From Craspedostauros australis (lineage: Eukaryota; Bacillariophyta; Bacillariophyceae; Mastogloiales; Achnanthaceae), in NCBI GenBank assembly GCA_026770025.1, contig JAMXDE010000039.1, forward strand, positions 496,001 to 560,000: 64,000 nucleotides of DNA, in the 5' to 3' direction. Shown one piece after another: positions 1 through 64,000 of this stretch. The position numbers were made by a program, and so were the translations under genes. The notes beneath the pieces were generated by a model that searched no databases, was not told the DNA's origin, and worked only from the letters and a program-made list of their open reading frames with translations. How positions within the stretch are numbered: position 1 is the stretch's first letter; every line of letters starts with the position of its first letter.

Positions 1-1
1 G

Positions 2-3000
2 CTGCACGTGGCGAAGAACCATGGCGTGTTCATCTTGTCCAAACAGCTGGTCGAATCGCGCTCAACAAACGTCGCGGCATGCATCGCGGATCCCATCGGC
101 GTGTGGCAGAAGCCGTCGGTTCATGAATTGAAGGGACAGCACCTGGGCGTGCCTGCTTCATTCCGATTGCCATCACAGGATGGACAAGATGATGCTGATG
201 TAAATGGTGAAGATGCAGAGCACGGACAGAAAGAGAAGGAGGTGGAGGAAGAGCAGGCATGGATCGATACGGGCATCATTATCTTCACCCCGAAGGCCGT
301 AGATGCTCTGCGAGGTCTGTCAACCTCAACTCTGGCGCTCTGCACGAGGACTGGTCTCAAGAAGCACTATGATCATCTCAATCCTGGCATGCAGAATACG
401 CAAAATGGAAAGAATGAAGCGAACGGGTGGATCAAGGGCAACGAAGAAGCAGATCCGTGTGAGGATTCGATCACTCCTGGTACAAGTTCAACAAACAACG
501 GTGCACCATCATTCCAGGATCAGAACATGAAGGCGTTCGCAAAGAAGCATGCCCTTTCTATCGATCTATATACGGACATCCTTCACAACTTGCAATACAA
601 CAAGGAATCAGATGATGCAGCGAGTGGAAATGAAGTGCCATCGCATCAGGATGAAATGCAACTGCAGCTGGCGGCAGCGTTGGGAGACATTCCACTGAAG
701 GTGATGACGCTGATAGATGGAGGTTTCACGCATCTCGGCACCACCAAGGAACTCCAACAGTTCCTTCTCAACGTCACCGACGCCGCCGCCAATGCTGCTG
801 CTGCGTCCACCGCAACGAGCGCTGCTGCTATGGATATTCTTTCAAGTTCCAAAGCAAATAGGATTCTCACATCCATTGCCCGATCGCTGAATGCGACAGC
901 CAGGGTTGGTACCTGCTTCCTACCCGATTCGACCGATGGAGCAGGTGTCAACAGCAACAGTACACAAATCAGGAACGTCGTCATGCACTCCGTTTTCTCT
1001 CTACGGTACCCAGCATCCTTGGGAAATGGATCCGTCGTCGAGTACTGCAACATGCTGAGCACCAACAATAGAATGATCATTGGGGACAACTCTATTCTGA
1101 GCGGATGGAGATCTTCATGCGACGGTCACACTGGCGATGGTGATAGCGATACTTGCACGGTAAGCAAACGAGCAGAGAAATGCACACGGATCCCAAACAA
1201 TCTGTGCGTCCAGATCCTTCCACTCAAGAAGAATCAAATCGCCCTCTCCCCAACCAATCCTACCAGCACGGTTGCCGACCTCGTCTACATGGTGGTGGGC
1301 ATCAACGACAACACCAAGCGACGCATCGCAGATGGCACCATCTACGGGATGCCACCCGACCAATTCTTTGTCGCGACCAACCTCAAGCCCGTGGATATCG
1401 GCCTGTCCGCAGATCTTGATGGTCCTGCCGACATCATGTGGAATGCGACGATCCATCCATTGGTGCGAGATGGGACATCATGGTCTTCCGTCTTTGATTG
1501 GCTCAATGGCCTGGTTGGTTGCCAAAACAAGGCGGACGCATCCATCGATGATGCCAGCTTCCAGCGATGGAAGAGCCTTCCGAAGGTCAGCCTGAAACAG
1601 CTACATGGCATGGTATCCGCAAGAGACCATTGGAGGCATCGAAGAGAGACAATGATAGAGGTACAGCTGCGATCCAGTCTCAACCAGCAGTTGGAGAAGC
1701 TAAAATCTTTCCAACACAATGGTCAGCAACGTCAGGAGCAACATGATGGGGACAGAGCAGGTATCTCATCATCGTTGGCATCTATCGAAGGAGCTATAGA
1801 CCGATTGGAGGGTGTGCTGAGACGAGCGATATCATGCCAAAAACAACTTGTGTGCTGCCAAGCATCACGATTGATCCGCGCCTTTCTCCTCCTAGCGCTC
1901 AATCTGCATGAAACATCATCATCACCGCCACCAGTATCAACTGCAGAAGTCGAAGCTCAAGGCGATATCAGGAAGCCAAGGTGGACGCTGGACCCCATTC
2001 CCGATGACGTGCTAAACACATTCTCCATGCAACTCTCAACCAATGAATCGCGCCTCGATGCGCTTGAGAAGATCGTCCAACTGCGGAAGGTCGCGTCGCT
2101 CTCATCCGTCGAGGATATCCGTGTTCTGGAGACCACATTCCGTGCCCTCTCCGCCAAGTTAATGATGACATGCATTCAGAGCGGATTCACACTGCAGCAG
2201 GAGCGAAACCAACTGGCCGTCGATGCCCAAGCACAGCGGCACGTGCCAAACGCATGGTGCGTTGCGACATCCCCCGTTCGGATCGATCTCGGCGGTGGTT
2301 GGGGCGACACCCCACCGATCAGCTACGAGTACGGTGGGTCTATCGCCGGTATGGCAGTGGCGATGGATGGCTTGCATCCGTTGTCCTGCAGAAGCAGGGT
2401 CACAGCAGGCAAAAGAGGCATCAAGCTGAGGTCCGAGTACCGTACGATGGGAACTGGCGATCTTATCTCGGAAATGGGTTGCATGGTGAGTGATGTGGCA
2501 GACTTTGGTGACTACAATCAGCCCACATCCACATGCGCGTTGCTGAAGTGCACGCTGATCTGCTTGGGCTTGATCAGTGTGGATGACATTCACAGTAATG
2601 ACAGCGGTCATGACGCTCAGAAGGGCGATGGTAGAAGTCTGCAAACACTGCTCAACGAGTTCTGCAATACCTCGGAAGATGTAGGGATCGAGATCATCAC
2701 GGCATCGTTACTTCCGCAAGGATCAGGGATGGGCACCAGCTCCATCTTGGCCGGCTGTGTTCTGATGTCCGTGGCGAAGGCGGTTGGCATTGGTGATCTT
2801 TCCAATGATTTCGTGTTCCACGCAGTGCTGATGATCGAGCAGCTGCTTACGACGGGCGGAGGATATCAAGACCAGGTCCATGGCGTGGTGCCGGGCATCA
2901 AGCTGGTGAGATCCAGTCCATACCAAGTTCCGATAGATCTATCGGTGGATCGCATCCGTTGTTCGGATGACACGCTGTCAGCCATCAACCGACGCTTCGT

Positions 3001-3571
3001 CTTGGCCTTCACAGGAAAACCAAGGCTGGCAAAGGGCATATTGCAGCATGTCCTGGATCGCTGGACGAGGCAGTCCGATGAGATCGTAGATACCGTCAGT
3101 AAGCTGCATGTCTGTTCACGCGACGCAGCTGACGCTGTTGCATCAGGCGACGTTGATGGCCTGGGCCGTGCGCTATCGGCGTACTGGAAGCTGAAGTGCG
3201 CCATGGCAGGACCCGAAAGCGGCGTGGAACCGCGCGAGTACCGTGAGTTGGTGTCGGTGCTGCGAAGTGAGGGCATGATTTTGGGTGCATCGCTTTGCGG
3301 CGCTGGCGGAGGTGGATTCATGGTCGCCGTGGCGAGCGAGGGCCATGACTGTGAGAGCATTAAGAAATTTCTTGAAAGCAAGAAGAGCGGGATGGATGAC
3401 GGTGGCGGTGGCAATGGTTCCGATTTCAGCGAGATGACCTGGCACAGCATCGATGTATGTTCCAAGGGCGCTTCCTGTCGCGTCATATCGACGGCGACGA
3501 TGTCAGGTGCGGAGGACAAGGAGGTAGACGAGGCCAACGATGGTTTCAGGTTGGGGGATCACAGACTGTGA
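2..3571 (+). CDS. FKGP: Bifunctional L-fucokinase / GDP-L-fucose pyrophosphorylase, 5'-truncated by window edge
   Basis: Salvage of free L-fucose to fucose-1-phosphate and then GDP-fucose, the donor for fucosylation, in the cytosol. The frame is already open at base 2 and the first visible codons are not a start, so the N-terminus lies outside the window; about 1189 codons are present to the TGA at 3569-3571. The left two thirds match the fucose-1-phosphate guanylyltransferase (PF07959-type) region, for example GVWQKPSVHEL and TGIIIFTP near the left edge. The right third is a GHMP kinase: SPVRIDLGGGWGDTPP (about nt 2270-2317), the ATP loop PQGSGMGTSS (about 2714-2743) and the C-terminal GAGGGGFM (about 3301-3324). 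Guanylyltransferase first and kinase second is the order of plant FKGP and Bacteroides Fkp. Several low-complexity insertions (poly-Ala near 780-835, Asn-rich near 480) make it longer than the plant protein. No intron is needed within the visible part. Confidence 0.9.
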   Translation: MHVAKNHGVFILSKQLVESRSTNVAACIADPIGVWQKPSVHELKGQHLGVPASFRLPSQDGQDDADVNGEDAEHGQKEKEVEEEQAWIDTGIIIFTPKAVDALRGLSTSTLALCTRTGLKKHYDHLNPGMQNTQNGKNEANGWIKGNEEADPCEDSITPGTSSTNNGAPSFQDQNMKAFAKKHALSIDLYTDILHNLQYNKESDDAASGNEVPSHQDEMQLQLAAALGDIPLKVMTLIDGGFTHLGTTKELQQFLLNVTDAAANAAAASTATSAAAMDILSSSKANRILTSIARSLNATARVGTCFLPDSTDGAGVNSNSTQIRNVVMHSVFSLRYPASLGNGSVVEYCNMLSTNNRMIIGDNSILSGWRSSCDGHTGDGDSDTCTVSKRAEKCTRIPNNLCVQILPLKKNQIALSPTNPTSTVADLVYMVVGINDNTKRRIADGTIYGMPPDQFFVATNLKPVDIGLSADLDGPADIMWNATIHPLVRDGTSWSSVFDWLNGLVGCQNKADASIDDASFQRWKSLPKVSLKQLHGMVSARDHWRHRRETMIEVQLRSSLNQQLEKLKSFQHNGQQRQEQHDGDRAGISSSLASIEGAIDRLEGVLRRAISCQKQLVCCQASRLIRAFLLLALNLHETSSSPPPVSTAEVEAQGDIRKPRWTLDPIPDDVLNTFSMQLSTNESRLDALEKIVQLRKVASLSSVEDIRVLETTFRALSAKLMMTCIQSGFTLQQERNQLAVDAQAQRHVPNAWCVATSPVRIDLGGGWGDTPPISYEYGGSIAGMAVAMDGLHPLSCRSRVTAGKRGIKLRSEYRTMGTGDLISEMGCMVSDVADFGDYNQPTSTCALLKCTLICLGLISVDDIHSNDSGHDAQKGDGRSLQTLLNEFCNTSEDVGIEIITASLLPQGSGMGTSSILAGCVLMSVAKAVGIGDLSNDFVFHAVLMIEQLLTTGGGYQDQVHGVVPGIKLVRSSPYQVPIDLSVDRIRCSDDTLSAINRRFVLAFTGKPRLAKGILQHVLDRWTRQSDEIVDTVSKLHVCSRDAADAVASGDVDGLGRALSAYWKLKCAMAGPESGVEPREYRELVSVLRSEGMILGASLCGAGGGGFMVAVASEGHDCESIKKFLESKKSGMDDGGGGNGSDFSEMTWHSIDVCSKGASCRVISTATMSGAEDKEVDEANDGFRLGDHRL

Positions 3572-3929
3572 GCACGCATGTGCGTATCGCTGCATACTCA
3601 AAGAGCGGAAGAATCCCCCAACGTGATTGCAACCCATTCAGAGGACGTGGTGTTCACAAAAGACAGTTGGGAGACTCGCTCTATCAAGCTTCTACGAACG
3701 ACAGCAAAGGGATAACTGCTTCAGCACCATTTAAACGAAGAACAAGAGCGCAGACGATTGCTGTTGTCTTTCAGTATCAGCGTACCGCTCTATTTTTACG
3801 AGATTATTTGTGATTCGAAGTTGCCAATGCATCCACGCTGGAGGACGCTCACGTGTCACAACTGCAGACGCGTTTTGTTGGTTGACGGAACCACGATGCT
3901 TTCATTCCATACGGCATAGCACGCGCCAC
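3572..3929. other. Intergenic, convergent gene ends
   Basis: 358 bp between the stop of the fucokinase gene (+) and the stop of the site-2 protease gene (-). It must hold both 3' UTRs and polyadenylation signals. I see no coding signal or repeat. Confidence 0.6.
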
Positions 3930-5838
3930 TTATCGACCAGCAAGGATAGCTCCGACATCGCCGAATGTTGTCGTCACGGCAACAAAGAGAAGGAAGAGGA
4001 CGGCAAGCCCGGTGATGTTCTCTTGCAGACGCTGGTTGATCTTGCGTCCCGTCAGCGCTTCCGCAAGAACGAATGCCAGCTGTCCTCCGTCCAAGGCAGG
4101 AAGCGGCAAGGCATTGACGACACCCAGATTGATGCTGATGGCGGCCGAGAACATGACCACGGCCGTGATATCCTTGGTGGAAACGACTTCGGAGCCCGCC
4201 TTGATCAGTCCGATGGGACCCGACACGGACTGTCCCGGTGGCGTGCCTTTGCCCATCAACAGCTGCGAGATCAGGGACAGCAACCCATCCAACGTTTGCT
4301 TTGTGGTGTCATAAAGGACACTGTAAGCAATTTTGGATGCCTCCACCACGTTCTTTGTTTGCAACCTCTGCGTTTCGATGTAATTGGGAGACAGCATGAC
4401 ACCGATGGACTGCGGTCCCTTCTGTCCCACATCATTGGCCACTCGCTTGGGCTGGACGTAGACATCCACATTCTGTTTGTTCTGTCCGCGCAGGACGTTC
4501 AATTTCAGCTGATCGCCCTCCGGTACTGCTCTGATTGTGGAAATGACGCTGGAGACCTCCTTCTGTGCACCCATCGCGTTGTTTCCGGACATTGTCACGG
4601 GCGAACCTGGAGATGAAAGAAGAGGGAGCAAAGAAGGAAGGAAGGCAGTTGGAATTGGAGTTGAAATAAGACAGCGGATTCGGTTTGTGAGGTGGGTATG
4701 ACTCGGGGTCAGATTGCAGGCATGCCCTTTGATGCTGCTGCCAAGAGCGAGTTTGTGATGAGCAACTGCAGCCCCCCAAGCGCCAACGCAAGCGCAGATG
4801 TTGATGCGGTGCCAACTATCACTGCGTCGTCTTACCTCCAACGCCAACAATGACGTCTCCGACATTGAGAATTCCTTTCGACGCCGAATCGCGTTGTGCA
4901 ATCGATGTCACGACCACGCCGTTTTGAAACACAGGCTGCGGCACACCGGGACCGACGCTGACTTGCCCAAAATACAAGGCGAAGGCCAACACCAAGTTCA
5001 TGATGACACCGCCGCTCAACACGACGGCACGCTCAAACCACGGACGATTTTGCAGCAGATCGGGATCGTCGTAGTAGTCAATTTCAAAGTCTTCGGGATC
5101 CTGTTCCTGCGGCACCTGCTTGGGACCGCGGTTGAGGATGCGCTGCAAGAAGGTCTGCTGGGCCATCTCTTGCTCGATCTCGAGCTGTTCCTGCTCGCGC
5201 TGCTGTTGACGTTGGCGACGATCGGCCTCGCCGAACGTGACGAAGTTGAGCACCTCCTGCGTGAACGAGGGTGGGTTGGTGCGGCGGCGTTCCTGGTAGG
5301 CTTCGACGGCACGGTTTTCGAGTTGCTGGGCCTCCTTCATGTCGTAGTTTTCCGGGAAGCGCACGTATCCGCCGAGCGGCAAGGCGCGCAGGTTGAATTC
5401 GTTGCCGAACTTGTTGAAGCTGATGAGCTTGGGACCGAAGCCGACGCTGAATTCTTCGACAGTGATGCCGAAGACGCGCGCTGCGAGGTAATGGCCCAGT
5501 TCGTGGATCGTGACGATGATGGCGAGGACGGATGCCGCGCCGAGGGGGGAGCTGGCGGCGTCCGCGATGGAGGAAATGATGGGGATGGCATTGCGCTGGG
5601 TGGCGGATGAGCGCTGATGGAAGGATGCATGATGAAGCGGTCTTTGCGATCGTGGCACCGCCGCACTGTCGCTGTCTCGGAACTGCGAGGAGGCGGTGGA
5701 CGGGACGCTGATCCTGCCGCTGTTGCCGCTGATGCTTTGAAATCCTTGCACCGTGGAAAGCATCGCTGCGACTGTGACCAACGATGCAGTCAAGCGACGG
5801 CCCCTGGTGGCGCTCAGCTTCGTTCGAGAAAGCTTCAT
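3930..5838 (-). CDS. Plastid-targeted RseP-like site-2 intramembrane metalloprotease with PDZ domain
   Basis: Exons 5838-4836 and 4606-3930; the intron 4835-4607 (gtaaga...cag, 229 nt, phase 1) rejoins the reading as GVG-GSPVTMSGNNA. The product is about 559 residues. The zinc site HELGH is at residues 112-116 in a hydrophobic helix, and the third ligand lies in PLPALDGGQ near residue 503, the LDG motif of the S2P family. A PDZ domain (NVGDVIVGVGG...LKLNVLRG) sits between them and spans the intron, as in E. coli RseP and the Arabidopsis chloroplast ARASP protease. The N-terminus has a hydrophobic stretch (LVTVAAMLSTVQG) followed by F and a Ser/Arg-rich stretch: a signal peptide plus a transit peptide beginning with Phe, the form used for secondary plastids of stramenopiles. 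A Gln/Glu-rich insertion (about residues 180-250) between the first helix and the next is unusual. Plastid localisation is inferred. It is divergent from the gene starting at 7074. Confidence 0.9.
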
Positions 5839-7073
5839 TGTTGTTGCTGGAATGTTGCTATTTGCACTGCTGATTGTGCTGCTGATTGTGAAGCACTTGT
5901 CAGATCACTTCCTGGACGAGGACAGGATCACCGTGAAGGTTGTGAGTTATGCGTGGAGTGCGGAGTGGGAAGCGTAGTGACGTGAGCGGTTGCGGTTGTG
6001 AGATTGGATCCGGACTTGATGGTCACTGGTCTGCCAATACTGTCGCCAACACCTGTGTGAGTACGGGTGCGGGTACGAGTGTGACCCTGTGACTTGTGTG
6101 TCAGGAGGATTGACGGAGGGAGATGCCAACACGCACGGATCTTTGCTGGAACGGCGGAATGAAGAGAGAGAGAGAGAGAGAGAGAGAAGGCACGCGTTGG
6201 TGGCCAACCGGACATCGACACCCACGATGACAGATGAACGAATGAATGGATCAGTGATGGAACGTGGATGGAACAAGGTGAAAGACGCAGTGCGTCGCAA
6301 GATGACGACATGTGTCATGGCTGGCGTGCACTGATGATGTAGTTTCGATGAGTGGCGCTCTTCGGTCAACGGTTGGGATGGATCGACTAGTTGGACCACA
6401 CCAATCACTTTTTGAAAATTTCATCCCTGCGACAAACACACGGGCGAAGGCAAAGTTCCGAATGCACGAAAGAACACGAGACATTCGACACCAGCGAAGT
6501 TGATTCTGTCTTTGTGGTCCATTGTCCTTGTTCGGAACCGAACAGCAGGCGAATCGCGCTGTCGCAGAACACTCGTATCATGTCCACGAACGAGAGTACT
6601 AGCGCGGCGTGATGTGGCACACACGGCGACACCACGCATCGTGGGTGAAACATCACGATGAGCGACCAAAAGAAAAAGGCAGAATCAAAAATCAACGCGG
6701 CAAAAGCGTCTCAGAGAAATTCAAAATTGAAAACCCCAACGACCACAAACAGGTGATACAGCAGAAAACAAAGACAGACGAAACGAAACGAAGCGAAGGA
6801 TTGCTCACATCTGCATCCGACACTTCGCTCACAGTCGCAGCTGCTTGACATCCGAAACAAGAGCATCAACGGCTCGAGGATCTATTATAGTCAGACAGCA
6901 ACTTGCCTTGAGCAAACTCATTGTGCGGTACCTGCTCTCCTCACCTCTTGCACCACTTACACTCTGCGACGATCTCCCACTAGCACTTCACTCCACCCGT
7001 CTGTCCACCAACAACATTGACAACAACATTGACAACAGAACTGACAAAAGAATTGACAACAGAAGGAAGAGCC
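5839..7073. other. Divergent promoter region with GA microsatellite
   Basis: 1235 bp between two divergently transcribed genes, so it contains both promoters and 5' UTRs. It holds an (AG)n tract at 6163-6187. Just before the downstream ATG there are repeated acaacattgacaac-like units (about 7010-7062). Small open frames here show no conserved sequence that I recognise. Confidence 0.6.
6163..6187. repeat. (AG)n microsatellite
   Basis: About 12 consecutive AG dinucleotides directly readable in the sequence, inside the divergent promoter region. Confidence 0.95.
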
Positions 7074-8483
7074 ATGTACATCGAGAAGAAGAGCAACGCC
7101 ACGATGGATGCGAACGTGAACGAGGCCACCGCAGCTCTCAAGGGGTTGCTGGGCATTGGCGGATCCTCCGGATTCGGTTCCGCTGCGACCGCCCCAACCG
7201 ATACGGCGAACAAAAAGCCGACAGATGCGGACGGATTCTTGCCGGTGCAGCATTCGTCGAAGAGCAAGAACCGCAAAGGCAATACCAACGCCACCGTCCC
7301 CGATCCCAGCGGAACCACCGGCAATGTCAACGGCGGCGGCAACGGAAAGCCCAAGAAGAAGAGAGGAGGAAAGAAGAAGTCAAAGGAAACTCCGCAGAAG
7401 CAGCGCAGCCAGTCTGTCACCCAGCAGAATCAGCAGCCCGCGAAGAAGAATCAGCAGAGCGGACAGAAGAAGCGCAACAAGAGCGTCAACGGCGGTGGCG
7501 GTGGCAATAAGAACGACAACAAGAACACCAACAAGAACAACAGCAGCAGCAGCACACCTCAGAACTTTGCTTGGTCAGCCTTCCAATCCTCTCCTGATGC
7601 CAGCAAGCTCCCCATCCCTGCATTCTCGCCTGCCACCGGCACGGACAAGCCCATCGTTGACACGGACGCCGTCACGCAACTCTTCGTTCAGGACGCTGAC
7701 ACCACCAAAGCTGCTACGACCAGCAATGCCGTGCCAATTCGGACACCGACCGTGGATGAGATCGAGAGCAGCGTGATTCCATCCTCGCCGCCGACTCGCG
7801 CAAAAACCTCGACGACCGAAACTTCTCACGCTGTGGCTGACACCCAGAGCTTCACAGGCATCAACCTTGCGGCCCTCTCCAAGTCACCGCCGCCAACTAA
7901 TCCCACCGACGACAAGAGTGCTGCCAACAAAAACAACAGCGACGTCAACGAGGATATCGGCGCCAATACAAACACCAATGCCAACACCAATGCCAAACAG
8001 CCAGTCCCATCGTCGCCAACACAATCCACGGGAATCCAGGGAAAGCCACAAGAACAGCAGGCCCAAGAACCAAACCAGCAGCCGCAGCAACAGGTTCAAC
8101 CACACGCTCATGCTCATCACCACCACCAGCAACAGCCGCAACAGCAGCATCCACACCATGGCCATGGTCAAGGACAGATGCAGATGTTCTCGCCAGCGCC
8201 CCCATCGCCGCCTGGGTACATGACCATCCAGGTGCAGGTACCAATGAATCTACTCCCAGGACGTCAAATGTATGTCAATACACCAGCTGGCTTTCCTGTC
8301 CAGATCGTCGTGCCGCAGGGAATTCCTCCGGGCATGTTCATCCCCGTCCATATCCCAGCTCCTCCGATGCACATGATGCCACCGGCGGGAGCCGGGATGA
8401 TGTTCAACCACATGGGGCCACCACCACGCGACGCACCCCAACACTTCCATGCGCAGCAATTCCAAGCAAATCCACCTCGGTAG
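7074..8483 (+). CDS. Low-complexity basic N/Q-rich protein with C-terminal PG-x-x-F/Y-V motifs
   Basis: The open frame extends upstream of the first ATG (7074), but only through codons lacking ATG, so the ATG at 7074 is chosen; 469 residues to the TAG at 8481-8483. The N-terminal 70 residues are moderately complex. Residues about 85-170 are Lys/Asn/Gln/Gly-rich (KKKRGGKKKSKE) and could bind nucleic acid. The middle is Asn/Thr/Pro-rich. Residues about 330-375 are Gln/His-rich. The C-terminus (about 380-435) has two linked motifs of the type (V/I)P-x5-PG-x-x-F/Y-V (QVPMNLLPGRQMYVN and VVPQGIPPGMFIPV). These resemble short PG repeats found in many stramenopile and plant proteins of unknown function. 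No enzymatic domain is visible. RNA-granule or condensate roles are conceivable from composition only. Confidence 0.75.
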   Translation: MYIEKKSNATMDANVNEATAALKGLLGIGGSSGFGSAATAPTDTANKKPTDADGFLPVQHSSKSKNRKGNTNATVPDPSGTTGNVNGGGNGKPKKKRGGKKKSKETPQKQRSQSVTQQNQQPAKKNQQSGQKKRNKSVNGGGGGNKNDNKNTNKNNSSSSTPQNFAWSAFQSSPDASKLPIPAFSPATGTDKPIVDTDAVTQLFVQDADTTKAATTSNAVPIRTPTVDEIESSVIPSSPPTRAKTSTTETSHAVADTQSFTGINLAALSKSPPPTNPTDDKSAANKNNSDVNEDIGANTNTNANTNAKQPVPSSPTQSTGIQGKPQEQQAQEPNQQPQQQVQPHAHAHHHHQQQPQQQHPHHGHGQGQMQMFSPAPPSPPGYMTIQVQVPMNLLPGRQMYVNTPAGFPVQIVVPQGIPPGMFIPVHIPAPPMHMMPPAGAGMMFNHMGPPPRDAPQHFHAQQFQANPPR

Positions 8484-9983
8484 GTGCACTGTCGATACAG
8501 TGGGGGCGGAGCGAAGTGCTACTGTACATACGAGTACTACTCGTATGAATACCTTGCACAGAGGACGATGTAGTTTTGGGAAAGCATGCCTTCATCTATC
8601 ACGCTGCACCATTCCATGCCATGCCATACTCACTGCAAGTCCGCATCAGCGCCACTTCCTCGTGGAACCTTATGGGGGCACGTCTCTCTGGACGCAGTAC
8701 TCGTATGCAAAGTATAGCATGTAATTGGAATTGAAACGAAAATGAAATTAAAGGGAAGGGAACACAAACACAGCACATAGATGTGTGTACTATTAGTACT
8801 CTACGATCACTATGGTAGCTACAAATATTTCACAGTCGTCACGCAAGTATTCAACCACATCATGTAGCACATGTGTGCACTGGTACGATCATCAACTGTC
8901 TCCCAGCTACTAGCTTCGCACATTGCTCTACTCTCTGTCTCTCTGCCTCTCTGCGAATAGAGACAGAGACAGAAAGGCGCACTCATCGATGATCCATTTC
9001 ATAGTTGTAGAGAACAGACAGATTCAGACCCCGCGCTCGAACATTCGTAGATAGCAATCAATTCGCAAACTAATTACGAGTACGACCTCGGTTGATCTCG
9101 TCCTTCAACAATAACAATTCTATTGGACTCAATCTTTGTTCTAGGAAAACAATTCTCCCTCCGTGCGCTTTCTCAACGACTATTCCTACTCTCCGGCGGA
9201 CTCTGTCACTCTCTCTCTAGAGAGAGAGGACGCTGTTCTCACATTCTCCTATCTACGTTTACTCGTAGTTTGGCCACGGCACCCATCAAACACAGAATTG
9301 GCAACTGCTCGTAATCAATCACCGAGCAGTCGACTAGAGATGCAGAAGAGAGCTCCTCTTTTGGGTGGGATGGCGAAGAGAGACAACACATTGTGCCTCA
9401 GCCGCAAAACCAAGCTCACAATTTGATCCAGTTACATGAAACCAACCCTAACCACAGAGCGCCATAGATTTTCCAACATCGTTGCCAGCGCGCCACAATC
9501 ATTGTTCACGTGCTTTGCCTACTTGGCATACGCAGAAAAAAGGACCCGGATGTGCGCTGCCACGGCACTAAAATCGCAACACAGAGGAGCAACCAACCAA
9601 ATTCAAACGAACACGAAGACAACATTGAAATCTCCCTTGAGTGCGAGTATCCATGGCAATCATTCTGCCTCTCTGATCATCCAACTTAGCAACTCAACTA
9701 TTATTATAAGCTCAATCAAGTTCAATTACAACCACTTCGCTTGCATCGATACAGCAACAGGAGCATTCACCGCGTTTTGGGGCAGTCCGCATTGAGGTGG
9801 AGAACGAGACGAACATCGCCAGAGACACGATTTCGACACAACAACACGAAGCAGAACAACCAGCTCCGATCACAACCCCTTGGTGTGCCCAATTTTCCGT
9901 TGCGGCAAAGCCAACCAGCGCAGACCGCCATAGATACTATACCAGACAACGCTCCACTCCAATCCACGCGGACGGTGCACACC
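8484..9983. other. Intergenic, 1.5 kb, several small palindromes
   Basis: Between two same-strand genes. It holds a near-perfect palindrome with arms catacgagta/tactcgtatg around 8529-8549; an 11-bp stem (8932-8942 with 8959-8969, tctctgtctct/agagacagaga); a CT/AG palindrome at about 9211-9228; and several copies of the octamer tactcgta/tacgagta. The right end must contain the promoter and 5' UTR of the chromatin-reader gene. Small open frames look random. Confidence 0.6.
8529..8549. repeat. Short palindrome catacgagta-c-tactcgtatg
   Basis: Two 10-base arms are exact reverse complements around one central base, 46 bp after the stop of the N/Q-rich gene. It could be a 3'-end hairpin. The core octamer recurs in other intergenic stretches of the window. 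Confidence 0.8.
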
Positions 9984-12900
9984 ATGGATGCCGACAACAC
10001 AAGTGGCGATGCAGCATCACAAGGCGCTGCAAAGGAAGACGCCGCAAAATCCAACGAAGGAGTAGTGGATGACGATGATGCCATGGTTGCTGCACAGCTG
10101 GAAGATGACAAGAACTCTGCGATGAACAGTTCGGACCAACACGATGATGATAGCGATTACGACGATGACGATGACAACGGCGGCGACGACGATGAAGATG
10201 AAGATGAGAATGGTTTGTCCCAATACGAAAAGTGAGTGAGGCAACAGCATCGACCACATCAGCAGCAGCGGAGGGTAGACGAGAATTGATGGCAGTGGCC
10301 GCTGCCGCGAATGCAAGTGATACATCCTGCGCTCCGCGGCGGTTTTATTTGATGAACGTCGCACACTCCGTGTTGCTTTCATGCGCGGAGGTTTGGCTGC
10401 TATGTCTATGCAGAACATGCGGCACCATCCTTGCCATTGCCAAAGCTCACCCATCTTCATTTGCGACGTGCATCCACTGCTTGCGTTCGCATACTACTCT
10501 ATGCTGCCGTACTTTCCTCTCTGCGCGCTAACTTCTTTTTCTCCTTCATTCCAACTTACGAGGACCCCTCCAGACTCCGCCTCGAACGAATCAAGCGCAA
10601 CCAGCAGTACCTATCACAGCTGGGACTGGACGATTCCAAGCCAAAGGCAACGCCGTCGAAGAAACGGAAGCGGACGGACAATCCGCAACAGTCCTCCACG
10701 CCACAGGCCAGGGACCGATCCAGTCTGTCAAGACGCACCAAGCGAGATATCAAGTACACGCAGGAGAAGGGTCTAAGCAAAGAGGAGAATGAGAGGCTGC
10801 AGCAAGAAAAGGAGGAACGCAAGAGACGAAGGGAAGCAAACAGAGAACTGAAACGACAAAAGCTGCTGCAACCCCGACCAAAGAAGGAGAAGCCACTTGC
10901 GGCGCGGTTCCTCCGGATGGATCATCTGGTGTACAGCGAATTCCGCCGCATGAAGACCTTTCGTAGACAACATCTACAGACGATCGACCGTGAACTGCGC
11001 GCGGCCAAGCGCGAAGTGAGGCACTGGCAGAAGGAACTCGCACAGCATGAGAGAACTGAGAAACGGCGCTCGGAAACGGAACGCACCACGCGTCTCAGAG
11101 ACGAGGAGATGCGGCAGCTGGGTGGCCGCACGAAACTGGATCTTCTGAAAGAGATAGACAGCCGCATGGTTGAATTGCAGAATCTGATCGCACAGCACGA
11201 AGGCAATTTGCTGGTGCGCAAGACGAGGGCAGAGGCGGAAGAGAAGCAAGAACTGAGCAGGCGCAAAGTCCAGATCATGGATGCGATTGACCGCTTCCCA
11301 AAGATGATCAAGGTGAGTGCTCTACCATTCATCGTAATCTTTGTGGATGCGTAATCACGTGAATGGCCCCATGCGCACAATTATTTTGTTGGGACCAGTT
11401 AAGGGTGCATGTCGAGCTGGCCATCCACCTGGCTCTACCCTTTTCCATGTTTGTTCCATGCGGACAAAAGTGTGCTTCCGTCACGTGCGTCTCACATTTT
11501 TTGGTTCCGTCACTCATGCGAACCACAAACCCATCAAATGTTTGTCTTCCTCTCAATGATGACAAATAGGAGGCCACCGGGTCGTTGAACTCACTTTTGG
11601 TAGAAAGATGCCCCAAGAATCCAACTCAACCCCATTCCAGCAGACGTGCATCAACAAGTACCACTGCAGTGGACGATACAGAAGCTGATGACGCTGAAGA
11701 CGAATCCGAGGAAACCGTACCAGATACAGTCGCATCCTCCAAGACGCGAGCAACCAGGCGGGCATTGAAGACGGGCATTGAGGATGCAGGCGATTCGGCC
11801 CTCAACGACGACGCCAATGAGAGCTGGAAGAGCCTTGCCGCTGAACTCCAGGGTCACAACCTCGTCTCGGCATCAGATGTTGCCCGAGCCAAGCAGGCCA
11901 AGAAAGCCACTGCCCAACTTGATCACGGCGCAAAGGCCAACATTCCATCCAAGCGCGTGCTGAGCGGGCGGAACGTGGGAGGTTGGGTATCAAGCGAGTT
12001 CTCGGAACAAGTCGACCGGTCTTGGCTTGAGAAAGTCAACGGCGATCACTGTGCTCACATGGCATCATTCGTGCCGCAGATCGGTGACGTGGTCTTGTAA
12101 GTACAGCCCATATCAACGCTCTGCTCATCTAGTTGCATGCATACTTACATGCATACTTGCATGTGCGCGTGCTTGCCAAATGAAGACGCGCATTCTCTTG
12201 GATTCAATGTGTTCGGCACCTGTTGTGACTGCGGGCATGCGTCAAGATTGCACTTTGGATCACAAACACTCACACACTTGTTACTGCCGTATTCCGCCCC
12301 ATCTGTGGAGCTTTACTTCACCATCCTCCTCCACCACGCACAACCATGTCGCAACCATCACTCTCGCTAGATACTATCCTTCCGCACACAAAGCAATCTA
12401 TGACAGGTACCCTGACATCCTTGCGAGAGAGACCGGCAACCACCTGCGGACTCCATTGTGGATCAAAGCAAGGCGGGAGGCTGCAAGAATACGCAAAGGA
12501 AAGAAGGCGGCGACATCGGGAGCATCGAAACAAACTGACGGTGCCAAAGAGGAACTCAAACAGCCAGAGAATCAGCAGCAGCCACACCAGCAGCCACACC
12601 AGCAGGAGCTCTCACAACCTCAGCCGACGCCATCCTCCGATCCCGCCGACGCTGGGAAAGAAGAGAGTCGTTGGTGGAACGAGGAGTGGTTGCAAGGAGC
12701 AGAATCGGGCATGTGGGACTTCCCCATCATTTGTCGGGTTGATCGAGCGCACGCCGAATTCCCTCCCGATCCCAAAGTCAAAAAGATCAAGAAGAAAGTG
12801 GACGACGCTTCCGACAGTGCAACATCTCCATCGAACGCCAAAAGGTCGAAACCAGATAAGCCAGCGGCGAGACTTGCAGTTGCTTTGAGGCCTCTGACTC

Positions 12901-15900
12901 CCCTCTTGCCGGTCCTGTCAGAAACCTATGACAAGGAACACGCGCTGAGCGTTCCGCCGAACTTTGCGCTCGTTATCGAACCTCACCATCATGTCAAGCC
13001 ATGCCTCGTTCCGCTCACGTGGGCATACTGTCGCACGCACTCTCTTCGAAGTGAGGATGAGGTTTTGATGCCATCCACTGGGACCAAGCCAGTCCGCGGG
13101 AGGATTGAGAGCTTCCGGGATCTCAGCCCGCATTACTGCAAGTCGAGTCTGGAAGACAAGCAAAGTCTGCTGGAGAGCTTCGTCCGCGCATGTGAAGTGG
13201 ATTCCAAGGTCTCGTGGGATGCTGTCGACGCTCTGCTGTCGCGAGAACAGACCGACAAACGGACACGCCTGCGACTTCCAACCCAGGAGGCACATGCCAT
13301 CATCCAATTCATGTCAAAGTTGTTGCAACAGCAAAAGGAGGCGGAGGAAGAAGAAAGTGATGGTGGAGGTGACAGCGGCGGCGACAACGACAAAGGGGAA
13401 GGGGTAGAGCACAAAGGAAAATCGCAGCAGGCAGATGAGAGCGGCGTTCCCACGGAGAAGAAGGAAACGTCGCCGGCAGCGACAAGCGTGCGATTCATTG
13501 ATCTGCTGCAATCCACCTTACCCCTCTGGAATGGGGTGAACGTCTCCCGCAAAGACAAACACCAAAATGCTTTCCAGTGCTCACCATGGAGTCTTGCGAT
13601 GACGTCGAGGCAGCCCGTCTCCAGAGGCGAGGGATCCACTTATACCTCAGCAAAGATCTGGATGCCGTCTCGCATGGGGGCTGATATCCGCATGGAGATC
13701 GAGGTCAGTATCGAAGCCTTCATCAAGAGAAACAAGGATGCATCCATCTTCGTCAGGTTGGTGACGGAAGACCTCGCGCCTGGCTATCTGAACGCCGTAC
13801 CTGTGCCAATCTCTCTCGATCGAATCCTCAAGCGATTGTCCACCAAAAGGAAGAACAAGAACAACACGTGCTACTACCGTTCAGTCGAGGCCATCGTCGC
13901 TGACATCCAAGCCATCCTGGATAACTGCGTTCTGTACAACAATCCTGACTCAGAGGTCGTCAGTATCGCGCTGAACATCGTGGCAAGACTCAAGGTCATG
14001 GTCGCAGATGTTGTGGAGAACTATGTGAGGGGACGCCAGGCATGGGCCAAGCAACAGCAACAATGGCAACGGCTGCTTGCCACCACGACGGCACCTACGG
14101 CGGCTGACGCTTCAAGCAACAATCCTGGCGGCGGAAGCGAAACAGCCGGTTCTTTGCAGTCCCTTGTTGGACTTCCCAGCGTGAACAAGCGCCACGCGCG
14201 GATGAGAGAGGGCACGAATACGCCGTTTCACGGCGAGCTGGTCCAATACCGAGCCTTCGCGGAATGGTCGAACAGAGCCTCAGACCGAACCACGAAGACA
14301 TATGATGAAGGCCCAAACGAAGATGTCGATACTCCTTCGGATGAGACATGGTTCTGGCTCCCGCAAGTCGGCGACAACGTCTTGTACTCGAGACATAATC
14401 ACGCGAAGTTCATCAAGCATCATTTTGATGCCTTCTCCGATGCACAGTGTGAAATCCCATCGCTCCCTCCGCAGTCGCAAGAAAACCGCAACGATGACAC
14501 TGGTGATGCCGGTGCGAATTCCACTGCCCAATGGATAAAGGCAAGAGTGCTATGGGTGCAACTTTGCTTTCCTTCCCCGGAAGCAAAGCGTGAGAAATAT
14601 TCCTTCGATATGGTCCTGCCAGTGTTCCACGTTGGACTTCTGTTCCAAATTGCATCCGAATCGGCGTCGTCAGCATCGTCATTGCCATCAACACAGTCAT
14701 CATCACCATCCTCGTTGGTGGGAAGCGTGACGTGGAGACCGTGTGGCACCCACAATGCATCAGATCCTGATGCGGTTTGCAGCAAGTGCACACTGTGCAT
14801 CAAGACTTCATTCCTCAAGCCAAGCTGGACCGATGCCGCCGAACATCAGCAGCAGAAGCAGCAACAGCAGCAGCACGACGGTCACAGGGTTGGGAACGCC
14901 GCTGCAATTCCGAGATTGCCTGATGAGAGTGTCACCTCTCTTGGCGAGTGCATGGATCTCATCAAACAGCGCGTTTTGAACGATATTCCTGTCGACCAGA
15001 TCGACACACAGGCGTGCATAGAGACCATGCAAGGAATTTCCCGAAGCCCATCGAAGCAGGCAAGCACGTTGCAGGACGTGCCGAGCTTCGAGTTTCTGTT
15101 GACGGGGCAGGAGAAGAAGGGCTGCACATCCGTTGGAGCAGATAGCGGGAAGTCATCGCGACGGTCAAAGTACAGAAAGAAGCCTGCGGTCCCAAGTGTT
15201 GACCCCAGGCTGTTGGAAACACACTTTGTGCCGCCGTGGATAGATGGAAGCAATGCGGCGCATCAAGGCTCAGAAGGCAAGGCTTCGCACGAACCAGGCA
15301 CGTTCCTCCCCAACCCCACAATGTGCATTGAAGCCATCCTGTTGCGGCTCAGAAATGGACATTACCGGCACATCCAGAGCGTTCAAAATGATGTTATGGA
15401 GGCATATGTCACCACCGTCCATTACATCGCGCTGAAACAACAGCACCAAAAGCATCCCAACTTGTCGATGCGGCGTATTGCAAAGTTCTTGTCTTCCAAG
15501 AAAGGTAACATCAATGTGTGGATAGCACACGCGACGACGGTTGCCAAAAGGGCCATCATGGCCAAGAAAGGCTCAAAGAGCAAATCCAACAAGGGTCCTC
15601 CAACGGCTTCGGTGGCATGTGCCGACGCGCAACACACGCAGGTCCAGAGTGCGGAGAACAAATCACACGGTGCAGCTGCATATGCCACCGTGACGGCTAG
15701 TCTGGGCACGCCGAAATTGTCAGCTGAAGAACAGGTTTTGGCACAGCAGATCATGGTTATTCGAAGGGTGTACGCAACGGTAAGTAATTGGAACTCGCAG
15801 CGACATCTCGTGCAACAAAATGAACCGAAATGGAATCGACGAGGCTCAACAGCCGACGCCTTGCTCACCTGTTTCTCACTCCATGTTCCACCATACTCTG

Positions 15901-18575
15901 CTGTGCGATCATATTTTCATCTCACCCGCTCCACCCTATTGCATCTCTTTCAATGAATGGCTGGCTCCCACCGTGTCAACGAATGCCAACATTAGGTCCT
16001 CGCATGTACGATGAATCAAGAACGTGTTATATACATCTTTGGCCTCAAAGAGCTCGGAGCCATCCAGCGTAAGGTGGCTGACATTGTGAAGCTCACGCCG
16101 ACACAAAATGATCATCTGGAAAAGATCAAGTGGGTGGTTGCAGTCGCAGGTCGTGACCCGAAAAGAAATCGAAACAGATCGAGTGGAAGTATCAAGCTAC
16201 AAATCACATGCGGTGGCGAGCAAGTGCTGGGCGATGACATTGTCATCACCGTCCCGGTCAATCCAACGCATGGTTTCCAAACTCAGGCCAACCCTGCGGC
16301 TTACATGGACGCTCCCCCTTCCTGCGTGCCTTTCATCAGCAACCATGCTCCGTGGAATACCAACCCCTCCGTTGTTGTGATCCCGGCAATGTCCCCTGGC
16401 ACCATGCCTTGTCCAGCGATGACCGCGCCCGTTGCAACGAGGCAAGTCACAGTTCCTCAGAGCCACATCGTTATTGGCAGCATGGATATGATGAAGAATG
16501 ACAGGTTGACGCAAAGTTTGTACTGTCGCGATGTCAAACTTTTACCGTGCCTTCGCTGCGAAGCGCGATGGCGTCCGCTGTACGAGTGCAGAGTGCAAAA
16601 GGGACATTCCAATTTCAATTTGGACTATGTGGATTGCTTTGGTAGCGGCGGAGGGATCGATGGTCTCATTGGGCCTCTGAGGCCCGCGACGGCCGCGATA
16701 GAAGCACAGCAGGCGGCAAGCACACCCGAAGAGACGATCGCGCCGCCATCAACGCAAGGAAGTGAAGTGGTCTCTGCCTTGCCATCAGGTGCAGGTGTAG
16801 GTGCGCCGCAACCATCTTCAGCCGATGCTCCATCAGCAGGAATCGTACCGAAGGCAAAGGACGCTGCACCCAAGGCCGACCCGGCAGTACAACTGGAAAT
16901 AGCCCAGGATGCGCTGAAGCTTGCGCAAGAACTCTTTGAGGTGATGGGAAAGGCATTGTCAGATCCACTACGGTTGAGCTGGCGTTTCATCAAAGAAACA
17001 TTCCCCGTCGACGATTCAGATGGTCACTACGTGTATTGCATCATCTGTGGATTGAGCGGTGACGTCTTGTGTTGCGATGGATGTGCAAATGTGGTCCATA
17101 CGGTACGTTCGCCATTGTATGGCTTTGGGTGTGCGCGTACGCGTGCGTGGATGAGGTTGCGTTCCTTGCAAAATGCGATTTAGTATCTCACACGTTCATT
17201 TCCCTAACTCCATGACCGCACCATGTACGAGTGTTCCGCTCGCGTCCAACACTGCCCATGCTCGTGCCCGTGTCCGCGTGCACACTTCTGTCCACAGCAT
17301 TGCATTGGCTTGCCGAAAGTCCCAGAAGAAGACTGGTATTGTCAGATTTGCAGACCGTACGATGGACCGCCCAGCTCAGAGGAACGGACCAGCGGCGAAA
17401 ACGCAGCAGCAAGCGCCGCTGCGCCCTCTGCGGGTGTCGGTGGTGATGACGCTGATGCCCGTGCTCGTGCCCGTGCTTATGGTGGAGAGATTGGAACGAA
17501 CAAAGGTACAGACATGGACGTGGAAGCAGGAACACCAGATGCAGGAGCACGAGCAGGGGTGCCCCCAGAAATGCAGGAGGCAGAAGCAAAGGACGGAGCG
17601 GATGGTGCGCCGCCACCAGCAGCGGCATCGTCGCAGGCATCAGAGAGTACCCACCTGACACCTCGTGTCAAGATCCCAAGCTTTCAAGAAATCGGTCACG
17701 AGGGAATCAAATTGTATCCGGTGGAGGACGAAGCCAACGGATGGATGGCCGATTTGGACAAACTGAGTCGCATGATCACAGATTTGCAAATGGCACGTGG
17801 TCTCGAGAAACGATTCCTCATCATGAAGAAGCAGGAGGCGCAAGCGGCGAAAGCGCAGGCCGAAGAAGCGAAGTTGCGTAAGAAAGCTTCCGCGAAGCGT
17901 GACGACAACGACGATGGCGACAGCGATAGCGATGCGGGCGAGGGAGATGATGTACCACACGAACACGACAATTCCGAAACGAACGAAGAAGAGAAGCTAT
18001 ATTCGGAAACGGAGAATGAGAATACTGTGGGACCGCTGTTCAAGGTCGGCCATACGTTTCGGAAGGAATACATGAAGCTGGGCACGAAGGCTGTCCGCGT
18101 CTTGGCGCAGCCGACTCCAGATTCCATGTACTACTCCGTTCAGCTGGAAGATGGCGATGAGGAGGACATGTTGGAATTCGAAATCAAACGGTTGACGAAA
18201 CGCTTGGACAAGGAGAAGAAAGCAACCAGCCAACCAAATGCCCAAAAGCAGCGATCCACGGCGAACCCTTCTACTCATACGCCTTCACGCTCTCCTCTCC
18301 AACGAAGCGGACCAAAACGAAGGGGCAGACCTCCAAAATCGGAGACCGCAGCCCAAATGCCAGAAAAGAAGCGCCCCCGACACGATCGCGATGCACCACA
18401 GAGGAAGAACGGACCTTCATCGGCCGTCATCGACTTTGAAATTGTGGGGGAGGAGCCACTGTGCGAAACAAAACAGCCAACCAAGAAAGGGAAGGAGGCG
18501 AAGGAGGCGCCGCTCATGACACCACCAAGGTCAGGACGGCAACGCAAACGCCCCTCTTTTTACACGATTATGTGA
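9984..18575 (+). CDS. Multidomain chromatin reader: bromodomain, PHD finger, Tudor-like modules, AT-hook
   Basis: Six exons: 9984-10231, 10574-11312, 11570-12096, 12371-15779, 15996-17102, 17298-18575. All five introns are GT-AG (195-342 nt), the exons join in frame, and the total is about 2435 residues. An acidic N-terminus (residues about 28-75) leads into QYEKLRLERIKRNQQYL and a long charged coiled coil (exon 2). IGDVVLYYPSAHKAIYDRYP, rebuilt across the third intron, matches the module before the bromodomains of PHIP/BRWD proteins; a second copy, PQVGDNVLYSRHNHAKF, is in exon 4. The bromodomain (about 950-1065) has YLNAVPVPISLDRIL and the acetyl-lysine Asn in NCVLYNNPDSEV. A C4HC3 PHD finger (about 1988-2035) is split by the fifth intron exactly between VVHT and HCIGLP. 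A further Tudor-like stretch precedes the AT-hook KRRGRPPK (about 2350). It probably binds acetylated and methylated histones. The WD40 repeats of true BRWD proteins are absent from this model. Confidence 0.88.
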
Positions 18576-19160
18576 GCCTGCCATCACGACGAATCGGGCA
18601 GTGCTCGCGGAGTCACCACTCGTGGTGTGGGCCACGAATTTAGAATGGAATGGAAACATGTTAGGCTCGAGGATTGCCATTGGTAGATAGCTGGTAACAA
18701 GAGTATGGTAGAGAAGATCAATGTTGTGCAACAGGAGTAGAATAGTAGTACTCTACATGCGACTCGCACCCCTGCGTCGTCGTGGTATTGTCCCACAGCG
18801 TTGGATCCTATGAAGTCTTCCCAAGGATAGTCGTACACTGACAAATTGGATCGCATTGACTAACTCGAATGTTGCAACGATCTCCACAAGATCACAAAAC
18901 AAAGCAAAAGGAACGGTTTTTTCGCGGCAATGTCGATGACCACAAAACGACGTTCTGACCGTCATGTGGTGGTCATTACTGAGCAAAAACATCATCGCGC
19001 CGAAACCAAGAGACACACACCCACCACAGAGAGCAAAAGCGACTGAGCATCCGTCCCAACAGCAACACATCTTCCCCATCATCCGCACCAAACAGATATA
19101 ATAATACCTTGCTCTACTCTGCTTGCACCACAACCACACTCAACAACCGAATCGTCAATC
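18576..19160. other. Intergenic with probable RAMP4 promoter
   Basis: 585 bp between two plus-strand genes. A TATA-like agatataataat lies at about 19094-19105, roughly 60 bp before the RAMP4 ATG. No coding signal. Confidence 0.5.
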
Positions 19161-19621
19161 ATGGTAAGCGCAGATGAGATGCGCCCGTGTGCCCTTCATG
19201 CTTGCGAAGTGCGGTTGCGAGGCGACCAGTGCGGTCATGCTGCGGATACGGTGGATGGTTGGCGTTGATGCGGCCTTGCACGTGGATGGTGTTGGACTTG
19301 CTGCTTGCCTTGGCTGCACGGCCATTCACTTTCACTTTCGGCATTTATGCACTCACTCATTCATTCGATTGCCAACGATTGCGCTGCGCCAATGGATACC
19401 GCATGAGACAGCCGCTCCCAAGAAACATCCGCAACCGCAACAAGAAGTTCGATGAGAACATCACGAAGCGCGGCAATGTCCCGGTTGGCAGAGCCGCCGA
19501 TCACGAGGAAGAGTCACCAATTTCCAAGACCTTAATCATCTTCTTCCTCGTCGTCGTCGTCGGATCCAGTCTCGTCCAAGTGCTCAACCTTTTCCGCACG
19601 GCAGTTCCATCGCTTCAGTAA
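19161..19621 (+). CDS. SERP1: RAMP4/SERP1, Sec61-associated stress ER membrane protein
   Basis: Two coding exons: 19161-19163 (only the ATG) and 19412-19621, joined across a 248-nt gtaagc...cag intron, giving 70 residues. The spliced start MPLPRNIRNRNKKFDENITK aligns without gaps with the cytosolic N-terminus of animal RAMP4, including the NIT(K/Q)RGNV core. The rest is a short linker and a single C-terminal membrane helix (KTLIIFFLVVVVGSSLVQVL, about residues 40-59): a tail-anchored ER protein. In animals RAMP4 sits at the Sec61 translocon and stabilises nascent membrane proteins during ER stress. An open frame through the intron (from 19187) is not the gene, because only the spliced form has the family length and N-terminus. 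Confidence 0.9.
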
Positions 19622-20846
19622 GGGAAGTCGACGATTGACCTGCGTGTGGTACAACACCAGCAGATCGATGGACGTTTGTTCATCATGATGTGTGGTCGAG
19701 TATGGTGGGATGGGTGCGGCACGAACGGGCTACGAGCGTGTCCAGAGCACCAAATACCCTCCAGAGCACTGTTCTGCATTTCATCCTGACGCCCGTGCTG
19801 TGCGAACAACGTACCACAGCATGCCCCCTGTTGAAGAATGAGCGGGATTTCCATGTTGGAAACGACAGCGGCGTCAGAGCATCAGCAGCAATGGTCAAGG
19901 ATCTGGATGACCGTGGTTACCGTGGCGCGCACACAAGATCAACGGATGAATCGAGAGACGAACCTCGCAAGCAATCAAGCAGTTCATCGACCAATTTGCA
20001 GAATCGGAAGGAAACAGCAACAGCGCAAGTGTCAGAACGAAGGAGCGAGCAAGAGCATTGAAGATGCATGCGCGAACAAGACGAACGTACCGTACGTAGC
20101 ATACGTGAAGAGAAGCACGTGCACGTGCAAGGATGGGACAAGTGGCATTGATTGGATCGTCATCCAACAGTGAGAATCAAGCAACACTTTATGCGAACAT
20201 ATTAATGAATATTTTATGATGCACAACGACTGAAGGCATGCACTGACGGACTGTCTCACAGCTTCAATGGCATGGACCAAGGTGATACTCGTATGGTACA
20301 TGAAGGTATTATACGAACACATTCCCAGAAATGAGTAGGGCTGCGAAACATTGCTACTTGGCAGGCAAACCTCTTGTTGTCGAGAGAGAGAAAGTGGAGT
20401 CGAGCACCGTGCTCTGCCATGTTTAGCTGTGGTGACAATCGCTGTCGCGTTGCCTTTGTTTGTACTTGCGCTAATACGAATCTGCCCCGTGTCTCTCCGG
20501 GAAGCTGTCCCGCAGACTAGCTGCGAACGGCTCTCCCATCGTTGCCACGAGTGCTCTCTCGACCGCGAGTCGTACTATCATGTCCAGACGTTTGCATGCA
20601 ATTCATGACCAGCAACCGAACATTGCATTGTCATGGCACGCCATATGTACTCTCCAGAGTACTAATACCGTGGAACACCTGGGTGCTCAACATTGCGCTG
20701 TGCTACCCTCTATCTCGAACCACGACAGGATAGAAACGTGATGAAGACCAGAGTAGCAGGAATAGTTCTAGATAGTTCGGACGATGGCATTACTTGTGCG
20801 GCTATCAGTGCATACGCAGCATTCACCATTCTAATACGCACGGTGC
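19622..20846. other. Intergenic, convergent gene ends, 1.2 kb
   Basis: Between the RAMP4 stop (+) and the acetyl-CoA transporter stop (-). It has one tactcgta octamer (20286-20293) and an AT-rich patch near 20200. Open frames of up to about 120 codons here resemble no family that I recognise. Confidence 0.55.
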
Positions 20847-23142
20847 CTACTCATGCTTCTCGCTGGCTTTCCCACGCCATGTGCTGATGTCCACATCCGC
20901 CGATTCCAAATCGGAACGATCGCGGTTCGTCCTCGTCGATGATGCAAACGGTATTGATGATGATCCGCTCTGCTTCTTGTCAGCTGACTCCTTCGTCCTC
21001 CATTCGCTGTCGACGGCTTTCGCCAATCGTCGCACCTTGGGACCGAAGAATAATATCCATCCCACGCCAATCACACACAGAATGCCCTGAATTGCCATGT
21101 AGGGGTCGCGACCACCTTCGCAGATCTGTGCATGCTGCGTCATTGCAGCACTGTCTCCGACATCACCAGGATGATGGCACGTCGGCGTTAACGTCAGTTT
21201 CCCAATCAGCCACATGACCAACGGTGTGGGCCATGTTCCACCCAAGTTGGCTGCCGTATTCAGCAACGTCATATAGGACCCGCCGATTGCCGGATCCACA
21301 CGACTGGCAAAGAAGACCATCTGAGCGTTGAACTGAAGGCTGTTGCAGATGGCCTGCATGGCAGTGGATGCGACCAGGAAGATCCAGAATGCCGAGTGGC
21401 TAGCGCTGCCATTATACCGTCGGATCAGGGACAGCATGATCACATCCAACAGCGGTACCAGCGTGACACGCAGCTTGTACGATGTCATGAATTGACGCAA
21501 GGGGTGTCCATGCCAGACCTTTGCGGCGACGATGGGCACCAAAATCCCCAGCGGCAGAATCAGTGTCGGTGACAGCAGCGCAGTTGTCGATTTGGATAAC
21601 CCGTACTCGACCGCCTTCAAGAATTTGACATTGTCGCTGAGCGCGGTGGGGAGACGGTAAGTCAGCAGCACAAAGAACAGACTTTGCACAGTCGGTAGTT
21701 TGCAAACGGACCACAATCGGCGGTAAGTTTCCTTCAATCCAATTTCCGACGCATCCAGTTCTGCATCGTCATCATCCTCGTCGTAATTGCCATCGCCATC
21801 GTTCTTCTTCCTGCTGCTACTGCCTAGCTTGTCGTCCGTACCGCCGAAATCAAGCAATCGCGTGAGAGGTTGCTGTTTCTTGTTGCTGCCATTGATTCCT
21901 GTGAAGGCCGAACCTTCGTGTTTGAAGATGGCGACCATGGTCGTGGTGGCCAGCATGAAGAATCCCATGAATCGAATGAAGCCACCAAGACTGACGATGC
22001 CCGTTTCTGAATTGCTCGCGAGGCCCAGGAGCGGACGCCAGTACTTCTCGCTGCTCTCCACGTCATTCAGGGCGAGGAAACCGACAAAGCTCAAGAAGTA
22101 GCTGGGGATGCATTGATGAATGGAGGCAATGGACGAGACGAGCGGATGCGTGAAGAGTTGGAGAAATGGATAGGAGAGACACAAGAGGAAGGAGGGAATG
22201 GATATTGAGTGAAGAGAAGAGACGCTAGAGCGTGTGCACCGTGATGGGCAGTCTGCGAAAGCGGGTCAATTCTGGTGGGCCATTGTCGGTTGTACGGTCT
22301 CAACTGCCTTCAGACGCACGAATGCACAAAGCACAAGCGCATGGCGCAAATGAAACCATGGCCATTCCAGTCCACCCACACATCGACCACCACCACCACG
22401 ACCACCATCATCATCGCCACCGTTGCCGCCAGCGCCCGGTGCCAACCACGTACCCGATGTTCTGGCCAATCGAATTGCAAACAGGTCCCTTGCCCCGATT
22501 CTGTTTGGACAACATCGTCAGCGCCCAACCATCGACGGCGATATCTTGCGTCGCCATGAGGAAGTACAGGACGAAGAAGAAGATCGTGACGCCCTTGATG
22601 TTGAGGGTGGAGCCCGCGCCGCCCGATGCGATGCCGCCGAGCCCCAACTGATTCTCCACGAACTCGGCGCCGCCCACCATGATCATCCCGGCCATCATCT
22701 GGACGGGAATCAGCCACGTCTTGCGCCGTCCGAATCTGCGGATGAAGACGGAATCCACAATGGGCGCCCACAGGAGCTTGAGGGAGAACGGCCACGAGCA
22801 CAGCGAGAAGATGGCGTTGGCGTTGTACGATAACCGTGCGGCTTCGGCAGACGCCTCTGCCATGGCTTCCGCCATGTCCGTGATGCCCGTTGCGGAGTCC
22901 GCCACGGCGTGCGCCATCGCAGCTGTGGAGGCCAGTTTCTTCATCTTTTCTTGCAGCAGGAACGGGATGCTGGCGGACAGTCCCATGGGGATGCCCTGCA
23001 GCGTGTAGAGCACGATCAGTATGACGTAGTTGAGCACATCGTTGGGAGGCTCGTCTTCCATTTGGTCATTTTGCCGCCGCCATGGCAGGATATTTGTCCA
23101 TGACGGTGGCGGTGACGGCGGCGATGTTGATGGTGGTGCCAT
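20847..23142 (-). CDS. SLC33A1: Acetyl-CoA transporter of the SLC33A1/AT-1 family
   Basis: Exons 23142-22454 and 22101-20847; intron 22453-22102 (gtacgt...cag, 352 nt, phase 2). Splicing restores IGQNIG-YFLSFVGFLALND, which matches the AT-1 family, whereas the unspliced frame runs into Arg-rich nonsense. About 647 residues and 10-12 membrane helices. Family signatures are LYTLQGIPMGLSASIPFLLQ, SLKLLWAPIVDSV, RRKTWLIP and ATQDIAVDGWALTML. The family imports cytosolic acetyl-CoA into the ER/Golgi lumen for acetylation of glycans and proteins. Insertions relative to the human protein are an Ala-rich stretch in the first loop (about residues 70-100) and an acidic/basic loop before the SLKLTYRR-type helix. 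The C-terminal tail is hydrophilic. Confidence 0.92.
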
Positions 23143-24080
23143 AGCCGACGATGCCTAGCTGCGGAGGCTGGTTGTGGCACGTGATGCGATCTGCCAGGCG
23201 AGAGAGTTGATCGCTGTCTTTCTTCTGCGAAAGGAGGAGTGCGGCTACTGTTGCCTCTCTTGACCCGCGTTCACTCGTACACTTGCGATTGCCTTCGAAC
23301 AAGAAAGATGCAAGCTCCCACATGCCGATGACGCCAGACCGAGAGAGAGAAAGGAGAAAGAGGGGAGACACATCACCACATCGTTTGCTTTTGTGGTTGC
23401 CGAGAAGCACCATCGCAACCGTTCGACACGTTGGTGGTGAGTCATGGATTCGACTCAATCGCGAACAAAAACACATTCGTGATTGATGTGCTTATTCATG
23501 ACTCGGCGACTTTGGAAATCAACATCGCCAGACCATGCAGATCGTTGGGAGCTTGACTGTACTCTACTCTGTCTTGAGATGTTTCAACAGATGAGGCGAA
23601 CCATGAACATGGTAGAGTTGGGCACATTGTGCATAGCTCAACTTGTGGCTGGCGATCACCTGCCTCGCAGATGTTGCATCATGCACTTGTCCTGCCCACA
23701 AGAGTTCAGGAACTGTGCTGGAGGAGGATGCATGGTACAATCGTGGACGTGGACCATGCGGCTCATTCGTATTATATGATACAAGGTCTCAAGAGCATCA
23801 CCCAATGCGTACTACTCCTCGCGTGGATTTCACACTGTGCCAGTAAGACACTGCAGGAAGACGTCATGCACGACACTCTAGAGCATGGGAAGCAACCGAA
23901 GTCGTTCCTCATGCTGTCACACCGCATTTGCATGATTCAATCCGATATGTCCCCCACGCACGGACGCATGACACAATGCGGTATGGCATGACATGGCATG
24001 GTATGAAACGATTGTGACGATGGTGAATGATATGATAGCTTCGGTCGCTGCTGCGCTTCCTCCAAACCGATGGTTCTAGT
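23143..24080. other. Intergenic, 0.9 kb
   Basis: Promoter side of the acetyl-CoA transporter (-) and 3' side of LSM12 (-). A stretch of atggcatg/gtatg variants lies near 23980-24030. Nothing coding is recognised. Confidence 0.5.
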
Positions 24081-24971
24081 TTAGGCTCCGGTGGAAGGTA
24101 TCGTCGGTGTGGATGCGACGATCTTTTGGATTCTGTCCAAGCTGCTAACTCCTTTGCCGGCGACCAACGGCTTGCAGCTGTCCGCGGTGTACGGTGGGTC
24201 GACTTGGATCTGTCCCAGCACGATGATTGACTCCTCCTGCCATGACACCTCGTTGCAAGCTTTGACGAGGCGATCGAAGACGGCCTGGCCATGCGGTGAT
24301 GCCTGCATGTTTCATTGGCATTGAGTTGTGAATTGTCATTGCAATTGTAATTGCAATTGAGTTTGATGGAGAGTGGACGGTTGACAAGAAAGGAAGGCCG
24401 AGAGATAGACAGAAAGAAGGTGTGAGTTGAAGCCTTGTCGCGAGTACGCGTGCCGATGTCGCAATACTGTGGCATACGACGTGATCAATGCGCCAATGTA
24501 TGTCTCGCTCGTTTCAAACGCATGCTGCACAAGTTGCATTGTGCGATTGGACACGACAATATTTGCAGTATGGTTGTCGCAATGGTTGTTGCAATGGTTG
24601 TTGCAATGGTTGTAGCAATGCTTGCTGGATGTGCTCACCTTTGTGTTGGTGTTTCGGAAGGTCTCCTCCGCAAGACGCAGCGCTCTCTTCTCGCGTTCCT
24701 CCAGCGCTCGCTTGGTGAAAACGGTCTTCATGGACGCCGAAAGCGCCTTGGTGTCCTCCGCGGAGGCATCCTTGACCTTCTTCGATGACTTGATGAACCT
24801 GACATTGATCATCCTGAGCTCCTTGAGCTTGTCCTTGACGAAGATGAAGCCGGAGACCGGATCCACCGTGTATATCTCGCCGCGGACCTTGTCATCGTTC
24901 CGCAGCACTATGTCCCATGTCGAGCACACTGGATACTGGACGTCCAATGGACCCTGGTTCGTTGTCGCCAT
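24081..24971 (-). CDS. LSM12: LSM12-like protein: Sm-like domain plus anticodon-binding-type (AD) domain
   Basis: Exons 24971-24639 and 24302-24081; intron 24638-24303 (gtgagc...cag, 336 nt, phase 0); 184 residues against 195 in human LSM12. Exon 1 encodes the LSM fold (VCSTWDIVLRNDDKVRGEIY, then SGFIFVKD) and a charged helix. Exon 2 encodes the AD domain: QAVFDRLVKACNEVSWQEES, then QVDPPYTADSCK and a final helix with RIQKIV. These match the human order (WQEKNIVVMEEVVITPPY...). LSM12 associates with ataxin-2-type RNA-binding complexes in other eukaryotes; the diatom role is inferred. The single intron falls between the two domains and contains a 12-nt tandem repeat near its donor. Confidence 0.9.
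24568..24620. repeat. 12-bp tandem repeat inside LSM12 intron
   Basis: About four consecutive units of gcaatggttgtt, the first and last imperfect, 14-70 nt downstream of the LSM12 5' splice site (read on the minus strand). Confidence 0.85.
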
Positions 24972-25457
24972 GGACTCCGTCTCTTGCTTGCCGAGTTCGT
25001 TATCGCCAATGTCGATCGTAGCCCCAGGTCCGTCTCACGATGACATGCAATGGACGTGCAATGAACACACACGCGCACAGACACAGCGATGGAGATGGAG
25101 GGTGAGGGAGAGAGAGGATGGAAGATCGGTTTGGTGGGAAAGACGAACGGATCGTTGGCACTTTTTCCCCTCCATCCTTCCCCTGATCTCATTTTGGTCA
25201 AATTTGGCCTCTCTCTCCTCGTCGGCGTTGTTGCGTGTGTTGGTGTTTTTGCCGCGCTCAGCTCTTGTCACGCTGTTTTCCACGCTCTTCCGGGATCGTC
25301 CTCGTTGTCACCACAACATTTGTGACGAGACCGTGATGGACGGACAGACGTCGACCACAATGACCTCTCCATCTCGTGTTTGAGTCGTGCGTGTCTGGTG
25401 GAGAGAATCGTGTTTGTGTGCAATGCATGGAGTACGAAAGCAACCATGAAACGCGAG

Positions 25458-25483
25458 AATAGGGGGATATCGCATTTCACATT
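25458..25483 (+). repeat. 26-bp inverted repeat, left copy
   Basis: The core gggatatcgcatttcacatt (20 nt) is identical in reverse complement at 26540-26565; over 26 nt there are two mismatches. The copies are 1.06 kb apart. This could be the ends of a short non-autonomous transposon or paired regulatory sites. Confidence 0.75.
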
Positions 25484-26539
25484 GGGAGTCCCACGGTACA
25501 AAATAACCTGATAATGACATTTTTAGAGGGGCAACATGCGAACTTCCCCCTCGGAAAGTGAAACTCGATTGCGTTTTAGGAGCCAAAAACACAATTGAGT
25601 TTCACATTGCAGTCCCGGCAATCCAACCTTCCACGTGTTGGAACGAAACGAATGGCCAATCATTTCTCTTCATTTGCAGAAATGTTGAGTCGTCCTTGTC
25701 GTGACAATGATATTTTTTTGAGATGCTAGTGATAATGAAACTAGCATTACGAATAAGGGGTGCATTGAGCGATAGAGAGCGATTACGATGTCGAATATGC
25801 CTGTAAGCTTCACATATGATATCTGCGCGCAAGTATCAAAGCCTCCCTTCATGATCCAGCTGAGGAATCTTTGCTCATATCCTATTTCACCCGATGCAAC
25901 ATCCGCGGCGTGTTCCTGATGCTCTGAGGATTAGTGTAGTCAGATACAACCAGGGACTTCGACCAACGGACATTTTGCATCCTTTGGAGATCCTGAATGC
26001 CATATCAGAAGTCGTTGGTGGTCTCCAATCACCCCAACATGCAATCGCAATAGTTCTGTGTAGACTGCGTGGAGACCTTCTATTGGACAACAAACTGCTG
26101 ATCTATCTCCATAATACGGTGATCAAGAGGTCTCTGCCATCGACATTGGCAACAGAGCCTTGAACAAGCCGTGAATTAGCAGGGACAAAGTGCTTGCGCA
26201 TCTGTTGTCGGACCTCTGTTGGTGGCAAAGTTGAGACAGAAGAGATGGCAACGAACCTCTCACAACATGAAACTCCTAAGAGGAGAAAGAGGGATGTGTG
26301 TTGCGTACAACTCAGAGCACACCCATTAACGATCCTACCATCCTTTGGTCTCAACAAGTGATGCGATAACCTGCAACGAAGCATTCAGATCATACCAGTC
26401 TAAACTCGAACTATATTCTACAGAAGAGAAGCCGATTCAGTCATATTGGTCGTCTTTCTGTATAGGTCACGAACGAGTCACGAGTACCAATGTGAAATCC
26501 GAACGTGAGTGCCACATGTGACATGAATGGAGGGGTGTG

Positions 26540-26565
26540 AATGTGAAATGCGATATCCCTCTAAT
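26540..26565 (-). repeat. 26-bp inverted repeat, right copy
   Basis: Reverse-complement partner of 25458-25483. No target-site duplication is apparent next to either copy. Confidence 0.75.
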
Positions 26566-27311
26566 ATGAAGGTGAACATGAACATGTTCCATTCGGATCT
26601 TGGAGAAGAAGCTCGAGAGCGACATCGCTGATGCAGCTGCGGCTGCCACATTGACGAGCAAAGCCAAGGCCTAGAGCGACAACAGGTCTACACTCGTGCA
26701 AGCCACTCACGTGCCATTGGATTTTATCGTGCGTTTCGCTACCATCGCGGAAGTGTCAGTCATTCATTCCATGGGGCTAATTGTTCGTGACGAAACAGCC
26801 GAAAAGGCCCCATTGACAAGGAACAGAAATGCCGAAAGGAACAGCAAAAGGGAGAAAGGAAATCAGGAGCACCATTCTGGCGATGGCTCTCGCGACGATC
26901 GTGTGTTGCGAAAGTCACCTTTTGTGCCTCGTGTGTTTGTGCACACAAACGACGCTATCACCATCGCTGGCAACAAAGAGGAACAAAGCACGTGCAAAAG
27001 GAGTTGTCGTACGATCTGCGTGCGCCTCAGCTCTCTTGTGCCTGCCTCTCCCACACACACACAAACGACCGAGCGCACGCCTCCACAGGAACAGGAAGCA
27101 CACTCGTCCTCGTACTCGTCCGAGCTAGACAAAGGCAAAGACCCAACAGCAGAAGAGCACAGAAGCGACAGACAGCTACGCTATCATACATACCCTCTCT
27201 CTCTCTCTAGAGAGACCACAGCAGCTATTATTACAGAGCAAACATCTGAAGCAGGACGATCTGCTCGTAGCGTAGATTCCGGAGCCCTCCCAAAAGAACA
27301 GCACCATCGCC

Positions 27312-28997
27312 ATGGACGGCAGACGAGGAAGGAGCTCGAGCCCGAGCGCCAAACGCGGCAGAAGCTCCAGCCCAGGAGCCAGAATCGCACGCGGTCGGTC
27401 CGGAAGTCCCAGCAGAGCCCGCGGTCGGTCTGGCAGCCCAAGTCGGGCTCGGGGTAGATCTGGCAGCCCCAGTCGAGCACGAGGCAGGTCCGGCAGTCCC
27501 AGCAGAGCTCGAGGCAGATCCGGCAGTCCAAGTCGGGCTCGTGGCAGGTCGGGCAGTCCCAGTAGAGCTCGTGGCAGATCCGGCAGCCCCAGCAGAGCGC
27601 TTGGACGTGGACGTTCCACCAGCCGCGATGGTCTTTCGGTGGGCGGCGGTCGCTCAGTGGGTGGCGGTCGTTCCGTCGGCGGCGGTCGTTCTGTCAGCGG
27701 AGACAGGATGGGACGTTCCAAAAGTCGCGAACGCCTCATTTCATCCAGGGGCAGGTCGACGAGCAGGGACCGCATGAACAGAAGCCGATCGGCCAGCAGA
27801 GACCGTTTGGGCACTGGAGGCAGGAGCGCCAGCAGAGATCACTTCGCATCCGACAGCAGGTCTCGCAGCCGCAGTCCTGCCAAGCGCAGATCCAGCAGGG
27901 AAGGCTTCGACGACGAGCCTTCGGGTGGCCGCAAGCCACGCAGGGGCAAGCGACGTTCCATCGCGCAGAACGCCAAGCGTCTCGCCAGGCCTGCCGCACA
28001 TCTGGGCCATTCCGTGCGCCGAATCACGTCGTCCGCGGATTCCTGCTCCACCGGCAAGCTCTGTTCCTACCTCATCCCGATCACATTGATCATCGCATCC
28101 ACCATCGGCCTCGTCATCGCCACTGGAAACGCGAACAAGATCACCCCCAACGTTCTGGGGGACATCGTCCCAACCCTCGACGGCAACGACCTCGATGATC
28201 CATTCTCGGGGAATCCGGACAAGGTCCCCAAATGGAACAACGGCGGCACAGGCGGGTTGACGGTCGACTTCCTCAACGCGCTGGAAGACAAGTGGCAGGT
28301 GGAGTTCGAGCTGGCGGTGGCCGACTGGGACTTTGGGAACCCGGATGCCGTCTCGGTCACCAAGGAGCGCATTCCCTACGAGTTTGATTGCAAGGCAGTG
28401 GATGGCAAGGTCAAGGTGTGCAATGGTGACTACGGTGACACGAAGTGGAGAGGGATCAACAACGCCTTGCTGGACGGCTCCAACTTCATCACGGCCAGCG
28501 CTGCCAAGATGAACGAGTACTATCTCGGGTTCGGTGTGGAGGGGACCAAGCAGTACACGATGTGTCACGAGCTGGGTCACAGCATGGGACTGCCACATAC
28601 GGACGAGAACTTCGACAACGAAGATCTTGGCAACTGCATGGACTACACGAACAACTTCGACGACAACAAGCACCCCGACGCCAGCAACTACGAGCGTTTG
28701 ACGGAGCTGTACGGAGAAGTCAGTTCCAGGCGAAATCTGCGCACCGCAAGTAAAATTGAAGAACAGCCGCAGCAATCTGGTGACTCTGCAAATACAGCAA
28801 AAGGTGCTCCGGAACACATCTTGCAGAAGTTTCATGAGGTAGTCGCGAAGCTCGAAGCACGTCGCGATGACAACGCGCACGAAGATGGTTGGAAGCTGCT
28901 TCACAGGACCAAGCACGGCGAAGGTCACATCATCCATCTCGGCGAGGGCTACAAGGCCCATGTCGACATGCTCCTGTATCGTCCACACGAAAATTGA
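27312..28997 (+). CDS. Type II membrane metzincin-like zinc protease with cytosolic RS-repeat tail
   Basis: Single exon, 561 residues from the ATG at 27312. Residues 1-240 are Arg/Ser-rich and basic, with seven tandem RGRSGSPSRA decapeptides. A membrane helix follows at about 250-272 (YLIPITLIIASTIGLVIA). The remainder has the zinc site HELGHSMGLPH near residue 420 and a probable Met-turn in GNCMDYT about 25 residues on, both as in metzincins (M10/M43/M57-like). Topology would place the protease in the lumen or outside the cell with the RS tail in the cytosol. Similar short proteases with HTDENF...LGNCMDYT are common in diatoms as I recall the family. No prodomain cysteine switch is visible. 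A hydrophilic C-terminal extension of about 100 residues follows the catalytic part. The substrate is unknown. Confidence 0.82.
   Translation: MDGRRGRSSSPSAKRGRSSSPGARIARGRSGSPSRARGRSGSPSRARGRSGSPSRARGRSGSPSRARGRSGSPSRARGRSGSPSRARGRSGSPSRALGRGRSTSRDGLSVGGGRSVGGGRSVGGGRSVSGDRMGRSKSRERLISSRGRSTSRDRMNRSRSASRDRLGTGGRSASRDHFASDSRSRSRSPAKRRSSREGFDDEPSGGRKPRRGKRRSIAQNAKRLARPAAHLGHSVRRITSSADSCSTGKLCSYLIPITLIIASTIGLVIATGNANKITPNVLGDIVPTLDGNDLDDPFSGNPDKVPKWNNGGTGGLTVDFLNALEDKWQVEFELAVADWDFGNPDAVSVTKERIPYEFDCKAVDGKVKVCNGDYGDTKWRGINNALLDGSNFITASAAKMNEYYLGFGVEGTKQYTMCHELGHSMGLPHTDENFDNEDLGNCMDYTNNFDDNKHPDASNYERLTELYGEVSSRRNLRTASKIEEQPQQSGDSANTAKGAPEHILQKFHEVVAKLEARRDDNAHEDGWKLLHRTKHGEGHIIHLGEGYKAHVDMLLYRPHEN
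27391..27603 (+). repeat. 30-bp tandem coding repeat (seven units)
   Basis: Encodes seven near-identical RGRSGSPSRA decapeptides in the metzincin tail. Units differ mostly at third codon positions, which suggests amplification followed by selection on the protein. Confidence 0.9.
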
Positions 28998-29694
28998 ACG
29001 ATGTCCCAGCGCAGACCAGCATAACATGCACGATTAGATGTATTCCTACAACATTATCCTTGAGTAGCATGAGTGCGTATGGTATGATGTTAAACGAGCA
29101 CACGCAAGTACGAGTACGAGGAGGATACCATACGAGCATTCGTGCTGCATCGCTTGTTCGATGATTCGTTCGTTGATTCGTTCGTTCATGCTGCTATCCG
29201 AGTGAAGATATTGTGCGGTCCATCTGGGTTGTTCATCGCATAGCATGGCAGGTGCATTTGCAGAGACGCTCCAATAGAGCACTTGCCGCTCCATTCTTGG
29301 TCGATGTTGGCCGCAGTTGGTCATAACTGGACAACACACTTGGGTGAAGCAATCCAGCAACTTCGGTTCTGAGGCTCATGGTCTTGCCTACTTCGCCCCG
29401 TGCTCAGGCGCAGATTCAGATGCGAGCGCGACAATGGCATCGCAGATTGCGACTGTCTCTATTGACTGCTGATTGTAGGTGATGCAGCTTCTGTTGCAGC
29501 TTCTGTTGCAGCTGCCAGTGCCTGTGGTTGTGACTTTGTTTCGATGGGCGAATGGAGGCGAAACCACGACAACTGCACGCACCAGCCCCATGCTCACATT
29601 CGTAGGGGGTAGAGAGTAATGAGAGATCTGGGCAAACATCATGACTGTATCTCTCCCATCTCTGTCTCTCTGCTCGTACGAACTATCTGCGTGC
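28998..29694. other. Intergenic, convergent gene ends
   Basis: 697 bp between the metzincin stop (+) and the LSM7 stop (-). Two short direct repeats: gattcgttcgtt twice (about 29162-29186) and cagcttctgttg twice (about 29487-29512). One tacgagta octamer (29109-29116). No coding signal. Confidence 0.55.
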
Positions 29695-30273
29695 CTATTC
29701 TTCGGCTGCATCTTCTTCCGTCGCCATGAATGGATTCGCGATTTCTTCCATACCTTCTTGCGGTGAAACGAGAGATACCTGTGTTCCGCGGATCACCACC
29801 AGTCCCAGCTTGCGCGTTTTGTCCGTCACTTGCTCCATGTCATCGGCGTCTGTTGGTCGGAATGCGACAGTGACATGTGATGCCACATACAGGACGGGCA
29901 AGCGTAAGACCATGGCTTCGTGTGAGAGATGTGACAGAAAGGTGTTGCATTGTATTGCAGTGTTGTGCATCGCATGGTTCAATATCAAATTGAGAGACAC
30001 GATGTACTAACATAGCATAGACTAGCATAGCATAGCAAACTTTCATCGTTGAGAGCGGCGATCCGTGAAGCGCGTGCAAATCGACACCATGCTCTCACCT
30101 CTCAGGAACTCTTCGCAATCTTCCAACACGAGGTTGACGAGATCGTCGTACCCTCTGAGCGTGCCTTGTAATTCTCGTCCCCCCAATGCCTTGACCCGCA
30201 CCACTGCATCCATCAGTTTGGCCAATTCCAGGATGGATTCCTTCTTGTGCGATGGTCGTCCCGATTGACTCAT
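29695..30273 (-). CDS. LSM7: U6 snRNA-associated Sm-like protein LSm7
   Basis: Exons 30273-30099 and 29849-29695; intron 30098-29850 (gtgaga...cag, 249 nt, phase 1); 109 residues against 103 in human LSM7. Sm1: KKESILELAKLMDAVVRVKA, then GRELQGTLRGYDDLVNLVL. The splice restores FLR-DADDMEQVTDKTRKLG, equivalent to MRDPDDQYKLTEDTRQLGLV in the human protein. Sm2: LGLVVIRGTQVSLVSP, followed by QEGMEEIANPF, which is diagnostic for LSm7 among the LSm paralogues. It is a subunit of the nuclear LSm2-8 ring on U6 snRNA and the cytoplasmic LSm1-7 decapping ring. Confidence 0.95.
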
Positions 30274-30830
30274 CGTGTTGGAGTTGTGTCTGTGCGGGTA
30301 TGTTCGTGGACGGGGATAGGAGAGCGAGTATGAATGCGAATTGGCAGCCCTTGTGTGATGCAGCGCGGATGCTTGTCGTGTGTCGGATGTTCGCGATGGA
30401 GGAGATGGAGTAGTTGACCACAAGAGTCGATGGTGTTGGACGGGGCTGATGGCAAACGAGGTGGATCCTGGAAGCAGATGGTGTTGGTGGTTGCTGATAC
30501 GTTGGTTGGCTTGGCTGTCTTTGTGCACTGTTTCTGGTTGTGGTTTCTGGTTTTCATCCAAACCGATCTTGTTTTTGCGCTGCTTTGGACGGAGGTGATG
30601 ATGGACAGACGTAGTATGTGATACATACATGTTTTCGCCAAATCAGCAAACTATTCTCCTTTCAACAGACTCCAAAGCAAGACTCAAGTCATTCTTCGTT
30701 TCAGTCGTATTCTAATCGACCGAATCGACAATCCAAGGATTCTCATTTCATCTGATTGGGCAACAAGGATGATTCTTGCGAGGTCCGGGCGCCAGACCTC
30801 TTGGAAAACGTGTCATTGTAATGACACGTT
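30274..30830. other. LSM7 upstream region with hairpins next to the left inverted repeat
   Basis: Contains the LSM7 promoter (minus strand). At its right edge lie a small hairpin (gaggtc...gacctc, about 30780-30800) and a 30-bp palindrome (30804-30833) that abuts the 125-bp inverted repeat. Confidence 0.5.
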
Positions 30831-30833
30831 TTC
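30804..30833. repeat. 30-bp palindrome, 14-bp arms
   Basis: Arms gaaaacgtgtcatt and aatgacacgttttc are exact reverse complements around a central gt. The last three bases overlap the start of the left 125-bp inverted repeat. Confidence 0.9.
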
Positions 30834-30955
30834 AACAAGATCGATGGATATTCCCCGATGATTCCAAATTGCTGCCTCTTAAACTTCACACATTGATAGC
30901 CCTATATGTGAGGACCCTACACAACCCTCAAGACCCCCCCCTATCTCCTTTAGTT
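30831..30955 (+). repeat. 125-bp inverted repeat, left copy
   Basis: Begins ttcaaca and ends cctttagtt. The reverse complement of 42683-42807 matches it at all but about two positions (a/g near the start, t/c in cacattgatag versus cacatcgatag), without indels. Such identity suggests recent common origin. Confidence 0.93.
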
Positions 30956-33900
30956 TATAAGTTATAAGAGGTTAAAGTTGGGTCATCGCGCCGGCCGGCC
31001 AAAAGATTTTCTCGCGATGCTCCGTGGTAAGATATTTAGCGTCTTCTGCGACACCGTTGAGATCGGCGGCAAACATGGTGTTTAGATCCCAAACAAGTTC
31101 AAACCATGGCAGGATCGGTGTTTGGACGTCCCGTCCATGGTGTGCTCGACGTCCCCCCTATGCTGTGTTCGACGTCGCACCCATGGTGTGTTGGATGTCT
31201 GGTGATGTTCTCCGGACATTCTCCACAAGACTCCTTCCCGCGGCTCGTACGAAAGCAAGACGACCGATCCTGTTCTTCGTAGCATGTCATGACATTTCTT
31301 TTCTGTTCTTCGTGCAAAATTGTCTTGCTTTTCTTTCGAAGAAGCTCCTTCCGGTTCTTTTCGTTTCTTTCGGCATCCAAAATGGTTTGGTTCGAGTCAG
31401 TCGTCGGCGTCAGCCGACCATTGCCATCCGTTGTTCAGACGTTACCCTGTGCTACAGGTTTCGCTGGCGTCATCTTCTGTTGTATCGTTCGTTAAGTAGA
31501 ATTGTGTCATTCTGCATCACATGATGTCGTCGCACCGGCTTCTTCTCCAGAGTGGGAGAATTGTGTGGGGACGGGCAGACGTATTCGATGGTGGTTTTGT
31601 TTGTTTCATCATGGTGGCTTGCTCCTGTTGGCAGTCATCAAGTACCCTACTCCTGTGTGTGTGTGTGTGTGTGCTCTCCCCTGCGCACCGCACACAATCA
31701 CCCCCTTCCTTTCGTCTCCTTCGCGCAAAAGCAGAATGCCAAAGGCACATGCCCTCTTGCGTTTCCATACAGCTCCGTGAGAGACGGGGGAGACAACACC
31801 GAGGTGCGGGTTGCTGTGGAGGGGGTGGCGAGAGACGTCAGTTTGTCGTGGGCGATTCATCCTGTCGTTTACCGCTGCAGTTCATCGGGCAGCCTCTTGC
31901 AGTTGGTCTTTTGCAGACGTCTGCACGTCCCCCTTCAGACGAGAAATGATTCGCTAGTTGACCGGCCTTCGGCATCACAATACCATCTTTATATCGACAT
32001 ATCGTAGGTGCGGGACAGGCCAAATCGGGAGGCCATGGACATGCCAGCACCTCGAGTCCGTGCACAGTCCATGTCTGGAGATGGTCGATGTCGCTCGGAG
32101 ACTCGGCTGTGGTGGCAAATCCCGAGAGCAGCGTGCCGCACCCCTTGCCTCGGCAGCACGCTGCATTCATGCAAAACGTCCGCATCGAACTTGACGTTGC
32201 CGTATCTGATGTTGCATCACATCATACGTCATCAGCATCGGAGTCTTTCACCGCTATCACAACCCCTCATCTCATGATGAAGCATCGCAATGGCAGCAGC
32301 TTCCGTATCCGTCATGGCAGGCAGCATCAGCAGCAGGAGCACTGCACATCGCATACAGCTACATCCCGTCCACGTCAGTCTCTGTGCTTGTCTTCATCTC
32401 CATGCCCGCGAGCAGCTGCACCAGCAACATGGCTCGTCACATGAGACCACATGTCTATGGCGCGGAAGTCAGTGTCCTGGTGCACAATATGGATCAACCG
32501 CCCATCCCATGCAGCCGCCTCCGATCGATGTCGGCATCCGGAGTTCATATCGAGCTGCATGCCTTTCCGCGATGGTGACTGCGGCCCTGGCTCAAATTAC
32601 AAGACCAAAACGGCCAACAGTGGCTAACCACTGGCCCTCTTCGTCAGCATCGGTGTCCGCATCCAACAACCGCACACCAAAATCAGGACCAGCACGAATG
32701 CAACTCCTCTGACGCGTTATCTCGTCGCGTCAATCTTCATGTCTCTGCCCAAGACGCACCGAAGAAGATGCCATCGAACCCTGCCGCATTTCACCACCTA
32801 CCATACAACGTTATTATGAGGGCATTGCCCACAGCAACCGCAGCAGCATCGCAGCCCACCGCGTTGGATCGGATGCAGTCGCCACTATCAACACATCATT
32901 TCATGATAGCAGAGCAGACTACGTCGCATCCGATCCATTTGGTCATTCATTCTCAGATACGATCACGCTTGTGTGCGCCACAATGGAATCACCTTGCAGT
33001 TAATCCCTTTGCGGTAGAATCACATCGCAGTCGAATCGCCTTGCCGTCCAACCACCCGCCCATCTGCAGATCGCCACACTAACACGCCACTACCCCATTC
33101 ATTCTTTGAGCCTATTGCATCCGCATCCAGTCAATGGTCACCAGCAGTACCAACACCATCGCGGCCTGTATGATCTAATCAAACTGACAACCGCACCTGT
33201 GCCCATGCCTACCAGCGGCCTCCCACGCATCGTGGATAGCGCACACCGCCTCCATGCCTGTGCGCATACCCCTATTCATCTTCTTCTTTTCGAATACGAA
33301 CCGCAACGGCAGCAAGCAAATGAAAAGAAACACGGCCGGTTGCGATGCACAGCACCAAAGCGATCGCATATCCAACTGCCACCGCAACATACCTACTAAT
33401 GCACTGTGATTTCTGTTTCTCCCTCGGCATCGCATCCCTTCTGTCGCTACGTGCGGAGGCGTGTACGTTTGCAACAGCATCGGCAGTGGCAGTGAGACAC
33501 CCACATCGACGACAACCGATCCACTCCGCGCCAAAGTTTGGGACCGTATCCGTTCGCGGTATCGACGCGGCCCATTGCATCGTGAGACGTCGACGGTTGA
33601 GTTGATGGTGACAGCACTACCTGCATCAACAGGATCATTCACAGGTAAGTATAGAAATAAAACCCATCTTTGATGCACGGACTTGTTCTCTGAACAACGC
33701 TGGTAAATGATGGAAACACTTCATTGCAACAGCTAATTCAACCACACGTACGTACGTATAATACTGTAGTATACCCTAGTATATTCAATTATCTTCTATT
33801 ATACTCTATTCCATCGTATCAGTAGTTCCGTCTGATTCCTGTTGAACTGCAACAACAGCCACGAGAGTTTTTCATCCAACTGCGCGATCCTGTTGTGCTT

Positions 33901-35664
33901 TGCGGACGGCAATCACGAGAACAACTCCAAACCAGCAACAGCAAACCCCTGGTGATGCCATACAAAACGCACTAATACATACCGATACGATACACCATCT
34001 CATTTGAACCATAAACTGAGCGTATCATGTGAATGCTGGACTTTTGACGAGAGTGAACGTCGCACTTTAATCAACATTATTTGTATTGCCATTTCGGTCC
34101 GTACGACTACGTGTTGTGATGTCCAAAAACTCTAGGGGACACCCCCGCTTCATGGTCCATGATCATGCCCATCCCCGTCACATCCATCGTATCCGAGCAT
34201 CCTATCGCTCTGAACGCTTTCGTATCCATCGGCTGGGCATGTATTGTGCCAGGTTTGCTCATTGTTCTCTCTCCAGCTTGCGATATGTGGAAATCTGGAG
34301 TTTCGACACCAGGCGAAAAACTCCGGTCCTCTGTCATGCAATCAAGACATTTCATGCATCCGACCTTCGTTGCTACCGCCATGCAGCATCCCGGATCCAG
34401 TAGGATCCAGGCAACATAGTGGCGCGGCCGAAAGGGCTGGCGAGTGGATACCCATGACGGGCGGCTTGGTTTTGCGAATGCCACTCTCGAATTGTTCGAT
34501 GCTCCAAAACCAACCTCCCGTCGTTGGCGTCGAGAATGATCCTGGTAAACATTGGAAGTTCTCACTGGAATATTACTCAACCGATCTCCCAAGTGACTCT
34601 GAGTGCTTCTTGTATGGGCGGTGTGTCCATGTCGTAGATGTGTGGCGTGGCGCCCGGTCCCAAGCGACGGGCATCGGGTGCCGCCCCTACCCCCAAAAAC
34701 TCTTGGAAACCACTTTTGCTTGTTGACGACGACGTATCCACCGCCGGATGGACGCCAAACTTCGTGGGTACCTCCATCATGATCCATTCCATACATCTTG
34801 CGCATCAATGGTGGCCGGAATGGTCTGTCTCGATCATACAGGATCTTTTCCTTGGAGCAGATGTTGCGTCAAAACGATGGTTCTGATTCCGTTCGATATA
34901 TCTCCGTCCACCGCTGGGTTATACATGCGATACCACACGTATCCATAATCTGTAAGATTTCAGATCCGTCGACGTGCTTGGAAGTCCATATGGAGGTGTG
35001 GTACTTGCGGCATATTTGATGGCCGCTCTTGGTTGTGGTTTTGGGACGCCATTGTCGTGTGTTTGTGTGGGTTTCGTTGTTTGGACCTTTGGGGTTTAGT
35101 GAAGTTTAACATTTAATGGACAAATCCGCATACAGTTTCATGTTACCTGGTTTGTTCCTTGTGCTTCTACGTCTCGTTGAGAATTTGAGCACGACAAAGC
35201 ACGTCAATCCGTGCGAGGTTTCATGGAATATGCGAGCTCTGTTTCCGTGACTGCAGTACAACACGGGAACAAATGGAAAGTCATATGTAATAAAATTTAT
35301 ACCACAATTACCGCTACCAAAAAAATTGTTTTCAGGAGGAGGAAATCACGAACAAAAACAAGAGAAGGCTCCGCAAATCAAGCTAGAGAGAGGGCGTTGC
35401 TCTCCGTTCAAAATCTGGCGACGAAAGCGGAGAATGCGGCATCGTCCCCACCTCCGGCCATGTTGATCAAACAACAATAAAAAGCGCACTATACGTTGTA
35501 TTGGTATGTAGAGTACCACACAAGACAAAACAGAACACAATACAACACAAATCATCATCTGTGTTGTTCGCTGCTGATGTGATCGTTATCCATTGGCTTG
35601 TTTACGTGAATTGGACAGATCTGGAAATGGGACCATTATTGTACTCCTCGCCATCGGCTTTTGT
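30956..35664. other. Left interior of the candidate element, no recognised gene
   Basis: 4.7 kb. Near the left end is a 7-bp stem (catcgcg/cgcgatg, 30983-31019) around a ccggccggcc palindrome. At about 31110-31205 three degenerate units of about 30 bp share ccatggtgtg...cgacgtc. A (TG)n run is at 31654-31673. The stretch 32000-33660 is cat/gca-rich. 33745-33830 is AT-rich with repeated tata/gtac steps. Frames of 100-230 codons on both strands overlap each other and match nothing that I know; 34100-34950 (minus) could be decayed coding sequence. Confidence 0.5.
31654..31673. repeat. (TG)n microsatellite
   Basis: Ten consecutive TG units in the left interior of the candidate element. Confidence 0.9.
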
Positions 35665-38349
35665 TCAACCGGAAGCAGGCGATTCTTCCTCGCTTTCAAG
35701 CACCATACCACCATGCAGAACAAGGATGCCGCTCTCATCATAATCCGGATCATTTGGGTCTCCTCCTGCCCAGGTGTCCGGGTCGGTCAACTCCATCAGA
35801 TTTTGATCGGCTTCCACAATGTCCAACGGTATCATGTCCTCCTCTTCAACCTCGTATTCCTTGTTGTTCTCTTTGTTCGCATTGTCCGATTTCTCTAGCT
35901 CTTTCAAGTACGTTATCGCACGCTTCACTGGACCTGCCAGGAATGATTTGATGAATGCTATGGTTGCCTTCATGCGTCCTTCCCAATCAGCAATCAGAGG
36001 TCCTTTCAGCAAGGCATCGTACACGACGTACGCCGTCTCTCGTTTGTCTTTATCTTTCTCACCATCGATCTTCGCCCGACAAATGATCTCTGCGACCGCC
36101 CTCGACATGAGGGGTGCCTTCTCGGACGATGCCGCGGCTTTCTGAGCTGTGGTGAGTTTCGGCTTGTCTTGGAAGGTCTTCGCCCAACCAGCTCGACAAT
36201 TGGCTGGGGCATCTTTTGTTGCGCCGTCCTTGTATGATGAACGAGGCGGGACCACTTCTTCCATTGCACGCTTCCCCACACCCTTACGCCAGTCTATTGT
36301 TTTGGTGCGGTCCTCGCCTCTCTTTCGTTTCGAGCTAGTTGGCTTCTTGGTGGATTGCGCTGCTTGCTCTGTGGATTGTGTGGCTGTTGCCTGGGTGGAT
36401 TGAGCAGCATCTTCCGAAGAATTGTTGGGTGCTGCCGAGGTGGATTGCACGACCTGCTCTGTGGATTGTGCGGCTGCTATCTGGGTGGTTCGAGCAGCAA
36501 CTTCCGTACATTCGTTGGCTGTCGCCTGGATGGAATGGGCGGCCGCAACCTCCGTGGGTTGAGCAGCATGTTCCGTAGATGCGTTGGATGCCGTCGAGGT
36601 GGATTGAGCGGCTGCTGCCTGGGTGGAGGGCGCCGCTTGCTCCGTGGATTGTGTTGCTGCTGCCTGGGTGGATCGAGCAGCATCTTCCGTAGATTCGTTG
36701 GCTGCTGCCTGGGTGGATTGCGCTGCTTGCTCCGTGGATTGTGTGGCTGCTGCCGGGGTGGAATGTGCAGCCTGATTCGTGGAGTCGTCGGCTGCTGCAG
36801 GGATGGAATGTGCTGCCTGATTCGTGGAGTTGTCGGCTGCTGCTGCAGTGGCTTTCGCCGCCTGCTTCGTTGATTTCTTGGCTCCTCCTGGCTTGATGAC
36901 GAACGCAGCCTCCACTGGCTCCACCGTGCCCTTCAAAATGCTCATCTCGAGGTTCTGCATGTAGTACTTGTCGAGGTGCTTGTCCACCAACACTGGATCT
37001 GATACATCCGACGACGCCGTGACTTTGACACTGCCGTTACGAAAATCCAACTCATGCGTGGCGCGAGTTTTGGGTGGGATGGTGGTGGAGAATGTTGTTT
37101 TGCGCGTTGGATCGACTGGGAACAGAAGCGGCGCTTGCAGGTCTTTTCCCTCCAACAGCAACGTCACGCTGCCTTTGATCTGCTTCCCCACAAGAATATT
37201 GAACACATGCTCTTCCGTTTGTGATTTACCGTTTTCGGATCCGTCAATGTACCAAGTGAGACCTTTATTGATGTAGCTGAAGTGCGCATCCAGCAGCCCC
37301 TTGCCTGTCTGGGCCTCCGTAAACAGCCATCGGATGATTTGATGAGATGGTCTGGGCGGTGCGTTGGCGCTGTTGATGGTCTCCACCTCTGCTTTGGCCG
37401 CAGCATAGACTTCTTCTGTCTTGGGATCCTCGGCTTCGGGATTGAATGCGACGCCCTCCTCCCCGCGATTCCGCCCATGAATGTATCGCATCAGCGACGG
37501 ACTCAAGAAGCAGCTAGCATTGTCACTTTGTATCACGATTTCTGTCCGATCAGGGTGCATCTTGGGCAGGATCTTCGTCATGAGCAACTTGAGCGCTCCA
37601 GCAACCTGCACCTGGTCCTGTGAATGGTAGGTTTTGATGAGCAGATCCACGAAACGATAGTGATAGGCACCATCTTCAAACGTAATTGTCATCACACCCA
37701 GCAACGACATACCTCTCTTCCCAAAGTATTCAGATTGGGCCTCTTTGCTGCAGATAGGCAATATTTTCTGCTTGTGATCGAGCACCACCATCATCTTGCG
37801 CGGATTGTGCTTCAGAGATTCCTTCTCCTCCCGAATTGCCTCGAATTGGACCATTGCCCTCACTTTGTGACTCATGTATACTCGAAGCTGCTCCTGGCAG
37901 ATAAGGACAGCCCCAAACATCGTCTCAACTTCTTTCCTGTTCTCTTCGCCTCGAACATGCTTGATGGCACGGCGCAGAAACTCTTGGACACGGACTGGAA
38001 AGAAATCGTGGATGTCTGCGCAACGTTCGCACACTTTCTCGGTGTGGATGTCATAGTCGGAGCGGAGCGCATATTCACACGAATGCAGCATGTCGAATAC
38101 GGAACGAAGCTTCATGTGCGAATGGGTGTAGTCCCACTTGACAAATGCGAAGATTTCGTTCCAATCTTCGACAATCCTTCCTATCTCGTCGCGAAGCTCC
38201 TTCCTGCTGTCATCCTCGCCAAGCTCCTTCCTCCTGTCATCCTCGCCAAGCTCCTTCATGCTGTCATCCTCGCCAAGCTCCTTCTTCCTGTCAACGCCGC
38301 CCAGCAACACGCCGAGTCTCGTAAACATATCCGAAAGCTTCACTGATAC
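35665..38349 (-). CDS. Transposase-like RNase H-fold protein, C-terminal half of an interrupted frame
   Basis: Frame open from just after a TAA (38352-38350) to the stop at 35665; about 895 codons, without an ATG at its left end, so it is probably not an independent gene. It begins VSVKLSDMFTRLG, followed by four 9-residue repeats of KELGEDD. The core has the layout of a DDE-type transposase: an Asp in VVLDHKQKILP (codon 37779-37777), then QSEYFGKRGMSLLG, an Asp in VIQSDNASCF (37524-37522), and an Asp in AQTGKGLLDAHF (37290-37288), spaced 85 and 78 residues. The SDN/SDG...GKG-x-x-D pattern recalls uncharacterised transposases of many eukaryotes, but I cannot name the family. The C-terminal third is Ala/Gln/Ser/Thr repeats (about 36350-36870) and then charged sequence. 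No homology search was possible. Confidence 0.6.
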   Translation of the reverse strand, partial: VSVKLSDMFTRLGVLLGGVDRKKELGEDDSMKELGEDDRRKELGEDDSRKELRDEIGRIVEDWNEIFAFVKWDYTHSHMKLRSVFDMLHSCEYALRSDYDIHTEKVCERCADIHDFFPVRVQEFLRRAIKHVRGEENRKEVETMFGAVLICQEQLRVYMSHKVRAMVQFEAIREEKESLKHNPRKMMVVLDHKQKILPICSKEAQSEYFGKRGMSLLGVMTITFEDGAYHYRFVDLLIKTYHSQDQVQVAGALKLLMTKILPKMHPDRTEIVIQSDNASCFLSPSLMRYIHGRNRGEEGVAFNPEAEDPKTEEVYAAAKAEVETINSANAPPRPSHQIIRWLFTEAQTGKGLLDAHFSYINKGLTWYIDGSENGKSQTEEHVFNILVGKQIKGSVTLLLEGKDLQAPLLFPVDPTRKTTFSTTIPPKTRATHELDFRNGSVKVTASSDVSDPVLVDKHLDKYYMQNLEMSILKGTVEPVEAAFVIKPGGAKKSTKQAAKATAAAADNSTNQAAHSIPAAADDSTNQAAHSTPAAATQSTEQAAQSTQAAANESTEDAARSTQAAATQSTEQAAPSTQAAAAQSTSTASNASTEHAAQPTEVAAAHSIQATANECTEVAARTTQIAAAQSTEQVVQSTSAAPNNSSEDAAQSTQATATQSTEQAAQSTKKPTSSKRKRGEDRTKTIDWRKGVGKRAMEEVVPPRSSYKDGATKDAPANCRAGWAKTFQDKPKLTTAQKAAASSEKAPLMSRAVAEIICRAKIDGEKDKDKRETAYVVYDALLKGPLIADWEGRMKATIAFIKSFLAGPVKRAITYLKELEKSDNANKENNKEYEVEEEDMIPLDIVEADQNLMELTDPDTWAGGDPNDPDYDESGILVLHGGMVLESEEESPASG
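36350..36870 (-). repeat. Degenerate coding repeats, AQSTEQAAQST type
   Basis: More than ten imperfect units of about 10-12 codons encoding Ala/Gln/Ser/Thr (STEQAAQSTQAAA-like) in the C-terminal part of the transposase-like frame. Confidence 0.85.
38192..38295 (-). repeat. 27-bp tandem repeat encoding KELGEDDxx
   Basis: Four units, the last one diverged, at the start of the frame downstream of the TAA. Confidence 0.9.
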
Positions 38350-40725
38350 TTACATCATGTCAACGTAGTAGGAAGACAGGCCCGTTTGGCACTTGCCACG
38401 CCTGGTCAGGAGCGCGAATATCTCTCGGAATGTGTTGTACCCCACCGGCTTGTTCTCAACGCTCATCTTGTACTTGCGGAACAACCCTCTCACGGAGTTT
38501 TTGCCGCGCAGAAACACAGGCAATCCTTCGTAGACGATGCCATGCGTTTTCACCGAGCGCGATGTGCTGGGTTTGTAGTGTGTGACTGAGGTGAGAAAGG
38601 AAATCAACCCCTGCAGCTTTTCCTCGCAAAGACGGGTTCGCTTTCCCTTGAGCGGGACCTCGGCTCCGCCAAGAAGCTTGATTGCATCCTCCATTGCGTT
38701 GTTGTAGCAGACATGCCACAGGTTCGTGCGCATGGAATCGACCTGTGCTCGCTGTTCTTCTGAAAGCTTGTCTGCGTGCCCGCGGAGAATTTTTGCGCAG
38801 TCTTCGCGGCTGGAGGTGTGGGCGAGGATTGCGCGTCCCATTTGTGCCACGTCATGGCTTCCAAAGAATATCATCAGACAGACAGTCTCCTCCAATGTCG
38901 TTGATGGCAACTGTTGGTCCTCTCGCACAAACTTCATGACTTCCTTCAGCTGACGAAGAGGCGTCGTGTTCGAAAAAAGTATTCTGGATCCGACAGCGCT
39001 CAATTCGTTCCAGGCCCGGGTGATCACTGACCACATTCGTGATTGTAATTCGGTGTTGTCTGGGACCTTCACGAAGCCGTTGTTTGGGAAGTCTCTCAAA
39101 TAGGCTGCGTGCCTTTGTCCTTCGGCGAGAATAGAGATCAGCTTGCTTTTCATCGTTTCATCGGCGTCCGATTCGTTGCCGTTATCTTCGGCTTGGTCAT
39201 AGTCGCTGTCGTTGTCGTCGCTGTTGCCGCTGCCCTCCTGTTCGTCGGACCTGAGTTCGAGGACACTCATCATCTCCGCGTCTGCGCTTGGGTCTGTCGA
39301 CTCTGCGTCATCGAGGATCTTGACATCGCCCTGGACATCAGCATCATCATGTGGCTCATCGTGCGGCTCCTCCTGAGCACGTTGCTCAGCCACATCAACG
39401 TCACGAACTGCGCCAGTGCTTGCGTTGTTGGTGATGGTTTGGTCATGACCGTTGCCGATGTCATTGTTGGTGTGATGGCTGTCCTTGACAGGCGTGTCGG
39501 TCCCTGCCGGGGTGTCTGTTGCATCGAGCGTCTGGTTGTCAATGACCTCCATTTCCATTGTTGGCGGATCGGGGTTTTGGACTTGAAGACTTGCATGGTC
39601 GGTTGGTTTGTTCGTCGCAGCGTGTGTTGGTGTTGGTGTTGTTGTTGCTGCTGCTGTGGACGTGAAGTCATTGGTTCTGATGGCTGATGCAACAAAGCAG
39701 TCCATGCAAAGTCCCAAATCAACGCCGTCTTGGAAGCAACAAGCTAGAGTACAGAAGTGCTCGTTGCATCCGACACACCTCATGATGCCGAAACGGTTGC
39801 GCTGTCCTGGCTTTGTGGTGGTGGTGGTCGTGGTGGTCGTGGTGCCGGCAGCGACCGCGGGTGGGGTGGCGAATTGATGGCTGTTGTGTGCGACTGCGCC
39901 ATGTTCTTGCGACGGATCGCGCTGCCCTGGTTCAGTGGCAACTCCACTCATGGTGGAATGCGCATTGCCGTCAGAGGAACTTGGAGGATTATCGGATCCG
40001 AACTGGGGGTGAGTAGCAGGTGGCGTGAGATGCATCTGCAGTTGCATGTGCGAATGCTGCTGCAGTTGCGTGTCCACATATGGTTGAGCAAGTGAAGTAT
40101 GTGGCTCTGCTCGGAGTGGGGATGGCGATAGTGGAGACCCACTGTATGCCGATTGCTGCCAATACGTTTGTCCAGCCGCATATTGTGGTGCAGGTGGTGA
40201 AGAGTATGCGGTGTGATAATGTTGATCATGTGCTCTGCCACTGTACGCATACGTGCTCTGGGGTGGTGATGTCACAGGGTGCGACCATCGTGGTGGCATT
40301 CCATACAGGTACGGCGGCGCCTGCGTGTGTGGCACCCCGTGCCATGGTGGAGGCAAGTACTGTGGTGGCATCCGATGCTCTGGTGATGGCAGAGGAGGCA
40401 TTGCAGGAGGGGAGAAGTACGGTTGAGAATCACGCAGGACAGATGCCCCAAAACTGGAGGCCTGTCTGTAGGGGGATGGTGTGTTGGTCTGGTACCCCGA
40501 GTGATGCTCAAAGGTACCATCGTGAGCACGATGTCGTTTGTGTGGCGGAGACCTTCTGCCATAGTACGGTGCTCCTCCAAGTGCACGATTCATGGTGCGA
40601 AGGGGACGATTCCAGGTAGTTCGGTCTGTATGTGTGAAAGTAGATGGCTGTGCTGGTGGTGGTGGTGTGTGCTTGTGATTGTCTGTTGTTGCTGCTGGTG
40701 TTGCTGTTGGTGATGAATCATGCAT
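38350..40725 (-). CDS. Zinc-cluster N-terminal half of the same interrupted transposase-like frame
   Basis: 791 residues from the ATG at 40725 to the TAA at 38352-38350, in the same reading frame as the transposase-like half that follows at once. Residues 1-280 are Pro/His/Ser/Gln-rich. A Cys cluster follows (MRCVGCNEHFCTLACC, then GLCMDCF), consistent with zinc binding. An acidic stretch lies at about residues 450-520. The C-terminal 200 residues are ordered: RGLFRKYKMSVENKPVGYNT, FREIFALLTRRGKCQTGL, SSYYVDMM. The DNA-binding domain before the catalytic core of a transposase would fit here. The stop lies inside ATGATGTAAGTATC, which also has a perfect GTAAGT donor, so splicing over the stop is possible. 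Either reading makes the two halves one gene or one pseudogene. Confidence 0.55.
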   Translation of the reverse strand: MHDSSPTATPAATTDNHKHTPPPPAQPSTFTHTDRTTWNRPLRTMNRALGGAPYYGRRSPPHKRHRAHDGTFEHHSGYQTNTPSPYRQASSFGASVLRDSQPYFSPPAMPPLPSPEHRMPPQYLPPPWHGVPHTQAPPYLYGMPPRWSHPVTSPPQSTYAYSGRAHDQHYHTAYSSPPAPQYAAGQTYWQQSAYSGSPLSPSPLRAEPHTSLAQPYVDTQLQQHSHMQLQMHLTPPATHPQFGSDNPPSSSDGNAHSTMSGVATEPGQRDPSQEHGAVAHNSHQFATPPAVAAGTTTTTTTTTTKPGQRNRFGIMRCVGCNEHFCTLACCFQDGVDLGLCMDCFVASAIRTNDFTSTAAATTTPTPTHAATNKPTDHASLQVQNPDPPTMEMEVIDNQTLDATDTPAGTDTPVKDSHHTNNDIGNGHDQTITNNASTGAVRDVDVAEQRAQEEPHDEPHDDADVQGDVKILDDAESTDPSADAEMMSVLELRSDEQEGSGNSDDNDSDYDQAEDNGNESDADETMKSKLISILAEGQRHAAYLRDFPNNGFVKVPDNTELQSRMWSVITRAWNELSAVGSRILFSNTTPLRQLKEVMKFVREDQQLPSTTLEETVCLMIFFGSHDVAQMGRAILAHTSSREDCAKILRGHADKLSEEQRAQVDSMRTNLWHVCYNNAMEDAIKLLGGAEVPLKGKRTRLCEEKLQGLISFLTSVTHYKPSTSRSVKTHGIVYEGLPVFLRGKNSVRGLFRKYKMSVENKPVGYNTFREIFALLTRRGKCQTGLSSYYVDMM

Positions 40726-42682
40726 CGATCATCTCTAGCATCGTCCCAAACGAAAGCACTCCAGATCACCAAGTATCCCACGCTTCCCGTGGAAGCTAGT
40801 GTTGTACTTGACCTCTCACCAACATCGTGACTGGGTATCTGTCAACGTGGAAGCTCATGACCAGAGAATCTGCCATGTTCGATGTGCCTGTTTGTCAGGG
40901 GGGGGAAAATCGATTGGTTGGGATAGCCAGCCCTGATCCGAGAATGGATGGATGCGAGCAGTTACTCGTAACGGCAGACAAGGCCCTTAGCCAATCATAT
41001 CGCTTGAAATACGTCAAGGTGAGGGGGAATTCCTAAATTCGAAGACAAAGTATCCAGTTGAACCGAAGACATATGCACCCAAATTATGTCTCCAGAATGT
41101 CTCAGTGATATCAATTGGGGGCCACTGCAAACCGCCAATTCGCTGCTCCGTGGGCGAAAGCCTCGTGGAACAACACCACACAAACAGCCCAGCCGATGTC
41201 GCTCGCGTGCATGTCGGAAGGAGACGAAGGTGCAGCTCTCCAATGGTGTGTCACACGAGGGTGACAACGAGAGAGCCAGAGACAACGAACAGCTTCTACA
41301 CTCATCCTTGAGTGAGGTATCAGTCTGGTACATCAGCACTTGTCGTCTCTCGACACCAGTGGGAAGCAAAGTCGACATCTACAACACGAACGACACAACC
41401 AACTCCGTGTCAGCACGCCCTCAACTGTAGGTTCGTGCAGCGGCTACGGCGACCGTTTGCATCAGAGATGGAAAGAATGTCATCATCTCTGCGATTCAAC
41501 GGGACCTCCCCTCACAGACCCAGACTTTCCACGCAGATCAGCACGAAGATGCATCCTGCAACCCACCCTGGAGAGGTTTCCTGATGACACACCATATGAC
41601 GAAACAGAGAGAGGCGAACGGAGGCAAGGTACATCGCCATTGCGAGCTGCGAAAACCAGTCCCTCGATTTCCCCCTAACACGCGAGTGAAGCAAAGCCCG
41701 AAGTTGACGAGAACGCGCTAAGAGGATGATAGGAACCATGTGGCAACCGTCATCCTCATCTCCACTTCTCTCTCTCTCTCTCTCTCTCTCTCACGCAATT
41801 CGCACTTCAGGAGCCGCTTTCCATCCTTCCAGCTCCCTTTTCGTGCTGGCGTCGAAACTTCCCCTTGGCTTGGTATCTATCAGAAATCCGCATGTATCAC
41901 CTCTTTGCAACATGCACACAGGGACGTGTGTGTACGACATGGTCGAATTCGGAATGCTACTCTGCGTGCCTGGACAAGCAAGTCGTGGCCCATGCCAGTT
42001 TGATCGGCGTCCTACAAGCGCGTCTACATAGACAAGTACTCTACGACCCCGACAGTTCTACCAACTCGCGTGATGGACATGGTGCCACATGGTACCATAT
42101 GTCGGGAACAACGCCGACGAACCTCCATCGGGCGCCTCAGAGGAGAAAGGAGAGGGCAACATTGACAACCTGTTGGGAAAATGACTTCAAGCAAGAAAAT
42201 AAGCGTCAAGCGGATCGGAACAGCAAAGGCATTTCCTACGATACGTACCTATTACAATTATTTAGTGTACCACAATACCAGGTAGATGCAACCAAGCCAT
42301 TGTTACAGTAACAACATACAGATCTGGAATAATGTGCTGCAGTCTTCCACCAATCCTTCATGGACACATTCTGGGCGCATTGGTGTGCAGTGTCGTTGGT
42401 TGAATCAAAGGTGTGTTGTCCCCGTTTGCGGCAACCACACTGCGAACTGAAATGCTGCGCCACGGAGCCGAGCAAGTCGTGGAAACCATGGGCGCCAATT
42501 CTGCAACGGACAATGACATGTCGTGTTGGACTAGCTTCCCACTTTTTCAAACACTGATTGTCGAACGAGAACCCCAATCTTTCCCGAAATCCACACTCAA
42601 AAGTATCAAAACAGTGACGTCTGTACGTCGCCTCCAAATTAGTTGTAGCCTTTCCTCAAAACTAAAATTAAAATAACTTCTG
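40726..42682. other. Right interior of the candidate element, no recognised gene
   Basis: About 2 kb upstream of the interrupted frame, so its promoter should lie here. A (CT)n run is at 41767-41792 and a tactcgta octamer at 40963-40970. Frames of 60-150 codons on both strands have no recognisable motifs. Confidence 0.5.
41767..41792. repeat. (CT)n microsatellite
   Basis: Thirteen consecutive CT units directly readable. Confidence 0.9.
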
Positions 42683-42807
42683 AACTAAAGGAGATAGGGG
42701 GGGGTCTTGAGGGTTGTGTAGGGTCCTCACATATAGGGCTATCGATGTGTGAAGTTTAAGAGGCAGCAATTTGGAATCATCGGGGAATATCCATCGATCC
42801 TGTTGAA
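42683..42807 (-). repeat. 125-bp inverted repeat, right copy
   Basis: Reverse complement of 30831-30955. Its outer end lies 318 bp before the ATG of the cathepsin X gene, so an insertion here would have landed in or near that promoter. Confidence 0.93.
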
Positions 42808-43125
42808 CCCGGGTCTTACAAGAAAGAAGAAAGGAACGAAGAAGATGGATGCAGAAAGAACGATGACACGAGACAAAAACATGGATGGGAAACATCATGG
42901 CGATCACACACACAGACACGACAAAGAACAAGATCTTTGGGTCTCCGCGGATCGTGCGAAAGAAGAAACGCAACGACCGCGAAGAGGAGTTGAGATACCA
43001 ACGCCAATCATAAAACAGAAGCAAACCTTGCGGAGACACCAACACCAAGAGAGAATAGGACAGGATTACCAACAAGACGCCACTCATACCCTACTTAGAA
43101 CAACGTTAGACAGAAGCCACCCACC
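42808..43125. promoter_or_regulatory. Upstream region of the cathepsin X gene
   Basis: 318 bp between the right inverted repeat and the cathepsin start codon. Purine-rich (gaaagaagaaagg, aaagaagaaacg). It should hold the promoter and 5' UTR. No TATA box stands out. Confidence 0.45.
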
Positions 43126-45087
43126 ATGATCTTCAAGATGACCGCCTCCGTTCTTGCATCTGCGGTGCTCCTTGCCACAGCTTCCGTATCCACCGTCGCG
43201 GGTGAACGGTTCAATGAGATCAGGGTGAGTGAAGTCGTGTGGGTGCTGGCAACCGCTGCAATGACTGGGAGGGCAGGGGGGCGGTGTTGAGTCTATTCTA
43301 CTTTCCATGAGCACACACACGCCACTGCGCCATTGATGTGCCTCGTGCATGATGGCGAAGCAGCATCGTCTTGCTCTGCGTACGTGTCTCTCTTCGTACG
43401 TATCTGTCCTCATATCTCTCACCCACCATCATGACTGCGGTTGTCGGCGCCACTTTCGCTGCCTCCCACCCTTCCAATACGACTACGACTACTTGGCATA
43501 ACATCACCATCGCCGCCTCGACCACTTCTACCATCCGATGACGGACGCAAAACACTTATAGATCCCGGACCATGCCGTCCACAGCAAGATCAAGTCCGCG
43601 TTGCCGCACACGTACGTTGAGAAGAATGATCTGCCAGATTCCTTCAGCTGGTCCGACGTCGATGGCGTCTCGTACTTGACAAAGAGCCTCAACCAGCACA
43701 TTCCACAGGTAGGTTCGTTTACTTCGTCCTTGCTGTTGTTGCATCATGGATCGATGGGTGTGCCGCCACATTCATCACTGTGCCGCACTTTGCACTCCAT
43801 GTAATGCTGGCACACATCCACACACCTTTCATACCAATCGCAGCTGCATGACAGTGGCGATTGCAGATCATTGCCGCATCCCATGCCTAAAATTTTGCTG
43901 TTCCTCTGATTATGCTCTCAAAATGCCATTCCATGATTCCGGCTCCTCTCCTCGTGCTCTCTGCTTCGAAACTGCAACCTGCAGTACTGTGGAAGCTGCT
44001 GGGCGCACGGAGCGCTGAGTTCTTTGGCGGACCGTATCAAGATCGCGCGCAAGGGACAGGGCGACGACATCAATCTCTCCATCCAGTTCATTCTCAACTG
44101 CGGTACTGAAGCGGCCGGTTCTTGCCACGGCGGATACCATACAAGCACCTACCAGTTCATCATGGACACTGGATACGTACCATACGATACATGCCTGCCA
44201 TACATCGCCTGTTCAGACGAATCCACAGACGGCATTTGCCCAAATGTCGACACCACCTGCTCTGCCATCAATACATGCAAGACCTGCAATACCTTCTCTG
44301 GAATGGGAGGAGCTTGCACAGAGATCGACGTCTTCCCAAATGCCACAGTCCAGGAATACGGGCTCATCGACTACGACGATGACAACAAGGACAAGGTGGT
44401 CCACGAGATCATGTCGGAGATTTATGTGCGCGGACGTAAGTGGAACAAACGCTTTGCCAACAGGTTGCCTTGCAGAGAACATTCGATCTAGATCAGAACT
44501 CTGTGATGGTCTGTGATCTCGTTGACATCTACTTTGCTGCAATACTCTTGAAGTCGCAAACCCGCCTCACCGAAAACCACCCGATACACGTACGGCCATG
44601 TACCTTCCATCCTTGCCGTTGCGCCTTTGCATCAACACCGCTACTTGCATCTTTCATCCTCCTCTACGCAGCTGTTGCCGCCACCATCAACGCCGAGCCA
44701 ATCGTGAAGTACACCGGCGGCGTCTTCACCGATGACAGTTTCGATCAGGACACCAACCACATCGTTTCCATCGTTGGCTGGGCCAGAGACCAAGACAGCG
44801 GCATCCAGTACTGGATCGTTCGCAACTCCTGGGGACAGTACTGGGGCGAGATGGGATACATGCGACTGGAGGTCGGAAAGAATTTGCTGGGAATCGAGGG
44901 CGAAGTGGCCTGGGCAACTCCAGGAGCTTTCACTGTCTCCAACTACCCATGCTATGAAAATGGATCCAACTGCGTGTTCCAGCAAAAATACGCCGATCCA
45001 TCGAAGGATATTGACTCCGTCCAGCTGCGTCTGAACAAGCACAAGAAGGAAGCCCTGGCCAAGAACATCCGCGGCAAGAACGAGTAA
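43126..45087 (+). CDS. CTSZ: Cathepsin X/Z, papain-family (C1A) carboxypeptidase
   Basis: Four exons: 43126-43224, 43562-43708, 43985-44435, 44672-45087; introns gtgagt...tag, gtaggt...cag and gtaagt...cag of 337, 276 and 236 nt; 370 residues. Signal peptide at residues 1-26 (MTASVLASAVLLATASVSTVAG core). A very short propeptide precedes the mature start DSFSWSDVDGVSY, typical of cathepsin X. The HIP mini-loop that makes this family a carboxypeptidase is present in NQHIPQYCGSCWAH, rebuilt across the second intron. The catalytic triad is Cys87, His262 (TNHIVSIVGW) and Asn284 (VRNSWGQYWGE). GPVAATINAEPIVKYTGG, rebuilt across the third intron, matches GPISCGIMATERLANYTGG of the human enzyme. A C-terminal extension of about 40 residues is rich in Lys. 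It should act in lysosome/vacuole or be secreted. Confidence 0.95.
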
Positions 45088-46111
45088 CCGATGGTCGATG
45101 CATTTATTGGATTTATCCACTGAGAGATCACCGAACCAGACCCGTTCAAACCACACTTCCGTGAGGGCCTTCCGCACCTCGTACAGAGTATGCCATTTTC
45201 CATGAAAGAACGAGATCTTCTTCACTTTGGAGTCTCACTGCGCGTACCCTTGCGACTTGGAAGATGTCCGCATTCGGCCGATGCATGCAGGATGGGTTTG
45301 CTTTGGATGGAAAGTGGAATCGTCGTGCTTTTCACATCTGATCATGTACTGCTGTGCCGAATTGTTTGCTGCTCGTAGAATAGTACACGAACAATATAAT
45401 AGTACGATGGGTCCACTACACGACTGTTTGCTCCAGTCCACGGGGGTGCTCCGTTGCGCTGATGCAGCAAGCCTCCAACACAATGTGCGAGGAACCTGTT
45501 GTTTGGCGAACGTCGACCAAATGGACTAAATCGTTTCCGCGGAAGAGGTGAGCAAACACACAAACAAAACGCGTGGAAAATGATCGTGGATTGGTTGTCC
45601 ATTTCTGTCGCGAAAGAATGGAAGACTGGAGAGAAGCAAGAGAGAGGAAGCAACAACAAGAGCATCCCCGCCGCTCGTGTTCACTCCGTTGCTTTGCGTC
45701 ATTCCACTCTTGCAGGATCCTCGATCGTCTCCACGTTCCAAGAATGTTGGTATTACACAATGATGACTTCCGACGCCAGTGCCAACGATCAACTCTCTCC
45801 TTCTGTGGCTGGCCACATTGGCGCCAAAGTTGATGGGGCGATCACAGCAGCACCGTGGGAACAATGCGAAATGACGAACATCATCAACCAGTAATCAACG
45901 CAATGTCATGCACGCTGGGTGAAACGGAGCACGGGACACCACCGCCGACGACCATGAAACAGAACATGATCGCTTCATAAAAAGCAGACACAGATGCGGT
46001 CAAGGGACGACGATCAGCCAAGCAATCATTCAATCACATCGAACAAGCCCGTCGCATTGATCTGATTTCAGCAACAAGTGTCATCCCTTTACGACACATA
46101 CCAGCTCCATC
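45088..46111. other. Intergenic, 1.0 kb
   Basis: Between two plus-strand genes. A TATA-like ttcataaaaagc at about 45974-45985 lies about 130 bp before the ankyrin gene ATG. Frames of up to 130 codons are not ATG-initiated or not recognisable. Confidence 0.5.
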
Positions 46112-48703
46112 ATGGTCTTCATCCTCCCCCAACTCGTTGTGATGTTCGCCTCACCATTGCGCAACCACAACCATCACGTCTGGGCATCACTATCCACGGC
46201 CTCACCGTCTCTCCTTCCGCTCAAGTCGACCCCTGGTGATGCACCCCCGCCAACCATCACCAACCAGAATCTCCTGCGCGCCGCAGAACGAGGAGATGTG
46301 GACACCCTCACCGCGTGGAGGACATCATTTCCACAAACCTCCATCGACACGATCAAGGACGACCGTGACAAGACTGCACTCCACCTCGCATGCTCCAACG
46401 GCCAGCTTGACGTGATCAAGCAGTTGATGGAGTCATGTGGAGCAAACATCAATGCCCAATCAATGAATGGAGAGACTGCGCTACACTATGCATGCGCACA
46501 GGGCAACGTCGACGTTGTGGAATACCTAGCCGGGGCGCATGCTGCAGATGTCAACCTCCAGGACAACTTCGGCAAGGTGGCACTCCACGACGCATGCACC
46601 GAGGGGCATATGGCCATCGTGAAGACTCTGATCAAGGTGGATTCTGCAAGCGCTCTCGTGCAAGATGAGAAGGGTGAGAATGCCCTCCATGCCGCGTGTC
46701 TTCATGGACACTTGGATGTTGTGGAGTACCTCGTTGGATCATGCGGAGTCGACATCAATGTGCAAGATGATTTCGGCAATACTGCGATCCACGATGTGTG
46801 TCTGAAGGGTCATCTTGAAGTTTTGAAGTATGTGATGGAGAGTCGCACTGTGTCCATCAACGTTCAGAACAATGACGGCGATACCGCACTTCGTGTTGCT
46901 TACAGAAATGGTCATTTGGATGTTGCAGAGTACCTGGTGAAGTCGTGCAAGGCAGATATTCATGTTGAGAATGACACTGGTGGCGCGGCTCTTCAGTCTG
47001 CATATTCCAAAGGTCATCTGGATGTTGTGAGATGGTTGGTGGAGTCAGGTCAGGTGGACGTCAATGCCAAAGACCAAAATGGTGACACTGCCCTTCACCG
47101 CGCAAGTGCTGGAGGCCATCTGGATGTGGTGGAGTATTTGTTGAAGTCAGATGACCTGAAGGTGGATGGTAACGCCAAGAACAAGGCTGGCAACACTGCC
47201 CTTCACTGCGCAAGTGTTGGAGGTCACCTGGATTTGGTGAAGCATTTGTTGGACTCAGGCAACGCCAACATCGATGTCAGCGCCGAGAACAAGACTGGCA
47301 ACACTGCACTCCATCTCGCAAGTGGCGATGACCATCTCGATGTTGTGAAGCAGCTGGTTGAATCCGGTAAGGCCAATATCAACGCTGAGAACGACGAGTG
47401 CGAGACTCCACTCCACAAGGCATCGTTCAACAACCACTTCGATGTTGTCAAGTATCTCATCGGAACACCAAACATATATCCCAACGCCCGAGACGAGGAT
47501 GGCAACACTGCGCTCCATCTGGCAAGTGGCGATGGCCATCTCGATGTTGTGAAGCAGCTGGTTGAATCCGGTAAGGCCAATATCAATGCTGAGAATCACG
47601 AGTGTGAGACTCCACTCCACAAGGCATCGTTCAACAACCACTTCGATGTTGTCAAGTATCTCATCGGAACACCCAATGCTGATTTGAACGTAAAAGACGA
47701 GGATGGCAACACCGTGCTCCATCTCGCAAGTGGCGATGGCCATCTCGATGTTGTGAAGCAGCTGGCTGAATCCGGTAAGGCCAATATCAACGCTGAGAAC
47801 GACGAACACGAGACTCCACTCTACAAGGCATATTGCCACAACCACTTCGATGTTGCCAAGTATCTCATCGGAACACCAAGCATACATCCCAACGCGCAAG
47901 ACGAGGATGGCAACACCGTGCTCCATCTCGCAAGTGGCGATGGCCATCTCGATGTTGTGAAGCAGCTGGCTGAATCCGGTAAGGCCAATATCAACGCTGA
48001 GAATGACGAACACGAGACTCCACTCTACAAGGCATATTGCCACAACCACTTCGATGTTGCCAAGTATCTCATCGGAACACCAAACATATATCCTAACTTC
48101 CGACACAAGGATGGCAACACCGTGCTCCATCTCGCAAGTGGCGATGGCCATCTCGATGTTGTGAAGCAGCTGGTTGAATCCGGTAAGGCCAATATCAACG
48201 CTGTGAACGACACATACGAGACTCCACTCTACAAGGCATATCACAACAATCATTTCGACATTTTCAAGTATCTGGTCGCAGCACCAAATGCTGATTTGAA
48301 CGTAAAAGACGAGAAAGGCAAAACCATCCTCCATCGCGCAAGCGCTAATGGTCATCTCGACGTTGTGAAGTCGTTGGTTGAACAAGGCAAGGTAGATGTC
48401 AACATCAAAACCAGCAATCATGGCAACACAGCAATGCACTTTGCGAGCATCAATGGCAGATTGGAAGTCATGAAGTATTTGGTGGAAGTCTGCAACGCAA
48501 AAATCAACATTCGGAACAAGTATGGCGGAACTGCACTTCGGTTGGCAAGTGGGAATGGTGAATTGGAAGTCGTCAAGTACTTGGTAGAATCGTGCAACGC
48601 AGACATCAGCATCAAGACCAGCAGTGGCTTGACTGCGCTGAATATTGCGAAAGAAATCGGCTACACTGATGTTGTCGACTATTTGACCCCTCTTGCTTCA
48701 TGA
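46112..48703 (+). CDS. Ankyrin-repeat protein with about 24 repeats
   Basis: Single exon, 863 residues. The first 60 residues include a hydrophobic start (MVFILPQLVVMFASPL), possibly a signal or anchor sequence, and a Pro/Ser-rich linker. From about residue 50 to the end there are about 24 ankyrin units of 33-36 residues with the usual G-x-TALH-x-A-x-x-x-GHLDVV-x-x-L core. Units 11-20 form five tandem pairs, each pair exactly 204 nt (47297-48316), alternating TALHLASGDGHLDVVKQL and TPLHKASFNNHFDVVKYL types. No other domain (kinase, BTB, membrane segments) is found after the repeats, so it is a pure binding scaffold as far as can be seen. The partner is unknown. Confidence 0.88.
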   Translation: MVFILPQLVVMFASPLRNHNHHVWASLSTASPSLLPLKSTPGDAPPPTITNQNLLRAAERGDVDTLTAWRTSFPQTSIDTIKDDRDKTALHLACSNGQLDVIKQLMESCGANINAQSMNGETALHYACAQGNVDVVEYLAGAHAADVNLQDNFGKVALHDACTEGHMAIVKTLIKVDSASALVQDEKGENALHAACLHGHLDVVEYLVGSCGVDINVQDDFGNTAIHDVCLKGHLEVLKYVMESRTVSINVQNNDGDTALRVAYRNGHLDVAEYLVKSCKADIHVENDTGGAALQSAYSKGHLDVVRWLVESGQVDVNAKDQNGDTALHRASAGGHLDVVEYLLKSDDLKVDGNAKNKAGNTALHCASVGGHLDLVKHLLDSGNANIDVSAENKTGNTALHLASGDDHLDVVKQLVESGKANINAENDECETPLHKASFNNHFDVVKYLIGTPNIYPNARDEDGNTALHLASGDGHLDVVKQLVESGKANINAENHECETPLHKASFNNHFDVVKYLIGTPNADLNVKDEDGNTVLHLASGDGHLDVVKQLAESGKANINAENDEHETPLYKAYCHNHFDVAKYLIGTPSIHPNAQDEDGNTVLHLASGDGHLDVVKQLAESGKANINAENDEHETPLYKAYCHNHFDVAKYLIGTPNIYPNFRHKDGNTVLHLASGDGHLDVVKQLVESGKANINAVNDTYETPLYKAYHNNHFDIFKYLVAAPNADLNVKDEKGKTILHRASANGHLDVVKSLVEQGKVDVNIKTSNHGNTAMHFASINGRLEVMKYLVEVCNAKINIRNKYGGTALRLASGNGELEVVKYLVESCNADISIKTSSGLTALNIAKEIGYTDVVDYLTPLAS
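47297..48316 (+). repeat. Five 204-bp tandem units (two ankyrin repeats each)
   Basis: The same phrase (ctccatct...gcaagtggcgatg) starts at 47309, 47513, 47717, 47921 and 48125, always 204 nt apart. The frame is preserved and unit identity is high. Confidence 0.95.
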
Positions 48704-49155
48704 GAGAAAGCATGAACACAAATTGGACAAGATCCAACCAACCAGCCACTCGTCAAAGTAGTCTCGCTTAGCAGCTGTCAAGTGCTTAACATTCATCGTT
48801 GATGTAAATCAGTCGTTGGGTTCTATTGTTCAGTGGACTACACTTATTGCACTATGAGAGGATGGTTTGCTGCAATCTGCTTATCGTCGCTTCGTGTTGC
48901 AAGGTCATGGTATCACTGTCCAGCCCATGCGTTGTTATGTGTTGCGATGTGTTGTGGCGGATACTGTGTATGGCATGCGATTGTGCTTTGCCTTTCTTGG
49001 AAGCAAGCGGCGCCATGGTCTGAGATTCACGATGCATCTCAGAGATACCCTTGGCGCCGTGATGCGGGTGATGTGTTCACCCGTGTGTTGATGTGTGTTG
49101 ATATGTTGTTGTGGTGCATTGTGGTTGCACCTCAACCCACCAGGTGGCAACGTGC
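48704..49155. other. Intergenic, convergent gene ends
   Basis: 452 bp between the ankyrin gene stop (+) and the silicon transporter stop (-). The right half is rich in tgtgttg-like runs. No gene seen. Confidence 0.55.
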
Positions 49156-50805
49156 TTACTTCTGCACACCCATCTCTTCGTCGCTCTCGGCGGCGCTGTC
49201 GTTCTCCTCGTCCTGGTTCAGCTTGTTCATGGCGGCAGTCTCCATGCGAAGGGCAGACTCGAAGACGGCGGCATCCTCCTCGTTGCTGCACGAGTTGATC
49301 TCCTCGCGGAGTCCCTTGATGTTCGACAGGATGCGCTCGCGACGGACGGAGTAAGATTCGGTCTGTGTGGCCAAAGCCTTCTGGAGCTCGAGGTACTCGC
49401 GTGGGACGGCAGTGGAACCGGCCTCACCGACAAGCACGTTGGTTCCCAAGTGCATGTTGCGGTTGCTCTGGTGGTCTGGCTTCATGCCGGCGGCGCGCTC
49501 CTCTGGGGTGCCGATGTACACCTCATCGAGCTGGAAGCCAGAGACGGCCTTGTGGATGGAAGCGAGAACCCAGGCTCCGGAGCAGATACCAGTGGCCTCC
49601 AACAACAGACAGAACTGGAGGAAGATGTAGACGATTGGGTTGGAAAGGAAGGCGATTGGGAAGACGGATGCGACCAGCTGCCATGTGATGGAGGCGATGA
49701 TGGTGGTGATGAGAGCTCCGAGAAGTCCGGTGTTGAAGAATTCCTGGGTGCTGTCGGAAACTCCGAAGATGTTCTCGCCAGTTCCGACCTCGACATCGAG
49801 AGTGGTGACACGGGCGATGATGAAGAAGCACATGGTCACGCAGATCTGACGTCCGATCATGAATCCTGGAAGGTTGCGTCCGTCACCGCGGAAGAGGAGC
49901 TCGCAGGTCTTGCGGGCCATTGGGTGGTCTCCACGGTCCTCCTTTGGAAGCTTGGCGACGGCGAAGAAGGCGATCTGCATACCCTCGAGCATACCCACGA
50001 TGGACATGAAGAGGAAGAAGAGGATGACGGCGACTCCGTTTGGCACTCCGGCCCACATGGTGGTCTTTCCATCGAACAGGGCGACGAGGGTGACGGCCAT
50101 GGCGTAGCACAGGATGGCGAGGGAGATGAGGATGCGGCCCCAGTAGAAGAGGTTCTGGGCACCGTCGCGTGGTGGTTCCTTGGACTCGATTTCCTTGCCG
50201 GAGGCCCAGACGAAGAACATCTGAACGAGGTAGCACGAGTGCAGAAGTCCGGAGAACTCGATGGCGAGGGCGACGTAGAGGGTGAAGACGGCGAAGAAGT
50301 TGTTGATGTAGTCAAGCATGCACAGGGAGGCGTTGACTTGGGAGTTGAGCTGTCCGGCTTGAGCGGTCATGAGGATCATGGCGGCTCCGGATCCGAGGAA
50401 GATCTGGATGATGATGTCTGGGAGTCCGAAGACTTCGGCATCGGCGAGCGGGGCACCGCACTGGTTGATGGTGAAGACCATGAGGAGAACCATGAACTGA
50501 CGTCCCATGAGGTAGCGGTCGAGGTTGTCACCCTTGTGGGCGAGGGAGGTGCACTTGTGGCTGGTTGGGTGGGATTCGACGTAGAGGTCGCGGTCGACTG
50601 GTGGGAGACCGACGAGGGAACCCTGTCCTCCCTCAACCATGTTGAGCCAGACGAGGGCCGTGATCATGATGACGACGGCGACCACTGGGTGGACCTCGGA
50701 CGAGACCTTGGTCTGCTCATTGAAGATGAGTCCGCAGACGATGGCGATCGAGAAGATGAGGAGTCCGGTGGAGTACACCGACTTGATGAGCTGAACGGGA
50801 TCCAT
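49156..50805 (-). CDS. SIT: Silicon transporter (silicic acid, SIT family)
   Basis: Imports silicic acid, probably with sodium, for cell wall silicification. The start is taken at MDPVQLIKSVYS (50805); the frame continues to an ATG at 50874, but the extra 23 residues look like translated 5' UTR. 549 residues with about ten membrane helices. Both family motif pairs are present: EGGQ (58-61) with GRQ (101-103), and EGMQ (274-277) with GRQ (318-320), placed symmetrically in the two halves. Other family-like stretches are DYINNFFAVFTLYVALAIEF and SGLLHSCYLVQMFFVWASG. The C-terminal 90 residues are a hydrophilic, partly coiled-coil tail (YLELQKALATQTESYSVRRE onward) ending in acidic residues. No introns. 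It is divergent from the ATPase gene at 51873. An antisense frame of similar length is an artefact of codon bias. Confidence 0.96.
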   Translation of the reverse strand: MDPVQLIKSVYSTGLLIFSIAIVCGLIFNEQTKVSSEVHPVVAVVIMITALVWLNMVEGGQGSLVGLPPVDRDLYVESHPTSHKCTSLAHKGDNLDRYLMGRQFMVLLMVFTINQCGAPLADAEVFGLPDIIIQIFLGSGAAMILMTAQAGQLNSQVNASLCMLDYINNFFAVFTLYVALAIEFSGLLHSCYLVQMFFVWASGKEIESKEPPRDGAQNLFYWGRILISLAILCYAMAVTLVALFDGKTTMWAGVPNGVAVILFFLFMSIVGMLEGMQIAFFAVAKLPKEDRGDHPMARKTCELLFRGDGRNLPGFMIGRQICVTMCFFIIARVTTLDVEVGTGENIFGVSDSTQEFFNTGLLGALITTIIASITWQLVASVFPIAFLSNPIVYIFLQFCLLLEATGICSGAWVLASIHKAVSGFQLDEVYIGTPEERAAGMKPDHQSNRNMHLGTNVLVGEAGSTAVPREYLELQKALATQTESYSVRRERILSNIKGLREEINSCSNEEDAAVFESALRMETAAMNKLNQDEENDSAAESDEEMGVQK

Positions 50806-51872
50806 CTTGGTTGTGTTGTTTGTTCCTGTGATGCGTTGTAGAACTTGCAATGGTTGAAATTGTGAGTGATTCAAAGTCAGGTTTGATGAATGTCGTGAAG
50901 GCGTGTGTGGTTGTGTTTGTTCTCACAATTTCCTGTTCGATTGTTGGTTTTGTTTGTTTGGTTTGTTGTTTCTGCACGAAAGATGAGCGAAAGATAGTCC
51001 GTGAAACGGGTTGTGACGGCTGGCGCATGAGACATCCGAGTTCCTGTGCATATGTATTCATGTATCAATAATAATAAATACCAATCATAACGTTTGAACA
51101 GGGTGGTGCGACATGCATGTCGCTGCAGGCGAAACGCATTGGCTTCAAATATAACGTATGTAAACGGTTGTTTTCGAATGCAATCAGCAAGAGTGTCCCA
51201 CATGGCTTCATACTCTTTCCAACATTTCATTTTGTCGAGTCATTCTGTCGTTGAAGCAATCAATCCACAATTAATACTGTCGAAGGCGAAGAAGAAACTC
51301 AATTTGTCATTTATGACTATTGACAAAGTCCACAGATGTCGGGTTCGCGGAGCACGTTCGCTCAAGGTCATCGTCGGTCATACTTCTTTCCTCCCCTTCA
51401 CGTTGATGGATACAGTCACAGAGAAGAGAGAAGGAGAACACAAGCTGACAAGTGATGTGGCGAAGTTCTTTCTCACCTCTGGCGTGATGGGAGAGCCAGA
51501 CTCATGGTCTCACGATGTGCGCGGCATGTTGGTGGTGTCAACGCTTGAGATCGAAAGGAGGCTCCAGCATCAATCCTCCCATCGTGGCTCCGACACCTTC
51601 AACCAGAATAGCGCCAGTCGCACAGAAACAGCAACACAGAGCAACATCCGCGTCTGTGTCGACGAAAGGGAAGACAAATCGCACTGCCAGCGAATGGCAT
51701 CCAACACCCAACCTACCGTGCCTCATCGATCTCCAAGGCCCCCCACGAACACGACGATCCCGTAGATATCTACTAGGAGCTACAGTTCCAATCCGTCTGT
51801 TCCCCAACATCCATCGTTGCGCTGGACTCCACAACCAGTACGCAATCCATTTCCACTTCCGCTTCAGGCACG
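50806..51872. promoter_or_regulatory. Divergent promoter region of silicon transporter and ATPase genes
   Basis: 1067 bp with both 5' ends. AT-rich around 51060-51080 (ataataataaatacc). The 90 bp next to the transporter ATG read, on the minus strand, as an AC-rich leader (aacaacacaaccaag). A plus-strand frame 51094-51765 is probably non-coding. No known silicon-response element can be named by eye. Confidence 0.5.
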
Positions 51873-54800
51873 ATGCAACGTACTCAACCACCGCCCAAGC
51901 CACAGCTCAGCAAGACATCACTTCGCTTGCACAACAACGTCTTGACGTCGGGCAACGACTTCTACGATGACGGATACAACGAGACCGAGCTTGAAACAGA
52001 AGTACCAAACACACTCTTCGCCAATCGTGGCGGCAGTAATGGCGAAGCGGACAGTGATGGCATCAACGGATTCTTTGGACGCGAGAATGAGTTGCGACAA
52101 TTGCATCGTACGTTCGACCAGATGATGCGCCATTCCAAACCCAACAAGCCAACCAGAACGACGAAGGGAACTGTCCAAAACTCTTCATTGGACCACACGT
52201 CTGCATTGGGATCATCCACGGATGCGCCCTCCAGTCAATCCTTCGTCCCAGCTGCGTTCGTTTGGGGCACCAGCGGCACAGGCAAGTCGAAGCTCGTGGA
52301 TATCTTCTGCAACCAGCTGCTCGATCCCGGTCGCAACACGAACAAGACAAAAGGCGTCCGTGTGCTCAAGGGGAAGTTCCAGGAGCACCAGAAAGGCAAC
52401 CCGTTCTCCGCCATCACCCAGGCGTTGTCCGATTGGTGCAAGCACCTGACTTGCTCGCATGTGCAACTGGCTCCAATCAAGGAGGCCAGCACCGACGCAA
52501 GGCCTGAAGCGACGACTGACGACAGTGTAACCACAGATGTAGATGCAGGTGCAAGCGCGGACAAGCATCGCCGCCGTCATGTCACGAGCCAACCATCAGA
52601 GCTGCAACGACTTCGATCCATCGTCGAGTCAAGCAGCCTCACAATACAACAGAAAGAAGTTCTTGTGGCACTTGTGCCAGCACTATCCATTATCTTCGGC
52701 GAAGACGGGAGTTGCGACGCATCCGTCACTTCCTCAATGGTGCAACAGGCTCAGGCTCCACAAATCTCATCCACGGAGACATCATGGAACCGCTTCCAGT
52801 ACACATTCACTCAATTCTTGTCCCTCATCTCCTCCAAGAATCATCCTGTGGTGATGGTATTGGATGATCTGCAATGGGCTTCCCAAGAATGCATGGATCT
52901 CATGTCCACCACCATGCATCAACCTCACTTTCTGTGGATTGGCACGATCCGGCAAGACATCAATCCGCACTCTCCCAACGAGCTGATGGAGTTCAGTGGA
53001 GATCTCCCCCTCATGCAAGTCCTGAACGAATTGCAACAACAATGCGCGGAATCACCCTCCAATCCGACAAAGACACCCTACATCGACATCCATCTGCAAG
53101 ATTTCAGTAAGCAGGAGCTGCACGAGTGGGTGTCGCAATTGTTCGACCAGGACGATGACGTTGTGGATGAGGTGGTTGAGCTGTTGCATAAGCAGACTGA
53201 GGGCAACATCTTCCACACCATCCAGCTTCTGCAAGACATGGAACGCACGAAGGCCTTGACGTACAGCCGGATCACGTTCCAGTGGGAGCTCGATTCTTCC
53301 CTGCTCAGTTCCAACCAGAACGACCAAAACAACAGTGGCGGTGGTGATAGCAACGATGCAATGGGTGGTAGCAGTCATGCAGCAGCAAACAACGTGGTCC
53401 AACTCATTTCATCCAAACTGCGATCTCTGCCTGCTCCGTTGCAGAAGGCCCTCATACTGGCATCGTACATTCGATCCTCGTTCGAGCTTGATACTCTGCA
53501 GGCGGTCTGGGACTACGAAAAGCAGAACAACCCCACAGGAAGTGACATTCTTCCCACTCCTCCGCCTCACAGTAGCACAAGTACAACCGACAACGGTCCA
53601 GGCAAAACCAACGAGGCGAAAACTGATAGGCCACTTGCAGAGTGGTTGGAACAGGCTGTTCTGGAGGGCCTCCTCGCAAACTCCATCGGCGGTGCAAGCT
53701 ATCGCTTTGCGCATGACCGCATCCAACAAGCTGCACGCAATCTTGTGCCGTTCGGAGAGGTTCGCACCAAGCTTCGCCTACGGATTGGCCAGTGCTTGTG
53801 GGATCTTTGCACACGCAGCGCCGAAGCGAACATCGCCGGTGATCGAGGCAGCGACAGCAGCGTGTTCTTCATCGCGGCTGATCATCTCAACTGCACCCCA
53901 ACCAAGGACCACCTTGCAGCGACTCGACGGAATCTTCAGGTCGGCGAGTACGCGCTCCAGATCGCCGCATTGGTCCCTGCTGCAACGTATCTCCAACTCG
54001 CAAGCACTGCATTGCGGAAGGTGAGAGGTGACCCATGGCAGGATCAGTACGACTTGATGATTCGATTGGTGCGCGCTCGGTGCGACATCGAACTCACGCT
54101 GAATCGATTCGACTTGGGATATTCGTTGGGGAACGAGGTACTGGATCATGCTCGATCCATTCACGACAAGCTGCCTACGTATGGTGCGATGGTCAATGCT
54201 CTTGGCAAACAAAATGAACACACAAAAGGCTTGCAGCTGGCTCAACAAGGTGCCCAAATGTGTGGCGAACATCCCAAGCGATGGTTTGCGTTGCACGTTG
54301 TTCCGCAGCTTCTTTCGACGACAGCCTACTTGAAGAAGACGACCACGGAACAGTTCTTGGACCAGAACCCCATCACAACACATTCGCAAACACTGATGTC
54401 AATGGATCTATTACATCAGATCACCATCCGAGCGTTCTCGGTCGAAGATATGCTAGCGTGGATATTGGCCATCTTGCGCATGATCCAAATCACGAGACGG
54501 TGTGGTAGCTCTGAGTATTCTGCAAGTGCTCTCAATGGCTTTGCCATAGTCCAAGCAAACACGGGCGATTTTAAGAACGCCAGTAGATCTTCGGAACTTT
54601 CAAAGGAGATCCTACGCAGGGTGGGCAGCGGCACGAAGACAGAGGGGTGGGTCTACTATGTCGCGGCATTGATGATCGATGGATACTTCAAGCCCATGGA
54701 TCAAGTGAGGCAAGACTTCCAGCATGCGTACAAGTCGGCCATGGCAGTTGGTGACGTTGAGCTAAGCGTACTCTCTCAGAATGGCAGCCTCTACTCCTCA

Positions 54801-55847
54801 TTCTTCGGCGGGCGCCCTCTCGCAGAGGTGATCCCAGCCGTACGCTTTCTCCTCGAGCATGTGAAGATGTACAAAATCGAAGCGCGCAGAACGTTGGTCA
54901 CTGAACTGACAAATACCATCCAATACATGCGAGGCACCCTCCAGCTGGACTTGGAGGCACTTTTAGATGCCGACAAGTGTGATCACTCTGATCCATACGA
55001 TCGGACTCTTGCATATTGGTGCAGACTCCACATAGCAGTGTACTTCGGAGAGTTTGAGCATGCGGAGACTATGGACCATCTACTGATGACCAATGGCACT
55101 GATGACGGCAGTTTTGACAGTTTCACATCGGTCGCCATCCTCAGTGGTATCATGGCCTCTCACCGATACCGACAATCGAAGAAGCGCAAGTACTTGAAGA
55201 TCCTACGACAGCGAAAGCGGCAGCTGAAATACATCTGCGATAACAGAGGAAAGTGTGCGCTCCATCGGTACTTGATTCTTTGCGCTGAATCGAAGGCAAT
55301 CAAGGTCGGAAGTACAAAGCCCGCCCTCGTGGAATCCTGCTACGACGACGCCATCAATCAAGCACGACAAGGAGACCACCTCCACGAAGCAGGCCTCGCG
55401 TGCGAGCTGGCAGGCAAGCAGATACTGAGAAGCGGCAACCAAGACGATCCTCGTCTGCGCAGCTATTTTACAGAGGCATTGTGTTTCTACGAGAGGTGGG
55501 GCTCTATCCCCAAATGCAAGATGTTCCGTGAGGCGTACGGCGACTACATTGATGAAAATCGCGTGCGCGAGATGAAGATGGACAACAGTCTCGTAGATCA
55601 ATTCACATCCCAAGGCTTTCCACACGGAGACCATGGCCACTCGAGCATCAACCAAGATCTGACTTCGGAGCGAACACCAAGCAATGCGCCAACCCATTCT
55701 GTTTCAGACGTAGCTTCGATGGGGAAGGCGGGCGACTCTCGAACAGTTACGTCGTCGAAGGATGGTAAAATGGGCAGCAAAGGCGACATGGGACATGTCG
55801 TGAACGATGGTTGTTCGATATTGACAGATATTAGTACGGACCAGTAA
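51873..55847 (+). CDS. STAND-type P-loop ATPase, COG3899-like, with helical repeat C-terminus
   Basis: Single exon, 1324 residues. After about 65 variable residues comes FFGRENELRQLHRTFDQM, the usual lead-in to an AAA_16/STAND NTPase. Walker A is WGTSGTGKS near residue 130 and Walker B VVMVLDDLQWAS near residue 326. Further matches to predicted ATPases fused to kinases or cyclases are GKFQEHQKGNPFSAITQAL, HLQDFSKQELHEWVSQLF, KQTEGNIFHTIQLLQ and GGASYRFAHDRIQQAARNLV. Residues from about 640 to 1230 are all-helical, TPR-like. The last 90 residues are Ser-rich. In bacteria and in many protists this unit sits next to a histidine kinase, Ser/Thr kinase or cyclase domain; none is visible here, so it may signal through a partner. 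No transmembrane segment. Confidence 0.82.
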   Translation: MQRTQPPPKPQLSKTSLRLHNNVLTSGNDFYDDGYNETELETEVPNTLFANRGGSNGEADSDGINGFFGRENELRQLHRTFDQMMRHSKPNKPTRTTKGTVQNSSLDHTSALGSSTDAPSSQSFVPAAFVWGTSGTGKSKLVDIFCNQLLDPGRNTNKTKGVRVLKGKFQEHQKGNPFSAITQALSDWCKHLTCSHVQLAPIKEASTDARPEATTDDSVTTDVDAGASADKHRRRHVTSQPSELQRLRSIVESSSLTIQQKEVLVALVPALSIIFGEDGSCDASVTSSMVQQAQAPQISSTETSWNRFQYTFTQFLSLISSKNHPVVMVLDDLQWASQECMDLMSTTMHQPHFLWIGTIRQDINPHSPNELMEFSGDLPLMQVLNELQQQCAESPSNPTKTPYIDIHLQDFSKQELHEWVSQLFDQDDDVVDEVVELLHKQTEGNIFHTIQLLQDMERTKALTYSRITFQWELDSSLLSSNQNDQNNSGGGDSNDAMGGSSHAAANNVVQLISSKLRSLPAPLQKALILASYIRSSFELDTLQAVWDYEKQNNPTGSDILPTPPPHSSTSTTDNGPGKTNEAKTDRPLAEWLEQAVLEGLLANSIGGASYRFAHDRIQQAARNLVPFGEVRTKLRLRIGQCLWDLCTRSAEANIAGDRGSDSSVFFIAADHLNCTPTKDHLAATRRNLQVGEYALQIAALVPAATYLQLASTALRKVRGDPWQDQYDLMIRLVRARCDIELTLNRFDLGYSLGNEVLDHARSIHDKLPTYGAMVNALGKQNEHTKGLQLAQQGAQMCGEHPKRWFALHVVPQLLSTTAYLKKTTTEQFLDQNPITTHSQTLMSMDLLHQITIRAFSVEDMLAWILAILRMIQITRRCGSSEYSASALNGFAIVQANTGDFKNASRSSELSKEILRRVGSGTKTEGWVYYVAALMIDGYFKPMDQVRQDFQHAYKSAMAVGDVELSVLSQNGSLYSSFFGGRPLAEVIPAVRFLLEHVKMYKIEARRTLVTELTNTIQYMRGTLQLDLEALLDADKCDHSDPYDRTLAYWCRLHIAVYFGEFEHAETMDHLLMTNGTDDGSFDSFTSVAILSGIMASHRYRQSKKRKYLKILRQRKRQLKYICDNRGKCALHRYLILCAESKAIKVGSTKPALVESCYDDAINQARQGDHLHEAGLACELAGKQILRSGNQDDPRLRSYFTEALCFYERWGSIPKCKMFREAYGDYIDENRVREMKMDNSLVDQFTSQGFPHGDHGHSSINQDLTSERTPSNAPTHSVSDVASMGKAGDSRTVTSSKDGKMGSKGDMGHVVNDGCSILTDISTDQ

Positions 55848-57663
55848 ATTGGAGACGGATAGAAGAATGTATCATTAATGTACAATGCGTGTGCGGTAGC
55901 TGCGAAAGTTATACCAGGTCAACAACCGTTCCAGAATACTCCCACCATCATCGCTATACTCACTCCAGCACCGACAACGATTGGCAAGGCATCGCAGTTT
56001 GCGGACGTTGGGGTGGTCTATCCTTCCTCGTAGTTACTGGTCGTGTGACGCGCATCATGACTTTCCTTTCCGTCTGTGATTTTCGTGGATCGTGAGACAT
56101 CACGATTTCGTGTCTTTGGTGTTGGAGCTGTGCCACTTTGTGTCCGCGCAGTGAGATCGTGGGAAAGAGAACTGCCACAAACAGCAACAACCAAGACACG
56201 CCCACCACAGCACAGCGTAGCACAGCACATGCACAGCGGTATCCCACCACGACATCAGCGGCACACCCGGACTTCCTTCCGCAAACGCCTTCGGCAAGTT
56301 CGAGTGGGAGCTGCGTGCGTTGTGCGCAAACGTGCACTTGATGGACGAGGTAGATGAGGCCAGGCGAAGCATCCTGCTGAAGATGCGCGCGATCTCTTGG
56401 CATTGATTTCGACGAACCATTCCGCGCATCTTCCATGCGATGATGCCTTTGGCCAAGTCGTTGAGCTGGAGCACTGCTTAAGACAAGCACACTGCGGTGA
56501 ATTGGTTCTGAGGCGTGGAACCCAACCAATTGATTGGACTGAATCAAGTGTCGTGCATGCCAACGACAACGAGCGAAAGAAGATTCTTCATCAAACGTGC
56601 ACAGCATCAGTGGGAGCGAAGATGGTGGAGGGACGATGCCTGGTGAGCATTGCTTCGTTGTTGGCGCCTGCATGATCGCTGCACTGACATATCATACTAT
56701 TATACGATGTCCCCATGGTTTGCGCTTCATGAAATCCCCTCACTCGCTTGCCGGCCCTCTCTTTCTCCTCTTCTCACACGGATCGGTCCCAACGGCGCAA
56801 CGAGCCTAGATCCGGAGATAATCGAATTCGCCGGTCCAGATGTCATCGGTGGACTTACCATCGTGGTTGTCCGCTTCATCGCAGTCACTGTGAGAGTTTA
56901 GGTCTGAAACAAGCGAGCGCACGATATTCCATCCATGTCCCGATTGGTACTCCCATCCGAAGTGTAATGAGGTGGGTAACGCCACCGTGATATCAGACGG
57001 GCCATCAGATCTACCGCCCGAAGTGCTGCTCAACTCCCCAAGTGCACAGCCACCAACTGGACTTGCTTTTCCAACTTGAAAGTAGCGGTGATATCTCGAT
57101 GGCAATTCGAGACGAAGCGTACAACTCTCGCTTCGCTCGCTGGCTCGTCTGCGGCCCAATGGATGAATTGAAGATTGGACAAACGTCCGCTTGTCGCAAG
57201 ATGCCTCTGCATGATGAAATGGCGATGAAGGCAGAAATGATGAATCCATCGAAGGCTCGATGGCGCTCACATTCCGTACAGTTCTCCCACTGGCATTCAC
57301 GGCCATTCTCCAGTTGATCCCGTCTCCCCATCGCAACAAATACCACACAACTGAACCTGATCATGAAATAGTGATTGTGTGACGCAATACGAATGCACCA
57401 ACTGCAACACTTCATTGCACACGCGAATCAACCTTCGTGTTTTCGTTGAATTCACGCGGAAGCGTTGAACCGAAGAATGACTCAGCATGTGGGGCGTAGC
57501 ATTTTATTGATTACCAGCCGCCTCTTCGTACCATGACGGCTGCTCTGACTCTTGTTCTAATGACGAACCGATCCCTTGTCTTGTGTCTTCTTCGATTCCT
57601 AATCCAGTTCATCTCCTTCCTTTCATGATACGTTTGCTTCTCAAGGGTCGTAGCCGTATCACT
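55848..57663. other. Intergenic, convergent gene ends, 1.8 kb
   Basis: Between the ATPase stop (+) and the ankyrin-BTB stop (-). Frames of 60-240 codons on both strands overlap each other and show no known motif. A short gene missed by eye is possible. Confidence 0.45.
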
Positions 57664-59079
57664 TCACTCCTCTTTCTCTGTCGCGCCATTGGTCTCAGTT
57701 GCCGAGGATGATTTGATGGAACGGACGAAATCCAACAACGTGCTTCGATCCATGTACGAATCCACCTGCAGACTACCTTCGTCTTCATCCACAACACTGT
57801 ACAACTCCATCATGGACATTCCACTGTACTCGTCATCAATCCCATCGTTCTTCGTTCCCCCACTGCAGCGGGCATGAATGCCTATCATCAGTTGAGGGTG
57901 TTCAGCCAGCTTGCTGAAATCTGGATGAGTGAACACGGTTTGTGTGTTTTCAGCTACCGCCCTCATTGCGGCATCCTTCAAAAGTGCACACTTGTGTTGA
58001 TCGGCGAATAGCAACACATCTATCATGGTGTCCGCTGTGAGATGCTTGCGGGCCATCTCCACTTCAAGAACAAACTTGAGCCGCCAGAAGTCAAACTCGT
58101 TAGCCACAAGGATTAGCTGTTGCAGATCGTCTTGTCCAGTGAGGGTGTGAGTTGGCTGGTCTGTGCCACTGTCATGAGTGATGTCGTCGAAAGATATCTC
58201 ACCTGCGTAGATGCATTTGAGGACATGTTGCACATGTTTGGATTGAAGGTTGGGAAGAGGGACGAGTTTGTGGGTGGGATCAGTGACAGCATCAGCGCTG
58301 TCATCGTCGTCCTGATGTTGGATTCCGGAGTCGATCAATGCCTGAATGGAAGGAACGGTGATCATGAGGACCCCACTGTTTGCCTTGATTGGTTGTTGGT
58401 CGTTGCCTTGCCCACACAGGAAGGTGACATCCGCCAGGGCCTCGGTGTGAACAGCGCCGCGACGATCTTGGTCAATGCTAATGTTGATCGTTGTTCGGAC
58501 TTGAGGGTTGTTGTGCTTGGATAGTGCTGCGGCAGTACTCGTGGCGCTTTGTTTGTGAAGCTGTAGTTGCGAGCGTAGGTGACTGAGACGGCTGATGGTT
58601 GATTTTATCATTTTGACCTGACCTTGTACATTGATCATCTGGAAGGGTGTTTTGTTGTTCTTGTTCTTGCAGTTAACATCAGCCCTAGCTGAGATGAGGT
58701 GCTCCACGCATTCAGAATGGCCGTTGCAGCATGCCTCATGAAGGGGAGTGTGACCATCGTTATTCTTGCAGTTGACATCAGCCTTGGCTGATTCGATGAG
58801 GTATTCTACACATTCAGAATGGCCGTTGCGGCATGCCCAATAAAGGGGAGTGTGACCATAGCCGTCCCTGCAGTGGACATCAGCCTTGGCTGATTCGATG
58901 AGGTATTCCACGCACTCAGAGTGGCCGTTGAAGCATGCGTAAAGTAGCGGAGTCCAACCAGAACTGGTTTTGACCTCGTTGATATCAACCCCATCATTCT
59001 GCTTCTTCCATTCTTTCAACACCGATACATCACCTGCCGTGGCAGCATCAAGGAGTTGTTCGTTCGAAACAACCGACAT
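57664..59079 (-). CDS. Ankyrin-BTB/POZ protein
   Basis: Single exon, 471 residues. Three to four ankyrin repeats at residues about 8-140, two of them nearly identical (GHSECVEYLIESAKADV). A linker follows with a short helical stretch, then a BTB/POZ fold: ALADVTFLCGQGNDQQPIKA, an insertion rich in Asp, LKCIYAGEISFDD and LVANEFDFWRLKFVLE, followed by a BACK-like helical part (CALLKDAAMRAVAENTQ). The arrangement resembles animal and plant ankyrin-BTB proteins that act as CUL3 substrate adaptors; that role is inferred. Its repeats are of a different type from those in the 46112 gene, so the two are not recent duplicates. Confidence 0.85.
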   Translation of the reverse strand: MSVVSNEQLLDAATAGDVSVLKEWKKQNDGVDINEVKTSSGWTPLLYACFNGHSECVEYLIESAKADVHCRDGYGHTPLYWACRNGHSECVEYLIESAKADVNCKNNDGHTPLHEACCNGHSECVEHLISARADVNCKNKNNKTPFQMINVQGQVKMIKSTISRLSHLRSQLQLHKQSATSTAAALSKHNNPQVRTTINISIDQDRRGAVHTEALADVTFLCGQGNDQQPIKANSGVLMITVPSIQALIDSGIQHQDDDDSADAVTDPTHKLVPLPNLQSKHVQHVLKCIYAGEISFDDITHDSGTDQPTHTLTGQDDLQQLILVANEFDFWRLKFVLEVEMARKHLTADTMIDVLLFADQHKCALLKDAAMRAVAENTQTVFTHPDFSKLAEHPQLMIGIHARCSGGTKNDGIDDEYSGMSMMELYSVVDEDEGSLQVDSYMDRSTLLDFVRSIKSSSATETNGATEKEE

Positions 59080-60055
59080 GTTGATACGAGTTTGATGGCC
59101 GATGGTTGGATGGGTGAATAGTTGCCGAGACTCATTTTTATGGTGTGGCGCCTGTTGGTATGAGATGGCATGGCAAAGGCATCGATGGTGTGTCCCAACT
59201 TCACCAGTACAGTGCGAGTATGTGCCGTGTGATGAACAGCAAGCTCATGTCTCTTGTTGATGGGTCCGAACGTGGACTTCCATCCTCGCAGTACGTACGA
59301 CTACTATACGCAGTACTGCTGTCTCGTTTCCATGGTGGTCTCTCACTTTCTCTCGTTGCCTCGGGCTTGCGTTGTCTTTCGCTCTCCTTCTGTTGCTTTC
59401 TTTGTTGGTCTCCACCCCTTCATCTCCATCCCACGATCGTGTTCTGTTTCGTTGTGCATGGCATGTTCACAGTGGAGGACCACCAGCGCGGAGTGCAGAT
59501 CTTCATGTTCTCGGGTTTTGTTTCGCCAAGCACATCGCCGCAAGACGAAACAAACCAGAACGAGAAGTCTCCACAAGATCACTTTGTGGATGGCGAGAAC
59601 ACTCCGAGAACACAACCAGAACACGATGAGAACGGGGTATCCTCGACTCGCAGGACCAATCCAAGAATCCAAGGACTGTTGGCGCATTGGGAGAAGCGCA
59701 ACGGATGCGATCGATCACGAGATGCGACGCAGATCGCCTTCCATCTCACCAACCCATGGCCGTGGAACGCAATGGACCTTGCTCCGAAATCTGTACGTCA
59801 GATCAGATTCTCGCCGAACGCCTGTGTTGCCACACAACACCAACACGAAGGCCTCCACAGAGAGAGTCAGGGGGGGGAGGGGCTCTGTTGCTACAGACAA
59901 CCAACAACCATGCCCGCTCCGATCGAGCGTTTGACGCAATGGCTGGTTGGCTTCCTCGTTCAAACAATACGCACGATTTCCTCATGGAGCAGAGCATGAC
60001 TTGTGCAATAGTAGAGCACGGAGTCCAGGAGACTAATATTCTAGTCGTACCTCTT
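59080..60055. other. Intergenic, 1.0 kb
   Basis: Promoter side of the ankyrin-BTB gene and 3' side of PUS1, both minus strand. A plus-strand frame runs 59145-59999 but begins at GTG. Its last 29 codons follow a good ATG context (aaccatgcc, ATG at 59910) and encode a small amphipathic peptide (MPAPIERLTQWLVGFLVQ). I do not count it as a gene. Confidence 0.45.
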
Positions 60056-61948
60056 CTATTCGGCGTCAGCTTTCTTTGCATCTTCATTTGCGTTGAGGCC
60101 GTCCGATGCTGCCGCCTCGTCGAGTCGGTAGTACGTGCGGTAGTCAAAGATGCACTCCTGCTGGTACAGGTACTGGATGAAGTTGCTTTGTTCCTTCTCC
60201 TCCCGCACGATGTGCTCGCGGATGCGCGTGCGGAACGCCTCCCATCGATCTCGTGCCGGTCCCTCCTTCGTCCAATCCAGGTCAGGTAGATTGGGATTCT
60301 GCCGTATCTTCTTCTGGTTGTAATGTGCGTACCATGAGAATTCCAAGAACAACCCCTGCGCCGGCGCCAATCCCACGCGGATGCTCTCTTTGCTTTGTGC
60401 ACGCGAAATCGTGTCGACGGGCGCCACGCCTCTCGCGACGTCCATTGCCATGCTGATCATCTTGCGGATCTGGTGCAGGAGGAAGGACTGTCCCACGACT
60501 TGCGTCGGTATCCATTCGATGTCATCCACGACGATCGGATCTTGCACTTCGAAGCTCACGATGAATCGTTTTGCAGTGGCCTCGCCGAAGCGCACGCCTT
60601 TGGTGAAGTTGTGGAAGGAGTGCGTTCCTTCGTACTTTGACAATGCTTGGCGCAATACATCCCGCTGTTCCTGCGTTGACCGATACTCGCGCAACGTCGG
60701 CTTCAATCGTTCCATCTCCTCCGCCGACAGCGGCTGCCTCGCCACCTCCTTGCGACCTTTCAATGGGATGTTGAACTGCTCAAAGAGCTTGCGCGGCTGG
60801 GCATGCAGCATGAAGGACGGGAACATGTACTGATAGCGGGCCTTGTCGCGTTGGGTCTTGGCGCAAAAGTTCCGCGTCGTCCGCACGACGTCCAGTATCC
60901 GGATATCCTCCGGCAGATGCTGATGAATCCGTTCACGGATAGCGTCGTAATCATCGATCATGCCTTCGGGCAATTCCACCTTGAGGGAACAGAGCTGCGC
61001 ACAAGCATGCACGCCCTTGTCCGTCCGCGCGCTGTTGCCCCAGGAATACTTGAAGGGATGTCCGAAGTTGGTGTCATTGATCATGCCTGCCTTGTACAGC
61101 GCCAATTCCAAATGTGCCTGCAAGGTGCGCTGCCCAATGTTGATCTGAAAGCCGACGTACTTCGTGCCCAAAAATCCAATGAGCATCGCAATTTTCTTCT
61201 TGGACGTCTTTTCGGTGAAGGGCGTGCGATCTTCCAGCGTCTCGTGGAACATTTCGCGTTGGACGGAGCTGGCGTAAGATCCTTGATGTGGTGGTTTGCC
61301 TCCGTTGTTGTTGCTGGCATTGTTGGCGTTGCCGTTATCGGTGGAGCTGCGCCACGTGCGGTTGAATTCCTTGCGGTCCTTCCTCGTTTTGCGGCGTTTG
61401 TTGGTCGGCGCGTTTCCTTCCTTTGTTGTTTGCTTCCCACCATCATTTCCAGCGTGAGCACCATCATCCCTGTCCTTCTCCTTGTGACTGCCTGCGTCTG
61501 TCGAGGCTGTGGTTACTGCCGCAGTGTCTTGCGCATCATCTTTCAGCGGGCGTTTCTTGTCGCTGTCATTCCCGGTGTCGTTGCTATTGGCGGTGCCGTT
61601 GTCAGCAGGTGCTGCCGTTGCAGCTGATGTCTCACTCATGATGCTAGTACTGCGCTGGAGAAGCCTGCGTGAAGAATCGAATGACGCCCACCTGAACCAA
61701 AGAGGCGATCGGATACCGAGAGTATTGTGAGGCCTGCTCGGATTGTGTGGGAATATTGGAAGTGAGGTTTGCGTTGAAGGCAAGTGTACGGCGACCGCAG
61801 AACGACACGATGTTCCGATCGAGTTGGTATGACGGCGTCCGCGATTGTGAATGCGATTGGCAATGTGGCGACTGCCAATGCTGCGACTGATGATGGCTAT
61901 CGTACTTGGACTTCGTCTGCAGACTGAGCGGAACAGTTGATGTGTCAT
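60056..61948 (-). CDS. PUS1: tRNA pseudouridine synthase PUS1 (TruA family)
   Basis: Single exon. The frame begins upstream at a non-ATG codon; the first ATG is at 61948 (630 residues). The TruA-family active site is NSARTDKGVHA, with the catalytic Asp near residue 310. Other landmarks are LIGFLGTKYVGFQIN, RTLQAHLELALYKAG, YEGTHSFHNFTKG and SFLLHQIRKMISMAM. Residues 1-103 are Arg/Ser/His-rich with few acids, like a mitochondrial presequence. A second ATG at 61639 (MSETSAATAAP) starts a charged Asn/Thr-rich linker with a nuclear-type cluster (NKRRKTRKDRK). Human PUS1 also makes mitochondrial and nuclear forms from alternative starts. It converts specific uridines of tRNAs and other RNAs to pseudouridine. 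Divergent from the sulfotransferase. Confidence 0.93.
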   Translation of the reverse strand: MTHQLFRSVCRRSPSTIAIISRSIGSRHIANRIHNRGRRHTNSIGTSCRSAVAVHLPSTQTSLPIFPHNPSRPHNTLGIRSPLWFRWASFDSSRRLLQRSTSIMSETSAATAAPADNGTANSNDTGNDSDKKRPLKDDAQDTAAVTTASTDAGSHKEKDRDDGAHAGNDGGKQTTKEGNAPTNKRRKTRKDRKEFNRTWRSSTDNGNANNASNNNGGKPPHQGSYASSVQREMFHETLEDRTPFTEKTSKKKIAMLIGFLGTKYVGFQINIGQRTLQAHLELALYKAGMINDTNFGHPFKYSWGNSARTDKGVHACAQLCSLKVELPEGMIDDYDAIRERIHQHLPEDIRILDVVRTTRNFCAKTQRDKARYQYMFPSFMLHAQPRKLFEQFNIPLKGRKEVARQPLSAEEMERLKPTLREYRSTQEQRDVLRQALSKYEGTHSFHNFTKGVRFGEATAKRFIVSFEVQDPIVVDDIEWIPTQVVGQSFLLHQIRKMISMAMDVARGVAPVDTISRAQSKESIRVGLAPAQGLFLEFSWYAHYNQKKIRQNPNLPDLDWTKEGPARDRWEAFRTRIREHIVREEKEQSNFIQYLYQQECIFDYRTYYRLDEAAASDGLNANEDAKKADAE

Positions 61949-62353
61949 CCAACGTCTCAATACCAATGCAACAAATCAACAGAGCAACTCAGCATCAGAG
62001 CAACACTTCTTGTGTTAATGGTTCCACTTCTCTTTGCTTGTGGTAGGTGCTTGATGATTGACAATGTGATGTCCTCGCCTCCTCCAATCAACAGGGGGAT
62101 CCTCGCATGGAGGAGGTCGAGCTTGGGCATCCAACCAACAAACAAGGATGATACCTCGTCGCCTTGGTTGCTGGTCGTGGAGCAGATCGCGAAAGAGATG
62201 AAACGGCAAAGTGTTGGTGGTTACGAATCACTGGACTACAAGCATGTGTTTGGTCGACTGGGTCAAGAGTTCCCAGAGAACGAGTCATTTCCAAATGTCC
62301 GAATCGCGCCCAACAGTATGTCTATGATAGGTATTGGCGCTAACGAATCGTGA
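61940..62353 (+). other. Uncertain small open frame in the PUS1/sulfotransferase divergent region
   Basis: 137 codons from the ATG at 61940, overlapping the PUS1 start by 9 bp on the other strand. It has a hydrophobic stretch (ATLLVLMVPLLFACG) and then a well-mixed part (SPWLLVVEQIAKEMKRQSVG...DYKHVFGRLGQEFP) that looks more protein-like than most spurious frames here. It resembles no family that I know. A possible donor (gtatgt) near 62315 would allow further exons. It may equally be promoter DNA. Confidence 0.25.
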
Positions 62354-62648
62354 TGTTCTGCTTTGACCACATTCCAAGAACATCCGGAATGGAGGAACCG
62401 AACGAACGCTCACATTTTTGCCAGACCCTTCCATTCCTCCCAACTTCTGCGAACCTCTCATCGAGACCGCGGCGCAAACCGAGCAGGCAGAGACAGCAAT
62501 GACATCTTAATCACAACACACACGATGATCAGCCCAAGGAGTTGATGGTCGGCTCAAGAGGCAGCCACAAAGCCGAGAGACGCAAAACACGATCGTGGAA
62601 GAGGCAAGCAGCATAAAATAGAGCACTCCACGCTAATCCACCATCAAG
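61949..62648. promoter_or_regulatory. Divergent promoter region, PUS1 and sulfotransferase
   Basis: 700 bp. A TATA-like gcataaaatagag lies at about 62612-62624, 25-35 bp before the sulfotransferase ATG, which would leave a very short 5' UTR if used. Confidence 0.45.
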
Positions 62649-63893
62649 ATGACAGACAGAACGGACAGAGGCGACCGGACCAAGGGCTGGGAAACGAAAG
62701 GCGTGGGCGCCACACTCATGGTTGCGGCAATGGTGCTTGTGGCATTGGCTGCGACGGTGCTGAATCCAGTCGCCAGAATGGCGCCTGCTGCAAGCACGGC
62801 GACTCCCATGTCGATTCCGCCAGCCGACCAACCACGCACGCATGCACATGTGTACACGAACACAAATGAAATGCAAACACAGCGCAAACTGCCGGCGCAG
62901 GTCGGCATGCAGAACGACGACATCATGGTCGATACACTGCGGGAACGGCTGCAGCAGCACAACCTCACGATCCCGGACGACCACAAGCTGCCGCCGCACC
63001 AATTCATGCACCTGCACCACATGAAGACGGGCGGCACATCCGTCGACGACCTCCTCAAATGCAGCGTGAAGCGCATGCAGCATGTGCTGAGCTACGACGC
63101 GAAGCATTTCAGCCTGCACGAGTGCACGGCCAAGTTCTTTCGCAAATGCGTGGAAGGCGATGAGCGATGCCGCGCGAGGCTCGACAACACCACCTTCCTC
63201 AGCTACTGCGGGCCGCTGAAGGATCTCAATTCGCTGGGTTGGATCGACGATCCCAACAAGGGGACGGACCATGGCACGCCGGAACGACCCGCGTTCGCGG
63301 CCGTCACGGTGCTGCGGCATCCCGTCGAACGCGTGTGGAGCAACTACCGTTTCGCGACGAAGGGGTGCTACCGGTGCATGGAACTGAAGGATGTGTACAA
63401 GGCGTTCGAGGAGAACACGTTGATGGACCATAGGATGGGAAACCAGTCGATCTGCATTCGCCAAATGATGAATCAGCAGACTTTCCGCCTGATCTCGTCC
63501 AAGAAGTTCGAAGTGGCGAAGCAGGGCATCCTGGAGGTGTCCGACGACATGCGCAAAGAGATGGTCAAAGAGGCGATCTACAACATGGAAAACTTCTTCA
63601 CCATGGTCGGCATCACGGAAGAGCTCAACACGTTCGGCAAGATGCTGCCTCAGGTGTTCCCCTTCATGGCGCCGACGATTCCTGGATCGCACCGCGCCTG
63701 CCATCTGCCGCACTCCAATCGATCGCCGTCGAACAATCGCTGCGGCGAAGGTGGCGCCCACTGGGAGTTGCCGCCTCATCCCGACAACGTGACGAGGGCG
63801 ATCATCGAGAAGCACAACAAGCTGGACATCGAGTTGTACGAGGCTGCCAAGAAGCTCTTCCAGCTCGAGAAGCGGGCGTTGGGTTTCCAGTAG
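62649..63893 (+). CDS. Type II membrane carbohydrate sulfotransferase
   Basis: Single exon, 414 residues. A short cytosolic N-terminus and an anchor helix (about 19-42, VGATLMVAAMVLVALAATVL) indicate a Golgi type II protein. The PAPS 5'-phosphosulfate site is HLHHMKTGGTSVDDLL near residue 125 (the HxxKTGGTS form of heparan-sulfate-2-O and related enzymes). The 3'-phosphate site is VLRHPVERVWSNYRF near residue 222. Several cysteines (CYRCMEL, CIRQMM) may form disulfides. The acceptor is unknown; sulfated cell-wall or secreted polysaccharides are plausible in a diatom. A long antisense frame covers most of the gene and is rejected. Confidence 0.9.
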   Translation: MTDRTDRGDRTKGWETKGVGATLMVAAMVLVALAATVLNPVARMAPAASTATPMSIPPADQPRTHAHVYTNTNEMQTQRKLPAQVGMQNDDIMVDTLRERLQQHNLTIPDDHKLPPHQFMHLHHMKTGGTSVDDLLKCSVKRMQHVLSYDAKHFSLHECTAKFFRKCVEGDERCRARLDNTTFLSYCGPLKDLNSLGWIDDPNKGTDHGTPERPAFAAVTVLRHPVERVWSNYRFATKGCYRCMELKDVYKAFEENTLMDHRMGNQSICIRQMMNQQTFRLISSKKFEVAKQGILEVSDDMRKEMVKEAIYNMENFFTMVGITEELNTFGKMLPQVFPFMAPTIPGSHRACHLPHSNRSPSNNRCGEGGAHWELPPHPDNVTRAIIEKHNKLDIELYEAAKKLFQLEKRALGFQ

Positions 63894-64000
63894 AGTAGGT
63901 ACTTGTACGTATGATTGGTGGACAGAAAGATGGGAAACGAAGAAACAAGCAACAGGAATGACGGCATGATGAGCAGAGCATTTGTACCGCCGATGCGCGC

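Follow-up and report, generated by a model that had tools for sequence, protein, structure and literature searches.

The 12-kb block studied here is, with a probability of about 0.9, a long, recently inserted and now broken copy of a family of cut-and-paste DNA transposons. It lies in the window (the whole stretch of DNA that was analyzed, 64 kb long) and is referred to below as C37. The preliminary description had read the block as a large DNA transposon, and our results agreed: the ends are paired, the family has 4-bp duplications and near-identical copies, and the main gene encodes a predicted RNase H core. The features of cut-and-paste elements were found together, namely inverted ends in many copies, a duplication of fixed length, and a transposase for which an RNase H fold is predicted. 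This defines a recently moving family of large transposons with exact ends and a target site.

Ends, target sites, and copies of the element

The inverted repeats at 30831–30955 and 42683–42807 are reverse complements of each other; the earlier count of about two differences and no indels was accurate, with exactly 2 mismatches in 125 positions and no gaps. Within the 64-kb window, all further matches to the repeat were of 16 bp or less. The genome search covered 74.8 Mb in 90 contigs of a single assembly, and its copy counts are lower bounds; it revealed 30 matches to the 125-bp repeat. A repeat occurring alone at many loci had been named as evidence against a transposon. We found instead that 26 of the 30 form 13 inverted pairs with spans of 3.6–12 kb, and that the four unpaired ones (C45, C57, C66, and C85) belong to truncated or interrupted copies of the family.

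Comparison across copies placed the true ends 8 bp outward of the 125-bp repeats (GACCCGGGTTCAAC...), where the standard family form is GACCCGGG. A scan for the 32-bp family end, allowing up to three mismatches, gave 28 genome matches, all exact, and none for the reversed control pattern. A chance origin of the repeats is excluded because of the 30 genome matches and these 28 ends against zero in the control. The two of 30 ends without a standard match are the left ends of C37 and of another copy, C2b. Similarity had earlier been noted to stop sharply at 30831 and 42807, but these positions are not the boundary: 28 of the 30 family ends extend 8 bp further and are identical there. The apparent stop at 30831 arises because the outer 8 bp are altered at the left end of the 12-kb copy.

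From the ends of the 13 paired copies and the 32-bp end pattern, the whole element occupies 30823–42815 (about 12.0 kb) and has an altered left terminus. The outermost 8 bp of its left terminal inverted repeat (30823–30955, plus strand) are GACACGTT in place of GACCCGGG, and the right repeat (42683–42815, minus strand) has the standard terminus.

Alignment of the flanks, which had been proposed as a check for target duplications, showed that 11 of the 13 pairs have perfect 4-bp duplications, all NTAN. The outer N bases match too, so the duplication is 4 bp long and not the TA of Tc1/mariner; outside these four bases there was no strong base preference (n = 11 sites). The exceptions are C37 and C2b. 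At C37, TTAC (42816–42819) is the right copy of the expected NTAN duplication, and its left partner is absent, with TAAT there instead. Although a single assembly was examined, a segmental inverted repeat or an assembly artefact has a negligible probability: the 30 repeat matches lie on many contigs, 28 of 30 ends are identical, and the perfect duplications refute it.

The paired elements measure 12.0 kb (C37), 11.2 kb (C58), 5.9 kb (n = 2), 4.7 kb (n = 1), 4.0 kb (n = 5), and 3.6 kb (n = 3). Identity among the 13 copies is 98.4%–100% in the left 1150 bp, gaps excluded. Since the copies are 98%–100% identical and 28 of the 30 ends share the same 32 bp, movement was recent. Most of the shorter copies are the long element minus parts of its middle, and they fall into shared structures with several near-identical copies each; some contain stretches missing from C37. 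The left 2.9–3.5 kb of the element is retained in 11 of the 12 other paired copies, and C13 retains 1.2 kb. The 4.0-kb structure occurs in six copies (C27a, C27b, C8a, C2b, C80, and C58), among which C58 (contig C58: 247016–258204) is a 4.0-kb-type derivative with a 7.2-kb insert. This insert holds a 1912-aa ORF, and the scanned part contains an RVT_2 reverse transcriptase domain. On contig C27 (132059–140055), two 4.0-kb derivatives are flanked by different target duplications (TTAT and TTAA).

The C27 derivatives lie about 40 bp apart, and this proximity, together with the aberrant left end and left duplication of C37, would suit a composite in which two short elements or a recombination product surround unrelated host DNA. 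Such an origin is highly improbable. Another long copy, C57, matches element positions 2746–11636 of C37 collinearly at 99% identity, which largely refutes it, and the deleted copies retain both unique sub-ends in unchanged order. C57 is itself interrupted by about 7.6 kb of other DNA.

The transposase gene and the interior

The element contains a single main gene and about 6.7 kb outside it (30956–35664 and 40726–42682), as the preliminary description stated. The gene is on the minus strand. Its first part, an ORF of 791 codons (38350–40725), ends in a stop at 38350–38352 that breaks the gene, and its second part, in the same frame (35665–38343, 892 aa), has an RNase H core according to structure prediction. 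The predicted core residues, numbered in this second ORF, are D189, D274, E343, and D352. D189 and D274 are clear. The third acid may be either E343 or D352, the latter in the helix that follows strand 5; each of these two is at least 90% conserved. A tandemly repeated linker inside the ORF (36349–36870, minus strand) consists of 45- and 90-bp units, mostly with pLDDT below 50. The prediction agrees with the RNase H/DDE-like core noticed earlier, and the gene encodes a transposase with this predicted fold.

The gene is split by the in-frame stop in C37, and C57, the sole other copy retaining the core, is also broken. The dN/dS values between the two were 0.57 and 0.67, calculated from only 26 and 23 changes, too few to establish that the protein is under constraint. 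Distant relatives of the transposase were found in protist transcriptomes, Phytophthora, a rotifer, and metagenomic collections. For 51 members scanned with Pfam, no model was convincing: 48 families appeared at E ≤ 1, and each of the 25 listed matched at most two members. The rve integrase model was matched by 2 of the 51 members only (best E 0.09) and is not claimed, and a TFIIA match of the transposase ORF was rejected as below the curated cut-off and partly over the repeated linker. None of 60 pattern matches in viral contigs and 13 in genome contigs was confirmed by tblastn as a viral or prokaryotic relative, and a BFVD fold search returned nothing at E ≤ 0.001.

The left interior (30956–35664) has no recognizable gene. 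The right interior (40726–42682) has no long ORF and contains a deletion point near 42463–42466; near its right end, C37 is short of 340–620 bp present in other copies. This deletion, the in-frame stop, and an altered left end that lacks its partner duplication bear out the earlier suggestion that the element is partly decayed. The companion suggestion of captured host DNA was not supported and is unlikely, as the interior matches are mostly family copies. All 21 matches to the right interior are in family copies, as are 18 of the 26 to the left interior; the remainder comprises four long and four short matches elsewhere. The long ones (contigs C8, C9, and C12) come from a separate repeat to which a 1.25-kb stretch of the window (33876–35125) is 70%–72% similar, and between the two that were compared, identity is 90% and extends beyond the stretch that they share with the window.

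We also considered a captured host gene. Five interior ORFs were compared with Pfam; four gave nothing at E ≤ 1, and the fifth had a match below threshold (Cas3_HD, E 0.17). Divergence between 33876–35125 and two copies of the repeat was about equal at the three codon positions, in a simple test that might overlook a gene with phase-shifting introns. These ORF scans and the lack of codon-position bias gave no support to a captured gene.

Further along the window lie an ankyrin-repeat ORF (46112–48703, 863 aa) with long tandem DNA units about 87%–88% identical, and a silicon transporter gene (49186–50805, minus strand). The genome had 88 silicon-transporter match segments, and none of 14 control genomes had any above the cut-off. 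Silicon transporter genes are typical of diatoms but are also present in certain other silica-forming protists, so the host is probably a diatom.

The altered left end and a model of movement

A perfect palindrome with 14-bp arms and a 2-bp spacer crosses the left junction of C37 (30804–30833). It is the sole palindrome in the 64-kb window with arms of at least 11 bp and a spacer of at most 4 bp. It displaces the standard terminus, and the expected TTAC duplication is absent; a 200-bp search found the left flank only once. A like pattern was read by eye at C2b (contig C2, near 466797), with 9-bp arms, a changed terminus, and loss of the simple target duplication.

Fold-back templated repair after one-ended cleavage may be the simplest account of the odd left end, judging from these two junctions. 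In this model, cleavage at the left end of C37 would have let the flank end fold back and prime a short copy of its own sequence. The copied flank would then have been joined to an element end that had been trimmed a little. If confirmed, such palindromes at the junctions would offer a legible record of excision that failed.

For the family as a whole, we propose that the transposase would bind the ends of about 133 bp, cut at GACCC, and insert the element at a 4-bp staggered cut centred on TA. The 3.6–5.9-kb derivatives could arise when gap repair fails and would be moved in trans, and C37 itself would no longer make a full transposase. The deleted forms have themselves multiplied, from which we infer that transposase was supplied in trans. 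Trans-mobilization of giant elements becomes directly testable here, since the ends are defined and both shortened derivatives and related transposase genes with open frames exist.

Related families and comparison with known transposons

A second, more numerous family has a transposase core about 45% identical to that of the C37 family (family 1). The one copy of family 2 that was measured (contig C1, about 1399006–1412509) is 13.5 kb long, has GACCCGCTGCAGC at its termini, and is flanked on each side by ATAA, again an NTAN duplication; the inverted repeats of this copy (44 bp at 84%) are far less alike than those of family 1. With a left-end probe there were 25 matches, and 22 of the 24 non-self matches start at query positions 37–51, on or only a few bases from the proposed end at position 48. 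A right-interior probe gave 38 matches, of which 34, C1 included, are nearly full-length at 86%–100% identity. The matches of the two probes are separated by 19–24 kb in some family-2 copies, where nested insertions are possible. Around position 28622 of C45, a family-1 right end abuts a family-2 left end with one ATAA between them.

The inverted repeats of both families have GACCCG in common. Similarity past this motif is not claimed: there was one 13-bp inverted match, equaled in 6 of 300 shuffles, and the three other comparisons were equaled in 133–147 of 300. The closest transposase relatives (C14, C43, and C28) have 60% identity. Ends of their elements were not found, and the examined C14 stretch has no GACCCG on either strand; a candidate right end was discarded, as the same stretch recurs some 600 bp beyond it.

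By duplication length and size rather than by protein comparison, the named superfamily that probably fits best is Sola (Sola1-like), a placement to which we give slightly better than an even chance. An undescribed superfamily with GACCC termini, an NTAN duplication, a D-D-E/D core, and large size is unlikely, if worth weighing. The scattered Pfam matches given above argue for it, and no published description of a GACCC-ended family was recognized in the available parts of the literature searched, subscription papers lying outside it. This absence says little, as the comparison excluded Repbase and the original Sola paper, and the 4-bp duplication, the giant size in a stramenopile, and the possible D-D-D core suit the Sola descriptions available. 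Rather more doubtful is an undescribed giant superfamily (GACCC, 4-bp NTAN, and a distinct D-D-E/D transposase) that has oomycete and rotifer protein relatives, proteins being compared and not ends, and fold-back palindromes recording one-ended cutting.

KDZ transposons make target duplications longer than 4 bp. Giant KDZ and EnSpm elements of Ectocarpus resemble the C37 family in exceeding 10 kb, in nested insertions, and in often broken transposases (PMC12477816), but by name they have other transposase families. Tc1/mariner was excluded by its 2-bp TA duplication (PMC10741241) against 4 bp here, piggyBac by its TTAA-only target (PMC7351741) against TTAA at 1 of 11 sites, and Ginger by its TGTNR ends (PMC2836005) against GACCC. 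Ginger2/TDD elements are similar in their AT-centred targets, their RNase H-type core, and, for most Ginger2, their 4-bp duplications; they differ in the TGTNR ends of Ginger and the RTATAY targets of Ginger2 (PMC2836005), whereas the C37 family has only NTAN fixed.

Sola, the placement we favor, is recorded in the diatom Cyclotella cryptica (PMC7466962). Two differences should be noted: the seven interior ORFs of C37 that were scanned contained no ParB or methyltransferase cargo domain, and the termini of the C37 family are fixed, whereas those published for Sola are variable. A D-D-D triad like that of Sola is possible if the third acid is D352. Sola elements have 4-bp target duplications, as does the C37 family, and can exceed 15 kb (PMC10741241). 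The brown alga Ectocarpus has a 21.5-kb Sola1-1_Ec32; the transposase gene is often broken in the giant families of this alga, and their movement is presumed to occur in trans (PMC12477816). The likeness lies in the 4-bp duplication, very large forms, a stramenopile host, and broken transposases with probable movement in trans (PMC12477816; PMC10741241).
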